DNA of 64,000 nt from Marinobacter sp. Arc7-DN-1 (GTDB taxonomy: Bacteria > Pseudomonadota > Gammaproteobacteria > Pseudomonadales > Oleiphilaceae): assembly GCF_003441595.1 (NCBI RefSeq), contig NZ_CP031848.1:1364001-1428000 (forward strand), written 5' to 3'. The notes under the pieces were generated by a model, which saw only the letters and a list, made by a program, of their open reading frames with translations, did not search any database and was not told the origin of the DNA. Both the position numbers and the translations under genes were made by a program. Position 1 is the first letter of the stretch; the number at the start of each line of letters is the position of its first letter. This document shows positions 1 to 64,000 of this stretch, in pieces.

Positions 1-282
1 GACAACGGCACATCGGTTTCTTCGGTGAACTTCCCGGAAGTTGCGCTGCCGTCACACCCCAACCAGCACCGTCTGCTGCACATCCACGAGAACGTGCCGG
101 GCGTGATGTCCGAGATCAACCGGGTATTCTCGGAAAATGACATCAACGTGTGTGGTCAGTACCTGCAGACCAAGGAAGACATTGGCTACGTGGTGATTGA
201 TGTTGACAAGGACTACGGCGAGCTGGCACTGGAGAAGCTGCTCAAGGTGAAGGGAACGATCCGCTGCCGCGTCCTGTTCTGA
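1..282 (+). CDS. serA: D-3-phosphoglycerate dehydrogenase, C-terminal end (partial)
   Basis: The reading frame is open from the first base, so only the last 93 codons are present. They form the C-terminal ACT regulatory domain of SerA, with the motifs HRLLHIHENVPGVMSEIN and GYVVIDVD and the typical ending RVLF. SerA oxidises 3-phosphoglycerate in the first step of serine synthesis, and in bacteria this ACT domain binds serine for feedback inhibition. The NAD-binding and catalytic domains lie outside the window. A strong hairpin terminator follows the stop by about 20 bases. Confidence 0.92.
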   Translation, partial: DNGTSVSSVNFPEVALPSHPNQHRLLHIHENVPGVMSEINRVFSENDINVCGQYLQTKEDIGYVVIDVDKDYGELALEKLLKVKGTIRCRVLF

Positions 283-300
283 ACCACGGCCTGAAACGAA

Positions 301-332
301 AAAACCGGAGGCGCATGTCCTCCGGTTTTTTT
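301..332. terminator. Bidirectional Rho-independent terminator
   Basis: AAAACCGGAGG pairs with CCTCCGGTTTT across a short loop and is followed by a T run on the plus strand; the minus strand also ends in Ts. It lies between the convergent ends of serA and the OmpA-type lipoprotein gene and can serve both. Confidence 0.9.
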
Positions 333-351
333 ATGGCTTCGAGTGCCCGGC

Positions 352-1008
352 TTATCGCATGGGCACCAGGGTCAGTTCAACGCGACGGTTCTGCTCACGA
401 CCGGCTGGCGTGTCGTTGGAGGCCACCGGGTAGCGCTCCCCATAACCAACGGCGCGGGTGCGCTTGGGCGCAATGCCCTGATTCAGCAGGAAATCCCTGA
501 CGGATGAGGCACGACGCTCACTGAGCAGCTGGTTGTAGCTGTCAGAGCCCGAGCTGTCGGTGTGCCCCTCAATCTGAATGATGGTCTTGTCGTATTCCAT
601 CAGGACCAGAGCCACGGACTCCAGGGTGCCGCTGAACGCGGGCTTGATGCTGGACTCATTCAGATCGAAGGTGATATTACCCGGCATCACCAGCTCGATC
701 TGATCGCCGTTTCGAACCACGCGAACACCGGTGCCTTCCAGCTTCCGGCGCAGCTCTGCTTCCTGCTTGTCCATGTAGTAACCGATACCGCCACCAATCG
801 CCGCACCACTGGCCGCACCAATCAGCGCGCCTTTGCCGCGGTCACTCTTGCTGGAGGTTGCGGCACCTATGGCCGCACCGCCAATGGCGCCAATAATACT
901 GCCCTTGGTCGCACTCGATGTCTTTTCCTCGCCGGTGTACGGGTCGTAGGTCATACAACCGGCGAGACCGAAAGTTGCCACCGCAAACGCAAGAATCGTC
1001 TTCTTCAC
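352..1008 (-). CDS. OmpA-family outer-membrane lipoprotein (YiaD-like)
   Basis: This 218-residue protein begins with a signal peptide ending in the lipobox LAGC (Cys18), so it should be a lipoprotein. Residues about 33-78 are a glycine-zipper segment rich in GAAIG repeats. Residues about 105-218 are an OmpA/MotB peptidoglycan-binding domain with IEGHTDSSG, LLSERRA and a final NRRVEL. The likely role is tethering the outer membrane to peptidoglycan, as in YiaD. It appears monocistronic and ends at the shared terminator near 301-332. Confidence 0.9.
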   Translation of the reverse strand: MKKTILAFAVATFGLAGCMTYDPYTGEEKTSSATKGSIIGAIGGAAIGAATSSKSDRGKGALIGAASGAAIGGGIGYYMDKQEAELRRKLEGTGVRVVRNGDQIELVMPGNITFDLNESSIKPAFSGTLESVALVLMEYDKTIIQIEGHTDSSGSDSYNQLLSERRASSVRDFLLNQGIAPKRTRAVGYGERYPVASNDTPAGREQNRRVELTLVPMR

Positions 1009-1051
1009 AGTTTTCTCCTGTACCTGATTGCTTCAGCAGGCCCTCTTTGGT

Positions 1052-2059
1052 TTAGCGGACTTCTGCTGCCGAGTTCGTGAATGTGTCAATGATGGTGTTG
1101 AATACGGTTGCCTGCAAATCCTGAGCTTCGTTCACAAGATGATGACGTCCGTCAGGGATTCTCAGTTCCTCTACTGAGGAAAATTTATTCCGGATAATGC
1201 GCAGATTGTGCTGCCAGTCTACCGTGAGATCCTTTTCACCCTGCACCACCGTCACCGGAAAATCGACTGGCCTGGCCGATTCGATGTGCGGGACCCATCT
1301 CCGAAGGGCACTCACCCAGTCCACATGGACGGCGCGGGCCTGAAGCGGATCGTGTTCCCGCAAAAATCGGAGGAACCTGGTGTTGCCGCTGTTTTCCGCA
1401 AACACCCGACGCCAGCGGGAGATAAATGGTTTTACCAGGCTGTGGAGCGTTTTGGCTCCGAGCCAGCCCATAGGCCTTATCAGCGGCGCCAGCAAGACCA
1501 CGTTGCGGAAATCGGATGAGGCCTGATCGTGCTGGTTGGATAACAGATAGTCGATCAGGATCGCACCCCCGGTGCTCTGCCCGACCGCAAACCACGGCTC
1601 ACGGACCTTGCCCCTGGCCCGCGCCAAAACGTCTGCCAGGACCCCCTGATACTCCAGAAAGCTGTCAATCGCCGCCGGTGTGCCACTGGACAGGCCATGG
1701 CCCGGCTGATCATAGGCCAGCACATCAAATCCCGCTCCAATGCACCGTTCAATCAACTGGCTGTAGAGCCCGACATGATCGAAGTAGCCGTGCAGGATAA
1801 ACACCGTGCCCCGGCCCGGCTTCGCGTCCGGGAGCCGGAAATAGTGCACCATAACCTCGTGACCACCCGCCTTGATATAGCCCTGATGGTAATTTACCTC
1901 CGGATGCTCGACCCAGAGATCAAGGCCGTAAAAACGGCAGTAGGCGACCATCTCCTCACGGAGTTCCCGTGAGTGAGCGGGATCAAATGGTTCGAGCCTG
2001 TCCAGAAGCGAGTGTCTGTCCCAATCCGGTATTTCTATGGTATCTGTTTTCCAGTACAC
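1052..2059 (-). CDS. Alpha/beta hydrolase, monoacylglycerol-lipase-like
   Basis: A 335-residue soluble hydrolase. The oxyanion-hole motif HGYFDH (near residue 90) and the nucleophile elbow GQSTGG (near 163) are typical of the serine hydrolase / lysophospholipase (Hydrolase_4) family. A late Asp (GEKDLT) and His (GRHHLV) complete the probable triad. The start is a GTG with no strong Shine-Dalgarno sequence, so the true start is uncertain. It is divergent from the HSL-type esterase at 2154. The substrate is unknown; an ester lipid is likely. Confidence 0.8.
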   Translation of the reverse strand: MYWKTDTIEIPDWDRHSLLDRLEPFDPAHSRELREEMVAYCRFYGLDLWVEHPEVNYHQGYIKAGGHEVMVHYFRLPDAKPGRGTVFILHGYFDHVGLYSQLIERCIGAGFDVLAYDQPGHGLSSGTPAAIDSFLEYQGVLADVLARARGKVREPWFAVGQSTGGAILIDYLLSNQHDQASSDFRNVVLLAPLIRPMGWLGAKTLHSLVKPFISRWRRVFAENSGNTRFLRFLREHDPLQARAVHVDWVSALRRWVPHIESARPVDFPVTVVQGEKDLTVDWQHNLRIIRNKFSSVEELRIPDGRHHLVNEAQDLQATVFNTIIDTFTNSAAEVR

Positions 2060-2153
2060 GTAGAGTTAAACGCCTGTCATGGATGAGTTATAAGTTTCCG
2101 GCTCTCAATCCTAACCTATAGCGGGCCTAACCCATAGCGAGGGTATACCACAG

Positions 2154-3047
2154 ATGTTGCAACAGCTTCTCGAGACAGGGTTGCGCCAGACGATGAACAG
2201 TCTGGTGAAACCAGTCCTCAACCCAGCGGTTCCGGTTTCACTCCAGAGAAGAATTGTCAGCCAGGCATATCGCAGTTCGATACCACCGCGGGGCGCCCGG
2301 TTTCAGAAAGCCGCCGTTGGCGGGGTACCGGCAACCCGGACAACCTACGGAAACAACCCTTACGGAGCAGTGCTGTACCTGCACGGTGGCGGCTACATCA
2401 TCGGATCCTCCGCCACTCATCGTGGAATGACCGGCCACCTGGCCAAAACCAGCGGCTGCTCTGTCGTTACGCCGGATTACCGGCTGGCGCCCGAAAATCC
2501 CTTCCCCGCCGCTCTGGATGACGCCGAAGCCTGCTGGAATGGCCTGCTTGAAGAGGGTTACAAACCGGAGCAGATCGCCGTCGCCGGCGATTCCGCCGGT
2601 GGTGGCCTGTCGATTGCGCTCGCCATGCGCCTGCGCGACAAGGGGCTGCCACTGCCGGCGTCACTGACCGTGTTTTCACCCTGGGTGGACCTGACCCAGG
2701 AACAGCTCTATGCGCCGGAATGCGAGCCGGTACTCCAGGCACGCTGGACCAGCAAGGCTGCCAGGCTGTATGCCGGTAAGGAACCCCTGACCAACCCACT
2801 TATTTCACCAATTTTTGGTGACCTGAGCGGTCTGCCCCCTTTACTGATTCAGGTAGGCAGCCAGGAAATCCTGCTGAACGATGCCGAACGCCTGGCCGAC
2901 GCTGCGAACCGGGATAATGTGCAAACCCGGCTCGAGGTCTTCAACAGCCTCTGGCACGTATTCCAGGTGCACAGCGGTCAGCTCGATCGCGCAACCGCCG
3001 CCATGGAAACCGCCGGGGAACACATCAAACGTCATCTGGCAGGCTGA
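2154..3047 (+). CDS. Alpha/beta hydrolase fold-3 esterase (HSL family)
   Basis: A 297-residue esterase of the hormone-sensitive-lipase family. It shows the diagnostic HGGGYIIGS oxyanion motif near residue 83 and the nucleophile motif GDSAGGG near residue 153. A C-terminal Asp and His (SLWHVFQ) fit the triad. These enzymes hydrolyse short- to medium-chain esters in the cytoplasm. Its 3' end overlaps the convergent GIY-YIG gene by 23 bases. Confidence 0.88.
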
Positions 3048-3303
3048 ACTCGCCCCGGGCAAGCGCCTCTTTCCGTGACCGGGGCCATTGTTTGATATGC
3101 CATTCCAGCTTTGAAGCCCGGCTCCGGTCTCCGGCGGCGGTGCTGAACACCAGCTCAAGGGGCCCCTTACCGCGCAGACTCCGGGCACCCTTGGGGGTGC
3201 CTGCCTGATGCTCCCGGAAACGCCGCGCCACGTCCGTGGTGATACCGGTATAAAGCGCGCCCCGGGCAGTCCGCACCATATAAACGAACCAGTTAGCCGC
3301 CAT
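3025..3303 (-). CDS. GIY-YIG nuclease-superfamily protein (YhbQ-like)
   Basis: A small protein of 92 residues when started at the ATG at 3303. The N-terminal half has the GIY-YIG signature as WFVYMVR followed by LYTGITTD, then RFREHQ, and SKLEWHIK in the middle, matching the stand-alone YhbQ/UPF0213 group. The biological role of that group is unsettled. An upstream in-frame ATG at 3363 would run far into the DMT exporter gene, so the internal start is preferred; it still overlaps that gene by 11 bases, suggesting translational coupling. Confidence 0.85.
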
Positions 3304-4210
3304 GGGCAAGGGCCTCCTCCCTGGCTTTGACCTTTTTCTGCTGAAGCCAGAGACCCGCCACAATCAGAACAAGCCCGATGTAGGTCGAGGGCAGAATCTG
3401 CTCGCCCAGTATGAAATGGATGAACACCAGGGACAGGAACGGAGAAATGAAGATAAGGTTACTGACTTTTGACGTGTTTTCCGCCTTTTTCATGGCGTAG
3501 GACCATAGAACAAAGGCAACGCCCATCTCGAATACACCGACATAGACCGCCGCCACAAGCGACGTACCAGAGGTAACATAAACAAAAGACAAGCCTTCGG
3601 CCCACCAGCAGATCAGAAAAATGACCGGCAGCCCGAACAAAAAGTTCAGAAACAGCCCAACCACCGGATCACGGGTATCCCGCGTGGCAATAATCCAGTA
3701 GGACGCCCAGATCACGGTACTGCCCAGGGCAAGAGACACCCCGACAGGATCGGAAAAGCCCAGGGTTGAGATGGCGCCACGGGTTGCGATTACCACCACT
3801 CCGGCGTAACAGACAAGGCCCGCCAGAATATCCAGCTTGCGCAGCCGCTGGCCCAGGAAGGGAACGGACAGATAGGCCAGCACCAGTGCCCAGGTATAGT
3901 TCAGCGGTTGCGCTTCCTGAGCGGGCAGGCGATCAAAGGCTCCGAACAGCACCAGGTAGTAAAGGCAGGGATTGATCAGGCCCATACCAAAGGACTGGGC
4001 GTACTGCTTCCGGCTCAGGGAAAATGCCAGATGCCAACGGCCCTGGAGCATCAGGATTAACGCCATCACCAAAACCGACGCACTACTCGCAACCAGCAGC
4101 ATCTGGAGGGGTGCCATCTCCCGCAGGGAAAGCTTGAACGCCGTTGCTACCGTTGACCACAACAGTACCGTGCCAAGGCCATACAGCATGGCCTGTTTCT
4201 GGTTCGTCAT
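3293..4210 (-). CDS. DMT-superfamily transporter (EamA family)
   Basis: A 305-residue protein with about ten hydrophobic segments arranged as two EamA repeats, e.g. [20 protein letters not shown] at the N-terminus and [18 protein letters not shown] in the second half. EamA carriers usually export amino acids or metabolites across the inner membrane; the substrate cannot be told from sequence. It is upstream of and overlaps the GIY-YIG gene, so the two are probably cotranscribed. Confidence 0.88.
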
Positions 4211-4381
4211 TCCCCGCCTCCGGCCGGCAACTGAAGCTCCATCGAGTCACTCCCATAGTCCCTGAATCGTTTTGGGCGACAGTGTAATCCAATCGCACCC
4301 TGTTACCCACGACCGCGGGTGTTCTTGTGTTACCTTGTATATCGATATCAAACAAGGACCGAGAGAACTGGAGTTCCCGTT

Positions 4382-5488
4382 ATGCACACGTTCCGTTTCA
4401 GGTTTTGGCCACTGTGCGCCGCCTTGGTATTGGCGTTGGCCGGATGCTCGGACAACCAGAATGCCGGCAACGGGGACAGCACGGCCGGAACCCCAGAGCC
4501 GCCCGAGTATCCCGTCACCTGGCGGTTTGCCCTGGAAGAGATTGAGGGCAGTGTTCAGCATGCCTACGCCGAGGCCCTGAAAGAGCGCATTGAGGAGCGT
4601 TCCGACGGCAGGATTCTGATAGACATCTTCCCTTACGGCTCCCTCGGAACCTCGACCCAGCTCACCGAACTGGTCCGGAACGGTTCGGTAAACCTCGCTT
4701 TCGCCTCACCCGGGCACCTGGCCGACAAGGTGCCGGAAGCGGGCATCTTCACCCTGCACTTTATTCTGCCCGAAGACTCCCAAATCACCCGGCAACTGCT
4801 GGCAAGCCCGGAACTGACCGGTCTGTTTGAGCAGCCCTACGCGCGCCAGAACATGAAATTGCTGGGCTTCGTTCCGGAAGGCTGGATGGCCTGGACGGCG
4901 GATAAGGCTCTGCGCACCCCGGAAGATTTCCAGGGACTCCGGATCCGAACCATGACCTCCAATATGGCCGAAGAAGCCTATCGCGCTTACGGTGCCGAAC
5001 CCAGCCAGATTCCCTATTCGCAGGTATACAGTGATCTCCAGCTCCGGAAGATTGATGGCCAGAGCAATCCCGTTTTTGCGATTGAGGAAATGGATTTCCA
5101 TGAAGTCCAGAGTACGCTGACCCTTGCACGGCCCGCACAGTTTGTCTCGTCGGTTATCTCAAATCTGGAGTGGTACGACTCATTACCGGAAAACCAGAAA
5201 CAATGGCTGGACAACGCCCTGAAAGATGTCGCGGAAATTGCCTGGAAAACCCAGGAAGAGCTCAATCAGACACGGCTTGAGAAAATGCTGGAAGAGGGTC
5301 AACTGAGCGTTGTTCGGCTCACCGATGCGGAACGGAAGGCTTTTCGTGAGGCGAGCAGGCCGGTGCGGGACATTTATCTGGAACGCACCGGAGAAAGTGG
5401 GCAGAAAATCCTGGAAAAGCTGCTTCAGCTGATTGAGGAGTTCGAAGCCGGAAGCCGCGAATCAGCGGTTTCCGGCAACGGGGGCTGA
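4382..5488 (+). CDS. TRAP-type substrate-binding lipoprotein (DctP family)
   Basis: Starting at the ATG at 4382 gives 368 residues with a lipoprotein signal (LALAGCSD). The rest matches DctP-family solute receptors: YPVTWRFALEE at the start of the mature domain, IDIFPYGSLG, LVRNGSVNLAF and the conserved FQGLRIRTM. Such receptors feed carboxylates to DctQM permeases. No dctQ or dctM gene lies nearby, so this is an orphan receptor here. Its 3' end overlaps the convergent mscS-like gene by 27 bases. Confidence 0.85.
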   Translation: MHTFRFRFWPLCAALVLALAGCSDNQNAGNGDSTAGTPEPPEYPVTWRFALEEIEGSVQHAYAEALKERIEERSDGRILIDIFPYGSLGTSTQLTELVRNGSVNLAFASPGHLADKVPEAGIFTLHFILPEDSQITRQLLASPELTGLFEQPYARQNMKLLGFVPEGWMAWTADKALRTPEDFQGLRIRTMTSNMAEEAYRAYGAEPSQIPYSQVYSDLQLRKIDGQSNPVFAIEEMDFHEVQSTLTLARPAQFVSSVISNLEWYDSLPENQKQWLDNALKDVAEIAWKTQEELNQTRLEKMLEEGQLSVVRLTDAERKAFREASRPVRDIYLERTGESGQKILEKLLQLIEEFEAGSRESAVSGNGG

Positions 5489-6265
5489 AACAAAACTGAC
5501 TCCCTCGGCAGCCAGTGCACTTGCCCCCCGGGCCGTCAATTCGGAGATAAAGCGAAACTGGTCCTTCAGCTCAACCGGATAAGCCTTCAGGCGGTAACAC
5601 ATCCCCCAGGGATTATTGGAAACCACAACCACCACTGGCCGAAACGTCCGTGTGTGGGGGCACGTGTAGGCCACATCCCGCAGCAGGCCCAGAACCCTGC
5701 TTACATCATGGTGGGGCTCAAGATTGAATTCCGCCACACACATCAGGTTATCCGTGCCATCGTTGGAATTTGCGATCAGTGACGCCCAAAGCTTGCCATG
5801 GGGAATCACAACCACAGTGTCATCCGGTGTCACAAGTTCGGCAGCACGGGCACCGATCGAACGCACTTCCCCGTATTTGCCGTCCACTTCTATCCAGTCC
5901 CCCGGGCGGTAAGGCATCTCATACAGAGTCACGATGCCAGCAATCAGGCTGTTGGCGTAATCCTTGAAAGCAAAGCCAAGGGCCAGGCCCAGCGCACCAA
6001 AGATGGCCACCATATTCTCGAAAGAGGGTTCCACCAGGATCGGAACCACCACAATGATGGTCCCCACAATGATGATCAGCCGCAGCAGCGGAACGGATGC
6101 CAGGATGTAGAACCGGGGTTTGCCGCCCAGCTTTCCTGCGATTTTCGGAAGTAGCTTCTGAATGGCGATGGTCAGCGCTGTTGCGGCAAGCACCACGACC
6201 AGTGCCTCCAGCAATGCCTTGTAGGTAATCGCCGAAAACGCTTCCTGGATACCAAGATCACCCAT
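5462..6265 (-). CDS. Small-conductance mechanosensitive channel (MscS family)
   Basis: A 267-residue inner-membrane channel. Three N-terminal transmembrane helices are followed by the pore-lining TM3 (GALGLALGFAFKDYANSLIAG) and the beta domain with PYRPGDWIEVDGKYGEV, the MscS hallmark. It has a good Shine-Dalgarno sequence (GGAG seven bases before ATG). It lies 10 bases downstream of the NTPase-like gene and is almost certainly cotranscribed with it. Role: release of solutes on hypo-osmotic shock. Confidence 0.9.
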   Translation of the reverse strand: MGDLGIQEAFSAITYKALLEALVVVLAATALTIAIQKLLPKIAGKLGGKPRFYILASVPLLRLIIIVGTIIVVVPILVEPSFENMVAIFGALGLALGFAFKDYANSLIAGIVTLYEMPYRPGDWIEVDGKYGEVRSIGARAAELVTPDDTVVVIPHGKLWASLIANSNDGTDNLMCVAEFNLEPHHDVSRVLGLLRDVAYTCPHTRTFRPVVVVVSNNPWGMCYRLKAYPVELKDQFRFISELTARGASALAAEGVSFVSAPVAGNR

Positions 6266-6275
6266 GATTCATCTC

Positions 6276-7544
6276 CTAGAACATGTCTACCGGGAAGCCC
6301 CAGCTTTGCAGGTGTCGCCGGATAGACGGATATCCAGATGCAGTGACTTTCCAGCAATCGCTGGATTCCACTTGTTCAATCAGCTCTGAGCGGGCCAGCC
6401 GGGACAGCACGAAACCCAGTTGAGGCTCCTGGACACCTGTCACCAGCTCGAGGAACGATGTATTCAGCCCCTCATGCAGGAGCAAGGCATGTAAAACAAG
6501 ACCAATACTGTCTCCCTGGATCTGTGGAACAGCCGGAAGACTCAACTGGTCAAACGGAACGACCCAACAGCGGGCACAGCTTGCGTCTTTAACAGGTTCT
6601 TCCGCCAGATTCTCCATTGCCGGGTTGTCTTCGGGGCGCGCTCTGAGTGACCGCCGCCAGATTGCGAGCGCAACCCCCGGATTGCCCCGGGCAACAGACG
6701 CCAGATCCCTGAGAAATCCACTGTGTTTGTGTTTTTTGCCCTGCACTGGATTCGCCGTTGGCAACACATAGAAGCCATCATCAGCCATCCGCGCGATCAC
6801 TGCCTGTCCGCCAGTGCCTGAAGCAAGGCATTCAAACCAGTCTCCGAGCATTGTGGCCGTCATCGGTGCCGGAGTCAGCGGTGCCAGGTGGGTGTCTCCA
6901 AAGTAGGATGACCAGAACTGCCAGCACCAGCTGGAACAGCCAATGAGACCAGGGGCGAGCCCGCCAGCAGCCACTCGCCGAAGCAATTCACGAATCAACG
7001 CCAGGCCAGACAGATGGCGAAGCCAGAAATCGGCCAATTCCGGAATGACCCAAGGCCGGGAAAGATCCTGTCTATCCCACCAATCCCTGGCGCCCTGATC
7101 GTCGAGCAATAGATTCTCGGGAGGCGCTATCAGGGACCATTGATCTGTCCCACTGCTCCTCCCCGCCTGAAGCTCCGGGAAATATTCAAGTGCAGACCGC
7201 ACCCCCGAAAATGGAGGCGCCACAAGAAAGGTCACGTCGCGGCTGGACCGCGCAACCGACCGACTGGCTTCCAGAGCACTCCAAAGCGCATCTGCCAGCT
7301 TTGGGAAATCCGGCTGTGGAGCCAGGCCCTGAAGCTCGGACTGGGCTAATTCAGGCAGGTTATCAAGGCTTTCAAAGGTTTCGTCTTCCTGCACAACACC
7401 CGCACGGATCTGCGCCAGGATGTGGAGAAGGGCATCCTTCAGTGACCGCCTGGCGGAGGTTTCGGGTGTTTTCCATTCGTCTACAGGGGTGAGGCCACCC
7501 TGCAGACAGGTGCTTTCAATCTTCTGAACCGGCTTTTCTGTCAA
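6276..7544 (-). CDS. Conserved protein with degenerate NTPase-like core, cotranscribed with mscS
   Basis: A 422-residue soluble protein I cannot name. Its start is a TTG with a strong GGAGGAG eight bases upstream. Residues about 100-320 resemble an AAA/STAND NTPase: a P-loop position reads APPFSGVRSAL, where GxxxxGK(S/T) is expected, so the Lys is Arg and the first Gly is Ala. A later ARGNPGVALAIWRRSL matches the helical lid seen in such ATPases. The C-terminal 80 residues look like a winged helix. It probably does not hydrolyse ATP normally. Being 10 bases upstream of the MscS gene suggests a regulatory or adaptor role. Confidence 0.6.
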   Translation of the reverse strand: MTEKPVQKIESTCLQGGLTPVDEWKTPETSARRSLKDALLHILAQIRAGVVQEDETFESLDNLPELAQSELQGLAPQPDFPKLADALWSALEASRSVARSSRDVTFLVAPPFSGVRSALEYFPELQAGRSSGTDQWSLIAPPENLLLDDQGARDWWDRQDLSRPWVIPELADFWLRHLSGLALIRELLRRVAAGGLAPGLIGCSSWCWQFWSSYFGDTHLAPLTPAPMTATMLGDWFECLASGTGGQAVIARMADDGFYVLPTANPVQGKKHKHSGFLRDLASVARGNPGVALAIWRRSLRARPEDNPAMENLAEEPVKDASCARCWVVPFDQLSLPAVPQIQGDSIGLVLHALLLHEGLNTSFLELVTGVQEPQLGFVLSRLARSELIEQVESSDCWKVTASGYPSIRRHLQSWGFPVDMF

Positions 7545-7578
7545 TCAGATCGCTCCTCCGAACCGTCAACCGGCCGGG

Positions 7579-8418
7579 CTATTCAGACACCAGCCACTCG
7601 ACTCCATGAGACAGATTCAGGGCATCGGGACCGGCAATATCATTCATCATCGCCGACAACCGGGTATCAAATCCCCAGGGCGGATTAATCACCAGAAGCC
7701 CAGAGCCTGTCATGCCCCGCTCCGGTGGCGTTCGCAGATGCACCTCACTGCACAGCACCTTACGGACAGCGGTGGCCCTGACAGCGTCTTTCAACTGCTC
7801 GTGAAGACCACTGGTCAGTACCGGATACCAGACAAGATAGACCCCATGCCGGCACTTTTGCCACGCTTTCCCCATAGTTTCGGCAACATCCCGGTAATCG
7901 GACTTGATTTCATAGGATGGATCAATCAGTGCCAGCAGGCGAGGCTGCTTCGGAGGTAACTGCCTGAGAAGGCCCGCCAGGCCATCCTGCCTTAGCACGC
8001 GGGCCCGGCCAGCAGACGCCCAGTCCGCCAGCTGTTCACCTTCAGCGGGATGGAGCTCAAACAGGGTCAGACCATCTTCGGCCCGGAGAAAATGCCGAAA
8101 CCAGGCAGGTGACCCCGGGTAAACCGTCAGTTCTCCGCTTCCGGCATTGAACTGTGCCATAACATCCAGCACCGGCCGCCAGTCCTCCGATCGCAACTGT
8201 TCCCGGGCCTTCCAGAGTTTCTGGATACCGCTGTCCGCTTCGCCCGTTTTCCGGGCTTTTTCACTGCGCAAGTCATAGATGGCACTGCCGGCATGGGTAT
8301 CAAAGCCGGCAATGCCGGATTTCTTAGCCTGCATCATTGCCAGGGCCAGCGTCAGCGCCGCATGTTTCTGGACATCGGCAAAGTTTCCGGCGTGGAAGGC
8401 GTGTAGATAGCTGAGCAT
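7579..8418 (-). CDS. rlmJ: 23S rRNA (adenine2030-N6)-methyltransferase
   Basis: With the ATG at 8418 the protein is 279 residues, the usual RlmJ length. The N-terminus MLSYLHAFHAGNFADVQKH is the RlmJ signature, and ELHPAEGEQL is the SAM-binding region. Motif IV, normally DPPYE, reads DPSYE (Asp166 to Glu170); the change of the second Pro to Ser is unusual for this family as I know it. The enzyme methylates A2030 in 23S rRNA. The longer in-frame extension to 8841 has no family-like sequence. Confidence 0.92.
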   Translation of the reverse strand: MLSYLHAFHAGNFADVQKHAALTLALAMMQAKKSGIAGFDTHAGSAIYDLRSEKARKTGEADSGIQKLWKAREQLRSEDWRPVLDVMAQFNAGSGELTVYPGSPAWFRHFLRAEDGLTLFELHPAEGEQLADWASAGRARVLRQDGLAGLLRQLPPKQPRLLALIDPSYEIKSDYRDVAETMGKAWQKCRHGVYLVWYPVLTSGLHEQLKDAVRATAVRKVLCSEVHLRTPPERGMTGSGLLVINPPWGFDTRLSAMMNDIAGPDALNLSHGVEWLVSE

Positions 8419-8556
8419 AGGGCTTCCTGAATGGTCAGAACTCGCGCCTATTAAGCCGCAGGATTGTCTGCAATGCCACCCCGTCCGTACCCGGCATTTA
8501 AGCGAAATAGGATCAGCTGTTATGCTTTTGTGCTCATTTTCCCGGAGGACGATCGC

Positions 8557-9882
8557 TTGTCCACACAAGAACCTACGTCGAAAAAGCATGCCATCGATCA
8601 GCTCTACGCTCTGATTGCGAACGAGGAAGACGCGCGGGTCTGCAAGGATATTCCTGCAGAAGCCTGCCAGGAAGTGCCCCGCAATTTCTTTCTGATTCTG
8701 GCCAGCAACGTGCTGACCAAGCTGGGCGACCTGCTGATCAGCCCGAAAACCGTGCTGGCCTGGCTCATGAGCGCTGTTGGGGCACCCGCGCTGGTTGCCT
8801 GGCTGGTTCCCATCCGGGAATCCGGCTCCATGTTGCCGCAAATGGTCATCGCGGCCCAGGTCCGTCGACGGGCAGTTCGGAAGTGGTTCTGGACGCTGGG
8901 AAGTCTCGGCCAGGCGATAAGTGTCATCACCATGGCGGCGAGCGTGTGGTTTCTTGAGGGTTATGCCGCCGGTGGAGGAATCGTAGCCTCGCTCATCGCA
9001 TTTTCACTGGCCCGTGGATTCTGCTCGGTGTCCATGAAGGATGTTCAGGGCAAGTGCATCCCGAAAACCCGCCGGGGAAGGCTCTCGGGGCTGGCGTCCA
9101 CCATTGGTGGTACCGCAACCGTTATTCTTACAGTGCTCCTGTTCTGGGAGCGGGGCGATCCGACCATTGGTTTTTACACGGTACTTCTGCTGTTGGCCGC
9201 GGCACTCTGGGTGATCGCCGGCCTGCTGTTTGCCGGGGTAAAGGAATTCGAAGGCGAAACCGGTGGCGGCGGAAATGCCATCAACGAGGCATTTCGAAGC
9301 CTGTCCCTGCTCCGGGATGACGTTCCGTTCCGGAACTTCGTGATTACCCGGGCCCTGCTGCTCAGCTCGGCACTGGCTTCACCCTATTTGGTCGTACTGG
9401 CACAGAAAGAATCCGACATTGGCTGGATGTTGGGCGTTTTCCTGCTGGCCAGCAGTCTCGCCAGCTCGCTCAGTGCCAGTTTCTGGGGCTGGGCTGCCGA
9501 TACCTCAAGCCGGAAGGTGATGATTCGCGGCGCCGCCATGGCCAGCGGCGTATGCCTGGTGGTTGGATTTACAGCGCTTTGGCTCGGCACCAACATCGGC
9601 AGTGTATGGTTCTACCCCATTGCCTTCTTTGTTCTGAGCATTGCCCACGCCGGTGTGCGACTCGGTCGCAAAACCTATCTGGTGGACATGGCCGGCGGAA
9701 ACAAGCGCACAGACTACACCGCTGTCAGCAACACCGTGATCGGATTGCTGCTGCTTGCGACCGGTGGTCTGACTGCCCTTGTTTCAATGATCTCGGAGGT
9801 GGCCGTGATTATTGTTCTTGGCCTGATGGGGCTGGCTGGGATGTTCAGTGCCAGGGATCTGAAGGAAGTAACCGGGGATTGA
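8557..9882 (+). CDS. MFS-type transporter
   Basis: I place the start at a TTG (8557) preceded by GGAG nine bases upstream, giving 441 residues; the ATG at 8464 has no clear Shine-Dalgarno sequence. About twelve hydrophobic segments follow a 40-residue cytoplasmic N-terminus (QEVPRNFFLILASNVLTKLG). The central KDVQGKCIPKTRRGRLSGLA loop fits MFS carriers of unknown substrate. It is divergent from rlmJ with a short intergenic gap. Confidence 0.75.
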   Translation: MSTQEPTSKKHAIDQLYALIANEEDARVCKDIPAEACQEVPRNFFLILASNVLTKLGDLLISPKTVLAWLMSAVGAPALVAWLVPIRESGSMLPQMVIAAQVRRRAVRKWFWTLGSLGQAISVITMAASVWFLEGYAAGGGIVASLIAFSLARGFCSVSMKDVQGKCIPKTRRGRLSGLASTIGGTATVILTVLLFWERGDPTIGFYTVLLLLAAALWVIAGLLFAGVKEFEGETGGGGNAINEAFRSLSLLRDDVPFRNFVITRALLLSSALASPYLVVLAQKESDIGWMLGVFLLASSLASSLSASFWGWAADTSSRKVMIRGAAMASGVCLVVGFTALWLGTNIGSVWFYPIAFFVLSIAHAGVRLGRKTYLVDMAGGNKRTDYTAVSNTVIGLLLLATGGLTALVSMISEVAVIIVLGLMGLAGMFSARDLKEVTGD

Positions 9883-9894
9883 TAGCCGGCCCTT

Positions 9895-10260
9895 TCAGAC
9901 CGGCGCCCTGCCATCATTCAGTGCCAGGGCCCCTTTGACGATCCGGTAGATAATCCAGATCGAAACGCCGAGGAGAATAAACCAGCCGATAATCAGCGGC
10001 GTGGTGACAATGCCGATCACCGTCCACAGCAGGCCAATCCAGAAGGTGCGGATCTGCCAGCGGAAATGGTGTTCTACCCAGGTGTTGCGCACATCATCCA
10101 GTTTGACATAGTTGATGATCACACCCACCAGACCCGTGATGCCCCCCAGGAAAAACGACAGCGCCTGAAGTATGTAAACCACAACGGCCAGGTTACGGGC
10201 CGGGTCTGACCTGCGGGAGGCGGGATCCGGATCGGCGGGGATAAATTCCGACTCAGTCAA
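9895..10260 (-). CDS. DUF4870-like small membrane protein
   Basis: A 121-residue protein with an acidic N-terminus, then three or four hydrophobic helices (VVYILQALSFFLGGITGLVG, FWIGLLWTVIGIVTTPLIIG and VSIWIIYRIVKG). The segment TWVEHHFRWQIRTFW is typical of the DUF4870/YuxK-neighbour type of small inner-membrane proteins. The function is unknown. It is convergent with the MFS gene, 12 bases away. Confidence 0.7.
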   Translation of the reverse strand: MTESEFIPADPDPASRRSDPARNLAVVVYILQALSFFLGGITGLVGVIINYVKLDDVRNTWVEHHFRWQIRTFWIGLLWTVIGIVTTPLIIGWFILLGVSIWIIYRIVKGALALNDGRAPV

Positions 10261-10328
10261 GGCAAGGCTCCTGTTGAACGGTTATCCGGAGTCTATCACA
10301 GCATCCCGGGCCGGAAACGCCAGGCCGG

Positions 10329-11969
10329 TCAGTGATTGTCCGGACGGTAACCAAGACGGAAGCCACCCCAGTGCTTACCATTCACGTAGATAGGCACGGA
10401 CAGATCGTGCATGATCTCGCCAGTGTCCCGCCGGTAGGTTTGCAGCAGCATGTTCTCGGTGTGCGTACCACAACGGATGCCGGTCCGGTCATTGAACAGT
10501 CGCTTGCTCCGGCTCTTGACCAGGTCCACCTTCGGATCCCCGGTCGGCGCGTGGGCAAAATCCCGATTGTGGGTGGGCACATAACCATCCGGCGCAGCAG
10601 CAATGGCGAAAACTATCGCCCCATGCGCCTTCTTGACCTGCTCCTGAACCGCAGGCAGGTATTGATCGGTGAATTTGTCAAAGCTACTGGAATACTTGGG
10701 CGGATGGGTGTTCGGGATGGGTGTTCGTTTGTTGTCGAACAGCGCGCTCTCTGACAACTTGCCGTCACGAATGGCCTGCTCGAACAGCTGGCCAATCTGG
10801 TCGGCACCGGCCCTGGCCTGATCGTAGAACGGACGGTGATAACTGGCCTCGCTGTTCAGTGCGAAGGAGGCATTGGCTTTTTCCGCCAGCTCCATCAATG
10901 TGGCGGCCTGCTCTGCCAGAGATGCCACGCTGGAATCGCTCTCGGAAATCTGGTCCCGTACCGTTTCAATGGCCGAGAACACCTGCGCCAGACTCTGCTC
11001 GTTGTTCTGGTCAATTTCAGCAATCCGGGAAACCTGCTGCTGAACCCGGTCAGACTGGTCCCGGATCTGCTCCAGACGCTCGCCCACGCTCTCCACGGAG
11101 GTCAGCCCCGCCTCAACACTGCGGGCAAGGTCTTCAATCCGGGACACAATCAGCGTGGTATCCGAACGGATTTCCTCGAGGGTTTCCGCCACTTCACCGG
11201 TCGCCTGGGCCGTGCGACCCGCCAGCTGACGCACCTCATCCGCCACCACGGCAAATCCGCGGCCCTGATCACCCGCACGGGCGGCCTCAATGGCCGCATT
11301 GAGTGCAAGCAGATTGGTTTGCTCGGCAATACCCTGAATGGTGGCGGTCACGCCCTGGATCTTGTTGGACTTCTCGTTCAGCTCCTGGATCAGCCGGAGA
11401 TTCTCACCGGACTGCTGGTGTACCGCGCGCACACTGTCAATGGCCGAGATCAGCGCTTCGCGCCCCTCGATACTGACCTGCTTGTTCTGGAGAGCCATGG
11501 TGGCGGCATCGGTCGCCTGCTCGGAGGACTCCCGGACGGTCTCGGTAATCTGGCCCGCGTAATCGGCCATCTGGGCGGTTTCTTCCACCTGACGGTCCAG
11601 CCGGATCTTGAGCTGGTCTGCGGCGAAGGAGACCTGGGCGGCGGAAATAGCGTTCCTGTCCGCGCTTCCGGAGAGGGTTTCCACCAGAGCCCGCCCGGCT
11701 TTCGCATCGGAAAGCAACTGCCGACACTGGGCCCGGAGCGGATGATCTTCTGCCAGGGTGCCATCGTTCAGGGCCTTGAGCCCGCGTTCGGTCGGCTCCA
11801 GCACCCGGACGATCAGAAAGCCGCCAGCGGCCACAAGGCCAACCACCAGCCCAACCAGTGTTGATGCTGGTTCAAGACCTAGCAAAGGCGCCACCACTGC
11901 ACTGATGATCGCAAGAACAACGGCAACCGCCACCCCCCATAGTATTGAAGCCCGATCCAGTAACCCCAT
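10329..11969 (-). CDS. Methyl-accepting chemotaxis protein with C-terminal sensor domain
   Basis: A 546-residue receptor. Residues about 8-55 are two transmembrane helices with almost no periplasmic loop. Residues about 100-390 are the coiled-coil signalling domain with the canonical hairpin tip ([16 protein letters not shown]). Residues about 395-546 are a distinct globular domain with [23 protein letters not shown] and a final [12 protein letters not shown], resembling a Cache-type ligand pocket placed after the signalling hairpin. The sensor is therefore expected to be cytoplasmic. AGAGG lies five bases before the ATG. Confidence 0.88.
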
Positions 11970-12109
11970 AGAAACCTCTTCTTTATCGTTGCTTCTGCCA
12001 ACATTTTGTTATTTAAGGCCATCGTGGAGACTAAAGAATTGATGTGAGTTAATAACTCATACTTTAGTGTATTCAACTGGCTTATCGGCAGGAAAAGGGT
12101 TTTCTGAAA

Positions 12110-12163
12110 CAAAAAACCGCAAACCCGACCCACTCTGTTACCAAGTGGGCCGGATTTACGGTG
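12110..12163 (-). terminator. Terminator downstream of the phoA pair
   Basis: Read on the minus strand, a stem with small mismatches (ACCGTAAATCCGGCCCACTT against AGTGGGTCGGGTTTGCGGT) is followed by TTTTTT. It lies 48 bases past the stop of the lipoprotein phosphatase gene and should end the two-gene phoA transcript. Confidence 0.8.
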
Positions 12164-12210
12164 TTTTCAGCGCGGATCTGATGCTCTAAAAAACGTCAAC
12201 CTTACCGGGG

Positions 12211-13929
12211 TTATTGAACCTCCTGATTGGCAGCCCCGCTGATGTCGGCCGCATAATCCATTACATGATAGATCATGTTCTGCTCATTGGTGCCAGTCAG
12301 CAGGCTGGCGCCCGGGCCCCGGGCATAAATGCCTACGTCCTCTCCAGCGTGAGTCTCACTACCAAGCGGCACCAATGCCTCCTGATGATAGCCCGGTGAA
12401 GTGGTATCCACACTGGTCAGGTCCATTCTTCCGGCGTTGACCGGGTCACTATAGGTACGGTCCGCATCGGTCTCACTTCCATAGTCGCGCATGCCACGGC
12501 CATTGGCGTAGCCCAGCGTAGTGTATGGCAGGTCATCCGCCGCCAGTGCAGGCTGATCTTCCTCAATACCCACGACCTTGCCCAGAATCGGGTTACCGCG
12601 CCTGGGATAACCCGCCATCGTCAATACGTGGCTGTGATCCGCGGTCACAATGATGAGCGTATCCTCCGCACTGGTCTGATCCACGGCCACCTGAACGGCT
12701 TTTGCCAGTTCAATGGTATCGGTCAGTGCGCCATAAGCACTTCCCGCGTGGCTGGCATGATCAATCCGCCCCGCCTCGACGGTCAGGAAGAAACCATCGG
12801 TATCATTATCGAGAATGTCGATGGCCTTGGCGGTCATCTCACTCAGTGAAGGCTCACCGGCAACGTCATTGCCACGATCCGCCTCGTATTGCATGTGAGA
12901 CTCGTTGAACAGGCCGAACAGCCGGGAGGTGGTTGCCGGGTCGACGCTGTCAAAACCTGCCTTGTCATACACGTATACGCCTTGTGGATACTGAGCCTGC
13001 CACTCGGCGATCAGGTTGCGGCTATCGGTACGGTCACCCTCAACACTGGACGTCGCATCCGGACTGTTGAATGCGGAATCCCCGGGCAGGAAGTGGCGAC
13101 GGCCACCGCCCATGACCACGTCAATCCCATCAACATCCACGCCGGCGTAACGCTGTTCCAGAAGTTGCTCAAAACTGACCAGTTGATCGGCAATGTCCTT
13201 GCAGCCGGCCTGAACCGCTTCGGCAGGCATATCCGAAATGTCTTCCCAGTTGCGTTCCGCCGATTTGGCATAGGTAGCGGCCGGTGTGGCGTGGGTAATG
13301 CGTGCGGTGGAGACCACACCGGTGGCTTTGCCGCTAATCTCTGCCAGCTCCAACGTCGTTATCAGCTCATTGCCGGCAGCCGAGCTGCAATCGCCGCGGA
13401 TAACGTCCTCATCCACGCCGAGCACGCCTACATCGGTTTTTACCCCAGACACTATAGCAGTCATAGTCCCGGCGGAATCGGGTACCTGTGCGTCCACATT
13501 GTAGGTTTTGGCTAAACCGGCGAAAGGAAAACGCTCGAAACTCAGTTGATGTTCTTCTCCAAGCTTGCCCAGATTCTGACCTTCCAGAATGCGGGCAGCG
13601 GTGACTGTGGACAGGCCCATGCCGTCGCCCACGAACAGGATGACGTTCTTTGCTTTACCCCGGGCGTCGGCAATGGCTTCCTGAACAGATTCGGATTGAG
13701 CAACAGCGTCCCCACTGCCGGTAACCGTGGCCCAGGTCTCTTTGGCTGCCACGATCTCCCGCTGGCCCTGCTGGAACCAGGAATTGGACAGAGATGTCTC
13801 GAGTTGCTTCGAGGAAAGACTGGTAACACTCTCATCGGCTGGCTGCACCGAGCTCTTGTCGTCGTCATTCATGCATCCGGTCAGACCGATCACTGAAGCC
13901 GTCAGTGCGCTGAAAAGGTATTTGTTCAT
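12211..13929 (-). CDS. Alkaline phosphatase, predicted lipoprotein (PhoA family)
   Basis: A 572-residue enzyme with a lipobox (GLTGC) and an acidic linker, so it is probably membrane-anchored. PhoA-family catalytic motifs are in order: FVGDGMG (metal-binding Asp), PDSAGTMTA (nucleophile Ser), ITHATPAA (His where E. coli PhoA has Asp153), EAGRIDHASHAG, TADHSHV and ETHAGED. It releases phosphate from organic esters outside the cytoplasm. It starts 11 bases after the paralogous phosphatase, with AAGGAG seven bases before its ATG. Its middle third is DNA-identical to that paralogue. Confidence 0.93.
   Translation of the reverse strand: MNKYLFSALTASVIGLTGCMNDDDKSSVQPADESVTSLSSKQLETSLSNSWFQQGQREIVAAKETWATVTGSGDAVAQSESVQEAIADARGKAKNVILFVGDGMGLSTVTAARILEGQNLGKLGEEHQLSFERFPFAGLAKTYNVDAQVPDSAGTMTAIVSGVKTDVGVLGVDEDVIRGDCSSAAGNELITTLELAEISGKATGVVSTARITHATPAATYAKSAERNWEDISDMPAEAVQAGCKDIADQLVSFEQLLEQRYAGVDVDGIDVVMGGGRRHFLPGDSAFNSPDATSSVEGDRTDSRNLIAEWQAQYPQGVYVYDKAGFDSVDPATTSRLFGLFNESHMQYEADRGNDVAGEPSLSEMTAKAIDILDNDTDGFFLTVEAGRIDHASHAGSAYGALTDTIELAKAVQVAVDQTSAEDTLIIVTADHSHVLTMAGYPRRGNPILGKVVGIEEDQPALAADDLPYTTLGYANGRGMRDYGSETDADRTYSDPVNAGRMDLTSVDTTSPGYHQEALVPLGSETHAGEDVGIYARGPGASLLTGTNEQNMIYHVMDYAADISGAANQEVQ
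12806..13325. repeat. Identical 520-bp block, copy 1 (phoA conversion tract)
   Basis: Read base by base, this block is the same as 14518-15037, at an offset of 1712. On both sides the two genes diverge at once, at many synonymous and non-synonymous sites. It encodes the segment from about STARITHATPAATYA to KAIDILDN. The pattern indicates recent gene conversion or unequal crossover between tandem paralogues. Confidence 0.95.
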
Positions 13930-13940
13930 TGCCTTGCTCC

Positions 13941-15524
13941 TTATTCTTCAATTAAGCCCAGGGCCTGATCGATCAGGTGAAAAACCGTGCTTTGCTCAAT
14001 GGTGCCCTGCGCCAGATGAGCACCTGGTCCTTTTGCATGCAGGCTGACATCCTCACCGGAATGGGTCTCGCTACCGAGCGGAACCAATGCTTCCTGGTGA
14101 TAACCGGTGGTGGTGGTATCCACGCCAGTGAGATTCTGACGTCCGGCGTTAGGTGCCTGGCTGTAGACCGCGTCTGAATCTGTTTCCATGCCGAGATTAC
14201 GAAAACCGAGTCCGTTGGCGTATCCCAGGGTTGTGTAGGGCATGCCATCCTCGGCCATTGCCGGTTGTGTTTCACCAACACTCACAACTTTGCCCAGAAT
14301 GGGATTGCCTCGCTTGGGGTAACCGGCCATGGTAAATACATGGCTGTGGTCGGCGGTGACCATCACCAGCGTCTCTTCCGGGTTGGTGTTCTCCATCGCC
14401 TGCTTGACCGCATCGGAAAGTTCAATGGCTTCGGTCAGGGCACTGGCGGCATTACCGGCATGGTGGGCGTGGTCGACGCGGCCAGCTTCGACCACCAGCA
14501 AATAGCCCTTGTCATTGTTATCGAGAATGTCGATGGCCTTGGCGGTCATCTCACTCAGTGAAGGCTCACCGGCAACGTCATTGCCACGATCCGCCTCGTA
14601 TTGCATGTGAGACTCGTTGAACAGGCCGAACAGCCGGGAGGTGGTTGCCGGGTCGACGCTGTCAAAACCTGCCTTGTCATACACGTATACGCCTTGTGGA
14701 TACTGAGCCTGCCACTCGGCGATCAGGTTGCGGCTATCGGTACGGTCACCCTCAACACTGGACGTCGCATCCGGACTGTTGAATGCGGAATCCCCGGGCA
14801 GGAAGTGGCGACGGCCACCGCCCATGACCACGTCAATCCCATCAACATCCACGCCGGCGTAACGCTGTTCCAGAAGTTGCTCAAAACTGACCAGTTGATC
14901 GGCAATGTCCTTGCAGCCGGCCTGAACCGCTTCGGCAGGCATATCCGAAATGTCTTCCCAGTTGCGTTCCGCCGATTTGGCATAGGTAGCGGCCGGTGTG
15001 GCGTGGGTAATGCGTGCGGTGGAGACCACACCGGTGGATAAACCCTTGATTTCCGCAAGTTCCAGGGCCGTTACTACTTCATTGCCTGCGACCGTGCCGC
15101 AATCACCCCGCTGGACATCCTCGTCCACGCCCAGCACACCCGCATCGGTTTTCAAACCTGACATCATGGCGGTCATGGTGCCAGCTGAATCCGGAACCTG
15201 GGCATCGGTGTTATAGGTTTTCACGAGTGTCGAGAAGGGAAAGCTTTCAAAGCTCAGCAGATTTTCCTCGCCGGGACGGCCCTGCCTCTGGCCTTCCAGA
15301 ATGCGCGCAGCGGTAAGGGTGGACACCCCCATGCCATCGCCCACAAACAGAATGACGTTTTTCGCTTTATCCGAGGACTTCAGGGAGAGCTTCTGCTGAA
15401 GCTGTGCCTCGGCGTTACTAAACCAGCCATTGTCCTTTTGTGAGGTCGGTAGTATCCCTGCGAGGACACTGGCGGACAATGCCAGCCCGATTGCCACCGG
15501 AACTAACGTTCTTTCCAGATTCAT
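13941..15524 (-). CDS. Alkaline phosphatase, secreted (PhoA family)
   Basis: Starting at the ATG at 15524 (AAAGGA eight bases upstream) gives 527 residues with a Sec-type signal peptide and no lipobox cysteine. The catalytic motifs are the same as in its neighbour: FVGDGMG, PDSAGTMTA, ITHATPAA, EAGRVDHAHHAG, TADHSHV and ETHSGED. It is the first gene of a tandem pair of paralogues, one periplasmic or released and one lipid-anchored. On the minus strand upstream there is a CGTCATAACG that resembles one Pho-box half; I could not find a full Pho box. An alternative start at 15560 adds a non-signal-like extension. Confidence 0.92.
   Translation of the reverse strand: MNLERTLVPVAIGLALSASVLAGILPTSQKDNGWFSNAEAQLQQKLSLKSSDKAKNVILFVGDGMGVSTLTAARILEGQRQGRPGEENLLSFESFPFSTLVKTYNTDAQVPDSAGTMTAMMSGLKTDAGVLGVDEDVQRGDCGTVAGNEVVTALELAEIKGLSTGVVSTARITHATPAATYAKSAERNWEDISDMPAEAVQAGCKDIADQLVSFEQLLEQRYAGVDVDGIDVVMGGGRRHFLPGDSAFNSPDATSSVEGDRTDSRNLIAEWQAQYPQGVYVYDKAGFDSVDPATTSRLFGLFNESHMQYEADRGNDVAGEPSLSEMTAKAIDILDNNDKGYLLVVEAGRVDHAHHAGNAASALTEAIELSDAVKQAMENTNPEETLVMVTADHSHVFTMAGYPKRGNPILGKVVSVGETQPAMAEDGMPYTTLGYANGLGFRNLGMETDSDAVYSQAPNAGRQNLTGVDTTTTGYHQEALVPLGSETHSGEDVSLHAKGPGAHLAQGTIEQSTVFHLIDQALGLIEE
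14518..15037. repeat. Identical 520-bp block, copy 2 (phoA conversion tract)
   Basis: Second copy of the tract described at 12806-13325. The boundaries are sharp: the shared sequence starts at TTATCGAGAATG and ends at CACACCGGTGG. Confidence 0.95.
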
Positions 15525-15753
15525 AGCGCACATCCTTTCAACGGTGTTGTTGTCTGCCACTCCGGTACAACCTGTTCATCGAACAGAATTCCGGATCGAC
15601 TCCGCTAAAAAGATAGGGGCTCGTTATGACGTTAATCCTGCATTTGTGTTACTCAGGCATGAAGGTTGCTTGGCAGCTTCAATACTTTCCTCCCCCGGAC
15701 GCTGGCCAGGACCTGCCGGCGCGGACAGAGGCACGCCGGCGGAAATCCAAGCG

Positions 15754-16035
15754 TTATTGAGTAGCCTCCTCCATCCTGTCACCCGCTTCTTCGGCGGCAT
15801 CGCCCATCTCCTCGGCTGCGTTTTCCGCGCCTTCCTGTAACTCGCCCATGGCGCTTTCGTCCTGGCCGGTGGCTTCCTCGTAGGTTTCCTCGACTGAATC
15901 GCCAGCCTCTTCCATCATATCGCCGGCATTGTCCGCAGCTTTTTCTACATCGACACCCTCGTTGTCTTCGGAGCTGCAGGCGGCGAGGCCCAGTGTCAGA
16001 ACCACCAAAAGCGCACTCAGTGTGAGCTTGTTCAT
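15754..16035 (-). CDS. Small acidic lipoprotein
   Basis: A 93-residue protein from the ATG at 16035, which is preceded by AGAGGG. The signal peptide ends in LAACSSED (lipobox). The mature part is strongly acidic and alanine-rich, with repeated GD-MEEAGD and AEEMGDAAEEAGDRMEEA units likely to form one amphipathic helix. It has no recognisable catalytic motif. Such proteins are often abundant stress lipoproteins, but the function here is unknown. It is followed at some distance by the phoA operon on the same strand. Confidence 0.75.
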   Translation of the reverse strand: MNKLTLSALLVVLTLGLAACSSEDNEGVDVEKAADNAGDMMEEAGDSVEETYEEATGQDESAMGELQEGAENAAEEMGDAAEEAGDRMEEATQ

Positions 16036-16126
16036 ACCATATCCCTCTGTTGGTAAGTATTTACAACGCGAAACAGGGTACGGCGAGGCCCGGCCTAAAG
16101 GCAATTACCGGGCGATTACCCTTTGG

Positions 16127-16378
16127 TTAGCCGGCGCAGTCAGACAGCGACCGGCCATTGATGGTGATGAGGTGGTCAAACGGCAGCATGGTGCCTCGCC
16201 CCAGCAGCAGGAAGTCCTGCCCGGCCCGACTGCAAAGCTCGCGAATAACATCGTGAACCAGGCATATCTGGCCGGCACTGTCCCGGTAGGCCACCTCGAT
16301 CAGTTTGCCTGAGCCGAGATACTCCCGGAGCATAGCCTGAACGGCATAAGAGGCGGTGGTGGAGGGCCGGTCTGCCAT
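16127..16378 (-). CDS. Small conserved protein, possibly Rof/SH3-like
   Basis: An 83-residue protein. The stretch LIEVAYRDSAGQICLVHDVI followed by DFLLLGRGTMLPFDHLITIN has the alternating beta pattern of small Sm/SH3-like barrels such as the Rho inhibitor Rof. The similarity is by eye and weak. AGGGAAGA lies upstream of the ATG. It is divergent from alkB, from which it is separated by a 180-base regulatory region. Confidence 0.5.
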   Translation of the reverse strand: MADRPSTTASYAVQAMLREYLGSGKLIEVAYRDSAGQICLVHDVIRELCSRAGQDFLLLGRGTMLPFDHLITINGRSLSDCAG

Positions 16379-16423
16379 GGCTGATTCTTCCCTGTGATCG
16401 GGCTCTTCTTTAACTCATGAGTC

Positions 16424-16475
16424 TGGCTCAAAAAGCCGCCTTTGGCCAAAAAATGTCATTTGTCATTTTGAGCCA
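16424..16475. promoter_or_regulatory. Inverted repeat upstream of alkB, candidate operator
   Basis: TGGCTCAAAA (16424-16433) and TTTTGAGCCA (16466-16475) are perfect inverted copies. Between them lie two direct TGTCATT units. The site is about 85 bases before the alkB ATG and between divergent genes, a natural place for an alkane-responsive regulator. Which protein binds is unknown. Confidence 0.55.
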
Positions 16476-16560
16476 AGGCGCCCGCGATAATGCGCCGACC
16501 GTTGCATTGTCAGATTGTTCGACATAAATTGATAGTACGCGCACCGAACAGGAGAAAACA

Positions 16561-17829
16561 ATGAACGCCAAGACCTCTGACAACCTGGAATCGCATAAAG
16601 TCATATCCCCTGGCGAAACCGATTCCACTGGCAACTGGAAGGATCCGAAACGCTATATGTGGTTGCTCGGCCCTGCCCTGCCGGGTATTGGGCTCGCGGC
16701 CCTGACCGGTTACGCCCTGGCACCGAAGAAGCTGAAAGCCCTGGCCTGGACCGGCCCGGCCCTGGTACACGGCATCATCCCGGCGCTGGACCGTGCCATT
16801 GGCGAGGATCAGAGCAATCCGCCGGAATCGGCGGTGCAGACCCTGGAACAGGACAAGTACTACGACCGGATCGTAAAAGCCTTTATTCCGACCCAGTACG
16901 CCATGACCTTTTTGGGCGCCTGGCTGGCCAGCCGCAGGAATACCCCCCTGGACGACAGGATTGGCCTGACGCTCACCGTGGGCGCCATCAATGGTGTGGG
17001 CATCAACACCGCCCATGAGCTGGGCCACAAATCGAACAGGCTGAACAAGCTGTTGGCGATGGCGGCTTTGGCACCCACCGGGTATACCCACTTTGTTGTC
17101 GAACACAACTTCGGCCATCACATGCGGGTGGCCACACCGGAGGATCCGGCCAGCAGCCGGATGGGCGAAAGCTTCTGGAAGTTCCTGCCACGGACAGTAA
17201 TAGGCGGCATCAAGTCCTCCATCAGGATTGAGAAGGCGAGACTTGCCCGCAAAGGCAAGGGCTTCTGGAGCCTGGACAATGAGCTGCTTCAGGGCTGGGC
17301 CATGAGTGCCGGGTTCTTTGGTGCGACGACGTTGATTTGCGGCCCTCGGGCGTTGCCGTTCCTGGCGGCGCAGGCGGTGTATGGCGCTAGTTTGCTGGAG
17401 AGCGTGAATTACATTGAGCACTATGGCCTGCTGCGCCAGAAGGACAAGAACGGAAAATACGAGCGCACCCAGCCGGAGCATAGCTGGAACAGTAATCATA
17501 TTGTGACCAATCTGTTCCTGTATCAGTTGCAGCGACATTCAGATCACCATGCCCATCCTCAACGCAGCTTCCAGGCTTTGAGGCACTTCGAGAAGGCGCC
17601 GCAGTTGCCGGGTGGTTATGCGTCGATGCTGCTGCCGGCTTACCTGCCGCAGTGGTGGTATGAAACCATGGATAAGCGGGTGATTGATCACTACGAGGGG
17701 GATCTGAGCAAGATCAACTGGGATCCGGATCGTAAGGAAGAGCTGATGGCCAAATATGCGGATTACGCAGCGGAGGTGGCGGCTGAGGCGAGGGCCCGGC
17801 GCGCTGCCGCCAAATCCGAAGCTGCCTGA
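16561..17829 (+). CDS. alkB: Alkane 1-monooxygenase
   Basis: A 422-residue integral-membrane diiron enzyme that oxidises the terminal carbon of medium-chain n-alkanes using rubredoxin as electron donor. The histidine motifs are intact: HELGHK, EHNFGHH and LQRHSDHHA, plus the AlkB signature NYIEHYGL. Hydrophobic helices precede and separate the His boxes. The Shine-Dalgarno sequence is CAGGAG. No rubredoxin or rubredoxin reductase gene is adjacent, so electron partners must be elsewhere. The C-terminal tail is Ala/Arg-rich. A long hairpin repeat follows 33 bases after the stop. Confidence 0.96.
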   Translation: MNAKTSDNLESHKVISPGETDSTGNWKDPKRYMWLLGPALPGIGLAALTGYALAPKKLKALAWTGPALVHGIIPALDRAIGEDQSNPPESAVQTLEQDKYYDRIVKAFIPTQYAMTFLGAWLASRRNTPLDDRIGLTLTVGAINGVGINTAHELGHKSNRLNKLLAMAALAPTGYTHFVVEHNFGHHMRVATPEDPASSRMGESFWKFLPRTVIGGIKSSIRIEKARLARKGKGFWSLDNELLQGWAMSAGFFGATTLICGPRALPFLAAQAVYGASLLESVNYIEHYGLLRQKDKNGKYERTQPEHSWNSNHIVTNLFLYQLQRHSDHHAHPQRSFQALRHFEKAPQLPGGYASMLLPAYLPQWWYETMDKRVIDHYEGDLSKINWDPDRKEELMAKYADYAAEVAAEARARRAAAKSEAA

Positions 17830-17862
17830 AGCTCTGCGCCCAGCCTTCTTAGGTTGGTGCAA

Positions 17863-17972
17863 GCAGTCGACCGGGGCACTCCTTCCGGGAGACGCCATAA
17901 ACCCATCCCTGGGGGCTTGAGCGCAGCATCCCTGCTGCGCACACTCCCGGAAGGAGCGCCCCGGTCGACTGC
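17863..17972. repeat. Long intergenic hairpin element A
   Basis: Arms of 29 bases (17863-17891 and 17944-17972) pair with one mismatch. The 52-base core carries smaller hairpins such as GCGCAGC-loop-GCTGCGC. It sits between the convergent ends of alkB and the crotonase gene. Read on the minus strand its core (TGTGCG, AGC, GGATG) is a diverged version of the cores in elements B (38455) and C (45084). A role as a bidirectional terminator or mRNA 3' stabiliser is likely. Confidence 0.85.
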
Positions 17973-18046
17973 CCCGAACTTTGGCAAGATAGTCGAATTT
18001 GCCTGAAGCGCTAAAGACAAATCTTCCCCGGGAACAAGCTTGTAGC

Positions 18047-18826
18047 TCACTTCCCTCGAAATACCGCTTCCCGCCTTTCCAGGAAGGACTGAATTCCCTC
18101 TTTTACATCGTCACTGGCCATTACCGGCTGCAGATCCGGGAATAAACGCTGTTTCGCGACTTCCTGCCCTTCACTGACTGCGATCTTTGACGATCTCAGA
18201 CTACCCTGGACACCCAGAGGGGCTGCCTTTGCAATTTTCTCGGCGATTTCCAGCGCGACATTAAACTGCTCACCCGGCTCCACCAGTTCCTGTATCAACC
18301 CCCATTGGTAGGCCTGATCAGCGGTCCATTCGTCGCCAGTCAGCAGGTATCGCTGGGCATTGCCCCAGCCGATTTCCCGTTGCAGCCGGATGGTCGCGCC
18401 ACCGCAGGCGAAGATGCCGCGTTTGACTTCCAGTTGGGCAAAGCGGGTGCCTTTGGCAGCAACCCGCACATCGGTGTTGAGCATCATTTCCACGCCGCAG
18501 GTAAAGCAGATGCCCTGGGCGGCGAAGATGACGGGTTTGCTGAGGCCGGCTCCGGTAATGTGGAACGGGTCCAGTTCGCCCTCGCCCGGCTCGATGCCTT
18601 TGCCGTTGGCAAACACGCCGGCCCAGTCGTCCAGTTGCAGGCCGCTGGTGAAGTGGTCGCCTTCGGCGTACATCAGCCCGACCCGCAGATCCGGGTCGCT
18701 CTCCAGCTGGTAATAAGCCGCCGCGATCTGGTGGTACATCTCGCGGTTCATGGCGTTCATTTTTTCCGGGCGGTTCAGCCCGATCAGCAGGATGTGGTTT
18801 TTCTTTTCAACGTTAACCAGGGCCAT
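18047..18826 (-). CDS. Enoyl-CoA hydratase/isomerase (crotonase) family protein
   Basis: About 259 residues from the ATG at 18826, which has AAGGTGA just upstream; a GTG at 18835 is an alternative. The crotonase fold is clear: LNRPEKMNAMNREM, the first oxyanion segment as DHFTSGLQLDDW, and GICFTCGVEMMLNTDVRVA. The usual catalytic glutamates are not evident: the second acidic position lies in RGIFACGGATIRLQREIG. The exact reaction is therefore uncertain; beta-oxidation hydratase or isomerase activity is plausible. It lies just downstream of the acyl-CoA dehydrogenase gene on the same strand. Confidence 0.85.
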   Translation of the reverse strand: MALVNVEKKNHILLIGLNRPEKMNAMNREMYHQIAAAYYQLESDPDLRVGLMYAEGDHFTSGLQLDDWAGVFANGKGIEPGEGELDPFHITGAGLSKPVIFAAQGICFTCGVEMMLNTDVRVAAKGTRFAQLEVKRGIFACGGATIRLQREIGWGNAQRYLLTGDEWTADQAYQWGLIQELVEPGEQFNVALEIAEKIAKAAPLGVQGSLRSSKIAVSEGQEVAKQRLFPDLQPVMASDDVKEGIQSFLERREAVFRGK

Positions 18827-18882
18827 TGCCTTCACCTTATATATCGTTTTTCTTTTCCGCGTGCTGCACCTAAGTCTGGGCG

Positions 18883-18920
18883 CAATCGGCTGGGACCCCT
18901 TTCAGGGACCCAGCCGATTG
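18883..18920 (-). terminator. Hairpin between acyl-CoA dehydrogenase and crotonase genes
   Basis: CAATCGGCTGGGACCC pairs with GGGACCCAGCCGATTG with a single mismatch. It lies 14 bases past the dehydrogenase stop. There is no long T run, so it may be an attenuating or RNA-stabilising hairpin rather than a full terminator. Confidence 0.65.
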
Positions 18921-18934
18921 TGCCTCCTCTCAGA

Positions 18935-20737
18935 TCAGAACCACTCGGATTTCATGTTGAGGCAGGTGTCATCCTGATTCCTCAGCAATACCAGGTCCTG
19001 AGCCACGGTTGGTAATTCCCAGTGGAAGAAGTACTGCGCAGCCTGGAGTTTGCCCTGGTAGAAGTTGCGCTCGTTATCGCTGTTGGCGGAACCCAGGGCG
19101 TGGGCAGCCGTGTTGGCCTGGCGGAGCCACATCCAGGCGACAATGATGTGGCCGAACAGGTGCAGGTAGCAGGAGGCGTTGGCCAGGGTTTTGTCGACTT
19201 CGCCGCCCACCAGGGATTTGCCGAGGCTCTGGGTGACTTTTACCGCCTGCTGCAGGGTTTCGCTCAGGGACAGGGCCCATTGCTGGCAGCGGTCGGTGGT
19301 GGCCGCTTCCAGATCCACCTGCATTTCCTGCATCAGCAGCTGCAGGCCGTGGCTCTGGTCCTGCCAGATCTTGCGGCCGAGCAGATCCAGGGCCTGAATG
19401 CCGTTGGTACCTTCGTGGATAGGGTTCAGGCGGTTATCGCGCCAGCATTGCTCAACCGGGTATTCCCGGGTGTAGCCGGCGCCGCCGTAGACCTGAATGG
19501 CCAGATCGTTGGCCTTGGGGCCGTAGTCGGAGGGCCAGGCCTTGATCACCGGAGTGAGCAGGTCCAGCAGCTTCCCGGCTTCTTCGCGTTTCTGTTCGTC
19601 CGGGTGGGTGTGCTGGTCGTCCATCAGTCGGGCGCCATAGAGGCACAGGGCCAGACCGCCCTCGCTGTAGGCTTTCTGGGCCAGCAACATGCGCCGGACA
19701 TCGGCGTGGTCGATGATGGGGACCTGCGAGGATTCCGGGTTCTTCTCGCTGGCCTTGCGGCCCTGCAGGCGGTCTTTGGCGTATTCCAGGCTGTGCATGT
19801 AACCGCGATATCCGATCACGGCAGCGCCAAAACCCACGCCAACCCGGGCTTCGTTCATCATCTGGAACATGTATTTCAGGCCCTGGTGGGGCTCGCCAAC
19901 CAGGTAGCCTTGGCACGGGGCGTCGTCACCGAAACTGAGGGCAGTGGAGGTGGTGCCCCGGTAACCGAGTTTGTGGATCAGGCCGGCAAGGCTGACGCCG
20001 TTGCGTTCGGTGGGGTTGCCCTCTTGGTCCACCAGGAATTTAGGCACGATAAACAGGGAGATGCCCTTCACACCCGCCGGAGCGCCTTTGATCCTGGCCA
20101 GCACCATGTGAACGATGTTGTCGGTGATGGATTGTTCACCACCTGAGATGTAGATCTTGGCGCCCTTGATCAGGTAATGGCCGTTATCCGCAGGCGATGC
20201 CGAGGTGCGGATGTCTGCCAGGGAGGAGCCGGCGTGGGGCTCTGTCAGGGCCATGGTGCCGCTGAACCGGCCGCAGAGCATGTTCGGCAGGAAGGTGGTT
20301 TTCTGCTGTTCGTTGCCGAAGACGCGGATGAGGTTGGCGGCGGCGGTGGTCAGGAACGGGTAGCCGGCGGTGCCGGGATTGGCCGCGGTGAAGAAGCCAT
20401 TGCAGGCGGCCATCACGGATTCTGGCAGTTGCATGCCGCCCAGCTCATAGTCATAGCGTCCGGCGATAAAGCCAGCCTGGGCATAGGCCTCGACGGCTTC
20501 TTTGACCTGCGGCAGCATCTCGACCTGGCCGTTGACGAATTTGGGTTCGTCCTTGTCGGCGGCACTGTTGTGGGTGGCGAACTTTTCCCGGGCCATTTTG
20601 TCGGCGGTTTCGATGACGGCATCGAAGGTGTCGCGACTGTGTTCGCTGAAGCGCTCGCGGGTGGTGAGGTTTTCAGTATCGAGAACTTCGTAGAGCTGGA
20701 ACGCCAGGTCGCGGCGGTCGATCAGGGTGTCGGTCAT
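18935..20737 (-). CDS. Acyl-CoA dehydrogenase (about 600-residue, DmdC/AcdA-like class)
   Basis: A 600-residue FAD enzyme of the long acyl-CoA dehydrogenase class with an extra N-terminal region. Visible features are MALTEPHAGSSLADIRT (acyl-CoA/FAD binding), GAKIYISGGEQ, the FAD-site QVYGGAGYTREYPVEQCWRD and the catalytic-Glu motif IHEGTNGIQALDLLGRK. The C-terminal ~150 residues form the four-helix extension seen in DmdC-like proteins. It oxidises an acyl-CoA to the enoyl-CoA. The likely context is fatty acid and alkane degradation. Confidence 0.92.
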   Translation of the reverse strand: MTDTLIDRRDLAFQLYEVLDTENLTTRERFSEHSRDTFDAVIETADKMAREKFATHNSAADKDEPKFVNGQVEMLPQVKEAVEAYAQAGFIAGRYDYELGGMQLPESVMAACNGFFTAANPGTAGYPFLTTAAANLIRVFGNEQQKTTFLPNMLCGRFSGTMALTEPHAGSSLADIRTSASPADNGHYLIKGAKIYISGGEQSITDNIVHMVLARIKGAPAGVKGISLFIVPKFLVDQEGNPTERNGVSLAGLIHKLGYRGTTSTALSFGDDAPCQGYLVGEPHQGLKYMFQMMNEARVGVGFGAAVIGYRGYMHSLEYAKDRLQGRKASEKNPESSQVPIIDHADVRRMLLAQKAYSEGGLALCLYGARLMDDQHTHPDEQKREEAGKLLDLLTPVIKAWPSDYGPKANDLAIQVYGGAGYTREYPVEQCWRDNRLNPIHEGTNGIQALDLLGRKIWQDQSHGLQLLMQEMQVDLEAATTDRCQQWALSLSETLQQAVKVTQSLGKSLVGGEVDKTLANASCYLHLFGHIIVAWMWLRQANTAAHALGSANSDNERNFYQGKLQAAQYFFHWELPTVAQDLVLLRNQDDTCLNMKSEWF

Positions 20738-21021
20738 GCTGGGTCTCCTGTTTGTTGCAGACAGCCTCTCACAACTGGTTTTTTCTGGGAACCGGCGCTT
20801 GCGACATAATCATGGTCACTATTGCCACACTCTGGCCAAACCCTGCCTGCTACCGGACTCATCAGGTGCTCGCTGGCCGGGGCATGAAGCGGGCGGGTTC
20901 GGGCTCTGATCTCCCGCAGAATCGCTTTCTGGCGCGGGTTATGCAGCTAATTTTCCTGAAGGCCAGGTTCCGGCCGGTAACGTAAAGAATACCGACAGGT
21001 GTAGATATGGGGAGGTTCGCC

Positions 21022-21210
21022 ATGAACGCACCAATCAGACAAAGCCAGGCAGATATTCTGGGCCGGCTCTATGATATGAAACGCAAACAGATCGAACACG
21101 CCCTCCAGCAGGGGAACAGCTTGCGCTGCCAGGTACTTGAAGCAGAAGCCGAGGCTATTTCAAGCGCGTTGAAATCCGTTCGGGAGCCGCTTGCCCCTAT
21201 CGGCTGTTGA
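21022..21210 (+). CDS. Small hypothetical protein
   Basis: A 62-residue soluble protein starting at the ATG at 21022, seven bases after GGGAGG. It is mostly helical (ADILGRLYDMKRKQIEHALQ, then LEAEAEAISSALKSV), compatible with a short coiled coil. I do not recognise a family. The strong ribosome-binding site argues that it is real. Confidence 0.6.
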   Translation: MNAPIRQSQADILGRLYDMKRKQIEHALQQGNSLRCQVLEAEAEAISSALKSVREPLAPIGC

Positions 21211-21664
21211 TTGCCATTCCTGGTCACCTGTTGCCGTTTTCCGACGGTATCAGATGGCCGGCACCACTTCGGCACCTTGACGGGTGGCCCGTTGTACGCC
21301 GAACTTCCCCGGCGACATCCGCGCCACCAATCAGGTGCCGGGCACACCTTGATCAATGGCAAGTTGACTTGACCTTACGAACTGGCCACGTATCATCGGA
21401 TTTCAAGTTTCACTGACGGAGCAACCATGACCGTAAGGTCTTTCGGCTGCATTAGCATTATCCGCCCACCTGTTGCCGCTGACATCGCGCGGCACCGGGG
21501 ACGCCTGCCGTACTTCCCGGACCCGCCCGTTGCCTGCTGATCCACCCTGACACCCCCACGGTAAAGGCACCGGAATGCACTAGGCGGGGTGGCTGGCCGA
21601 AGACTAGACTCAGGCAAATACGCCTTAGATGTTCACGTGAAAGAAAACCAATAACGAGGTTGCG
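21211..21664. other. Intergenic region without a convincing gene
   Basis: About 450 bases before the mrp operon. Open frames on both strands lack ribosome sites and protein-like composition. The only candidate is a 37-codon frame from ATG 21427 with GGAG upstream (MTVRSFGCISIIRPPVAA at its start), which I do not trust. The mrp promoter must lie here, but I could not pick a clear -35/-10 pair. Confidence 0.5.
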
Positions 21665-24466
21665 ATGTCGCTACCGCTGGTTGTTTTACTGCCTTTCCTG
21701 GGCGCCATGGCCGCACCCCTGTTCGTCCAGGGTGGGCGGACCGCGATTGCCATCGCATCGTCGGTACCCGCCCTGATTGCCCTTGCGGCCCTCTTTCCCC
21801 ACTGGCAAACCCTGGCTGATGGCGGTGTGGTGCTGCACAGCTATGAATGGTTGCCGGCCCTCGGTCTCTCGTTCAGTTTCCGGCTCGACGGGCTTTCGTT
21901 GCTGTTTGCCTTGCTGATACTGATCATCGGGCTGCTGATCATTCTTTATTCCCGCTACTACCTGAAAGCCCACGAAAACGTCGGCAAGTTCTACGCGCTC
22001 CTGCTGTGTTTCAAGGGTTCCATGCTCGGGATCGTGCTTTCGGGCAATCTTCTTTTAATCATGATTTTCTGGGAGCTGACCAGCCTTACCTCATTCCTGC
22101 TGATCAGCTTCTGGACCCACAAACAGGACGCCCGGCGCGGCGCCCGGATGGCCCTGGCCGTGACGGGCGGTGGTGGGTTTGCGCTGCTTGCCGGCATACT
22201 GATCATCGGCAACATTGTTGGCAGCTTTGAGCTTGATGATGTCCTGGCAGCGGGTGACCTGATCAAGAACCATGCCCTCTACCCGGTTGTCCTCACTCTC
22301 GTTCTGCTGGGTGCTTTCACAAAATCCGCCCAGTTCCCGTTCCATTTCTGGCTGCCCCATGCCATGCAGGCACCCACGCCGGTATCGGCCTACCTGCATT
22401 CAGCCACGATGGTTAAGGCCGGCGTCTTTCTGATGGCCAGGCTTTACCCGGCGCTGGCGGGCACCGAGCAATGGTTCTACATGGTCAGCTTTACCGGCAT
22501 GGCCACCATGCTGCTGGGCGCCTACACCGCCATGTTCAAGCACGATCTGAAAGGCCTGCTGGCCTATTCAACGGTGAGTCAACTGGGCCTTATTACCCTG
22601 CTGTTCGGCATGGGCACCCAGCTTGCGGCCGTTGCGGCGATTTTCCACGTGATCAACCACGCCACCTTCAAGGCCTCCCTGTTCATGGCCGCGGGCATCA
22701 TCGACCATGAAACCGGCACCCGGGATATGCGCCGCATTAACGGGCTCTGGCGTTTCATGCCGCACACGGCCACCCTGGCCATGGTTGCTGCCGCATCGAA
22801 CGCCGGGGTGCCGCTGCTGAACGGCTTTCTGAGCAAGGAAATGTTCTTCGCCGAATCACTGGCGCTGAACCTGCCGGGGCTCTGGGCCTGGCTGCCACCA
22901 ATCGTGGCGACCCTGGCGGGCGTCTTCACGGTGGCTTACTCCGCACGTTTTATCCACGACGTTTTCTTCAACGGCAAGCCGGTTGATCTTCCGATCTACC
23001 CTCCACACGAGCCTCCCCGTTACATGAAGATCCCGGCGGAGATTCTCGTGTTTGCGCTCGTCATGATCGGCATCTTTCCGGCCATCTCGGTCGGCCCGCT
23101 GCTTTACATGGCGGCATCCGCCACATTTGGCGGCAATGTGCCGGATTACCAACTCGCGGCGTTCCACGGTTTCAACCTCCCGCTGATGATGAGTTTTTTC
23201 GCTTTTGCCGGCGGTTTGCTCATGTACAGCCAACGCCAGCGCTTTTTCGATTTTCACGCACGGTTCCGGGAAATCGATGAAAAGGCCGTATTCGAGGCCG
23301 TCGTCTCCCGCATTGTCGACCTGGCCAACCGGTTTACCGCACGGCTGGAAAACGGTTCGCTCCAGCGTTACGCGGTGCTGCTGGTCGTCAGCGTGATCAC
23401 AGTCGCGGCCATGCCTGTTCTCAGCCTTGGCATTTTTGTCGGGGAGAACGGTCTCAGCCCGATAGACTGGCCAACCGCTATTGCGGCCGGGGTGCTTATC
23501 CTCTGTGCGCTGGCCACCGCAGCCATGCACAGGGAGCGGTTCTACGCACTGGTTCTGCTGAGCGTGGTCGGCCTGATGGTGGCCCTTGCGTTCGCCCGCT
23601 TCTCGGCGCCGGACCTGGCGATGACCCAGTTGTCCGTGGAAGTTGTCACGATTGTTCTGCTGATGCTTGCCCTTTTCTACATGCCATCCTGGACGCCCGT
23701 CGAAACCTCCAACGGGCGGCGGTTCCGCGACATTGCCATTGCCCTGGCAGCGGGAACCGGCATGACGCTGGTTACCCTGGCGATGCTGACACAACCGTTC
23801 AGCTCCATCTCCGATTTCTTCCTCGAAAACAGCAAGCCCGGCGGTGGCGGCACCAACGTGGTCAACATCATTCTCGTGGACTTCCGTGGCTTCGACACCC
23901 TGGGCGAGATTACCGTTCTGGCCATCGCGGCCTTGGGCATTTACGCCATGCTCAAGAACATTGCCCTGACACCGCCACCCGGCGATGGTCAGGGACACGC
24001 GTGGACACGGGATGCCCATCCGTTGATGCTGCGCCAGATTGCCCGCCCGATGCTGCCGCTGGCGCTGATGGTTTCCGTGTTCATCTTCCTGCGGGGCCAC
24101 AATCTTCCGGGCGGCGGCTTTATCGCCGGCCTGATCACGTCGGTTGCCCTGATCCTCCAGTACATTGCCAGCGGAATGATCTGGACCCAGGACCGGATTT
24201 CGTTCCGCTATCACAATGTGATCGGTCTGGGCCTGCTGTTCGCAACCGTTGCCGGCGCGGGCAGCTTTGCCTTCAGCTATCCGTTCCTCACCTCCACCTT
24301 TGGTTACATTACCTGGCCGGTGGTGGGCAAGTTTGAGGTTGCCTCGGCCCTGGTCTTTGATCTGGGCGTCTACCTGACGGTTATCGGAGCCACCCTGCTG
24401 GCCCTGGTGAGCATTGGCCGGCTGTCTCCCCACTCCGCCATCAAGAGTAAAAAGGAGGGTGCGTAA
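21665..24466 (+). CDS. mrpA: Na+/H+ antiporter subunit A with fused B domain
   Basis: A 933-residue membrane protein. Residues about 1-500 form the NuoL/ND5-like antiporter core (e.g. GLLAYSTVSQLGLITLLFG, KSAQFPFHFWLPHAMQAPTP). Residues about 600-770 are the MrpA-specific C-terminal helices, and residues about 780-933 are an MnhB-like domain (FIFLRGHNLPGGGFIAGLI), so A and B are fused as in the PhaAB type. It is the largest subunit of the Mrp complex, exchanging cytoplasmic Na+ for external H+. It starts the operon, and its stop overlaps the mrpC start by one base. Confidence 0.95.
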   Translation: MSLPLVVLLPFLGAMAAPLFVQGGRTAIAIASSVPALIALAALFPHWQTLADGGVVLHSYEWLPALGLSFSFRLDGLSLLFALLILIIGLLIILYSRYYLKAHENVGKFYALLLCFKGSMLGIVLSGNLLLIMIFWELTSLTSFLLISFWTHKQDARRGARMALAVTGGGGFALLAGILIIGNIVGSFELDDVLAAGDLIKNHALYPVVLTLVLLGAFTKSAQFPFHFWLPHAMQAPTPVSAYLHSATMVKAGVFLMARLYPALAGTEQWFYMVSFTGMATMLLGAYTAMFKHDLKGLLAYSTVSQLGLITLLFGMGTQLAAVAAIFHVINHATFKASLFMAAGIIDHETGTRDMRRINGLWRFMPHTATLAMVAAASNAGVPLLNGFLSKEMFFAESLALNLPGLWAWLPPIVATLAGVFTVAYSARFIHDVFFNGKPVDLPIYPPHEPPRYMKIPAEILVFALVMIGIFPAISVGPLLYMAASATFGGNVPDYQLAAFHGFNLPLMMSFFAFAGGLLMYSQRQRFFDFHARFREIDEKAVFEAVVSRIVDLANRFTARLENGSLQRYAVLLVVSVITVAAMPVLSLGIFVGENGLSPIDWPTAIAAGVLILCALATAAMHRERFYALVLLSVVGLMVALAFARFSAPDLAMTQLSVEVVTIVLLMLALFYMPSWTPVETSNGRRFRDIAIALAAGTGMTLVTLAMLTQPFSSISDFFLENSKPGGGGTNVVNIILVDFRGFDTLGEITVLAIAALGIYAMLKNIALTPPPGDGQGHAWTRDAHPLMLRQIARPMLPLALMVSVFIFLRGHNLPGGGFIAGLITSVALILQYIASGMIWTQDRISFRYHNVIGLGLLFATVAGAGSFAFSYPFLTSTFGYITWPVVGKFEVASALVFDLGVYLTVIGATLLALVSIGRLSPHSAIKSKKEGA

Positions 24467-24834
24467 TGGAGCTTGTTTTCGCACTGGTTATCGGTGCCCT
24501 GACAGCATCCGGCGTTTATCTGGTTTTGCGGGCACGCACCTTTCCTGTGGTGGTGGGTCTCACTCTGCTGTCCTACGGCGTGAACCTGTTTCTTTTTTCC
24601 AGTGGCCGGCTGGCGACCGGACAGCAGCCTGTTATCGGCACCGCAGCAAACTATTCCGATCCGCTTCCCCAGGCGCTGGTGCTTACCGCCATTGTGATCG
24701 GCTTCGCCATGACCGCATTTGTTGTTGTGCTGTCACTACGAAATCTGGCGGATCACGAGAACGACCATGTCGATGGCCAGAAACCCTATAAATCCCCCGC
24801 CCCCGAGGAAGAAGAGGAGGTAACCGGCCAATGA
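24466..24834 (+). CDS. mrpC: Na+/H+ antiporter subunit C
   Basis: A 122-residue NuoK-like subunit with three transmembrane helices; the conserved segments FPVVVGLTLLSYGVNLFLFS and LPQALVLTAIVIGFAMTAF identify it. An acidic tail (EEEEEV) follows. Its stop overlaps the mrpD start by four bases. It forms part of the proton/sodium path in the Mrp complex. Confidence 0.95.
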   Translation: MELVFALVIGALTASGVYLVLRARTFPVVVGLTLLSYGVNLFLFSSGRLATGQQPVIGTAANYSDPLPQALVLTAIVIGFAMTAFVVVLSLRNLADHENDHVDGQKPYKSPAPEEEEEVTGQ

Positions 24835-26348
24835 ACCACTGGCTTACCGCTCCTGTTCTGATTCCCCTGCTCGGAGGTATCCTGCAGGCGTTGATGGGTT
24901 ACGCCCCCATCAGCCTGCGCCGCACGCTGGCGTTGGCAACCACCGTTCTGATACTGGTTTCGGCCATTGTGCTGCTGGTGCTGGCCAACGACGGCAGCTA
25001 CCGGATTTACGCCCTCGGGAACTGGCAGCCTCCGTTTGGCATTGTTCTGGTGCTTGACCGGCTGGCCGCCCTGATGCTGGTCATGACCGCCGTTCTGGCC
25101 CTGTTCTGCCATACCTTCGCTATTGGTGGCGCCGATGAGGGCAATCGCCAGTTCCATGCCCTGTTCCTGTTTCAGCTCATGGGCCTGAACATTGCCTTCC
25201 TCACTGGCGACCTGTTCAACCTGTTCGTTGCCTTCGAGGTTCTGCTCATTGCCTCCTATGGCCTGCTGATGCACGGCGGAGGAACGGTAAGAACCGTGCC
25301 GGGCCTGCATTATGTGGTGCTGAACCTGGTTGGCTCCGCGATATTCCTGATCAGTGTCGGGATGATCTACAGCGTTACCGGCACCCTGAATATGGCGGAT
25401 CTGGCGGTCAAGATCCCCGAGGTTTCCGGTGAAAACCTGAATATCGTCAAGGCCGGCGGCATGATGCTGCTGGTGGTGTTCGGCTTGAAAGCCGCCATTC
25501 TGCCCCTGTGTTTCTGGCTGCCAAGAGCCTATTCGAAAGCCACGGCTCCCGTCGCCGCTCTGTTCGCGGTAATGACCAAAGTCGGCGTTTACGCCATTTT
25601 GCGGGTCTATCTGCTGATCTTTGGCGACAATGCTGGCGAACTCGCCAATCTCGGTATGGACTGGCTGTTCCCCATTGCCCTGGCTACCCTCGCCATGGGT
25701 GTCATTGGCGCTCTGGGCTCCGGCAGCCTGAAAACCCTGGTCGCCTGGCAGGTAATCATTTCGGTGGGCACGTTGCTGGCTCCGGTCGCGCTTGGCTCCG
25801 AGGCCGGTCTTTCCGCTGCCCTGTTCTACCTGCTGAGCACCACCTGGACCGTCGGCGGCCTGTTCCTGGTCTCGGAGCTGGTGGCTGACCAGCGGGGCAC
25901 GGCCACTGACCGAATCGTTACCGCTCCACCGATGCAGAACCGCACTTTCCTGAGTGTCCTGTTCCTGATCGGTGCCGTTGCCGCGGCCGGCCTCCCGCCC
26001 CTGAGCGGTTTCTTCGGCAAGGTACTGATCCTGAAAGCCGTTGAGCCGGGAACCGAGATGGCCTGGCTGTGGTCGGTGCTCCTGATCGGCAGCTTCCTCA
26101 CTATCATCGCCTACAGTCGTGCGGGAAGCATTGTTTTCTGGCGGACCGTGGACGGCCATATGGAAACGCCAGACCCACTCAACGGCCGGGTTTCCATCGC
26201 CACCGGCGCGTTGGTCGCCCTTGCGGTTGTCATGGTTGTGCTGGCAGGTCCCATCACCCGCTATACCGACGCGACGGCAGCACAGCTGCATAACAATGAC
26301 GCCTACATCGAAACCTTAAAGACCCCCATGGTCGGGGAGGGTGACTGA
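24831..26348 (+). CDS. mrpD: Na+/H+ antiporter subunit D
   Basis: A 505-residue NuoM/NuoN-like subunit with about fourteen helices. FNLFVAFEVLLIASYGLLMH, LKAAILPLCFWLPRAYSKAT and AAGLPPLSGFFGKVLILKA are family hallmarks; the conserved lysines and glutamate of the antiporter fold are present. It overlaps mrpC by four bases and mrpE by one, indicating tight translational coupling. Confidence 0.95.
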   Translation: MNHWLTAPVLIPLLGGILQALMGYAPISLRRTLALATTVLILVSAIVLLVLANDGSYRIYALGNWQPPFGIVLVLDRLAALMLVMTAVLALFCHTFAIGGADEGNRQFHALFLFQLMGLNIAFLTGDLFNLFVAFEVLLIASYGLLMHGGGTVRTVPGLHYVVLNLVGSAIFLISVGMIYSVTGTLNMADLAVKIPEVSGENLNIVKAGGMMLLVVFGLKAAILPLCFWLPRAYSKATAPVAALFAVMTKVGVYAILRVYLLIFGDNAGELANLGMDWLFPIALATLAMGVIGALGSGSLKTLVAWQVIISVGTLLAPVALGSEAGLSAALFYLLSTTWTVGGLFLVSELVADQRGTATDRIVTAPPMQNRTFLSVLFLIGAVAAAGLPPLSGFFGKVLILKAVEPGTEMAWLWSVLLIGSFLTIIAYSRAGSIVFWRTVDGHMETPDPLNGRVSIATGALVALAVVMVVLAGPITRYTDATAAQLHNNDAYIETLKTPMVGEGD

Positions 26349-26836
26349 TGCTTGATCGCCTGAGTTTTCCGCAACCCTGGTTGAGCCTGATCCTGTTCAC
26401 TACCTGGCAGTTGCTCAGCGACGGCGTGTCCGGCGCCAGTATCGTGATGGGCCTGATCCTGGCCTGGCTGATCCCGCAACTGACTCAGGGCTTCTGGCCC
26501 GAGCGGCCGGCGTTCGTTAAGTCCTGGCGGATGCCCATGTATCTGGCTGTCGTGCTCAAGGACATTGTGGTTGCCAGCTTCTCGGTCGCCCGCCTGATTC
26601 TGAGCCCGCGCCAGCCGCGCCCGATTTTCGTCTGTTACCCTCTTCAGCTCGAGCAGCCGCTGGCGATTACCATCCTCGCCAGCACCATTTCGCTCACACC
26701 AGGCACCGTCAGCGTCGATGTCAGCGATGACAACAAGACCCTCCTGATCCACGCCCTTGATGCAGCCAGCGACCAGGAGGTCATTGGCGCCATACACAAC
26801 CGCTACGAGAAGCCGTTGATGGAGATGTTCCAATGA
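26348..26836 (+). CDS. mrpE: Na+/H+ antiporter subunit E
   Basis: A 162-residue MrpE family protein. Two N-terminal hydrophobic segments are followed by a soluble domain with the typical LASTISLTPGTVSVDVSDD motif. It is needed for assembly of the Mrp complex in studied systems. The neighbouring genes overlap on both sides. Confidence 0.93.
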   Translation: MLDRLSFPQPWLSLILFTTWQLLSDGVSGASIVMGLILAWLIPQLTQGFWPERPAFVKSWRMPMYLAVVLKDIVVASFSVARLILSPRQPRPIFVCYPLQLEQPLAITILASTISLTPGTVSVDVSDDNKTLLIHALDAASDQEVIGAIHNRYEKPLMEMFQ

Positions 26837-27102
26837 TGACAATCGCCCTCTACACCTCGATTTCCATGGTCACCCTGGCGACCCTGCTCAACGTCTACCG
26901 GCTGATCAAGGGGCCGGACGCACCAGACCGGGTACTGGCACTGGACACGCTCTACATCAACGCCATTGCCCTGATTATCCTGCTCGGAATCGCCCTGGGG
27001 ACGCGGATGTACCTGGAAGCCGCCCTGCTTATTGCTGTCATGGGCTTTGTCGGAACCGTGGCCATGGCCAAATACCTGAAGCGGGGCAGTGTCATTGAAT
27101 AG
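26833..27102 (+). CDS. mrpF: Na+/H+ antiporter subunit F
   Basis: An 89-residue MrpF protein with three helices and the conserved RLIKGPDAPDRVLALDTL motif. The start overlaps the mrpE stop by four bases. Confidence 0.94.
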   Translation: MMTIALYTSISMVTLATLLNVYRLIKGPDAPDRVLALDTLYINAIALIILLGIALGTRMYLEAALLIAVMGFVGTVAMAKYLKRGSVIE

Positions 27103-27141
27103 GATTGCCCCGAACCGGTTTCGTCGCGGAGGATACTGACC

Positions 27142-27474
27142 ATGAGTCTGATCACCGAATACGTTATTTCTGCCCTGCTGCTGCTCGGGAGCGCCTTTAC
27201 CCTGGTTGGCGCCATCGGCCTGGCCAGGCTGCCGGACTTTTTTACCCGCCTTCACGGCCCAACCAAGGCTACAACCCTGGGGGTCGGCGCCATCATGCTC
27301 AGCTCGGTGATTTACTTCAGCGCCAGGGGCGAGGGCGTGGGCATTTCGGAGATCCTGATTACCCTGTTCCTGGTAATCACGGCCCCGGTCAGCGCTAACA
27401 TTCTTGCCAAGGCGGCCATGCATATAGGCGTCAGAACGGTGGAAAACACCGCAGGCAAGCCCTGGGAGCAGTGA
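27142..27474 (+). CDS. mrpG: Na+/H+ antiporter subunit G
   Basis: A 110-residue MrpG protein, the last gene of the operon. GAIGLARLPDFFTRLHGPTK is the family signature, and three helices span the protein. It is preceded by GCGGAGG in a 39-base gap, the only real gap within the operon. No terminator is obvious before the ppnP promoter. Confidence 0.94.
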   Translation: MSLITEYVISALLLLGSAFTLVGAIGLARLPDFFTRLHGPTKATTLGVGAIMLSSVIYFSARGEGVGISEILITLFLVITAPVSANILAKAAMHIGVRTVENTAGKPWEQ

Positions 27475-27510
27475 ATGGCCGCAGTTGGCACACTGACCGG
27501 GATTTTGTCA

Positions 27511-27538
27511 TTGGACTTGAAGATTTTTGCCGTATAGT
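27511..27538 (+). promoter_or_regulatory. Sigma-70-type promoter for ppnP
   Basis: TTGGAC (27511-27516), a 16-base spacer and TATAGT (27533-27538) lie 33 bases before the ppnP ATG. A TGAGGAG ribosome site follows at 27556. This would let ppnP be transcribed independently of the mrp operon. Confidence 0.65.
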
Positions 27539-27570
27539 AGGCCCCCAAACCCTTATGAGGAGCCCAGCAT

Positions 27571-27852
27571 ATGCTGAAAGTAAATGAGTATTTCGACGGT
27601 AAGGCCAAGTCCATTGCCTTCCAGACCGCCACCCTGCCCGCCACCGTTGGCGTAATCAGCCCGGGCGAATACGAGTTTGGCACCAGCAAGAAGGAAACCA
27701 TGACGGTGATCAGCGGGGCCCTGACGGTTCTGCTGCCAGGCATGGAGGAATGGATGACCTACGGTGCCGGTGAGGGTTTTGATGTTGCCGGGCAGGCAAG
27801 TTTCAAGGCAAAGACCGACATCGACACCGCCTATCTCTGCACTTACGAGTAA
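27571..27852 (+). CDS. ppnP: Pyrimidine/purine nucleoside phosphorylase
   Basis: A 93-residue cupin-fold protein of the PpnP (YaiE, DUF1255) family. [30 protein letters not shown] and the ending TAYLCTYE are family signatures. PpnP splits several nucleosides with phosphate to give base and ribose-1-phosphate. It is a single gene with its own promoter and terminator. Confidence 0.93.
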
Positions 27853-27878
27853 CATCCGGGACAACAACAGAATTTTCC

Positions 27879-27929
27879 GCAGAGCGAAACTGGATTTTTG
27901 CCTAAGCCACCGTTCGCTCTGCATTTTTT
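27879..27929 (+). terminator. Terminator after ppnP
   Basis: GCAGAGCGAA pairs with TTCGCTCTGC across a 24-base loop and is followed by ATTTTTT. It lies 27 bases past the stop. Confidence 0.8.
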
Positions 27930-28021
27930 CACTTTTACCGGTTCCCGTTTCACCCAATCTGTGTCAGATTTAATCCTGTTTCTCGCGATAACACCAACAA
28001 CTGGGAAAGAGGAAACGAGTA

Positions 28022-29665
28022 ATGGCACAGACCCGCATTTTATCCCCGGCTGACAACGCCTATCAGTATCCGCTGCTGATCAAACGACTCCTGCTCTCAG
28101 GCCCCCGGTACAATCCGAACCAGGAAATTGTCTATTCAAACCGCAGCAAATACACCTATACCGATCTGGTTGAACGCATTCACCGCCTGGCAAACGCCCT
28201 GACGGATGCCGGTGTTAAACCGGGTGATACGGTTGCGGTAATGGACTGGGATACACCCCGGTACCTGGAGTGTTTCTTTGCCATTCCGATGATTGGCGCC
28301 ATTCTGCATACGGTCAATATCCGGTTATCACCAGAACAGATCGTTTACACCATGAACCACGCCGAGGACGACGTTGTGCTGGTGCACGACGACTTCCTGC
28401 CGATTATCGAGGGCGTGAAAGACGACATCAAAACGGTCAAGACCTGGATTCAGCTCACCGACAACGATGCCCCACAAGCAACCTCTGTCGATGCCATCGG
28501 TGACTACGAAACCCTGCTTGCAAAAGCGAATGACCAGTTCGACTTCCCGGACTTTGACGAGAACAGCGTGGCGACCACGTTCTACACAACGGGTACCACA
28601 GGCAACCCCAAGGGCGTGTACTTCAGTCATCGCCAACTGGTACTGCACACACTGGCAATGACAGGCACGGTGGCCTCATTCGATGAGATGCCGCTAATGC
28701 GCTCCTCATCGGTTTACATGCCGGTAACGCCCATGTTCCACGTCCACGCCTGGGGTGTGCCCTATGCCGCCACCATGATGGGCATCAAACAGGTCTATCC
28801 CGGCCGTTACGAGCCCGAGTTGCTGGTAGACCTTCTAAAAGAGCATAAAGTCACCTTCTCTCACTGCGTACCCACCATCATGCAGATGATGATGGCCACC
28901 GAGTCCATCAAGACGGCAGACCTGAGCAACTGGCACGTCCTGATCGGTGGCAGCGCACTGACCAAAGGACTATGTGACGCAGGGACAAAACTCGGAATCA
29001 AGATGTACACCGCTTATGGCATGTCTGAAACCTGCCCGCTGCTGAGCGCCTCACACCTGAAACCCGAAGATTTGGAGCTACCCCTTGAGCAGCAGACCGC
29101 TATCAGGGTAAAGACAGGGATTGCAACACCGATGGTTGAGCTGGAAATCGTGGACCCGGACGGTAACCCGGTTCCGCACGATGGCCAGGCCAAAGGCGAA
29201 GTCGTGGCTCGCGCTCCCTGGTTGACCCAGGGTTACTTCAAGGAGCCCGAAAAAGGCGAGCAGCTCTGGGAAGGCGGCTGGCTGCACACCGGTGACGTGG
29301 CCTCCATGGAGCCGGACAACACCCTCACCATCAAGGACCGCATCAAAGACGTGATCAAGACCGGCGGTGAGTGGCTGTCCTCCCTCGACCTGGAAAACCT
29401 GATCAGCCAGCACCCGGCTGTGGCCGGCGCTGCGGTGGTGGGTGTACCCGATGAAAAATGGGGCGAGCGCCCGCACGCGCTGGTCACCCTCAAGCCCGGT
29501 GAAAATGCCGGTGTCGAGGACATCCAGAATCATCTGATGCAGTTCGTGGACAGCGGTGAGATCAACAAGTGGGCCATCCCCCGGCAGATTGATTTTGTTG
29601 AGGATATCCCGAAGACCAGTGTTGGCAAGATCAACAAGAAGCTGATCCGGGATCAGTTGAAGTAA
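28022..29665 (+). CDS. Medium/long-chain fatty acyl-CoA synthetase (AlkK-like)
   Basis: A 547-residue ANL-superfamily ligase. The AMP-binding P-loop reads FYTTGTTGNPKGVYFSH, the A5 motif MYTAYGMSETCPLLS and the A8 hinge HTGDVASMEPD; the catalytic lysine lies in TSVGKINKKLIRDQLK. Overall similarity by eye is to AlkK, which activates fatty acids made from alkanes by AlkB and downstream oxidases. The Shine-Dalgarno sequence is AGAGGAAACG. A GGGGTCAGATGAA palindrome follows 16 bases after the stop. Confidence 0.9.
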   Translation: MAQTRILSPADNAYQYPLLIKRLLLSGPRYNPNQEIVYSNRSKYTYTDLVERIHRLANALTDAGVKPGDTVAVMDWDTPRYLECFFAIPMIGAILHTVNIRLSPEQIVYTMNHAEDDVVLVHDDFLPIIEGVKDDIKTVKTWIQLTDNDAPQATSVDAIGDYETLLAKANDQFDFPDFDENSVATTFYTTGTTGNPKGVYFSHRQLVLHTLAMTGTVASFDEMPLMRSSSVYMPVTPMFHVHAWGVPYAATMMGIKQVYPGRYEPELLVDLLKEHKVTFSHCVPTIMQMMMATESIKTADLSNWHVLIGGSALTKGLCDAGTKLGIKMYTAYGMSETCPLLSASHLKPEDLELPLEQQTAIRVKTGIATPMVELEIVDPDGNPVPHDGQAKGEVVARAPWLTQGYFKEPEKGEQLWEGGWLHTGDVASMEPDNTLTIKDRIKDVIKTGGEWLSSLDLENLISQHPAVAGAAVVGVPDEKWGERPHALVTLKPGENAGVEDIQNHLMQFVDSGEINKWAIPRQIDFVEDIPKTSVGKINKKLIRDQLK

Positions 29666-29681
29666 CTTGCTGTGTGAAAAA

Positions 29682-29711
29682 GGGGTCAGATGAACGCTTT
29701 CATCTGACCCC
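29682..29711. repeat. GGGGTCAGATGAA palindrome, copy 1
   Basis: GGGGTCAGATGAA, loop CGCT, then the exact reverse complement. It lies between the convergent ends of the AlkK-like gene and dadA. Two further copies lie at 42626 and 42689. Copies 1 and 2 are both preceded by TGTGAAAAA. This looks like a REP-type element and may terminate transcription. Confidence 0.9.
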
Positions 29712-29722
29712 ATTTTCAGTCT

Positions 29723-30976
29723 TTACAGTCCGGAGAACGTAAAATCCACCTCCGGCGTGCGACCATCAATAATATCGGCCAGGGCCGCCGCCGAGCCGCA
29801 GGAGTGGGTCCAGCCCAGCGTACCGTGCCCGGTATTCAGGTAGAGGTTGGCGTAGTGGCTTTTGCCAATGTACGGAACGTTGGAAGGCGTGGCCGGGCGC
29901 AAGCCGGTCCAGAATTCGGCCCGGTCCCAATAGCCTGCCTCGGGCATCACTTCCGCGGTGCGGCGGACGATGGCGCGGCAACGGGTGTAATTGAGTTTTC
30001 GGCTGTAACCACTGAGTTCCGCCGTGCCCGCGACACGGATCCGATCGCCAAGACGTGAGTAAACCAGCTTGTATTCATCATCGGTGAGGCTGACCTTGAA
30101 CGCCGCTTCTTCATTCCTGACCGGCACGGTAATGGAATAGCCCTTGGCCGGGTAGATATTCAGGAAGATACCCAGTTGCCGGGCCAGTGCGGCACTGTAA
30201 CTGCCAAGGCTCAGAACGTAGGCGTCCGCCCGCAGTGTCTCATGGCGTCCATCAGTCAGTGCCTGAACGCCCAGCACTCGCTCACCCGCCTCTTCAAAAC
30301 CGAGGATCCGGGTGCCGTATCGAAACGCCACACCCGCCTCCGCGCAACGCCGGGCCAGGTTCTGGGTAAACATCCGGGCGTCACCGGATTCGTCCTCGGA
30401 GGTGTAGGTTGCCCCTGCAATCCGGTTCCGGATGGGTTTCAGGGCCGGCTCCAGTTCAACCGCCTGATCGGCATCGATAATCTGGCGGTCGCAGCCAAGA
30501 GACTGCATGATCCGGGTAGGCTTTTTGGCACCCTCAAACTCGGCAGGATTGGTGTAGAAGTGCAAAATGCCTTTCTCGAGGTGGTCGTATTGCACATTGG
30601 CAACCTTGCGCAGCGCCTGTAACTGGCTACGGCTATAGGTACCCAGATTGACTATCTGACGAATATTGTGAGCTGCCCTGGCAGAGGTGCACTCCCCCAG
30701 AAAGGACAGCGCCCAGCGCCACTGGGCAGGGTCGAGCTTTGGCCGGAACAACAGGGGCGCATCCGGTTGGCTGAGCCATTTCAGGACTTTCAGGACAGCC
30801 GACGGTTTAGCCCAGGGTTCGGCGTGCGAAACGGAAATCTGACCACCGTTAGCGTAGCTGGTTTCCAGACCCGCCTGGTTCTGCCGGTCAACAACGGTAA
30901 TCTGGTGCCCCTGCGTCTGAAGAAACCAGGCCGTTGTTACGCCCACGACGCCTGCACCCAAAACCAGTATATGCAT
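29723..30976 (-). CDS. dadA: D-amino acid dehydrogenase small subunit
   Basis: A 417-residue FAD-dependent oxidoreductase of the DadA family. The N-terminal dinucleotide motif is VLGAGVVGVTTAWFL; later PAKGYSITVPV and FWTGLRPATPSNVPYIG are DadA hallmarks, as is GHGTLGWTHSCGS near the C-terminus. It oxidises D-amino acids such as D-alanine to keto acids at the inner membrane. No dadX racemase is adjacent. Confidence 0.93.
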   Translation of the reverse strand: MHILVLGAGVVGVTTAWFLQTQGHQITVVDRQNQAGLETSYANGGQISVSHAEPWAKPSAVLKVLKWLSQPDAPLLFRPKLDPAQWRWALSFLGECTSARAAHNIRQIVNLGTYSRSQLQALRKVANVQYDHLEKGILHFYTNPAEFEGAKKPTRIMQSLGCDRQIIDADQAVELEPALKPIRNRIAGATYTSEDESGDARMFTQNLARRCAEAGVAFRYGTRILGFEEAGERVLGVQALTDGRHETLRADAYVLSLGSYSAALARQLGIFLNIYPAKGYSITVPVRNEEAAFKVSLTDDEYKLVYSRLGDRIRVAGTAELSGYSRKLNYTRCRAIVRRTAEVMPEAGYWDRAEFWTGLRPATPSNVPYIGKSHYANLYLNTGHGTLGWTHSCGSAAALADIIDGRTPEVDFTFSGL

Positions 30977-31121
30977 GCTTGCCTCCGGTCAAACGGAACC
31001 CGCAACCCATGGGGGTATACCCCGGGGTTTTCCGGCCAGACTCCGGTCAATTTGGAACTTGGGATTTGTTGCTTGAGGGCACTATTGTAATGTGAGCGTC
31101 CGGTGATTGCGTGTTATACCA

Positions 31122-31478
31122 TCAGCCACCGGCGCGCTTGACTGCCCAGCCCTTCTGCTCCAGCAGGGGCACCAGGATGTCTCGCTGATCACCCTGAATT
31201 TCAACAACGCCGTCTTTCACGGTGCCCCCGGTACCACACCTCGCCTTGAGAATCTTTGCGTAGGCCTTGAGTTCCTTGTCGTCCAGGGGAATGCCAGTGA
31301 TCAGGGTCACGCCCTTGCCCTTGCGCCCTTTGGTTTCGCGGCTAACCCGGACAATGCCGTCTCCGGCGGGCCGCCTGGAATCACCGCAGGTGCAGTCAGC
31401 GACGGGGTTTCTGCAACCCGGGCACATTCGACCCAGCCCGGTTGAAAAAACCAGCCCGCCCTCAGATCGCTTCTTCAT
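31122..31478 (-). CDS. yciH: SUI1/eIF1-like translation factor YciH
   Basis: About 118 residues from the ATG at 31478, which has GGAG five bases upstream. The N-terminus has a Cys cluster (CPGCRNPVADCTCG) and the C-terminal 70 residues are the SUI1 domain, with GKGVTLITGIPLDDKELK and GTGGTVKDGVVEIQGDQRD. Bacterial YciH resembles eIF1 and affects start-codon fidelity. It lies upstream of dadA on the same strand, about 145 bases apart. Confidence 0.9.
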   Translation of the reverse strand: MKKRSEGGLVFSTGLGRMCPGCRNPVADCTCGDSRRPAGDGIVRVSRETKGRKGKGVTLITGIPLDDKELKAYAKILKARCGTGGTVKDGVVEIQGDQRDILVPLLEQKGWAVKRAGG

Positions 31479-31515
31479 TCTGTCTCCGTGCTGCCTGTTT
31501 TGCTCACTCCATCTT

Positions 31516-32043
31516 TCAGTCAAGGCCGGGAGGATACTTGGTAAACATTTCAGCCACCAACTCGTCGATCAGCGCTCTCCGGGTTTCGGGCGACTGGTTC
31601 TCGTTCAGATAGCGGCGACTGGCAGCCCGCCATACAACCTGCTTGGACTTGCTGTCCGCCAGCTCGACCACCAGCTTACCCTCTTTGATTTCGCGAACCG
31701 GAGGCGGCGCGGACAACGCCCAACCAAAGTTCCCGTGGCCAAAGCCGAACCCCAGTCCCAGGCCAGTCTGCTCGAGTCTGTCCTCGGGAACAATCTGCCA
31801 GCTCACCAGCAAACCGGCTTCCGCCTCCGGAACCTGCAGCAGCGCTTTGCGATTAAGCTCCCTTTCAATGGCGCTCCGCACCCGGTTGCCGTCCAGGGAG
31901 ACAAAGGAGGACTCCGTGCCAGGCACAAACGCCCAGGACGTGTAGTTTCCGAAAACCACAGACGAGTTGTAGTCTGTCACCACATTGCTGGCGCAACCGG
32001 TCATGGCCAGTGCGACTATCGACAACATCAGTAAACGCATCAT
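31516..32043 (-). CDS. DUF4136-family lipoprotein
   Basis: About 175 residues from the tandem ATGs at 32043/32040, with GAGGGAAGAAG upstream. A signal peptide ending in MTGCAS (lipobox) is followed by a DUF4136-type domain (VVFGNYTSWAFVPG, then a C-terminal GKLVVELADSKSKQVVWRA). A glycine-rich insert, GLGLGFGFGHGNFGW, lies mid-protein. It is likely anchored to the outer membrane. The function is unknown. Confidence 0.82.
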   Translation of the reverse strand: MMRLLMLSIVALAMTGCASNVVTDYNSSVVFGNYTSWAFVPGTESSFVSLDGNRVRSAIERELNRKALLQVPEAEAGLLVSWQIVPEDRLEQTGLGLGFGFGHGNFGWALSAPPPVREIKEGKLVVELADSKSKQVVWRAASRRYLNENQSPETRRALIDELVAEMFTKYPPGLD

Positions 32044-32128
32044 CACTTCTTCCCTCAATGGAGGATTTAACTGATAACCAGTATACGCACAGGAAACGCG
32101 AAACGCGCGAGGGTGCCCTTCAGACCCA

Positions 32129-32734
32129 TCACCTTTCAAAACTGTAATCCAGTTTCTGGGCATCGCAGAAGGCCCCGAATTGCTGCGCCCTGTTCTCCGG
32201 GACCGACACGCGGGCATGCACGGACGGACCGTAATCGACCGAGTCCACCGACGCGCCATGCAACTCGCACCAGTGTCTCAGAGGCTGCTCGTCGGCGAAA
32301 GACAGGGTAACCCGCGCCTCAATCACGGGCTGCCGGACAACCCGGTCTACCGCAGAAAGAACACGCTCGGCAGCACCCGCATAGGCCCGCACCAGTCCTC
32401 CGGCACCGAGTTTAATGCCCCCGAAATACCGGATGACCATCACAAGCACATCGCCCATATCCTTGTACTGAATCACATTCAGTATGGGCTTTCCGGCGGT
32501 TCCGGAAGGTTCGCCGTCATCGTTCATGGCGGCCTCGGCCGCGGAGCCGGGGCGGCCAATCTGGTAGGCCCAGCAGATGTGGCGGGCGTCCGGGTGGTCT
32601 TTTTGGGCCTGCGCCAGCCAGGCTTTCACCTCATCGCGGGAGCCCACCGGGGCTACCCGCGCGATAAAACGGCTTTTTTTCACTTCCGTTTCCCGCTCAA
32701 GGTATCCCGCAGGAACCGGGTAATCTTTTTTCAT
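32129..32734 (-). CDS. yigZ: YigZ/IMPACT family protein
   Basis: A 201-residue protein with the UPF0029 N-terminal domain: KKSRFIARVAPV, ARHICWAY, NDDGEPSGTAGKPIL and VIRYFGGIKLGAGGLVRAY. The C-terminal 60 residues are the DUF1949 ferredoxin-like domain. IMPACT proteins modulate translation-related kinases in eukaryotes; the bacterial role is unclear. It is divergent from nothing obvious; the sensor kinase gene lies upstream on the same strand. Confidence 0.93.
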   Translation of the reverse strand: MKKDYPVPAGYLERETEVKKSRFIARVAPVGSRDEVKAWLAQAQKDHPDARHICWAYQIGRPGSAAEAAMNDDGEPSGTAGKPILNVIQYKDMGDVLVMVIRYFGGIKLGAGGLVRAYAGAAERVLSAVDRVVRQPVIEARVTLSFADEQPLRHWCELHGASVDSVDYGPSVHARVSVPENRAQQFGAFCDAQKLDYSFER

Positions 32735-32785
32735 GGAAAATGACCTATGGCCTCTGACGACAAATACAGCAGCGAGCCGGCGCCC

Positions 32786-34105
32786 TCACCCACCGATAAA
32801 CACCGGAAGGCGAACCGTCACCCTCAGGCCGCCCGCCTCCGCGATGGTTGCATCAATCCGGCCATCGTGAGCGGAAACGATATCTCTGGCAATAGCCAGC
32901 CCCAACCCCCAGCCCGTTCCACCCCGGGACTTATCGGCCCGGAAAAACGGCTCGAACAGGTGTGACAGTGCCTCCTCCGGGACCCCCGGGCCATCATCTT
33001 CAACGGCCAGACTAAGCCACCCATCGGAGACCGATAGGGCAAGTTTCACGGCCTTGCCTGGCGGAGTATGGTCCAGGGCATTCTGCAGAATATTATCGAT
33101 CGCCCGCTGCAACAGCCCCTCATCGCCAAGCACCGAGGTGCCGGCACTTTCCGGCGAGGCAACAAGTTTGCAGTCGACGCCCTGATGCTCCGCGTAATCC
33201 GCCGCATCCTGCAACACCCGGTTGATCACCTTTACCGGCTTCAGGGGCTCACGCTCAATATCCCCGCCAGCTTCGGTTACCCGGTACAGTGTCAGAATCT
33301 GGCCCGTCATCGTATCGAGTCGCTCGTTCTGGCGCAGAATGCTGGCCATCAGCTCCTCATCTGCACCGGCCTCGCTCGCCAGCTCAATGGCAATACGCTG
33401 GCGTGCCAACGGTGTCCGAAGATCATGGGAAATATCCCGGAGCAAGTGTTTCTGCCGTTCCAGCAGGCTGCACAGCTGCTCCGTCATGGCATTGAAGGCC
33501 GTTGCCAGCTGCCCCACTTCGTCTCTACGCCGGGCAATGCGATCACTTACACGAAGCGAATTGCCCCCCCGTGAAATTGCCTGGGCCGTTGTTTCCATGT
33601 GCCTGAGAGGGCGGGATACCCGCCGGGCAATCCACCAGCACGCGAGGGAAATCATCACGAAGGCAAGGCCGAGTTCAATGACTCGGAAAAACCGGGGGTC
33701 CAACCAGCCCTCCCCCACGGCCCTTGGCCATGCCACCAGGCGATAATCCTCGTTGATATCCAACACCGCAGGCTTCTGCGGATACCAGCGCGAATCCATT
33801 CGCTCACGAATGTGCGGGGGCAGCCTGCCATCATTTTTATCTTTTTCAAGCAGGATCAGGTGTAGATCGAGTCGCTCGCCCTCTGACTTGAGAAAACGCC
33901 AGACACTGCCCCGCTCGCCCGATTCACGGATTTTTACCGCTTCCCTGGCAAGGTCCAGCAGTCCCGCCTGCCGCTCAATGGCCTGCCGCTCCCGGTCGAG
34001 AAGCACCCGGGTCGCTATGTTGCTGACCACAACGGTCAGGGCCATGGCGAGCCAGATCGAAAAAAAGATCCGCCAGAAAAGTGGAAATATCACCTGATGC
34101 TTCAT
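32786..34105 (-). CDS. Sensor histidine kinase, CpxA-like
   Basis: A 439-residue inner-membrane kinase. Transmembrane helix 1 is at about residues 10-30, a short periplasmic domain follows to about 140, and TM2 is at 143-165. HAMP then leads to the phospho-acceptor SHDLRTPLARQR near residue 240. The ATP domain shows NILQNALDHTPPG (N box), EDDGPGVP (G1) and GTGWGLGLAIARDIV (G2). The gene overlaps the regulator stop by four bases. Together with the divergent Spy-like gene it points to envelope-stress sensing. Confidence 0.87.
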   Translation of the reverse strand: MKHQVIFPLFWRIFFSIWLAMALTVVVSNIATRVLLDRERQAIERQAGLLDLAREAVKIRESGERGSVWRFLKSEGERLDLHLILLEKDKNDGRLPPHIRERMDSRWYPQKPAVLDINEDYRLVAWPRAVGEGWLDPRFFRVIELGLAFVMISLACWWIARRVSRPLRHMETTAQAISRGGNSLRVSDRIARRRDEVGQLATAFNAMTEQLCSLLERQKHLLRDISHDLRTPLARQRIAIELASEAGADEELMASILRQNERLDTMTGQILTLYRVTEAGGDIEREPLKPVKVINRVLQDAADYAEHQGVDCKLVASPESAGTSVLGDEGLLQRAIDNILQNALDHTPPGKAVKLALSVSDGWLSLAVEDDGPGVPEEALSHLFEPFFRADKSRGGTGWGLGLAIARDIVSAHDGRIDATIAEAGGLRVTVRLPVFIGG

Positions 34106-34788
34106 TCCGGTACCCGATAACTGTAGCCAAGACCTCGCACGGTTTCGATCCTCGGTGGATCCTCGTTACCCAGCTTCCTTCGAAGATTACTGACATGCAT
34201 ATCCAGGGTCCGGTCGTAGGCCTCAAGCCTTCGACCCAACGCCCACTGCATCAGATCGGTTTTGCGAACCACGCTGCCGGCGTGGGCCAGCAAAACCTGC
34301 AGCACTTCGTATTCCGTGGCCGTCAGTTCCAGTGCTTTATCGTTCTGATAAATTCGGCGATGGCCCGGTTCGACTCTCAGATCACCATAAGTCCGGGCAG
34401 CATTGACCTCTGTTTTCTGATCCCAGGCAATCCGGCGCAACAGGGCCTGTAAACGAGCCACCAGTTCCCGGGGATTGCAGGGTTTGGGAATGTAATCATC
34501 GGCACCGACTTCAAACCCGACGATCCGGTCGGTTTCATCGCCCCTGGCCGTCAGCAGCACAACCGGCAAGTGAGTTTCTGCCCTGAGCTCTCTCAGCACC
34601 TCAAGCCCACTGATATCTGGCAGCATAATATCCAGAACAACAATGTCGCAGTCCTGTCCCAACGCCAGAGCCAGACCATCCCGGCCATTGGCCGCTTCAC
34701 GGACGGAGAAGCCCTGATTGTTCAGATAGCGGGCCAGAAGCTCTCGCAATTCATCATCGTCTTCGACCAGTAAAACCCTGCTCTGCAT
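34102..34788 (-). CDS. OmpR-family response regulator, CpxR-like
   Basis: A 228-residue regulator from the ATG at 34788, which has GGAGAG upstream. The receiver domain has VLLVEDDDELRELLARYL, phospho-acceptor Asp in DIVVLDIMLPDISG and the Lys in DYIPKPCNPRELVARL. The C-terminal winged helix ends in RKLGNEDPPRIETVRGLGYSY. It is the first gene of the pair with the histidine kinase and is divergent from the Spy/CpxP-like gene. The longer frame to 35043 is not protein-like. Confidence 0.9.
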   Translation of the reverse strand: MQSRVLLVEDDDELRELLARYLNNQGFSVREAANGRDGLALALGQDCDIVVLDIMLPDISGLEVLRELRAETHLPVVLLTARGDETDRIVGFEVGADDYIPKPCNPRELVARLQALLRRIAWDQKTEVNAARTYGDLRVEPGHRRIYQNDKALELTATEYEVLQVLLAHAGSVVRKTDLMQWALGRRLEAYDRTLDMHVSNLRRKLGNEDPPRIETVRGLGYSYRVPE

Positions 34789-34858
34789 CTTTGCTCTCCA
34801 CCTTGACTGCAAGAAGTCTAACACGCTCACGACAAGCCGCTGATTCGGCGTAATTTCC

Positions 34859-34874
34859 TTTGCAGAACCTTTAC
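34859..34874. promoter_or_regulatory. Candidate CpxR-type box
   Basis: TTTGC, six bases, TTTAC; on the minus strand GTAAA, six bases, GCAAA. The E. coli CpxR box is GTAAA, five bases, GTAAA, so this is a near match in the divergent region between the regulator and the Spy-like gene. Confidence 0.45.
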
Positions 34875-34966
34875 ACAGACCTGACGCTCGTTGACGAAAG
34901 GTGGCGCTAACATAGCAACCGTTAACGCAACAGCTGCCAACGCAGCAACTATTGGAGAATAGCTTT

Positions 34967-35311
34967 ATGAAAACACGCACCAGTTCAATCCTTGCCGCAG
35001 GCGCCCTTGCTTCCGCCCTGTTGATGAGCAGCCCGGCCCTCATGGCTGACGATCACGGTTACAAGCATCGGGGCGACAGACATGACATGGCGGAGATGTG
35101 TGAGAACCTCAAAGATGGCAAAGGTAAGTTCAACAGGGAAGAACGCCAGCAAGAGATGGCGGAGCGTCGTGAGGCTATGGCCGAGCGCCTCAAGCTGAAC
35201 GATGAGCAGCGTGAAATCTGGAACCAGATGCACGAAGAAAGGCGCGAAAAGCACGAGAAGCGCATGAAAAACTGGCAGGAGGAACTGAAAAAACGCTGCG
35301 CCAAATCCTAG
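34967..35311 (+). CDS. Spy/CpxP-like periplasmic protein
   Basis: A 114-residue protein from the ATG at 34967 (GGAG nine bases upstream). A signal peptide ends near ALMADD. The mature part is highly charged and helical, with the Spy-type pattern MAERREAMAERLKLNDEQR followed by IWNQMHEERREKHEKRMKN. The LTxxQ repeats of CpxP are replaced by LNDEQR. It is likely a periplasmic chaperone or feedback inhibitor of the adjacent kinase. It is divergent from the CpxR-like gene. Confidence 0.82.
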   Translation: MKTRTSSILAAGALASALLMSSPALMADDHGYKHRGDRHDMAEMCENLKDGKGKFNREERQQEMAERREAMAERLKLNDEQREIWNQMHEERREKHEKRMKNWQEELKKRCAKS

Positions 35312-35373
35312 GGGTGATCAGAAGCCGGGTTCTGACGTATGGTATCGGGTAGATCAAGGAGTACTGCCCGACC

Positions 35374-36540
35374 ATGCCAGAATCCGGACTTTCCGACCTC
35401 ACCCTGGAAACCTGTGACAGCATCACTGCCATTCCTGCGCAGGAATGGCAACGACTGGCAGGACGCACCAACCCGTTTCTCCGCTACGAGTTCTTCCAGG
35501 CGCTGGAGGCGTCTGCCTGCACCTCTGCGGCTACTGGCTGGACGCCAAGTCACCTGGTTTTCCGAATGGCCGGTAAAATCGTCGGCATAGCACCGGCCTT
35601 TCTGAAAAGCCACTCCATGGGTGAATACATTTTTGACTGGGCCTGGGCCAATGCCTACCAACGTCATGGCCTCGATTACTATCCGAAGTTACTGATCGCC
35701 GTTCCCTTTACACCCTCCGCAGGCCCCAGGTTGTTGCTGGATCCGGATCTGCGCCGCCAACTGAGACCGGAACAGCTTCATGACTTGCTGGATACGCTGA
35801 CCAGAAAGCTTGGTGCCCACTCCTGGCACCTGCTGTTTCCGGACAGCGATGACCAGAAGCTGCTCCATCATGACCGGGAGTTGCACCGCATCGGCTGCCA
35901 GTTCCACTGGCACAACCACGGTTACCGGAACTTCGAGGATTTTCTGGGAGCGCTGAATTCACGCAAGCGCAAATCCATCCGCAAGGAGCGTCGGCAGGTG
36001 GCCGAGCAAGGAATTTCTTTTGCCCGCTTTCACGGTCGGGGCATCCCGGACCATGTGCTCTCAGCCTTCTACGTGTTCTACCAGGCAACCTACCTGAAGC
36101 GTGGCCAGCGCCCCTACCTGAACAAGCGGTTCTTTGAACTTCTTCTGGAGCAACTGCCCGGGCATGTGCACCTCATCATGGCGGTTCGCGAAGGCGAACT
36201 GATTGCCGGCGCACTGTTCCTGGCCGGTGAGAACATCCTGTACGGTCGCTACTGGGGGTGCCGGGACGAATACAACCACCTGCACTTCGAGACCTGCTAT
36301 TATCAGGGTATCGAGCTGGCCATGGACCTGGGCCTGACGCACATCGACGCCGGCGCCCAGGGCGAGCACAAACTGGTGCGGGGCTTTGAGCCCGTTATTA
36401 CCCATTCCTGGCATGGCGTTCTGCACCCGGGCTTTCGCGAGGCCATCGGAAACTTCACCCGGAAAGAAGCAGACCACGTGCTCGATTACTTTGAAGACGC
36501 CAGATCTGTCCTGCCCTTCCGACAGCAGGGGCAGGATTAG
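35374..36540 (+). CDS. GNAT-fold protein, FemAB-like (DUF482)
   Basis: A 388-residue protein of the DUF482 / peptidoglycan-biosynthesis-like GNAT family. Visible conserved segments are [71 protein letters not shown] and [14 protein letters not shown]. Members are common in proteobacteria; the acyl donor and acceptor are not known. It follows the Spy-like gene by about 60 bases on the same strand. Confidence 0.85.
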
Positions 36541-36587
36541 CTTCTATACTGAAAGTCCGAGACAGGAATTCGACGGGGTCAGATACC

Positions 36588-37253
36588 ATGGACACGGACG
36601 CGCTTTGGCGCATGCTCTCATCAGTCAATTTGCCGCTGCTGGTCGCTGCGGGAGCCTTACTGCTGGCCCTGATTTCCCTTAGTCTTATTTCCGGCGCCCG
36701 ACACCGCAACCGGGACCAGCTGGCGAGCTTACGCGAGAAGTGCGACACGCTCTGGCGTGAGTTAGATGACATTCGGGTGGCGCAATTCAACCGTCCTGGC
36801 GATGCCGGAAGCGCTGGGGCGACCTCGTCATTTGAGGAAGCCCGCTACCATACCGAGATGGAGGCCTACAGTAAGATCTGGCCACAGGTGTGGCAACTTT
36901 ACGAGCGCCTGGGCACCTTCCTGAGGGCCGTAGAAGCGGGTGAGCCCGCAGGGGAGTTGAGGCTGGAATCCCGGAACGCCGCCCTGGAAGCGCGTCACCT
37001 TCTGAACAGGAACCGCCCATTCTGCAGTGAATCCGTAGATGAACTGGTCACACGATTGATTGACGCCGAAATCAAGGCACACCTGGCTGCCTGCCAGTAT
37101 CTGGATCTTCTTAAAGACGTCACCAGCGCCTCATCGAACCACGACCGGCGGGTCCTGCAGGACAAATGCCACAGTCTGCATGAGGGAGAAGCCCGGGACC
37201 TGATCAATCAGCTGGCGTCATCAATCCGGCAACGGGCCATCCGAAGTAGCTGA
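36588..37253 (+). CDS. Hypothetical membrane-anchored helical protein
   Basis: A 221-residue protein of no family I recognise. Residues about 14-36 form one transmembrane helix (LPLLVAAGALLLALISLSLI), followed by a coiled-coil-like segment (DQLASLREKCDTLWRELDDI). The rest is soluble and helical, with a region rich in Trp/Tyr/Glu (YSKIWPQVWQLYERLG). It follows the FemAB-like gene on the same strand. Confidence 0.65.
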   Translation: MDTDALWRMLSSVNLPLLVAAGALLLALISLSLISGARHRNRDQLASLREKCDTLWRELDDIRVAQFNRPGDAGSAGATSSFEEARYHTEMEAYSKIWPQVWQLYERLGTFLRAVEAGEPAGELRLESRNAALEARHLLNRNRPFCSESVDELVTRLIDAEIKAHLAACQYLDLLKDVTSASSNHDRRVLQDKCHSLHEGEARDLINQLASSIRQRAIRSS

Positions 37254-37266
37254 AGACCAGTGGGCC

Positions 37267-37482
37267 TTAGCTGTCAGTAATACGAAAACCCACTTTCATT
37301 ACCACCTGATAGTGGCCCACCTTGCCTTCAACGATGTGGCCACGGGTTTCCGTCACCTCAAACCATTCCATGTTGCGGACACTCTTGCCACATTCTTCAA
37401 GCGCACTTTCGATGGCGTCTTCAATGCTTTTTTTGGACGAGCCAACAATCTCCACTTTCTTGTAAACATGATGGTCAGACAT
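37267..37482 (-). CDS. Dodecin family flavin-binding protein
   Basis: A 71-residue protein from the ATG at 37482, with GAGG six bases upstream. VYKKVEIVGSSKKSIEDAIE, the Trp-containing WFEVTETRGHIVEGKVGHYQ and the ending VVMKVGFRI are dodecin signatures. Dodecins assemble as hollow dodecamers that store or buffer flavins through a conserved Trp. The upstream in-frame extension to 37572 is unlike the family. Confidence 0.92.
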   Translation of the reverse strand: MSDHHVYKKVEIVGSSKKSIEDAIESALEECGKSVRNMEWFEVTETRGHIVEGKVGHYQVVMKVGFRITDS

Positions 37483-37677
37483 AATAGGCCTCGCTGAAAA
37501 TTTGTTCGTGATACCCCTGAGCCTAGAAGACAAGCTTCGCTCCGGCAAACCACGGCACCACCCAGTGCTCATCCGCGAGGTAACCGCGATCGTACTCCTT
37601 CACTGCAATCCTTCTGCAGGCCCGGAACTTATCGGCGCTGACCAAGTCTCGAAGGTCTGACCACACTGGACAGGTTC

Positions 37678-38448
37678 ATGAAACGATTTTTCAAATACAT
37701 CGGGTGGCTTCTTGGTGGTCTGCTACTCCTGCTTTCCGGACCAATCCTCCTGGCCACCAGCGGCAGCCTGCAGGGCGCGGAAAGCTGGCAGACCGCCACC
37801 CGGGAGAGCGCGGGCATCGCACCGGCACCGGAGACAACCGAGGAAGCGATCGTGCAGGTTTATGGCGCACGGGCCTGGAGCTGGCGCGGTTATTTTTCGG
37901 TGCACACCTGGATTGCCACCAAGGAGAAAGGTGCCAGCTATTACCGTGTTCACGAGGTCACCGGCTGGCGCCACTATGTGGTCAACTCCCTACCGGGTGA
38001 ACCGGACCGACACTGGTACGGCGCGAAGCCGGAGCTGTATGCGGACATACGGGGCAAAGAAGCAGAGAAACTGATCCCCGATATCTACCAGGCCGTGAAA
38101 TCCTACCCCTACCCGACCGAGTACGAAGCCTGGCCCGGACCCAACAGCAATACCTTCGTTGCCTGGGTGATCCGGGAGGTGCCGGGGCTCGAAGTTGCAC
38201 TGCCAAGCCATGCGATTGGCAAGGATTACCTGGGTGATCAGTTCGTCGCGGAGGTGCCGGGCGGGGCCGGTTACCAGATTTCACTGGGAGGCTATTTCGG
38301 TCTGCTGGCAGGAATCAGGGAAGGTCTGGAGCTGAATGTGCTGGGACTGTCGTTCGGAGTTAATCCGCTGGCGCTGGGCATCAAACTTCCCGGTGTTGGA
38401 GAACTCGCGTTGCGAAACACGAACCCAATGCCCGATACCACTCCTTAG
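37678..38448 (+). CDS. DUF3750 domain protein
   Basis: A 256-residue protein with one N-terminal membrane helix (IGWLLGGLLLLLSGPILL). The remainder is the DUF3750 domain: YGARAWSWRGYFSVHTWIAT, WRHYVVNSLPGEPDRHWYG, and the region from WPGPNSNTFVAWVIREVPGL to LPSHAIGKDYLG. The fold resembles a papain-like cysteine/His hydrolase in annotations of the family, but no activity is established. A long hairpin repeat starts 6 bases after the stop. Confidence 0.85.
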   Translation: MKRFFKYIGWLLGGLLLLLSGPILLATSGSLQGAESWQTATRESAGIAPAPETTEEAIVQVYGARAWSWRGYFSVHTWIATKEKGASYYRVHEVTGWRHYVVNSLPGEPDRHWYGAKPELYADIRGKEAEKLIPDIYQAVKSYPYPTEYEAWPGPNSNTFVAWVIREVPGLEVALPSHAIGKDYLGDQFVAEVPGGAGYQISLGGYFGLLAGIREGLELNVLGLSFGVNPLALGIKLPGVGELALRNTNPMPDTTP

Positions 38449-38454
38449 CCAGGG

Positions 38455-38563
38455 GGAACAGGCGGGCAGAGCCTTCCAAAAATGTGCGGAGCCATGGATG
38501 GCGGAGCCAAGCGTACATGGACGTATTCACAGCGGTTTTTGGGAGGCTCTGCCCGCCTGTTCC
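38455..38563. repeat. Long intergenic hairpin element B
   Basis: Arms of 28 bases (38455-38482 and 38536-38563) pair with a single G-T wobble. The 53-base core contains GCGGAGCCATGGATGGCGGA and AAGCGTACATGGACGT. The core is nearly the same as in element C at 45084. It lies between the convergent DUF3750 and azlD-like genes. Confidence 0.9.
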
Positions 38564-38621
38564 TTGCTCCGATGCAGGGTTTCAGAGGCTAGAGAATTCC
38601 AATCAGCCTGGAATCGGCAGC

Positions 38622-38933
38622 TTACGCCAGATAACGCACGATCCCGGCCGCCGCGATGCCGGCAGCGATGGCTGGCAGCGGTTTACGCAATGCAAGCATG
38701 GTTATTGCGGTTACCAGCAAGGCTGCGAGAGCCCCCGCGTCACCGCTGACCGCCATGGGCACGATAATGGCGATCAGTACCGAGCTGGCCATGGTATTGA
38801 TGAAACTCTCAATCCGCGGACTGATCTTTACAAAGGACATGATGAATACCCCGCCGAAGCGGGTCACCAGGGTAACGGCGGTCATGATCGCAATCAGAAA
38901 CAGGATGCCAGCTGTGGTGGTTTCAATGATCAT
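38622..38933 (-). CDS. azlD: Branched-chain amino acid exporter subunit, AzlD-like
   Basis: A 103-residue AzlD-family protein from the ATG at 38933 with four hydrophobic segments (TTAGILFLIAIMTAVTLVTR; FINTMASSVLIAIIVPMAV; LALRKPLPAIAAGIAAAGIV). Its start overlaps the upstream azlC-like gene by 11 bases. It partners with AzlC to export branched-chain amino acids or analogues. Confidence 0.88.
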   Translation of the reverse strand: MIIETTTAGILFLIAIMTAVTLVTRFGGVFIMSFVKISPRIESFINTMASSVLIAIIVPMAVSGDAGALAALLVTAITMLALRKPLPAIAAGIAAAGIVRYLA

Positions 38934-39675
38934 GGGCGCCCTCCTCCGTATCTGCCTCCGCATCGATGGCAGGCTTGCGCTCGAGCCAGAAGAACCCGAT
39001 CGCGCCACCGGCCAGGGCGCCCACCACAACGTGGGAATTCGGCGGCAGCCATTTCCAGGCCGCCAGCGAGGCAAGCGCCGCAACGGTCCAGGCCACCAGC
39101 ACCCTCGGTGATTTCTTGCCGCCCAGTGCCATGGCCAGCAGGAAGCTCCCCAGAACCATATCCAGCCCCAGGGCTTTCGGGTTCTGCAACAAGCCGCCAA
39201 AGTAAACACCCAGCCAGGTACCGACAATCCAGGCCAGCCAGAGCACCAGCCCGCCACCGAGAATCACCTCAAGGTTACGCCGGCCACTCTGATATTCCTG
39301 AGCCGAAACCGCCCAGTTGGCATCCGTCAGCAGCAACAACAGACCATACCGCTTGCCGGGTGACAGGTCCTTGAGCATCGGGTACAGCGAAGCCCCCATC
39401 AACAGATGACGGGAATTGATGGCAAATACCACGGCCACCAGAGGCAGGGCCGAAACCTCTCTGCCCCACATATCGATGGCGGCAAACTGGGCGGCACCGG
39501 CGAAAACGGTGGTACTCATCAGGATCGCCTCCAGCGGCTGAAGCCCCTTCTGGGTCGCGGCCAGGCCGAAGGCAGCGCCAAACGCCATCACAAACAGCGA
39601 GATGGGTAAGAGACGGAGGAATTCCGCACGCACTTTATGCGGCTGAATCTGATACGAATAGGTAGTGGCAGACAT
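38923..39675 (-). CDS. azlC: Branched-chain amino acid exporter, AzlC family
   Basis: A 250-residue LIV-E exporter-family permease with about seven helices. PISLFVMAFGAAFGLAATQK, STTVFAGAAQFAAIDMW, and FAINSRHLLMGASLYP are AzlC hallmarks. It is the first gene of the azlCD pair. It is divergent from the leucine-type dehydrogenase gene, and the region between them carries an 18-bp palindrome. Confidence 0.9.
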   Translation of the reverse strand: MSATTYSYQIQPHKVRAEFLRLLPISLFVMAFGAAFGLAATQKGLQPLEAILMSTTVFAGAAQFAAIDMWGREVSALPLVAVVFAINSRHLLMGASLYPMLKDLSPGKRYGLLLLLTDANWAVSAQEYQSGRRNLEVILGGGLVLWLAWIVGTWLGVYFGGLLQNPKALGLDMVLGSFLLAMALGGKKSPRVLVAWTVAALASLAAWKWLPPNSHVVVGALAGGAIGFFWLERKPAIDAEADTEEGAHDH

Positions 39676-39806
39676 CTTAGGAAGCTATGCGGTAACTCGT
39701 TAAAAACGAATAGGTAAAAACCACCATGCGGCAAAAAATTTTTGCCCGAAGCTCAAACCGTTAGTTGAATAACTCATGAAAATTGCCAGCCATTCACCAA
39801 TTTGAA

Positions 39807-39824
39807 ATTGACGTTAACGTCAAT
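39807..39824. promoter_or_regulatory. Perfect 18-bp palindrome, LiuR-like operator
   Basis: ATTGACGTTAACGTCAAT is a perfect palindrome in the divergent region between azlC and the leucine-type dehydrogenase. As I recall it, the motif reported for the MerR-family regulator LiuR of branched-chain amino acid catabolism is an ACGTNAACGT-type palindrome very like this. A TTGAAA overlaps its left edge. Confidence 0.65.
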
Positions 39825-39973
39825 CGTCGCTAATTTGTTCCTGTCCAGCCCCAAAAGGGCATTTCCCAATGGGAATCCGGACCGATGAAATCAAACTGCC
39901 GGCCATAAGCCGGACGACAAGAACAAGATACCCGCTCATGCCGAGATCCGGCCAGGTGGGAGAGGATTTCAAA

Positions 39974-41095
39974 ATGCTCGATAGCACCCCCTCCATAAAC
40001 GTATTCAGCCATCCTGAATTCGACAACCACGAACACCTGTCCTTTTTCTGCGACCCGGAAACCGGACTGAAAGCCATAGTGGCCATCCACAACACCTCCC
40101 GCGGCCCGGCCCTGGGCGGCTGCCGGATGTTCCCTTATGCTTCGGATGAAGCGGCCCTGCGCGACGTGCTGCGACTGTCACGAGGCATGACCTACAAGTC
40201 TGCCCTGGCGAACCTGGCTCTCGGAGGCGGCAAGTCCGTGATTATCGGTGACCCACGCAAACAGAAAACCGAAGCCCTGATGGAAGCCATGGGTCGCCAC
40301 CTGGAAAGCCTCGGCGGCCAATACATCGCGGCGGAAGACTCCGGCACCAGCGTACCCGACCTCAAGGTGATGGGCCGGCACACCCGTCACGTCGCCGGAA
40401 TCGCCTCGCGCACCGGGTTTGACGGCAACCCCAGCAACGGCGACCCGTCACCCGCGACAGCCTACGGCACCTTTATTGGCCTGAAAGCGGCGGTCAAACA
40501 CAAACTGGGCCAGGATAGCCTGAACGGGCTGAAAGTGGCCATTCAGGGCATTGGCAATGTCGGTTTCCGGCTGGCGAAACACCTGAAGGAAGCCGGCGCC
40601 GAGCTGTGGGTGTATGACATCCACGAAGATAATATGCAGCGGGCCGTGGATCAGCTGGGCGCCAGGCCGGCAGCGGCCGAGGACATCCTGTTCCTGCCGG
40701 TGGACGTGATCGCCCCCTGCGCCATGGGCGCGGTACTGAACGATGGCAGCATTCCGCAGCTGCAGGCCAGCATCGTGGCCGGCGCCGCGAACAATCTGCT
40801 GGAACACCCGGAGCATGACACCATGCTGCGGGGCCGGGGCATTCTCTATGCACCGGACTTCGCCATCAACGCCGGTGGCATCATTGATGTGTTCTACGAG
40901 CGCACCGGTGCCACGCCGGAAACGGTTCGCGCCCATGTGGACACCATCGGCGACACCCTGGCCGAAATCTTTAACCGTTCTGACCGCTCGGGCCGCCCGA
41001 CCGGTGAGATCGCCAACGAACTGGCGGAAGAACGGTTCAAAAAGCACACCGCCGGCGCCGGGCTGGCGCCTGAGCGGTTGGCCTGCACCGGGTAA
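39974..41095 (+). CDS. Leu/Phe/Val dehydrogenase
   Basis: A 373-residue enzyme from the ATG at 39974 (AGAGGA upstream). It belongs to the Glu/Leu/Phe/Val dehydrogenase family: the catalytic-Lys region [38 protein letters not shown], and a Rossmann motif in [27 protein letters not shown]-type residues ([14 protein letters not shown]) and [12 protein letters not shown] close the domain. It converts branched-chain amino acids to keto acids with NAD. The in-frame ATG at 39869 would run through non-conserved sequence. Confidence 0.9.
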
Positions 41096-41186
41096 CCTGA
41101 CGCCTGTGCATCCCCTGGAAGTTGCAGACCTCCGCAGCTTCCAGAGCTCCAATCCCTGACAAAAACAAGTACTCCAGGAGAAAGAT

Positions 41187-42599
41187 ATGTCTGCCAATTC
41201 ATCAGGTTCCGCCACCTATTCGGGGACACTTGACGGTTCCAATGCGAAACGGGGCCTCTGGTCATCGCGCCTCGCCTTTATCCTCGCCGCCACCGGTTCC
41301 GCCGTTGGCCTCGGCAACATCTGGAAGTTCCCCTACATTACCGGAGAAAACGGCGGCGGCGCCTTTGTCCTGATATACCTGATCTGCATTGCCGTGGTCG
41401 GTATTCCGATCATGATGGCTGAGGTCATGATTGGCCGCCGGGGTGGCCACAGCCCCGTGAACAGCCTGCGCCTGATTGCCGAGCGCGACGGTCTGAAACC
41501 GGTCTGGCGGATGATCGGCGCCGTCGGCGTGCTGGCCGGCTTCCTGATTCTGTCGTTCTATTCGGTGATTGGCGGTTGGGCCGTATCCTACGTTGGAACC
41601 GCCGCCAGTGGCCAGCTTGCGGGCCAGTCCGCAGAGGCCATTGGCGCGATATTCTCCGGGCTGCTCAGCGATCCGGTAACCCTGCTGCTGTGGCACAGCG
41701 TGTTCCTGGCGCTGGTAATGGTGGTGGTCGCCCGCGGCGTCCGCTCCGGGCTTGAGCGAGCGGTAAGTATCCTGATGCCGGCGCTGTTTGTGCTGCTGCT
41801 GATCGTAGTCGGCTACGCCATGACCAGCGGCGGCTTTGGTCGTGCTGCGGCCTTCCTGTTCCAGCCGGATTTCTCGAAGCTGACCACCTCCGGTGTCCTG
41901 GTGGCCCTGGGCCACGCCTTCTTTACGCTGAGCCTTGGCATGGCGGTGATGATGGCTTACGGTTCCTACCTGCCCAAGAACATCTCCATCGCCAAAACGT
42001 CCATTACCGTGTCCATCATCGACACCGGCGTGGCACTGCTCGCAGGGATGGCCATTTTCCCGATCGTGTTCGCCAACGGCCTGGAACCCGGCGCCGGCCC
42101 CGGCCTGATCTTCCAGACCCTGCCGCTGGCCTTCGGCCAGATGCCCATGGGCTCGCTGTTTGGCACCCTGTTCTTTGTGCTGCTGATTTTCGCCGCCTGG
42201 ACATCCGGGATTTCGCTGCTGGAACCCATCGTGGAATGGCTGGAAGAGCAGAAAGGCATGAACCGCACGGTGAGCACCCTGGGCGCCGGCCTGGTCTGCT
42301 GGGCGCTGGGTATTGCGTCGATCCTGTCCCTGAACCTGTGGGCTGACTTCGCCCCACTGGGCTTCGTGCCGATGTTGGAGGGCAAGACCATCTTCGACCT
42401 GCTGGACTTCTTTACCGCCAACATCCTGTTGCCGCTGGGTGGTCTTCTGGTGGCAATCTTCGCCGGCTGGGTGATGTCCCGCCAGGCACTGGAGAACGAA
42501 TTGTCGCTGTCCGCGCCAATGTTCCGTTTGTGGTACGTGACGATACGCTTCATCACTCCGGTCGCCGTTAGCGCGGTGTTTCTCTACAACCTGGCCTGA
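41187..42599 (+). CDS. Sodium-dependent transporter (NSS/SNF family)
   Basis: A 470-residue Na+-coupled amino acid symporter with twelve helices. Helix 1 carries the family signature RLAFILAATGSAVGLGNIWK then FPYITGENGGGAF, and helix 6 region GHAFFTLSLGMAVMMAYGSY. The Shine-Dalgarno sequence CCAGGAGAAAG is present. It follows the Leu-type dehydrogenase by 91 bases and is probably in the same operon, suggesting uptake plus oxidative deamination of a branched-chain amino acid. Confidence 0.92.
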   Translation: MSANSSGSATYSGTLDGSNAKRGLWSSRLAFILAATGSAVGLGNIWKFPYITGENGGGAFVLIYLICIAVVGIPIMMAEVMIGRRGGHSPVNSLRLIAERDGLKPVWRMIGAVGVLAGFLILSFYSVIGGWAVSYVGTAASGQLAGQSAEAIGAIFSGLLSDPVTLLLWHSVFLALVMVVVARGVRSGLERAVSILMPALFVLLLIVVGYAMTSGGFGRAAAFLFQPDFSKLTTSGVLVALGHAFFTLSLGMAVMMAYGSYLPKNISIAKTSITVSIIDTGVALLAGMAIFPIVFANGLEPGAGPGLIFQTLPLAFGQMPMGSLFGTLFFVLLIFAAWTSGISLLEPIVEWLEEQKGMNRTVSTLGAGLVCWALGIASILSLNLWADFAPLGFVPMLEGKTIFDLLDFFTANILLPLGGLLVAIFAGWVMSRQALENELSLSAPMFRLWYVTIRFITPVAVSAVFLYNLA

Positions 42600-42625
42600 A
42601 GCCGCCCCTGCAGAGCTGTGAAAAA

Positions 42626-42655
42626 GGGGTCAGATGAAAGCGTTCATCTGACCCC
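42626..42655. repeat. GGGGTCAGATGAA palindrome, copy 2
   Basis: GGGGTCAGATGAA, loop AGCG, exact reverse complement. Located 26 bases after the NSS transporter stop and preceded by TGTGAAAAA as in copy 1. Confidence 0.9.
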
Positions 42656-42659
42656 GCCT

Positions 42660-42683
42660 TCACTTCAGTTGATCCCGGATCAA
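42660..42683 (-). pseudogene. Possible relic of an acyl-CoA synthetase 3' end
   Basis: Read on the minus strand, eight codons spell LIRDQLK and a TGA stop. The AlkK-like gene at 28022-29665 ends in the same LIRDQLK and a TAA, with several synonymous differences. It sits between palindrome copies 2 and 3. With only 24 bases this may be chance, but the same palindrome also follows that gene. Confidence 0.35.
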
Positions 42684-42688
42684 AATCC

Positions 42689-42718
42689 GGGGTCAGATGA
42701 ACGCTTTCATCTGACCCC
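42689..42718. repeat. GGGGTCAGATGAA palindrome, copy 3
   Basis: GGGGTCAGATGAA, loop CGCT, exact reverse complement. It lies just past the stop of the sirtuin gene and, with copy 2, flanks the short synthetase-like relic. Confidence 0.9.
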
Positions 42719-42738
42719 GACTTAACGCCAGCTTCCGG

Positions 42739-43641
42739 TCACAGTTGCTTCAGTGCGGCTTCAAGCGTTTCGCCGATGCGGGCATTGAGCTTGAGGTCCA
42801 CCAGTTCCTCCGCCCGGGTACGGCCGAGGTTAAGCGTTGCCATGGGCTTGCTCCATTCTCTCGCATAGCGGCAGAAACGAAACCCGGAATACACCATCAG
42901 CGACGAACCAATCACCAGCAGACCATCGCTGGCCCTGAGCACATCCAGTGCTGAATAAACCCTGTCTTTGGGCACATAATCCCCGAAAAACACCACATCC
43001 GGCTTCAGAATACCCTCGCACCTCGGGCAGTCCGCCGGCCGGAAATCCGAGAAATCCACCTCCAGATCGGCATCGCCATCGGGCGCGCGCTCCGCGGTAT
43101 ACCTGCGGAATCCGGGATTAAGATCCACACAACGGTCGTGCACCTCGTCCCGTGGGCAGCGGTAGCCGCAACTCATGCAGACCACTTCATCCGCCCGGCC
43201 ATGAAGATCGGTCACCGCCCGGGTACCGGCTTTCTGGTGCAGCCGGTCAACATTCTGAGTCACCACCAGGCTGCTGTGGTTCAGCAGCTCGAGGTCGGAG
43301 ATGTACCGGTGGGAGGGGTTGGGCACAGCGTTACGCATCACTGGCCAGCCAATCAGGCTACGGCCCCAGTAGCGCTGGCGGGAGTGAAAATCCTCCATGA
43401 ACGCGTGGTGCTGAACCGGCTGCTTACGCTTCCAGGCACCGTCGCCATCGCGGTAATCCGGAATGCCGGAATCGGTGCTCACCCCGGCACCGGTGAGAAT
43501 CAGCAGCCTTGGGTGGCGATGGATAAACTCCGCCAGCAACGCTCCCGCCTCTTCCGGCTCATGTAACACCGGCGGCTGATCCGGTTCGGGCAGACGCTGA
43601 CTGGAGCTGAAAGGTCGGCTGCGGTGCGTGGTTACAGGCAT
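42739..43641 (-). CDS. Sir2-family NAD-dependent protein deacylase (sirtuin)
   Basis: A 300-residue sirtuin. LTGAGVSTDSGIPDYRDGDG binds NAD; TQNVDRLHQKAGTRAV and the catalytic His in DLHGRADEV follow. Zinc cysteines are in CMSCGYRC and later CPRCEG. DVVFFGDYVPK and VIGSSLMVYSG complete the Rossmann part. An N-terminal extension of about 40 residues and an insert between the zinc pairs make it longer than E. coli CobB, resembling class II sirtuins. It is followed downstream by palindrome copy 3. Confidence 0.92.
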   Translation of the reverse strand: MPVTTHRSRPFSSSQRLPEPDQPPVLHEPEEAGALLAEFIHRHPRLLILTGAGVSTDSGIPDYRDGDGAWKRKQPVQHHAFMEDFHSRQRYWGRSLIGWPVMRNAVPNPSHRYISDLELLNHSSLVVTQNVDRLHQKAGTRAVTDLHGRADEVVCMSCGYRCPRDEVHDRCVDLNPGFRRYTAERAPDGDADLEVDFSDFRPADCPRCEGILKPDVVFFGDYVPKDRVYSALDVLRASDGLLVIGSSLMVYSGFRFCRYAREWSKPMATLNLGRTRAEELVDLKLNARIGETLEAALKQL

Positions 43642-43656
43642 ACAAACTCCGGTTTC

Positions 43657-44388
43657 TCAGCCCGGCTTGCGGGCCACATACACGGTGTTGAACGATTCCC
43701 TGTTCTGAAACGGGTTAAAGAAGGATACGACGTGGCAGACGACATCGGTGAATACTTCATTCAACACGGCCATGAATTTTTCATCCTCGCCCTCGTTCGA
43801 CCACATGGCGAACACGCCCCGGGGCCGGAGTTGCCGGGCCATCAGGCGAAGGTTGTTGGCGGTGTAGAAGCTGGCACTGGAGTCATGCAGCAAGGCCCGG
43901 GGCGAGTGGTCGATATCGAGGAGGATGGCATCGAATGGCTTGCCGGGGTTATCGGGATCAAAGCCGCCGGTTTCGGGGTCGGCGATAGCCAGGTCAAAAA
44001 AGCTGCCATGAACGTAGCGATTCCGTGGGTCGGCATTAAGGTCTTTGCCCAGGGGCACGAGCTCTTTCTGATGCCAGCCAATCACAGGCGCGAGGTATTC
44101 GACCACGAGCAGTTCGTCGACCCGCTGGTGTTTGAGAGCCGCCACGGCGGTGTAACCGAGGCCGAGTCCGCCGACAACCACACGGAGGTTTTCACCTTCG
44201 GTTTCGCCCAGTCCGATGTCGGAGAGGGCAACTTCGGCGTCCACGAACATGCTGGACATGAGGAATTCCTCGCCCAGCTTCACCTCGTAGATATCCCGGT
44301 CGCCAATCGCCGGAATCCGACGCCGGCGCAGGGTGATCTCACCGATCACCGAGGGTTGGCTGTCAATTTGCTCGAAAAGCAGTCCCAT
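43657..44388 (-). CDS. Spermidine-synthase-like methyltransferase-fold protein
   Basis: A 243-residue protein of the spermidine synthase superfamily: EEFLMSSMFVDAEVALSDIG, the SAM/dcSAM-binding glycine motif LRVVVGGLGLGYTAVAALKH, and the acidic DAILLDIDHSPRALLHDSS. Substrate residues of true spermidine synthase are not clearly conserved and the N-terminal tetramer domain is short. The role is uncertain; it may be a methyltransferase. It lies 16 bases upstream of the sirtuin gene. Confidence 0.8.
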   Translation of the reverse strand: MGLLFEQIDSQPSVIGEITLRRRRIPAIGDRDIYEVKLGEEFLMSSMFVDAEVALSDIGLGETEGENLRVVVGGLGLGYTAVAALKHQRVDELLVVEYLAPVIGWHQKELVPLGKDLNADPRNRYVHGSFFDLAIADPETGGFDPDNPGKPFDAILLDIDHSPRALLHDSSASFYTANNLRLMARQLRPRGVFAMWSNEGEDEKFMAVLNEVFTDVVCHVVSFFNPFQNRESFNTVYVARKPG

Positions 44389-44470
44389 GTGTTCTGGCTC
44401 TTATGGTATCCGGTGGAAACGATAAATCTGAGTTTGCCGTCCCCAGCCTGAAAATCTGTGCAAGGAACGG

Positions 44471-45040
44471 TTACTCCCCATTCCGCCCAGGGGCGGACTC
44501 ACCGAAACATGCTGCAAGAGTCTTTCGCATCTTCTCTGCGCCCAGTTGTTCCATCAACTCAATGTTTCTCTGCGGAATCCCATCCACATCCGGATAACTG
44601 TCAATCGCCGCTTCCAGGCTGGCTTCGCGCAACAGGTGCAGCATCGGGAACGGTGAACGGTTGGTGTAATTCTCCGCAGCACCCGACTCGGTGCCCTCAA
44701 ACTGGTAATCCGGGTGGAAACTGGCGATCTGGTAAACACCTTCCATATCCAGATACGCCAACAAACCATCCGCAGCATCCAGAAATTCATTGTAGGAAGC
44801 AAAGTCCTGCAATACACCCGGGTGAATCAACAGGGTGGTTTCTATCTCCGGTTCGTCCTCCAGACGCTGAAGCTCCGAGTGAAGAGCGTGAAGAAGCTCA
44901 TCTTCGGTCCCTGCATCCGACACCACAAACCGAACCCGGTTCCGGACCAGTTCCCGTTTGGCGAACGGGCACAGATTGTAGCCAACGACGACATCTTCGA
45001 CCCATTTGCGGGTTGTGTTAACTATTTCAATCTCGCCCAT
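44471..45040 (-). CDS. DUF1415 domain protein
   Basis: A 189-residue soluble protein matching the DUF1415 family: WVEDVVVGYNLCPFAKRELV, FPMLHLLREASLEAAI and the late NIELMEQLGAEKM. The conserved Cys in LCPFA and a metal-free fold are family traits; no function is established. A long hairpin element lies 44 bases upstream of its start. Confidence 0.88.
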   Translation of the reverse strand: MGEIEIVNTTRKWVEDVVVGYNLCPFAKRELVRNRVRFVVSDAGTEDELLHALHSELQRLEDEPEIETTLLIHPGVLQDFASYNEFLDAADGLLAYLDMEGVYQIASFHPDYQFEGTESGAAENYTNRSPFPMLHLLREASLEAAIDSYPDVDGIPQRNIELMEQLGAEKMRKTLAACFGESAPGRNGE

Positions 45041-45083
45041 GTTCTTTTCCTTAAAATGACCGAAGGCTACTCACAAGATTGAA

Positions 45084-45203
45084 GCGGGCGTGTGGGCCTG
45101 GCTTTCCAAAACTGTGCGGAGCCATGGATGGCGGAGCCCAAGCGTCACATGGACGTGCCGCAAGGAGCGTGTTTTGGAAAGCCAGGCCCACATGTCCGCC
45201 CGC
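45084..45203. repeat. Long intergenic hairpin element C
   Basis: Arms 45084-45112 and 45171-45203 pair perfectly apart from a four-base bulge. The core carries GCGGAGCCATGGATGGCGGA and AAGCGTCACATGGACGT, nearly the same as element B. It lies 16 bases past the stop of the ABC-F gene on the minus strand. Confidence 0.9.
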
Positions 45204-45219
45204 ACCCAGAGTCTAAGTC

Positions 45220-46806
45220 TTAGAGGTACCCCTGGCTACGAAGATAGTCGTCATAAGACCCACTAAAGTCAGTAACACCGTCGGCCTTAAGCTCAATGAT
45301 GCGCGTAGCCAGCGAAGAAACAAACTCCCGATCATGGCTGACGAAAATCAGTGTCCCCGGATAGTTCTCCAGCGCCAGGTTCAGCGCCTCGATGGACTCC
45401 ATATCCAGGTGGTTGGTGGGCTCATCCATCAGCATCACATTGGGCTTTTGCAGAATCAGCTTGCCGAACAGCATCCGCCCCTGCTCGCCGCCCGAGATCA
45501 CACGGACAGATTTGGCGATGTCGTCGCCGGAGAACAACATGCGCCCCAGGGTACCCCGAACCAGTTGTTCGCCCCCGGTGGTCCACTGGGCCATCCAGTC
45601 AGTCAGGCTGTCATCATCGGCAAAATCTGCGGTATGGTCCTGGGCGAAGTAACCAACTTCAGCGCTGTCGGTCCACTTTACTTCGCCGCTGTCGGGCGCG
45701 TAAGCGCCGGACAGGCACTGCAACAGGGTGGTTTTGCCGATGCCGTTGGGGCCGATGATCGCTACCCGCTCACCGGCCTCAACCTGCAGGTTCAGGTTCC
45801 TGAACAATGGCTTTTCATCAAAGCCCTTGGTCATGTTCCTGAGGGTCACGGCCTGGCGGTGCAGTTTCTTGCCCTGCTCGAAACGGATAAACGGGCTCAC
45901 CCGACTTGAGGGCTTTACCTCTTCCAGCTGGATCTTGTCGATCTGGCGGGCGCGGGAGGTGGCCTGTTTGGCCTTCGAGGCGTTGGCCGAGAAGCGGCTG
46001 ACAAACTGCTGCAGCTCGGCGATCTGGGCCTTTTTCTTGGCGTTGTCTGACAACATGCGCTCGCGAGCCTGGGTAGCGGCGGTCATGTATTCGTCGTAGT
46101 TACCCGGGAACAGACGCAGTTCGCCATAATCCAGATCCGCCATGTGCGTGCACACGCTGTTCAGGAAGTGCCGGTCGTGGGAAATGATGATCATGGTGCT
46201 GTTGCGGGCCACCAGGATGCTTTCCAGCCAGCGGATGGTGTTGATGTCCAGGTGGTTGGTGGGCTCGTCCAGCAGCAGTACGTCCGGATCGGAGAACAGC
46301 GCTTGAGCCAGCAGTACCCGCAGCTTCCAGCCCGGCGCCAGGACGCTCATGGGGCCATTGTGCTGTTCCAGCGGGATGTCGAGGCCGAGCAGCAGCTCAC
46401 CAGCGCGGGCGTCGGCGGTGTAGCCGTCCATTTCAGCGAACTGCACCTCCAGGTCCGCCACGGCCATGCCGTCTTGCTCGCTCATTTCCGGCAGGGAGTA
46501 GATGCGGTCCCGCTCTTTTTTAACGTTCCACAGTTCTTCATGGCCCATAATGACGGTGTCCAGCACCGAGCAGTCCTCATAGGCGAACTGGTCCTGGCGC
46601 AGTTTGCCGAGCCGGGTGTTGGGCTCCAGCATGACCTGGCCGGCAGAGGGCTCGAGGTCACCACCGAGTATCTTCATCAGCGTGGATTTGCCGCAGCCGT
46701 TGGCCCCGATCAAACCATAGCGGTTGCCGTTGCCGAATTTCGCAGAAACATTTTCAAACAGGGGCTTGGCCCCGAATTGCATGGTGATATTGGCGGTGGA
46801 AATCAA
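45220..46806 (-). CDS. ybiT: ABC-F family ATPase, YbiT-like
   Basis: A 528-residue protein with two ATP-binding cassettes and no membrane domain. Walker [10 protein letters not shown] and GPNGIGKTT. Walker [13 protein letters not shown] and [12 protein letters not shown]. The first signature reads [18 protein letters not shown] rather than LSGG, as in E. coli YbiT; the second is [14 protein letters not shown]. The linker is rich in Lys/Arg/Gln. ABC-F proteins act on the ribosome E site during translation. It is monocistronic with hairpin C downstream. Confidence 0.92.
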
Positions 46807-46989
46807 GAAACAAACCTGTCGATGTGGGGCCGGCCGGGCGCCGGCTAAAAGAAAGCCGGCATTGTACAGGTTTGCAGGCAGGACTGTGAGGCCGCAGAAA
46901 CACGGATAAAAAGCACTTGCCTCCGGCGTGCGGTCCGGGCAGCATTCCCATTCTGACTAACCCATTCATCCGACAACAGGATATTGAAC

Positions 46990-47268
46990 ATGGCACAAGC
47001 AACCGCACGCCACATTCTGGTAGACAGCGAAGCAAAATGTGAAGAACTGAAAAAAGCCATCGAAGGCGGCCAGGATTTCGCCGAAGTGGCAAAGCAACAC
47101 TCTTCATGCCCCTCCGGCCGAAACGGCGGTGACCTGGGCTCTTTCGGCCCGGGCCAGATGGTTCCCGAGTTCGACCAGGCCGTATTCAACAGTGAGCTGA
47201 ACACCGTGATCGGCCCGGTCAAGACCCAGTTCGGCTATCACCTGCTGGAAGTGACCAGCCGCAACTGA
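46990..47268 (+). CDS. ppiC: Parvulin peptidyl-prolyl isomerase
   Basis: A 92-residue stand-alone parvulin. ARHILVDSEAKCEELKKAIE, HSSCPSGRNGGDLGSFGPGQ and MVPEFDQAVF are PpiC signatures, and FGYHLLEVTSRN closes the fold. With no signal peptide it should be cytoplasmic. It has ACAGG upstream and is convergent with the M24 gene, 8 bases away. Confidence 0.94.
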   Translation: MAQATARHILVDSEAKCEELKKAIEGGQDFAEVAKQHSSCPSGRNGGDLGSFGPGQMVPEFDQAVFNSELNTVIGPVKTQFGYHLLEVTSRN

Positions 47269-47276
47269 TCTGATTC

Positions 47277-48458
47277 TCAGGAGCCGAGCGTCCAGGGGTT
47301 GGACGTAATCGGCTCCGCGCCGGCATCCGTCACCAGAACTGTCTCACTGCACCCGATACCCCATTTCCCGGGCACGCGCAGGCAAATCGGGAGATGGAAC
47401 ACCATTCCGGGACTGAATTCCGTGTTACCACCGCGTGCGATAAAGCCCGAACCTTCCACCCAGGAGGGCGGAAACTGGGCACCAACGGTGTAGCCAAATA
47501 CGCCGGAGAAAAACACGGTGCCGGCAAGGGGGGCCAGGGCTTTTTCCGCTGCATGGGCGGCAGAATCAAAGGTCACTCCCGGTTTCACTGCCGCCAGAAG
47601 GGCGTCCACAACGCGTCGACAACCGTCGAACACCTGTCGCATTTCCCGCGATGGCGTTCCGGCCACCACCGTTTGCATCATGGGTGCTGTGTAGCGCTGC
47701 CAGGAGGAACCGAACTCCAGAAACACCGGCTCGTCCTGCTCTATCCGGCAGCGTTTGTGGTTGGTGTGAATCACGCTGCTGCGCCGGCCTGCGGTTACGA
47801 TGGGTTGCATGCTCATGAACTCACTGCCGGCTTCCAGGAGGGCCCGGGCACCAACTGCGGCAATGTCGTTATCCGTTAACCCTGGCCGGACTTCGGCAGC
47901 CGCCGCTTTTAACCCCTCTGCGGTGATACGCGCACTCTCGCGCAAGTACTGGATTTCACCCGCGGATTTGACAATGCGAATCTTCTTTACGAGGCCGCCA
48001 CTATCAACAAACCGAACGCTGGAGAGCCTTGCTTTCAGGCCTTCAAGCACGCCCTGCCGGAGCGAACCGTGCCAGGCATCAATCCCGACAATATCCGCGG
48101 AACCATTGAGGGCATCAATCAATGGTGACAGCACTTCGCCAATGCCTTCCCACCGGTAGCCGGTAACGCTGGTAACCCGGGTGGTCACCATGGCCGGCCC
48201 CATTTCAATGGACGGCACCTGCAACAGCAGGGATGAGCCGGTGACCAACAGGGCAACGTGAACGGAGACCTCAAAAGTACTGTAACCGGTCAGATAAAAA
48301 ATATCGGAAGGGTCTGTCAGCAGCAGCGCGTCCATGTCTTCAGCGGCCATCCGGTCCCTAACCCGGGCAAGCCGATGGTCAAATTCTTTCGCTCCGAAGG
48401 GGCATTCAGAGCCCCTTAGTTCTGCCGGAAGCGCTTTCTGATAGGCGTTAAAATCCAT
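47277..48458 (-). CDS. M24-family (pita-bread) protein lacking metal ligands, creatinase/DoeA-like
   Basis: A 393-residue protein with the creatinase N-terminal domain (ALLLTDPSDIFYLTGYSTFE) and a C-terminal pita-bread domain (EIQYLRESARITAEGLKAAA). Of the five metal ligands of prolidases only the last Glu (SETVLVT) is obvious; the Asp pair region reads PVFLEFGSSWQRYTAPMMQ, and the His region GVFGYTVGAQFPPSW has no His. Such loss is known for creatinase and the ectoine hydrolase DoeA group, which act without metal. An amide hydrolase on a small osmolyte is possible, but no ectoine genes are adjacent. Confidence 0.8.
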   Translation of the reverse strand: MDFNAYQKALPAELRGSECPFGAKEFDHRLARVRDRMAAEDMDALLLTDPSDIFYLTGYSTFEVSVHVALLVTGSSLLLQVPSIEMGPAMVTTRVTSVTGYRWEGIGEVLSPLIDALNGSADIVGIDAWHGSLRQGVLEGLKARLSSVRFVDSGGLVKKIRIVKSAGEIQYLRESARITAEGLKAAAAEVRPGLTDNDIAAVGARALLEAGSEFMSMQPIVTAGRRSSVIHTNHKRCRIEQDEPVFLEFGSSWQRYTAPMMQTVVAGTPSREMRQVFDGCRRVVDALLAAVKPGVTFDSAAHAAEKALAPLAGTVFFSGVFGYTVGAQFPPSWVEGSGFIARGGNTEFSPGMVFHLPICLRVPGKWGIGCSETVLVTDAGAEPITSNPWTLGS

Positions 48459-48542
48459 GGTCGCACCTCCTCGGTTACTCTTAACAAGGAGAGTGGACCC
48501 GAATTTGCATTTTCACAAATTTTAGAGAACTTTCAGCAGCAT

Positions 48543-49373
48543 TTACTGGCTGTTTGCGGGCGCCGGTGAAAGAAACTGCGCCAGTTGTCTGCCAACGGAT
48601 TCGATCGGGTCGGTAATCGCCTGCTGGATGCTGTTGGTAACAACCTTTGAGAACGCAGCACCGGCGGGACTTTCCAGGAACCCCAGATACAGGTTCATTT
48701 CCTGGGCTCCGATATTCTCGTAGGTATAGAGATAGCTGTCGTACACCTGCTGGCCGACGACACCTGTCAGCATACTGCGCTGGCTTTCAATGCGTTGCCG
48801 GAGCTGATCGTAATTGACCGAATCACTGCTGAACGCAGCCATGGCCGTTGCCAGCCCGAGTTGTACTGCGATGGTTGTATCCACCGCGCTTTCAGTAGCG
48901 CGGGAAGCGCGATCAAAGCGATCAAACATGTCCGCTTTGCGGGTGCCCTTGTATTTGCTGTTCAGTTCCGGAGCGCGGGCCTGGATCTGCTGCCAGGCAG
49001 TGGGCGCGGAAGCGGCAATCTCGGCGGCGGAAATCTTCCTTGCAACCGGTGTTTCATACCAGTCCTGCACCGCTTCAAGCTGTGCGTCCGTCAGTTGTTT
49101 TTGCAAATCGGTAATAATCTGCTGCTCAATATCAGCGGCCCTGAAACTGTTGCTCACCACATTACCGATCGTATCCGCCACCACTGGCGGCAACCGGCCG
49201 CTCCGTTTCAGACCTTCCCGAATGCCCTGGCTCATCATGGCAGGATATCTGGCGACAATATCGTCAACAGGTGATGCCGCCAGAACCTGGCGGGCATCCG
49301 GTGCCGCCTGGACCGCTCCGGCAAAGAGCAGGGCTGTGACTAAAAGAGGTTTAACTAGGGCAAATCGCTTCAT
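48543..49373 (-). CDS. Secreted DUF2059-like protein
   Basis: A 276-residue protein with a cleavable signal peptide (ALLFAGAVQAAPDA). The mature region is helical; DAQLEAVQDWYETPVARKIS and EMNLYLGFLESPAGAAFSKV match the pattern of DUF2059-type repeats that occurs twice in the protein. It probably resides in the periplasm. The function is unknown. Confidence 0.72.
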   Translation of the reverse strand: MKRFALVKPLLVTALLFAGAVQAAPDARQVLAASPVDDIVARYPAMMSQGIREGLKRSGRLPPVVADTIGNVVSNSFRAADIEQQIITDLQKQLTDAQLEAVQDWYETPVARKISAAEIAASAPTAWQQIQARAPELNSKYKGTRKADMFDRFDRASRATESAVDTTIAVQLGLATAMAAFSSDSVNYDQLRQRIESQRSMLTGVVGQQVYDSYLYTYENIGAQEMNLYLGFLESPAGAAFSKVVTNSIQQAITDPIESVGRQLAQFLSPAPANSQ

Positions 49374-49472
49374 TTACCTATCATCCCGGACGTATTGTTG
49401 ATTCCCTTATGCCATGAGTGTGATGCATGCAGCAAGCAATCCCTCGGTCCCGGAGATGACGGTTTGGTAGGA

Positions 49473-50180
49473 ATGCGGAAGAAACCTCGCCGGAACAGCA
49501 GACGCCGCCGGACGGCCATCGAGACCTGGAGAAGCCGGACCAGATGGTACGGACTGCCGGTGCTGGGTTTGCTGATGGCCACCTGGGCCACTTTGCGGTT
49601 CAGCCTGCTGGCACCGGATCCTCCGGCTAACCCGGAGAACCTGTGCGAAATCTTCCGGGAACATCCGGTCTGGTATGACTACGCCCGCGAATCCGAGCAA
49701 CGGTGGGGCACACCGATCGCCACGCAAATGGCCTTTGTCTACTACGAATCGTCCTTCCGCAGCCATGCCCGCCCGCCGCGCTCGCTGCTCTGGGGCTTTA
49801 TTCCCTGGACCAGACCGACAACCGCCTACGGCTATGCCCAGGCCCTGGACCCGGCCTGGCAGGAATACCTGCAGGCCAATGGTGAGGGCTGGTTTACCGT
49901 TCGCACCGATATGGAGTACGCGCTGGATTTTGTCGGCTGGTACAACCATCTGACCCACCGGCAGCTGGATATTCCGTTTTCAGCCCCGCGGCAACTGTAT
50001 CTCGCTTACCACGAAGGCCGGGGTGGTTATGCCCGTAAGACTTTCGTGCAGAAACCGGCCGTGACGGCCCTCGCCTCCCGGGTGCAGACCCGGGCCTTTC
50101 GATATGACCATCAGCTCAAAACCTGTGAACAGGAGTTCCAGTGCTGGCGCTGGTACCAGTTCTGGCCTTTCTGTGGCTGA
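49473..50180 (+). CDS. Lytic transglycosylase-like (SLT) protein, membrane-anchored
   Basis: About 235 residues from the ATG at 49473; a TTG at 49464 with a better-spaced GGAG is an alternative start. A very basic N-terminus precedes one transmembrane helix (YGLPVLGLLMATWATLRFSL). The SLT-like domain contains the putative catalytic Glu in FVYYESSFRSHARPP and a later AYGYAQALDPAW, with LYLAYHEGRGGYARKTF near the end. It probably cleaves or remodels peptidoglycan in the periplasm. Confidence 0.82.
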   Translation: MRKKPRRNSRRRRTAIETWRSRTRWYGLPVLGLLMATWATLRFSLLAPDPPANPENLCEIFREHPVWYDYARESEQRWGTPIATQMAFVYYESSFRSHARPPRSLLWGFIPWTRPTTAYGYAQALDPAWQEYLQANGEGWFTVRTDMEYALDFVGWYNHLTHRQLDIPFSAPRQLYLAYHEGRGGYARKTFVQKPAVTALASRVQTRAFRYDHQLKTCEQEFQCWRWYQFWPFCG

Positions 50181-50186
50181 ATCCCG

Positions 50187-51086
50187 TTAAGGCGCTGTTC
50201 TGATCTCCAACTGGGGTTCAAGCGCCTGCAGCCGCTCCACCAGATACTCCATGACAATCCGGACACGAGCCATCTGCTGAGTATCCTGGTTCACATGCAA
50301 CCACAGATCCACACTCTCGCCTTCCAACGGGTCTGACAGGCGACGAAGCTCACGGGTACCTTCACCCAGATAGCACGGCAATACCGCCAGACCGGCGCCC
50401 GCCCTGGCAAGGGCATGCATGGACTGCAGGCTGTTGCAGCGAATGACAGATGCCACGTTCTTCAGATGCTTGCGATACCAACGACCCGTGGCCAGATGGC
50501 TGAAGGTTTCATCGGGAATAACCCACAGGCAGGCCTCCGGATGATTCTCAATGTCCATGTTGCGGTTTCGCCGACAATACCGCGCGGAGCCGTAAACCGC
50601 CGATTCGATGGCTGCAATCCGCTCTCCTTCGAGGGTTGCCTGCGGCTTGTTTTCCGGCCGGAGCGTCAGGTCCGCTTCCCGATGGCTGAGGTTGGCCACG
50701 TCGTTGTCCGTCAGAATTTCCAGCTCAATATCCGGAAACTCCCGCACCAGCTCCGCCAGTATCGGGCTGAGCAACTCATTCATCATGGCGTCTTCGGCTG
50801 CCAGGCGCACCTTGCCGACCGGCGCGGAGTCCTGCCCCACCAGTTTGCGTTCGAGATTTTCCATCTCCACTGCCAGCCGCTCGGCTTCCCGAAAAGCCGT
50901 TTCACCCACTGGTGTAAGCTGCAGTCCGTCTCTGCTTCGCTCAAAAAACTGCACACCCAGCGACTCCTCCATCTGGTCAAGTCGCCGTAAAACAGTGGTT
51001 TGGTGCACACCCAGTAATTCACCGGCCTTGGCAAGCGTTCCGCCTATTGCCAGAGCCCTGATATATCGAAGATAATCCCAGTCCAT
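50187..51086 (-). CDS. LysR-family transcriptional regulator
   Basis: A 299-residue LysR regulator. The N-terminal helix-turn-helix reads GGTLAKAGELLGVHQTTVLR followed by RLDQMEESLGVQFFERS. The effector domain occupies residues about 90-295. It is divergent from the small gene at 51221, and an ATTTGCA/TGCAAAT inverted repeat lies between them. The target is unknown. Confidence 0.92.
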   Translation of the reverse strand: MDWDYLRYIRALAIGGTLAKAGELLGVHQTTVLRRLDQMEESLGVQFFERSRDGLQLTPVGETAFREAERLAVEMENLERKLVGQDSAPVGKVRLAAEDAMMNELLSPILAELVREFPDIELEILTDNDVANLSHREADLTLRPENKPQATLEGERIAAIESAVYGSARYCRRNRNMDIENHPEACLWVIPDETFSHLATGRWYRKHLKNVASVIRCNSLQSMHALARAGAGLAVLPCYLGEGTRELRRLSDPLEGESVDLWLHVNQDTQQMARVRIVMEYLVERLQALEPQLEIRTAP

Positions 51087-51097
51087 AGTTACTGCAT

Positions 51098-51141
51098 ATT
51101 TGCAACGTGAGTACGGATTTTAACGTATTTAAGCTGCAAAT
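51098..51141. promoter_or_regulatory. Inverted repeat in the LysR upstream region
   Basis: ATTTGCA (51098-51104) and TGCAAAT (51135-51141) are inverted with a 30-base spacing, just upstream of the LysR start. This may be an autoregulatory LysR site controlling both divergent genes. Confidence 0.45.
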
Positions 51142-51220
51142 AAGAACCCTTAGAATACCGTGTAAATTAAAGGTAGATAACTAACTAGTCCACCCGATTA
51201 GATTAAAGGAGGAAGGCGCT

Positions 51221-51415
51221 ATGACTCAGAACCATATCGCAACCGTTCACCCGCTGCCGTCCAGTATCCTCCACAACAGTGCTGAGGTCAGGCGCCAGTA
51301 TACCCGTGCTGCGGCAAAGCAGGCGGTTCAGTTTTTCAGTCGCAAGATGCGGGGCTTCAACCGGAAAGCGGCACAGGTTGCTCCGGACATGACCCGGATG
51401 CAAGGTGGCCACTGA
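51221..51415 (+). CDS. Small basic hypothetical protein
   Basis: A 64-residue protein with an unusually strong ribosome site (AAAGGAGG seven bases before ATG). It is rich in Arg, Lys, Gln and Ala (EVRRQYTRAAAKQAVQFFSR). No family is recognised. It is divergent from the LysR gene, so it may be its target. Confidence 0.65.
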   Translation: MTQNHIATVHPLPSSILHNSAEVRRQYTRAAAKQAVQFFSRKMRGFNRKAAQVAPDMTRMQGGH

Positions 51416-51528
51416 GCCAACGCTGAAATCCGGCATGAACGCGAGGACCGCGCAGGCTGGAAACAAAACACAGGGATTTGAAAACGCCGGCGGCACCCGA
51501 GGGGCCACCGGTGTTTTACGTCAGGGGA

Positions 51529-53211
51529 TCAGAACTCCCAGACTACCTTTTTCTTCTGGCTGAACCAGCCGTCCATTTTTTGGTTGTAGAAGTCTTCGAT
51601 CACATTCCGCTTGATCTTCATGGTCGGCGTCAACATGCCGTTCTCCATGGTCCAGGGCTCCCTGACCACCACTACGAACGCCACCTTCTCGTGGGATTCA
51701 CACTCCGCGTTCACCGCATCCAGCTCAGCCGCCAGTTCCTGCTCCAGTTCACTGCGATCGGCACCGGTTTCCAGTTCACCCCGCGCCTCCTCCGAAAGCA
51801 GGATCATCAGGCACGGCTGCGGCTGGTTGGCACCGGCAACACAGACCACTTCAGCTTTGGGGTGGTTAAAACGGTTTTCAATGGGAACCGGAACAACGTA
51901 CTTGCCCTTCGAGGTCTTGAAAAGGTCTTTCACCCGGCCGGTTATCCGGAGGCTGCCATCCCGGTCAATTTCTCCCAGGTCTCCGGTTTTCAGGAAACCA
52001 TCCCCGGTGAGATCTTCTCTGGTTTTTTCATCATTCTTGTAATAACCCAGCATCTGGCCAGGGCTCTTTACCTGAACCTCGCCCCCCTCGCCAATGCGAT
52101 GTTCCACACCCGGATTGGCCATACCGACAGAGCCAGCCCTCGCCTGACCCGGCCGGTTGGCGTGGGAGTAGCCGAAATTCTCGGACATCCCGTAGACCTC
52201 CAGCAACTCCAGCCCGAGATTCCGGTACCAGTTGACGATGTCGGCTGACAGGGGCGCGGCACCCGTGAGGGCCGCCCGACAATGATCCAGCCCCAGTTGC
52301 CTGAGTACTTTCTTTTTAACCAGGCCACTGACGATGGGAAGGCTGAATAGCAGCTTCTGTTTTTTGGGCGGCAATTTGGCGTTTACACCCAGATAGAACT
52401 TCATCCACAGGCGGGGAACGGAGAAGAACAGCGTCGGCCGCGCCCGCTGAAGATCTTCCTGGAAGGTATCCAGGGAATTGGCGAAGTACAGATGAAAGCC
52501 GTAATACAGGGACTGGGTTTCCACCGCCGCACGTTCTGCCACATGGGCCAGCGGCAAATAGGAAAGCATCCGTTCACCGGAAGAGACCGGGAACAGTTGC
52601 TGCAACCCGTCTGCCACCGAAATCATGGTACGGAAACTGTGCATCACCCCTTTGGGCCGGCCGGTACTGCCGGATGTGTAAACAATGGTCGCCAGGTTAT
52701 CCGGGTCTGGCAGCTTCGGTTCCGCAGGCTCCTGGCCGGCGATGATCTCCAGCCACTTTGGCGTGTCGTCCCTTGGTGACATGGGCAGGGAAATAAGCGG
52801 CAAATCGTCCGGAATGTGGTTTTTGATGTCGTTCCAGCCGTCTGCCATACCATCGAGCTTACCGAGGAACAACAGTTTTGCCTCGCAGTGCTCAAGCACA
52901 TAGGCCGCAGTATCACCATTGAGGGTGGGATACAGCGGCACCGACACGTGGCCGGCGGCCCAGATTGCCAGATCGGCCAGGATCCAGTGCGCGCTGTTCT
53001 TGCCCAGGATACCGATATTGCTCGGTTCGGACAGGCCCAGTCTGTTCAGGTAAGCTGCCATCCGGGACACCTGGTCAGCGGCCTGCTTCCAGGTGATGCC
53101 CTCAACACGGCCATCCGGGTATGGCTGGGTCAGGTAGACATGATCGGGGGTTTCCTCTGCCCAATAATACAGGCAATGGAGTGAGGTCTGCTTCCGGGGA
53201 TCTACCGCCAT
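51529..53211 (-). CDS. Long-chain acyl-CoA synthetase (FadD/AMP-binding family)
   Basis: A 560-residue ligase from the ATG at 53211, which has AAAGGAG six bases upstream. The AMP motif reads IVYTSGSTGRPKGVMHSF, and A8-type residues are in DGFLKTGDLGEIDRDGSLRI; TPTMKIKRNVIEDFY is a typical long-chain synthetase C-terminus. It activates fatty acids to CoA esters, fitting the lipid-degrading theme of the window. The extra N-terminal codons to 53268 have no family match. Confidence 0.9.
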   Translation of the reverse strand: MAVDPRKQTSLHCLYYWAEETPDHVYLTQPYPDGRVEGITWKQAADQVSRMAAYLNRLGLSEPSNIGILGKNSAHWILADLAIWAAGHVSVPLYPTLNGDTAAYVLEHCEAKLLFLGKLDGMADGWNDIKNHIPDDLPLISLPMSPRDDTPKWLEIIAGQEPAEPKLPDPDNLATIVYTSGSTGRPKGVMHSFRTMISVADGLQQLFPVSSGERMLSYLPLAHVAERAAVETQSLYYGFHLYFANSLDTFQEDLQRARPTLFFSVPRLWMKFYLGVNAKLPPKKQKLLFSLPIVSGLVKKKVLRQLGLDHCRAALTGAAPLSADIVNWYRNLGLELLEVYGMSENFGYSHANRPGQARAGSVGMANPGVEHRIGEGGEVQVKSPGQMLGYYKNDEKTREDLTGDGFLKTGDLGEIDRDGSLRITGRVKDLFKTSKGKYVVPVPIENRFNHPKAEVVCVAGANQPQPCLMILLSEEARGELETGADRSELEQELAAELDAVNAECESHEKVAFVVVVREPWTMENGMLTPTMKIKRNVIEDFYNQKMDGWFSQKKKVVWEF

Positions 53212-53430
53212 AAACGGCTCCTTTGTTGTTATTGTACTGCCTGTTTCAGATTCTGAATTGCTGTTCATACTAGCGCCATTTCACCCGCACTCAATAGCAT
53301 TTAATGCCCGGGCGATTGGCCAATTAATACTTCCGTGAGAACGGTCTCTCAAAAGCTTTCGTGACATTGGTCAAGTTTGATCTACAGTGAGGACTGTGGC
53401 GTATGCGTTCCATCACTTTAGGAGGTGACC

Positions 53431-53538
53431 ATGAGAACATCGAATCGCTCTTTTCTGATTTTTCCCGCCTGGGGCGTTATCCTCACGGGTTCGGCAGCGT
53501 TCCTCTATTGCGCTTACGCAGGCTTGCTGGGGACCTGA
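53431..53538 (+). CDS. Small single-helix membrane protein
   Basis: A 35-residue frame with a nearly perfect ribosome site, TTAGGAGGTGACC directly before ATG. Residues about 8-30 form one hydrophobic helix (FLIFPAWGVILTGSAAFLY), with a positive N-terminus. It is too short for most gene finders. It lies between the divergent FadD-like gene and the Lrp-like gene. The function is unknown. Confidence 0.6.
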   Translation: MRTSNRSFLIFPAWGVILTGSAAFLYCAYAGLLGT

Positions 53539-53587
53539 CCCTCAAGCTCCAGTCCTGGACTGGCCTGATCCGACACCAGACAGGACA

Positions 53588-54037
53588 CTAACGTCGAAAC
53601 CTGGTTTCAAGGACCACCGCCGAGTTGGTCCGCTCCACCCCTTCCAGGTTACCAATATCGTCCAATACGGCACTCAGTTCCTCCAGGGACTGGGCCTGGA
53701 CGATGGCAATCAGATCGTACTCACCGCTTACCGAAAACAGTTGTGACACCTGGCTGATACCCTCCAGCGCCGTGTTTGTCCGGCCAGTCAGTTTCTGGAA
53801 CACCTTGATCGACACATGAGCCTCAACCTGACTGGCCGAGAATTCCCCGCCCAGCTGAACCGAATAGCCCCGAATGACGCCGCTGGCCTCAAGGCGGGAA
53901 ATGCGATTCTGCACGGTTGAACGGGACACATGCATGGCTTTGGCGAGCTCCGTGATACTGGCCCGGGCATTCTGGCGTAACAGCATCAGCAGCTTCCGGT
54001 CCTGCAGGTTGATCATTTTGTCAATTCCATTTTTCAT
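53588..54037 (-). CDS. Lrp/AsnC-family transcriptional regulator
   Basis: A 149-residue regulator. The helix-turn-helix is ARASITELAKAMHVSRSTVQ, and the C-terminal RAM ligand-binding domain holds VSGEYDLIAIVQAQSLEELS. An alternative start at 54016 (MINLQDRKL) is possible; neither has a strong Shine-Dalgarno sequence. It is divergent from astA, which it probably controls in response to an amino acid. Confidence 0.92.
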   Translation of the reverse strand: MKNGIDKMINLQDRKLLMLLRQNARASITELAKAMHVSRSTVQNRISRLEASGVIRGYSVQLGGEFSASQVEAHVSIKVFQKLTGRTNTALEGISQVSQLFSVSGEYDLIAIVQAQSLEELSAVLDDIGNLEGVERTNSAVVLETRFRR

Positions 54038-54133
54038 TTTGACTTAATTGTAGACCATTTCGACCTTTCTGAAACTGCAATTTGTCATTGCCTGCTCTCA
54101 TACTGTGCCAAAACAATGCTCAGGACGCTGGCC

Positions 54134-55255
54134 ATGATTATCCGACCTATAACCCCCTGGGATCTCGATGCGCTCTATCGCATTGCCGTTGAATCCGGCC
54201 CAGGCTTTACCTCGCTGTTGCCAGACCGGGATGCCCTTGCGCGAAAGATTGACCATTCCGTATCGAGCTTCGCCAGGCCCGTCACCGCACCGGGTGATGA
54301 GCACTACCTGTTTGTCCTGGAGGACAACGCGACCGGAGAGATCCTCGGCACGACCGGTATTGAAGCCGCAGCTGGCCTGAACCGGCCACTCGTCCACTTT
54401 CGTCGCAATGCGGTTATCCAGCACGCCAACGTCCGCCGGATGCGGCACACTGAGGAAAGCCTGACCCGTTGCCAGCACTACACCGGCTGCACCGAAATCT
54501 GTTCACTCTACCTGCGACCAGGGTTTCGTCGGGCCAATGCCGGCAAACTTCTTTCCCGGGTGCGTTTCCTGTTCATGGCACTTCACCCTGAGCGGTTCTC
54601 GGACACCGTCATCGCGGAAATGCGGGGTGTTTCAGACCAGGCCGGGCGGTCTCCATTCTGGGACTGGCTGAAACACCATGTTGCCGACCTGGACTTTGCT
54701 TCAGCCACACAACTGGCCTGCACCGGGCACACCGGCTTTATTGAGGAATTCATACCCGCCATGCCGTTCTATACTCAACAGATGAGCCATGCAGCCCGGG
54801 CGGTTATCGGCCAGGTTCACGAAGACACCCGCCCGGCCCGGCACATGCTGGAACGGGAGGGCTTCCGGCATCAGGGTTTTGTCGATCTCCTTGACGGCGG
54901 CCCGACACTGGAGTGCCCGAAGGCGGAGATCGCCAGTGTGCGCAACACGCACATGGGCAAGGTTCAGCTTCACGCGGGGACAAAGTTCCCAGAGAATGAT
55001 GAGAGTGCGGGCTATCCATCCGCCATCGTTGCCAACGCCAGCTGTTCCGATTTCAGGGCAACCGTGACCGACCAGGCGTATCCGGAACCCGGAGCCGGCC
55101 GTGTTGTGGTGGCAGCCCGACTGGCAGAGCATCTGGCTCTGGGCGATGGCAGCCCGGCCTGCTGTCTTCCTCTGGCCGCAACCCGCCAACAGTCACAGCC
55201 TGGTCAGCAGACCCGCCATACACACGCCACCGAGGAGATTCACTATGCATACTGA
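54134..55255 (+). CDS. astA: Arginine/ornithine N-succinyltransferase
   Basis: About 373 residues from the ATG at 54134 with AGGA upstream. AstA motifs are clear: MIIRPITPWDLDALYRIAVE, EICSLYLRPGFRRANAGKLL, and GHTGFIEEFIPAMPFYTQQM. AstA transfers succinyl from succinyl-CoA to arginine in the first step of the AST pathway. No astB, astC, astD or astE follows; instead the stop overlaps a DUF1338 gene by 11 bases. The C-terminus is about 30 residues longer than usual. Confidence 0.9.
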   Translation: MIIRPITPWDLDALYRIAVESGPGFTSLLPDRDALARKIDHSVSSFARPVTAPGDEHYLFVLEDNATGEILGTTGIEAAAGLNRPLVHFRRNAVIQHANVRRMRHTEESLTRCQHYTGCTEICSLYLRPGFRRANAGKLLSRVRFLFMALHPERFSDTVIAEMRGVSDQAGRSPFWDWLKHHVADLDFASATQLACTGHTGFIEEFIPAMPFYTQQMSHAARAVIGQVHEDTRPARHMLEREGFRHQGFVDLLDGGPTLECPKAEIASVRNTHMGKVQLHAGTKFPENDESAGYPSAIVANASCSDFRATVTDQAYPEPGAGRVVVAARLAEHLALGDGSPACCLPLAATRQQSQPGQQTRHTHATEEIHYAY

Positions 55256-56051
55256 TCCGGACACACTGTTCGCCCGGCTCTGGGAGTCCTATCGTCAGGT
55301 GACCCCTTCCGCCGAGCGCATCCACAAGATCCTGGGTGCCGAAGAAGGACAGGCCATCGTCAATGACCACATTGCACTGCGCACCTTCAACCTCGATCCG
55401 GTGCGGCTCGGGGCCCTGGCTGAACACTTTCTGAGCCTTGGTTACCAGCAAGGCGGCGAATACCGTTTTGAGGCCAAGAAACTGTACGCCCGGCATTATG
55501 AGCACCCCTCCAGGGAACTCCCCAAGGTGTTCATATCGGAGCTGCTCGTTGATCAGTGCTCACCGGCATTACAGGCCGTGGTGAAAAACCTGGTGGCTCA
55601 GGTGCAACCGGACGCTGTTAAGGCCGATAATTTCCTGTATTCCGGTCGCCACTGGACGATTGATTACGACACGTATCGGGACCTCCTCCAGGAAAGCGAG
55701 TATGCCGCCTGGATGGCTGCCTGGGGCTATCGTGCCAACCATTTCACGGTCAGCATCAACCATCTGGAACAGTTCCGGACGGTGCCGGACATTAACCAGT
55801 TGCTAAAAGATCATGGTTACACGGTGAATGCGTCCGGCGGGGAGGTGAAGGGATCGCCGGAAGATCTGCTGGAACAGTCCTCAACCATGGCAGACAGGGT
55901 ACCTCTTACCTTTTCCGATCAGGCCGTGACAATCCCGAGCTGCTTTTACGAGTTTGCACTGCGGTATCCGAAACCGGACGGCGAGCTCTATTCGGGATTC
56001 GTGGCGGCCTCGGCAGACAAGATTTTCGAGAGCACCAACGCCGCGGGCTGA
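55245..56051 (+). CDS. DUF1338 family protein (2-oxoadipate dioxygenase-like)
   Basis: A 268-residue protein from the ATG at 55245 with GAGGAG upstream. DUF1338 motifs include VNDHIALRTFN with a putative metal His, HPSRELPKVFISELLVDQCS and GYRANHFTVSINHLEQF with a second His; SCFYEFALRYPKPDGELYSG is near the C-terminus. The longer relative HglS (YdcJ) oxidises 2-oxoadipate in lysine catabolism; this short form has no known role. Overlap with astA suggests that the two act in one amino acid pathway. Confidence 0.8.
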   Translation: MHTDPDTLFARLWESYRQVTPSAERIHKILGAEEGQAIVNDHIALRTFNLDPVRLGALAEHFLSLGYQQGGEYRFEAKKLYARHYEHPSRELPKVFISELLVDQCSPALQAVVKNLVAQVQPDAVKADNFLYSGRHWTIDYDTYRDLLQESEYAAWMAAWGYRANHFTVSINHLEQFRTVPDINQLLKDHGYTVNASGGEVKGSPEDLLEQSSTMADRVPLTFSDQAVTIPSCFYEFALRYPKPDGELYSGFVAASADKIFESTNAAG

Positions 56052-56090
56052 GGAACTTCTCGCCCGCTCACTCCATCCAAAACCATCTCG

Positions 56091-56747
56091 TCAAGACCAC
56101 CCCTGCTCACCGAGCAGGGGGACAAAACGGACAGCTCCGAAGTCCTCGGTTCTGAATTCGCTCTCCGAAACCCGGGTTATCCGCAGTAACGACTGCACGG
56201 AATGCTCGGAGCCAACCGGAATCACCAGGCAGCCGCCAACAGCCAGTTGATGCTTTAACGCCTCGGGCACCGCAGGCGCACCGGCGGCCACGATGATGCC
56301 ATCGAAGGGCTGGTGTTCTGGCCAGCCCAGGGTGCCATCACCGCAGCGGACCACCACGTTATCAAACCCTTCCGACGCCAGGGTTCTGGTTGCCCGTTCC
56401 GCCAACTCCGGCACTCTTTCCACGCTGAAAACCTCACTGGCGATACAGGCAAGAACGGCAGCGGCGTAACCCGACCCGGTTCCGATATCCAACACTTTTT
56501 CGCCCCCCTGAAGCTCCAGAGCTTCCGTCATTAACGCCACGATGTACGGCTGCGAAATCGTTTGCCCGGCGCCAATGGGCAGCGGCCCGTCATCGTAGGC
56601 ACAGTCCTGCATGCTCTTTGGTACGAATTTCTCCCGTGCCACCCGGCCCATGGCCTCAAGAACCAGTGGCGACCCGACTCCCCGGGCGACGAGCTGATAC
56701 TCCACCATAGACGCTCTCCGGGACTGGAATTCACTGCCCTGTGTCAT
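56091..56747 (-). CDS. pcm: Protein-L-isoaspartate O-methyltransferase
   Basis: A 218-residue protein from the ATG at 56747, matching usual Pcm length. Motifs: DDGPLPIGAGQTISQPYIVA, VLDIGTGSGYAAAVLA (SAM binding) and VFSVERVPELAERA. It repairs isoaspartate in damaged proteins by methyl transfer from SAM. The upstream in-frame extension to 56819 is not family-like. Confidence 0.92.
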   Translation of the reverse strand: MTQGSEFQSRRASMVEYQLVARGVGSPLVLEAMGRVAREKFVPKSMQDCAYDDGPLPIGAGQTISQPYIVALMTEALELQGGEKVLDIGTGSGYAAAVLACIASEVFSVERVPELAERATRTLASEGFDNVVVRCGDGTLGWPEHQPFDGIIVAAGAPAVPEALKHQLAVGGCLVIPVGSEHSVQSLLRITRVSESEFRTEDFGAVRFVPLLGEQGWS

Positions 56748-56935
56748 TGTCTGCCTACCCCTCTGGTTAACGCCTGCGACCGCCGACGTCCGCTGAATCA
56801 CCGAAGCTTCGGCAACCACTTACCGGCGGTTACAAAGCAGTAACTTTTTTACAACGGCGGTCACCGCATTATCTGACTACTTTTTACTCACCGACAGTCA
56901 CAGAAACAACCGCCGAACGCAAAAACAATAAAACG

Positions 56936-56968
56936 AACAACGGGCTGAGAACCAGGGACCCCGTTGTT
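56936..56968 (+). promoter_or_regulatory. Hairpin directly before the AbiTii-like ribosome site
   Basis: AACAACGGG (56936-56944) pairs with CCCGTTGTT (56960-56968) across 15 bases. It lies 2 bases before GAGGAGGAAAA and could affect translation initiation. No known riboswitch is recognised. Confidence 0.45.
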
Positions 56969-56979
56969 GAGGAGGAAAA

Positions 56980-57645
56980 ATGTCAACATCCGTTAACCAC
57001 CTCGACGAGCGGACGCGGGATTCCGCCGAGCTGCTTGAAGAAATCATGCCCTCTGCCATTACCCTGGCCATGATGCTTCGACACCGGAAAATGGCGGCGT
57101 GGCTGCGTACCGAATTTGATGGCTATCAGGACCTGGAGGCCGCCCCGCCCTATCGGCGGCAATTGCATGGACATATCGTTGCCAAGTCTCCCCAGTATGG
57201 CTGGATTCCCGCACCGATGGAGGATCAGCAAAAGAAAGAGTTCGGTTACACGGACCTGCTTGAGGGCGTGAAAGCCCTTGAGAAAGTGTGTGTCAATTGC
57301 AAGAAGGGCAGTGGCAATCGCGTACTGCTGGCCAAAGAAGACATGGCAGTCCTCCAGAAACAGATCAATCTTACTGCCGAACTGGCCATCAATCTCAGCC
57401 GGGACGTCTACTGCCGCCTGCTGAGGACTATCCGGGGAGCGATCTACCTCTGGACCCAGGAGCTCATGGCCGAGGGTATAGCCGGTGAACACAACCACTA
57501 CAGCCCCGATGAGCGTGCGAAAGTGGCGCAACTGGATGACCCCGAGAAGTTCTGGCGCCGGGCCCTGGAAGAAGTGGACAACCTGCCGATACCAGACGTT
57601 CGTGAGGCCGGATTCTTTGAACGGGTATTCGGGCGCGCAGGCTAA
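56980..57645 (+). CDS. AbiTii-domain-like protein
   Basis: A 221-residue soluble protein with a strong ribosome site (GAGGAGG). The N-terminal 70 residues (SAELLEEIMPSAITLAMMLR; MAAWLRTEFDGYQDLE; PPYRRQLHGHIV) resemble the AbiTii domain, with the conserved W-EL-GY and YR positions. A two-Cys stretch (VCVNCKKGSGN) and a helical C-terminus follow. AbiTii domains occur in phage-defence proteins, but no partner genes are adjacent. The end overlaps the convergent TauE gene by four bases. Confidence 0.6.
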   Translation: MSTSVNHLDERTRDSAELLEEIMPSAITLAMMLRHRKMAAWLRTEFDGYQDLEAAPPYRRQLHGHIVAKSPQYGWIPAPMEDQQKKEFGYTDLLEGVKALEKVCVNCKKGSGNRVLLAKEDMAVLQKQINLTAELAINLSRDVYCRLLRTIRGAIYLWTQELMAEGIAGEHNHYSPDERAKVAQLDDPEKFWRRALEEVDNLPIPDVREAGFFERVFGRAG

Positions 57646-58415
57646 AGGACGCTGACAATCCCGACGCTGCTCACCAGGAGCAGCACAGCTCCGAGCATAC
57701 GGAAGAAAACCGGCGTCTCGGCCCGGAGAATGCGGTCGTGGGCATAGAGACCGATCACGTGGCCCACGGCTGCGCAGGGCAACAGCCAGAGATGGTGGAT
57801 AAGCTGGAGATCCACGCCGGCCCAGACGAATGCTGTCATTTTGATCAGTACCAGAATGAACCAGAGTGCAAACAGCGTGTCACGGAGCTTCTCCTTCGGC
57901 AGGTGCTGTGCGGCGACCGCGATAATCAGCGGCGCCCCGATCAGGGACGTGCCACTGATGTAGCCCCCCACCATCAGAAACACCGTATCGACGGTTTTAC
58001 TACCGCTGCGGAACGGCCGGTTGATGATATAGGACACCGAATAGAGCGCGACGGTCACGAAGATGATGGCACTGAGAATATCGGAAGGCATGGTGATCAG
58101 GCCGAACACGCCAATCAGCTTGGGCACGATCATGATCCCGAGGATCCGCCACAGGTACTGCCAGTCAACGGTTCCGGCAGCTGTGTCACGGGGCTGCCCG
58201 GCTCTGGTGCGATTATTCATCCAGATGGTCAGGGATGAAAATACCAGCAGATGAACCGCGATAATTGGGAGAAACACCAACGGCTCATCAAGAACCAGCA
58301 GAAGAAACGGTAAAGACAGGACGGCACCACCAAATCCCAGCCCGGACCGGACAAAGCCGCTCCAGACAAAAATAAGGGCAATCAGCAGATATTGATAGTT
58401 TGCGAGGTCTGACAT
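57642..58415 (-). CDS. Sulfite exporter TauE/SafE family permease
   Basis: A 257-residue membrane protein with eight to nine helices. YLLIALIFVWSGFVRSGLGF, GGYISGTSLIGAPLIIAVAA and LLPCAAVGHVIGLYAHDRIL fit the TauE/SafE family, which exports or imports sulfite, sulfonates or other anions. The substrate is not determinable. It is convergent with the AbiTii-like gene. Confidence 0.87.
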   Translation of the reverse strand: MSDLANYQYLLIALIFVWSGFVRSGLGFGGAVLSLPFLLLVLDEPLVFLPIIAVHLLVFSSLTIWMNNRTRAGQPRDTAAGTVDWQYLWRILGIMIVPKLIGVFGLITMPSDILSAIIFVTVALYSVSYIINRPFRSGSKTVDTVFLMVGGYISGTSLIGAPLIIAVAAQHLPKEKLRDTLFALWFILVLIKMTAFVWAGVDLQLIHHLWLLPCAAVGHVIGLYAHDRILRAETPVFFRMLGAVLLLVSSVGIVSVL

Positions 58416-58512
58416 GGAATCCCTGTTGAAAAATGGACCGGCCTTTTTCCGAAACTGATCTAAGCTCTGGTAGTTGCGAAGAAAAACAATAGCAAGCGGA
58501 GGATGTTAGTTA

Positions 58513-60390
58513 ATGGCCCTGTCCTGGAAACAGAAGTTTATGCTGTTGATTGTTGCCACACTGATCGGGCTGGCGATTGCCACCATGGCGTCCCTGAGCG
58601 GGCTCGGCAAGGTGTCGGATGCCTATGAAGCACGCGGACAGGCCAGGTCCTATGAATCCGCTTCCCTTACCCTGCTGAACAGCTGGCTCGCGCTCGAAAG
58701 GCTGAGCGAGAGTCTTGCTCCGGAACAGGTTGATAGCTACCAGGAGCAACTTGAGTCCCTGTCCGAACAGGCATCAGCGCTCAGCGAATCCGCCGGCGCC
58801 CTGTCGGATGACGCTATCAATATCGCTGCTCAAAAAATCCGCCAGCAGGTTGCGGAGTATACCCGACTTCGGACCGAATGGCTGGCCCTGAACCGGCAAC
58901 TGGGCCTGACCGCCGCCGACGGGCTAAGGGCGAAAATGTCCCGGGCCATCGACGATGGCCTGCGGAAGATCAGCATCTCGATCTTCAACGACGACATCAA
59001 TACCATTTCGTCCACCTATCGGGATTATCTCTCCACTTTCGACGCCTCCTACGCCCAGGCGACCCGCGAGGCGCTTGAGCGAATGCAGGCTACTGTCCGG
59101 GACATGGAGTGGCAGGAAATAGACATCGGTAAGGCCGTACAGGCATTCGATGACGCATTTACCCGGGCCGGGGAGCTTATCGCCTCACTGTCCACTATCG
59201 AAAACCAGCTGGCAGACGCCGGTGCCAGCATTCGCAGTCTGATCACCGAGCAGAACAATCTGCTCCGGCGCGGGCTTATCGTCGCCACCAGCGAGCGCGC
59301 CGAGGAAGCCCGGACTTCCTCTACCTGGCTGATCATTATGACCGCAGCCGCCGTGCTGGTCATTCTGGTGCTTACACTGACAGCCGCCTCCAGAACTCTG
59401 GTAAAACGACTCAATGACGCCGTGCACCTGCTCACCCATGTCGCCGGGGGCGATCTCAGCCAGCGGCTCGAACCGGGCAAAAATCCGAATGATGAGTTCA
59501 GCCGGCTGGGCCAGGCCGCCAACAAGATGCTGGACGATGTGTCCCGCGTAATAGGCCAGGTAGTTGAAGGCAACCAGACACTCTCCAGTCTTCAGGTTGA
59601 GCTGGACGCGCTGGTCGATCAGATGGGGCGCAATGGTGAGCAGGTTGAAGATGAAACCGAGCAGACCGCCACCGCAGTTCAGGAAATTTCCCACACTGCG
59701 GTGGACATCGCCCAGTACACCCAGTCGGTCAACGAAGCCGTCCAGAACGCCAACGACGCTGCCCATTCCGGCGCCGGGGTTGTCAGGCGCAGCGCAAAAA
59801 TCATGAGCGAACTGGCCGAGCGGATCCAGAAAACCCACGATCAGGTCGGCCAACTGAGCAAGACCGGTGAGAAGGTCAACTCAATCGTCGGCGTGATCAA
59901 CGGCCTGGCGGAACAGACAAACCTGCTTGCCCTCAATGCGGCCATCGAAGCAGCGAGGGCCGGGGAAGCCGGGCGCGGCTTCTCCGTGGTCGCCGATGAA
60001 GTCCGGTCTCTGGCGGAAAAGACGGTTTCCGCCACCAATGGCATTGCCGAGATCGTGGACTCACTGAACCGGGAAACCTCGGCCATTACCACCCTCATGA
60101 AGGAAGGGCTGGATTCCGCTGGCAACGGCGAAGAAAGCTCCAGAGAAGCGGCTCATTCGATCGAGCAGATCACCGGCTCCATCCGCCAGCTGGCCGGGGA
60201 TATGAATCAGGTAGTTTCTTCGGTTGAGGGAATTTCAACCACAACGGAAGAGATTGCACAGAAGGTCGAGCAGATTCATGGCCACACCCGGGAAACCTCG
60301 GACATTCGCCAGAAACTCAATGCCCACATTGCGCGACTGTCTACGCAGGTAACGTCACTGACCCAGGCATCGCAGGGGTTCCGGCTGTAA
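58513..60390 (+). CDS. Methyl-accepting chemotaxis protein
   Basis: A 625-residue chemoreceptor of standard layout with GGAGG upstream. TM1 is at about residues 8-28, a helical periplasmic sensor spans about 30-270, TM2 is at about 274-296, and HAMP and the cytoplasmic signalling domain follow ([40 protein letters not shown]). No C-terminal pentapeptide tether for CheR is present. The ligand is unknown. It is the last gene before the cassette-like region. Confidence 0.93.
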
Positions 60391-60427
60391 CAGGCCAACG
60401 GAGGATAGCTCTGGTTGCACAGCCTGG

Positions 60428-60748
60428 TTATGCAGCATGCAACGGCTTAATCCGACTAACCTCCTCCTTGACCGATTGAGCCGCCGTCCACAAATCAACA
60501 GCGCGCTGTGCATTCAGCCAAAACTCTGGAGAGTTGCCAAACAAACGTGCCAGCCGAAGTGCCATTTCAGGGCTGACAGCACGGCGTTCACGCAACAGTT
60601 CATTAACTGACTGACGAGAGACACCCAGAGACTCAGCCAGCCCTGTAACCGTCAGATCATAGTCCGGCAAAAAATCCTCTCTCAGCATTTCACCAGGATG
60701 GGTCGGCTTGCGCTGCATGCCGGTAGTGTTAGAAATAGGAATAGCCAT
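60428..60748 (-). CDS. higA: HigA-type antitoxin
   Basis: About 106 residues from the ATG at 60748, with GAGGTG upstream. The XRE helix-turn-helix reads GLAESLGVSRQSVNELLRER, preceded by the HigA hallmark THPGEMLREDFLP. Its stop codon TAA falls inside GTTATGC (60427-60433, plus strand), a pattern repeated at the other cassette boundaries. It binds and neutralises HigB and represses the operon. Confidence 0.93.
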   Translation of the reverse strand: MAIPISNTTGMQRKPTHPGEMLREDFLPDYDLTVTGLAESLGVSRQSVNELLRERRAVSPEMALRLARLFGNSPEFWLNAQRAVDLWTAAQSVKEEVSRIKPLHAA

Positions 60749-60762
60749 AGTCATCACCTCAC

Positions 60763-61044
60763 TCAGTGGTAGTCACTCACTTCGACCTCGTACGCATCGC
60801 CATCGTCAAAACGAAAACAGATACGCCACTGATCATTTATTGCAATCGAGTGCTGCCCATGCCTCTTTCCGCAAGGTGGGTGAAGGCGATTGCCGGGCGG
60901 CACTTTCAAGTCCTCCAGCTGTTCAGCCAGATTGACGTATTCAAGTTTTCTGGCAGCTCTCGGAGCGATATCCGCAGGAAACCTTTTTGACTTACCTTTG
61001 GAGTACAGCTCTTGAGTTCGTTTGTCAGCGAAGGATTTGATCAT
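60763..61044 (-). CDS. higB: HigB-type RelE-family toxin
   Basis: A 93-residue toxin of the RelE/HigB family (MIKSFADKRTQELYSKGKSK; LEDLKVPPGNRLHPP; SIAINDQWRICFRFDDGDAY). It cleaves mRNA on the ribosome. It is first in the operon, 14 bases before higA, the usual order for higBA. Its promoter carries a palindrome in the spacer. Confidence 0.93.
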   Translation of the reverse strand: MIKSFADKRTQELYSKGKSKRFPADIAPRAARKLEYVNLAEQLEDLKVPPGNRLHPPCGKRHGQHSIAINDQWRICFRFDDGDAYEVEVSDYH

Positions 61045-61051
61045 GCATTAA

Positions 61052-61080
61052 AGCGTATTGCGTCACGTGACGCGTGTCAA
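61052..61080 (-). promoter_or_regulatory. higBA promoter with operator palindrome
   Basis: On the minus strand TTGACA (61080-61075), a 17-base spacer and TACGCT (61057-61052). The spacer contains the perfect palindrome GCGTCACGTGACGC (61060-61073), just where HigA would block RNA polymerase. Confidence 0.75.
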
Positions 61081-61099
61081 CAAGGTGAGATACGCCTGC

Positions 61100-61178
61100 G
61101 TAACGCCCGGCTCACGCGCCGGTTTGGAGCGGCAAAGCGGCGGAAAATCGGTCGCCGTGCAGCCGCCGCTGGTTATGT
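61100..61178 (+). other. Candidate attC-like recombination site 1
   Basis: Starts GTAACGCCCGGCTCACG and ends GCCGCCGCTGGTTATGT, with GCGGC-rich inverted segments inside. Left TAAC and right GTTA are complementary ends. The hairpin is imperfect by hand folding, as expected for integron attC sites, but this copy is less clean than site 2. It lies upstream of higB on the far side of its promoter. Confidence 0.5.
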
Positions 61179-61355
61179 TTCGCCTTCATCAAGCTCAGAC
61201 ATCCGCAACAGTTGGCTCCTGCGCCGCACAGTTAGAATATCAATCTGGTCTTTGGCACTGTAAGCCTCTTCGAGCACCTCCAAACGCTCTTGCATACTCT
61301 CGTACTCGTGGACATCCAACAGCACTGCGACGTAAGCAATGGATTGGACTCCTCC
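61173..61355 (-). pseudogene. Remnant of a Phd/YefM-like antitoxin
   Basis: An in-frame stretch with no start codon, ending in TAA at 61175-61173. It reads IAYVAVLLDVHEYESMQERL, then EVLEEAYSAKDQIDILTVRR. The first part matches the C-terminal half of the Phd/YefM fold (VAVLLD-EY). The N-terminal DNA-binding half is missing. The stop lies inside GTTATGT, exactly at the site-1 right end. Confidence 0.6.
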
Positions 61356-61417
61356 TCACCTCACCGGCATCTACGTGCCAAAATGGTGAGTGATCAGTCA
61401 TCACTAAAGTAACGCAC

Positions 61418-61819
61418 CTATTTATCAACCCATTCGTACAGCGGCTTTCCTTTGTCGACTATATGCACTGTGAAGATTTTTAACGGCATGTCGCCAACCA
61501 CTTTGAATCCAGCATGAGGTACGCCACGCTCGTTTATGATGGGCGCGCCGGTAGGAATCTTAATTGGATCTTTACCGGGTAGCTGGATCATTCCACCCTG
61601 AACGAAATAACCTGATTCGACTCCGTGATGGAAATGGCGCCCGACAACCTCGCCGGGTTTGTATTCACTAATTGACGATATCACCTCCATCCCGGGCGAA
61701 CCAGAAAGGTCAATCCGCTTAAGCTCCTTTCTATTTTCCGAATCTTCGGCCAGGGCAGGCCCTACAAGAAGGGCGCCGAGAAAAATCGCAGTAATACTGA
61801 GTAGCCTGATTGTTTTCAT
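61418..61819 (-). CDS. Secreted cupin-domain protein
   Basis: About 133 residues from the ATG at 61819 (GGAGGAAGC upstream). A signal peptide ends in GPALAED. The cupin barrel has metal-ligand candidates in VGRHFHHGVESGYFVQGG and a later GVPHAGFKVV. It is probably a small periplasmic metal-dependent protein. It is the only intact gene in its inferred cassette. Confidence 0.8.
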   Translation of the reverse strand: MKTIRLLSITAIFLGALLVGPALAEDSENRKELKRIDLSGSPGMEVISSISEYKPGEVVGRHFHHGVESGYFVQGGMIQLPGKDPIKIPTGAPIINERGVPHAGFKVVGDMPLKIFTVHIVDKGKPLYEWVDK

Positions 61820-61983
61820 CGCAGCTTCCTCCACTATTAATTCTCAATTAGTTCTCATTCCAAATCGGCAAGGCCATTATGTAGAGCCATGTCCCGAGCG
61901 GCAACGGAATGGAGGCGAAGCCGCAATGTAGAATGTAGTAGACGTCGCCGTGACTGGCCTTGTCAGGGCCATTACGATATAGT

Positions 61984-62002
61984 TGTACGGGCTTTCCGTA
62001 CA
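61984..62002. promoter_or_regulatory. yefM operator palindrome
   Basis: TGTACGG, GCTTT, CCGTACA: a perfect inverted repeat 14 bases before the yefM ATG. Half-sites with TGTAC match what is known of E. coli YefM operators (TGTACA core). Confidence 0.6.
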
Positions 62003-62015
62003 GAATGGTGGAGTT

Positions 62016-62288
62016 ATGGATATCATCAGTGTAAACAAATTCAGAGACAACCTGAAAAGCCTTGTAGAACAGGTTATTAGTAGGCACGAACCCCTCAAGG
62101 TGACGCGTCGCGCCGGAGAGGCTTTCGTGATTATGAGTGCTGAGGACTGGGAAAGAGAACAAGAAACCCTGCATGTTCTTCAAAACCGAGACCTGATGCA
62201 ACAAATCGCGGCCTCCCTCGATACTCACGGCCGCGGCCAAGGATACACACCTAATGATGAGCAGATGAATGAGATCACTGGTATTTGA
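62016..62288 (+). CDS. yefM: Phd/YefM-family antitoxin
   Basis: A 90-residue antitoxin from the ATG at 62016: MDIISVNKFRDNLKSLVEQV then EPLKVTRRAGEAFVIMSAED are family signatures. The start codon lies inside GTTATGG (62013-62019). Its 3' end overlaps yoeB by 20 bases, normal coupling for these pairs. Confidence 0.93.
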   Translation: MDIISVNKFRDNLKSLVEQVISRHEPLKVTRRAGEAFVIMSAEDWEREQETLHVLQNRDLMQQIAASLDTHGRGQGYTPNDEQMNEITGI

Positions 62289-62541
62289 GGGCAGCACCTG
62301 GGAAGCCTATGAAAAGATGCGAGAGAAAGACAAAAAGCTGCACGAAGCACTCTGCAAACTGCTGAAAGAAATGCTCCGCTCTGACGACCCGTCAACGGGC
62401 ATCGGAAAACCTGAACCGCTTAAGCACAACTTATCAGGCTTGTGGTCAAGGCGCATCTCACAGAAAGACAGGCTCATATACCGATTCGACGACAAATCCA
62501 TTTATGTTTTCGCCATTGGAGGGCACTACGACCAGCTCTAA
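62269..62541 (+). CDS. yoeB: YoeB-family toxin
   Basis: A 90-residue RelE-superfamily mRNase: YEKMREKDKKLHEALCKLLK, PSTGIGKPEPLKHNLSGLWS, RRISQKDRLIYRFDDKSIYV. The catalytic His, Glu and Arg region is intact (RISQKDRLIY; GHYDQL). The TAA stop forms the left end (TAACC) of attC-like site 2. Confidence 0.94.
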   Translation: MRSLVFEGSTWEAYEKMREKDKKLHEALCKLLKEMLRSDDPSTGIGKPEPLKHNLSGLWSRRISQKDRLIYRFDDKSIYVFAIGGHYDQL

Positions 62542-62610
62542 CCGCCCGCCATCACCGGTGACAAATCCGCGGCGAAGCGGAGGTTTTGGCATCCGGTGAA
62601 TGGGTTATGT
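62539..62610 (+). other. Candidate attC-like recombination site 2
   Basis: Left end TAACCGCCCGCCATCACCGG and right end CCGGTGAATGGGTTATGT fold together: TAACC with GGTTA, CACCGG with CCGGTG, and an inner TCCGC/GCGGA stem around a GGCGAA loop, with unpaired bulges on one strand. This asymmetric hairpin with TAAC/GTTA ends is the hallmark of integron attC sites. It starts at the yoeB stop codon, as is common in gene cassettes. Confidence 0.65.
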
Positions 62611-62643
62611 GGTGACTAACTTCCAAACTATCGGGACGAGTAC

Positions 62644-62901
62644 CTACCACCCATTCAGCTTGATCCCATTATCCCGAAGGTGCTCACCTTCTTTCTCTAA
62701 GTATTCATCTACCCATTGAGAATAGCTCGACTTCTCGTTGTTGTAAGGCCTGGCCTCGTACCGTCCTACCTCAATCGCATTCTCGCTCCGGTTCATAATC
62801 CACACTACGACGGTTCCGCCCGGTGCCAGACCAAAAACCAAGGCATCCCGAGGGTATTCCACTATCTCTCCAAAGCTTTCAAAAGGTGCAACTTCCTTCA
62901 T
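62644..62901 (-). CDS. DUF2931-like protein fragment
   Basis: An 85-residue frame; GLAPGGTVVVWIMN resembles the C-terminal part of DUF2931 proteins, which are usually over 200 residues with a lipoprotein signal. No ribosome site is seen before the ATG. It is probably truncated at the N-terminus by the adjacent IS66 relic. Confidence 0.5.
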   Translation of the reverse strand: MKEVAPFESFGEIVEYPRDALVFGLAPGGTVVVWIMNRSENAIEVGRYEARPYNNEKSSYSQWVDEYLEKEGEHLRDNGIKLNGW

Positions 62902-62915
62902 CTTTTTGTAACTAT

Positions 62916-63396
62916 TCAGTCGGTTTCATTTAAAACGTTCTGATCATTATCTGGTCGCGCCGTCATGAAGGCCGGCATACGCCCCTCGAACAGGGACATC
63001 AGCGCATCGGAGGCCGTCAGCTGCTGCTTGCGCGCCGTGGACAGATAGCTGCGCACTCGGCAGAAGATCTCCGCGCCTTCGATTGAACGGAAGCCGCCGG
63101 ATACTTTCTGCTGCACCTTGAGCATACGGATATCCCGCTCACCCTGGTTGTTGGTGAAGGGTACCGCCGGATCCTCCACCGGTTGCAGCGTCTTGCCGAT
63201 ACGGCCCGGCTGTCCGCCCGGCTTGCGCTCGCTTTTGGGCCGGCTCTTCTTGAGTCGGTTGGGATCCTGGGAGGGGGGCTTGCTGCTGTTGGCACTGTTG
63301 GTGTTGATCCGACCGGTCAGAATCTGGATCAGCACCATCAGCAGCTCGATTGACGCCCGCCAAGACGGCGTCAACATCGATGTTGCTGATCTTCAT
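62916..63396 (-). pseudogene. IS66-family transposase, frameshifted and internally deleted
   Basis: The 5' end (MKISNIDVDAVLAGV from 63396) is in a different frame from the rest, which continues from about 63355 as VLIQILTGRINTNSANSSKP then PSQDPNRLKKS. This joins in frame to the C-terminal TNNQGERDIRMLKVQQKVSG then FRSIEGAEIFCRVRSYLSTA. The whole catalytic DDE core of the roughly 500-residue TnpC is missing. The element cannot transpose by itself. Confidence 0.85.
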
Positions 63397-63757
63397 GAAC
63401 CTGAGTACCGTCGAGTGATGGGCTATTATCGCACGACTTTTTCAGGCTGGATTTTTCCTCCTGAGGGCCGTTTTGAACGATCTTTTCGTTGCCGGCACGC
63501 TCGGGGATGTATGGCAGCTCAAGACCGCAATGAAGGAAGAACAGGGGGGTTGAGCGCGATGTTACGGCAATGGGGCGAGTGTGGGTGAAGTTCTGCAAAA
63601 CCGGGCAAAAACCCTGTCAAGAACTTTTTTCTGAGAATGAGCTGAATAGTTACTGCTTTGCTTTGCTTTGCTTTCCCATACAGCGTGAGCTATACCCTTC
63701 TATGAGACTGCCTGGGGTTGTCTCAGGTTGGTCGTGCCCCAGTCAGGAGGGCATCCC
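63397..63757. other. Intergenic region next to the IS66 relic
   Basis: No credible gene. It contains the transposase upstream region and a short CTTTG tandem repeat (63656-63670, three copies plus a partial). An AGGAGG at 63745 belongs to the following gene. Confidence 0.5.
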
Positions 63758-64000
63758 ATGAAAACCGCAATCCACTGGACGTTTGCTGCCTTGGCAACGT
63801 TCATCCCTATCGGCACGGCGACGGCGGAAATCCTGGCCGTCATGAATTACGAAAGTAAACCGGCAGACCAGCTCAAAAGCCTAAAATTATCGGGTGACAC
63901 AACTCGGCGCGAGGGTCTGGCGATCATCGATGTCGATCCAGAGAGCCCCAATTTCGGTAAGATCGTCTCGGATATCCCGATAGACCCCGCGACGGTCGCG
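63758..64000 (+). CDS. Secreted beta-propeller-like protein, 5' part (partial)
   Basis: Starts at ATG 63758, seven bases after AGGAGG, and runs off the window. The first 81 codons contain a signal peptide (IHWTFAALATFIPIGTATA) and then GLAIIDVDPESPNFGKIVSD, which resembles selenium-binding-protein-like or YVTN-type propeller proteins. The family call is tentative. Confidence 0.6.
   Translation, partial: MKTAIHWTFAALATFIPIGTATAEILAVMNYESKPADQLKSLKLSGDTTRREGLAIIDVDPESPNFGKIVSDIPIDPATVA

Follow-up and report, generated by a model that had tools for sequence, protein, structure and literature searches.

The window, the whole stretch of 64,000 nucleotides of Marinobacter sp. Arc7-DN-1 that was analysed, carries two adjacent alkaline phosphatase genes (PF00245) on its minus strand. 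The upstream gene of the pair, gene B (13941..15560, minus strand), is paralogue 1 and encodes a Sec-secreted protein, its likely start being the ATG at 15524, after AAAGG, rather than the GTG at 15560. Gene A (12211..13929, minus strand) is paralogue 2 and encodes a lipoprotein of 572 aa, an assignment based on its profile match and on its position in the trees of the N- and C-terminal parts. That one gene encodes a lipoprotein and the other a secreted form had been proposed in the first-pass annotation, and this agrees with the lipobox LTGC of gene A and the Sec signal without Cys of gene B. The two proteins score 435 and 426 bits in a search with the PF00245 profile (curated cut-off 24.4), covering profile positions 1-422 of 423, and the closest solved structures to both are of the animal tissue-nonspecific phosphatase sort. 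Residues S125, D75, T188, R199, E358, D404, H405 and H500 are invariant in the alignment, and the DSAGT nucleophile and the metal-ligand motifs are present; the catalytic and metal-binding roles of the invariant residues are presumed here from knowledge of the family.

The stop of gene B and the start of gene A are separated by 11 bp (13930..13940, minus strand; GGAGCAAGGCA), and the shortness of this gap together with its ribosome-binding-site-like GGAG suggests that the two genes probably form one operon. The best Pho box candidate upstream of gene B matches at 10/14, a value equalled by ~6% of shuffles, and no Pho box is claimed. Two inverted repeats are also found in the window: one of 29 nt (97% complementary, 52-nt spacer) at 17863-17972, just past the end of an alkane monooxygenase gene (16561-17829), and a terminator-like one of 20 nt (90%, 6-nt loop) at 18879-18924, between acyl-CoA pathway genes.

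An exact 520-bp tract in both genes

The two genes share an identical tract, located at 12806..13325 in gene A (minus strand, residues 202-375) and at 14518..15037 in gene B (minus strand, residues 175-348). An exact shared block had been noted before, and our re-comparison recovers the same one: it is maximal, 520 bp long with 0 mismatches at an offset of 1712, and both copies are in the same reading frame and at homologous positions. The abrupt loss of identity previously described at both edges is also evident, as mismatches start immediately and amount to 24/60 and 22/60 in the 60 bp just outside the block, and the aligned flanks show only 67% DNA identity on the 5' side (gene A residues 61-201) and 65% on the 3' side, so that no equally high identity extends beyond the block. 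At an identity of 66%, the probability of 520 consecutive matches is ~10^-94. Among codons for the same amino acid, 44% and 40% are identical in the flanks vs 100% in the block (166/166 synonymous-informative codons), and a silent-codon permutation test of this pair gives P = 0.001, the lowest value that 1000 shuffles can return. The 121 synonymous sites in the block show zero differences, which places the silent divergence since the event below ~0.025 (95% bound).

These two copies of the block are the only ones in the genome, which is a single contig of 4.30 Mb, and plasmid records yielded no match. An artefact of assembly or polishing is very unlikely as its source, because two copies that differ by ~33% would not be merged; moreover, the genome is one contig, and both reading frames and their flanks are intact and correctly paralogous.

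The tract was said to cover the active-site region ITHATPAA, and this motif indeed lies inside, together with an Arg; we take, from established knowledge of the family, the Thr of the motif to be the Mg-site Thr and the Arg to bind phosphate. However, the block contains only part of the active site, because the nucleophile (DSAGT) and the Zn-ligand motifs lie outside it.

The tandem pair in related genomes

An identically ordered tandem pair is present in 79/80 best relatives in one-genome-per-species data, the exception being a single-copy gene in Thalassolituus (L070), and two copies are found in 64/66 positive genomes of one sampled family. By a crude signal-sequence rule, a Sec signal is assigned to gene 1 in 112/115 pairs and a lipobox to gene 2 in 107/115, and the order of a predicted secreted gene 1 and a predicted lipoprotein gene 2 is conserved across many Gammaproteobacteria. 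The first-pass annotation had suggested that conversion homogenises the core while the localisation signals stay distinct; by the same rule this extends far beyond the present strain, to nearly all of the 115 pairs. Within the genus, full-length relatives occur in only 3/124 genomes. One of the other two, the congener G028, bears its own tandem phosphatase pair (L123, 4199-7332), the proteins of which are only ~60-63% identical to those of the window (12211-15560), and the two pairs have common neighbours, namely an acyl-CoA dehydrogenase, an enoyl-CoA hydratase and an alkane monooxygenase on one side and a chemoreceptor on the other. The presence of the G028 pair at the matching site, while 121/124 genomes of the genus are without full-length relatives, can be explained either by same-site replacement or by deep divergence with many losses.

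Most tandem pairs are ~63-74% identical overall. Among 82 other pairs, no exact run between paralogues is longer than 68 bp, and 68 bp is also the limit in a second set of 63 pairs, which largely overlaps the first. L202, L213, L227 and L209 seemed to contain exact runs of 88-173 bp, but none of these remained once the count was restricted to homologous positions; the one in L213 is due to overlapping stop-to-stop frames. The tract in the window is seven times longer than the next longest run and is therefore recent. In a species-level comparison, the DNA of congeners is 63-70% identical and lacks the tract, which none of the other species sampled carries. These observations, together with the identical silent sites, the abrupt edges and flanks that belong to two anciently separated paralogue families, bear out the earlier suggestion of recent gene conversion, and such conversion, or an equivalent recombination, is the best and by far the simplest explanation of the 520-bp identity. 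The donor was sought from diagnostic residues and third-position G+C without an answer: the signals at 235, 237 and 276 are mixed, and third-position G+C is alike in the block and its flanks. Donor and recipient are not separable, because hardly any residues within the block are paralogue-specific in the relatives.

Recombination between the two genes is expected sometimes to leave, by unequal crossover, a gene with the start of gene 1 and the end of gene 2. The Thalassolituus gene L070 fits this exactly, its N-terminal diagnostic residues giving a log-odds of +64.5 and its C-terminal ones -33.5, as in a hybrid of a gene 1 N-part and a gene 2 C-part. Most of the remaining single copies resemble gene 2 over their whole length; L134 is a weaker hybrid candidate (+18.6, gene 1-like, in the N-part and -12.2, gene 2-like, in the C-part). 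The block in the window might likewise come from a reciprocal or unequal crossover, with temporary triplication and then deletion, or from a homologous block imported from another strain into both genes, instead of from non-reciprocal conversion. Tandem co-directional genes do favour unequal crossover, and L070 resembles a product of crossover deletion; however, either route needs two events to reach the state of the window, the copy number stays at two in almost all positive genomes of the family sampled, and no donor DNA was found in congeners. We regard this origin as rather improbable, and the block is read below as a conversion tract.

Middle segments and ends of the genes

Trees of whole genes and of DNA mix the paralogues and were replaced by segment-wise protein trees. 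In the trees of the N part (residues 60-174) and the C part (480-535) there is a single clean split between the paralogues (support 99 and 98), whereas in the trees of the middle (176-347 and 401-478) genes group by organism, with 23 and 22 label changes. A paralogue clade is rejected by the AU test for residues 176-347 (p-AU = 0.0009, dlnL = 186) and for residues 401-478 (p-AU = 0.01, dlnL = 112), and under a site-mixture model it is still rejected for 176-347 (P = 0.004, 111 log-likelihood units). Because the groups in this first test were picked after a first tree, the analysis was repeated on 31 new pairs held out, with the regions fixed in advance; the N and C splits are again clean (support 100 and 99.8) and the paralogue clade is rejected in both middle segments (P = 0.007 and 0.005).

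Identity comparisons point the same way. Within-genome identity between paralogues exceeds mean identity between orthologues in 86% and 96% of genomes in the two middle segments vs 1% and 0% at the ends, and in the hold-out pairs in 84% and 88% vs 0% and 6%. The duplication predates the species, as a single split separates the paralogues in the N and C parts and the flanks are orthologous. Paralogues are thus closer to each other than orthologues in at least five species, the criterion used for concerted evolution, in the middle segments only; the ongoing high identity over the full length that characterizes full-length concerted evolution is not seen, since the ends are paralogue-specific.

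Could the pattern in the middle reflect no more than conservation or poor resolution, after a duplication that only just preceded the species radiation? Conservation is indeed higher there than at the ends, and diagnostic residues are few. Nevertheless, poor resolution predicts equal similarity within and between genomes, and the similarity observed within genomes is higher, above that of orthologues; moreover, the AU test rejects the paralogue split instead of leaving it undecided. Simple conservation or lack of resolution, which we consider very unlikely, is rejected by the AU tests, the identity comparisons, the hold-out pairs and the following comparison of sister species.

Sites were counted as cis when both genes are alike within a species and different between sister species, and as trans in the mirror case, the two being expected to be equal by chance. 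For amino acids, cis:trans is 91:29 and 53:10 in the two middle segments compared with 18:14 and 18:9 for the ends, a small cis excess being present at the ends too in the larger set. The cis sites are clustered along the gene (P = 0.0005), and this clustering together with the cis excess favours tracts. Silent sites are mostly saturated, and their excess in the middle over the ends is weak (P = 0.016 in 79 pairs, non-significant after dereplication); codon identity at cis amino-acid sites shows no excess (0.51 vs 0.51 elsewhere). A clear silent-site cis excess is found in certain pairs only, namely L077/L101 (21:2) and L033/L043 (18:4), both in residues 176-347, and also L095/L098. Silent-codon permutation further points to shorter tracts in L042 (P = 0.001), L029 (P = 0.004), L043 (P = 0.006) and L074 (P = 0.008), and 11/83 pairs fall under P = 0.05, uncorrected for 83 tests. 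Species pairs that are close (over 80%) have undergone almost no conversion after diverging, and the process is therefore rare or slow.

The weak silent-site signal and the absence of a codon excess mean that the older events are visible only in the protein and may be partly convergence. If both enzymes adapt to one cell, to salinity or to temperature, exposed residues of the middle could become alike per organism, and the codon and silent-site results at cis sites would agree with this. Such an explanation fails for the 520 bp of the window, which are identical at all silent sites; it also fits poorly with cis sites that lie in runs, with the strong silent-site cis excess in particular pairs and with a dlnL above 100 in short middle segments and none at the ends. 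We consider convergence an unlikely source of the broad pattern. At the protein level, the N- and C-terminal parts stay paralogue-specific while the middle is shared in many Gammaproteobacteria; we infer that conversion caused the old signal, and recurrent conversion is likely, rather than proven, to underlie the old events.

At finer scale the profile is a mosaic, in which diagnostic columns from 79 other pairs define four paralogue-specific islands on gene B (all minus strand): residues 60-113 (15222..15383), residues 162-174 (15039..15077; K172 and L174), residues 389-400 (14361..14396), which are weaker, and residues 479-535 (13956..14126), strongest at 505-535. A stretch at ~120-160 is also without paralogue signal. 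The second island ends right at the edge of the 520-bp tract, which begins immediately past diagnostic residues 172 and 174 and stops just short of 351. On a moderate model of gene B (pLDDT 65), the islands include a helix at 79-92, strands at 109-114, 397-403, 505-510 and 519-522, and a helix at 524-534. Two dimer-interface residues of E. coli PhoA, T59 and T81, would fall on or next to diagnostic positions 82 and 109-113 in the first island. For the alkaline phosphatase of Vibrio, probes of the interface were introduced at residues 60 and 486, opposite partner residues 355 and 42, in the numbering of that enzyme (PMC6325577). It is possible, and we put it forward only tentatively, that the islands form a selected identity code, e.g. 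for subunit pairing or for the secreted vs membrane-anchored state, such that conversion refreshes the catalytic middle and is purged where it erases the code. In L070 the start of gene 1 and the end of gene 2 coexist in a single protein, and this speaks against a strict incompatibility within the subunit. Both loss of homology and selection predict the borders of the tract.

Proposed segment-limited conversion and its significance

The contrast between the middle and the ends, replicated in the hold-out pairs, and the hybrid gene in Thalassolituus suggest that the window shows a fresh event in an old, infrequent and segment-limited concerted evolution. The 520-bp block would then be a recent conversion tract between anciently duplicated tandem co-directional genes and the newest visible case of a long-lasting, infrequent process, a reading to which we give a probability of roughly 0.8. 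Homologous recombination between the two genes would overwrite the middle of one gene with the corresponding part of its partner, and the N-terminal part (the signal and the first strands) and the C-terminal part would keep their paralogue-specific sequence. RecA-type recombination probably starts inside the more similar core and stops where identity fails, and selection probably removes events running into the gene ends. Each cell would thereby retain one secreted and one lipid-anchored enzyme with a common evolving catalytic core.

Several known systems are similar in part. In mammals, one segment of the tandem paralogues TLR1 and TLR6 has undergone repeated homogenisation in many species, its borders remaining nearly constant (PMC2077338). 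The PhoA pair resembles them in being tandem, with a homogenised segment and a paralogue-specific remainder; however, TLR1/TLR6 have one contiguous C-terminal segment and a clear silent-site signal, whereas the PhoA pair concerns secreted enzymes of bacteria, with two middle segments, both ends spared, and mostly old events plus one very recent. Conversion of domain 3 in RF1/RF2 similarly affects ancient bacterial paralogues and is confined to the functionally shared part, but it comprises two events in two lineages between genes not described as tandem (PMC4530459), in contrast to a tandem pair with ~20 label changes per middle tree in many lineages. A screen for prokaryotic concerted evolution reported 26 genes, all full-length cases with no phosphatase listed, and named partial cases as future work; the PhoA pair shares with these genes a recurrent, long-lasting homogenisation of paralogues and differs in being partial. 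Conversion between duplicate genes is also known for tufA/tufB in Salmonella, where the fitted processivity of 0.998 (PMC5485169) corresponds to tracts of about 500 nt in each direction, a length close to our 520 bp. The tuf copies, however, are almost identical and separated by 762 kb, whereas the PhoA genes are adjacent and ~66% identical. No report of tandem PhoA pairs or of PhoA conversion was found in the literature covered, which leaves out most subscription journals; segment-limited conversion is already known as a process, and the PhoA case is apparently new.

Long-lasting concerted evolution has been documented for a few dozen prokaryotic genes only, mostly with copies that are nearly identical over their full length. 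The marine phosphatase pair described here is widespread and appears to share only its middle over long evolutionary time while its ends remain separate, and one genome appears to have captured a fresh event. Two histories are mixed in trees of whole PhoA sequences, which should be read with this in mind, and the pair makes it testable whether the borders of conversion are set by selection or by the mechanics of recombination.
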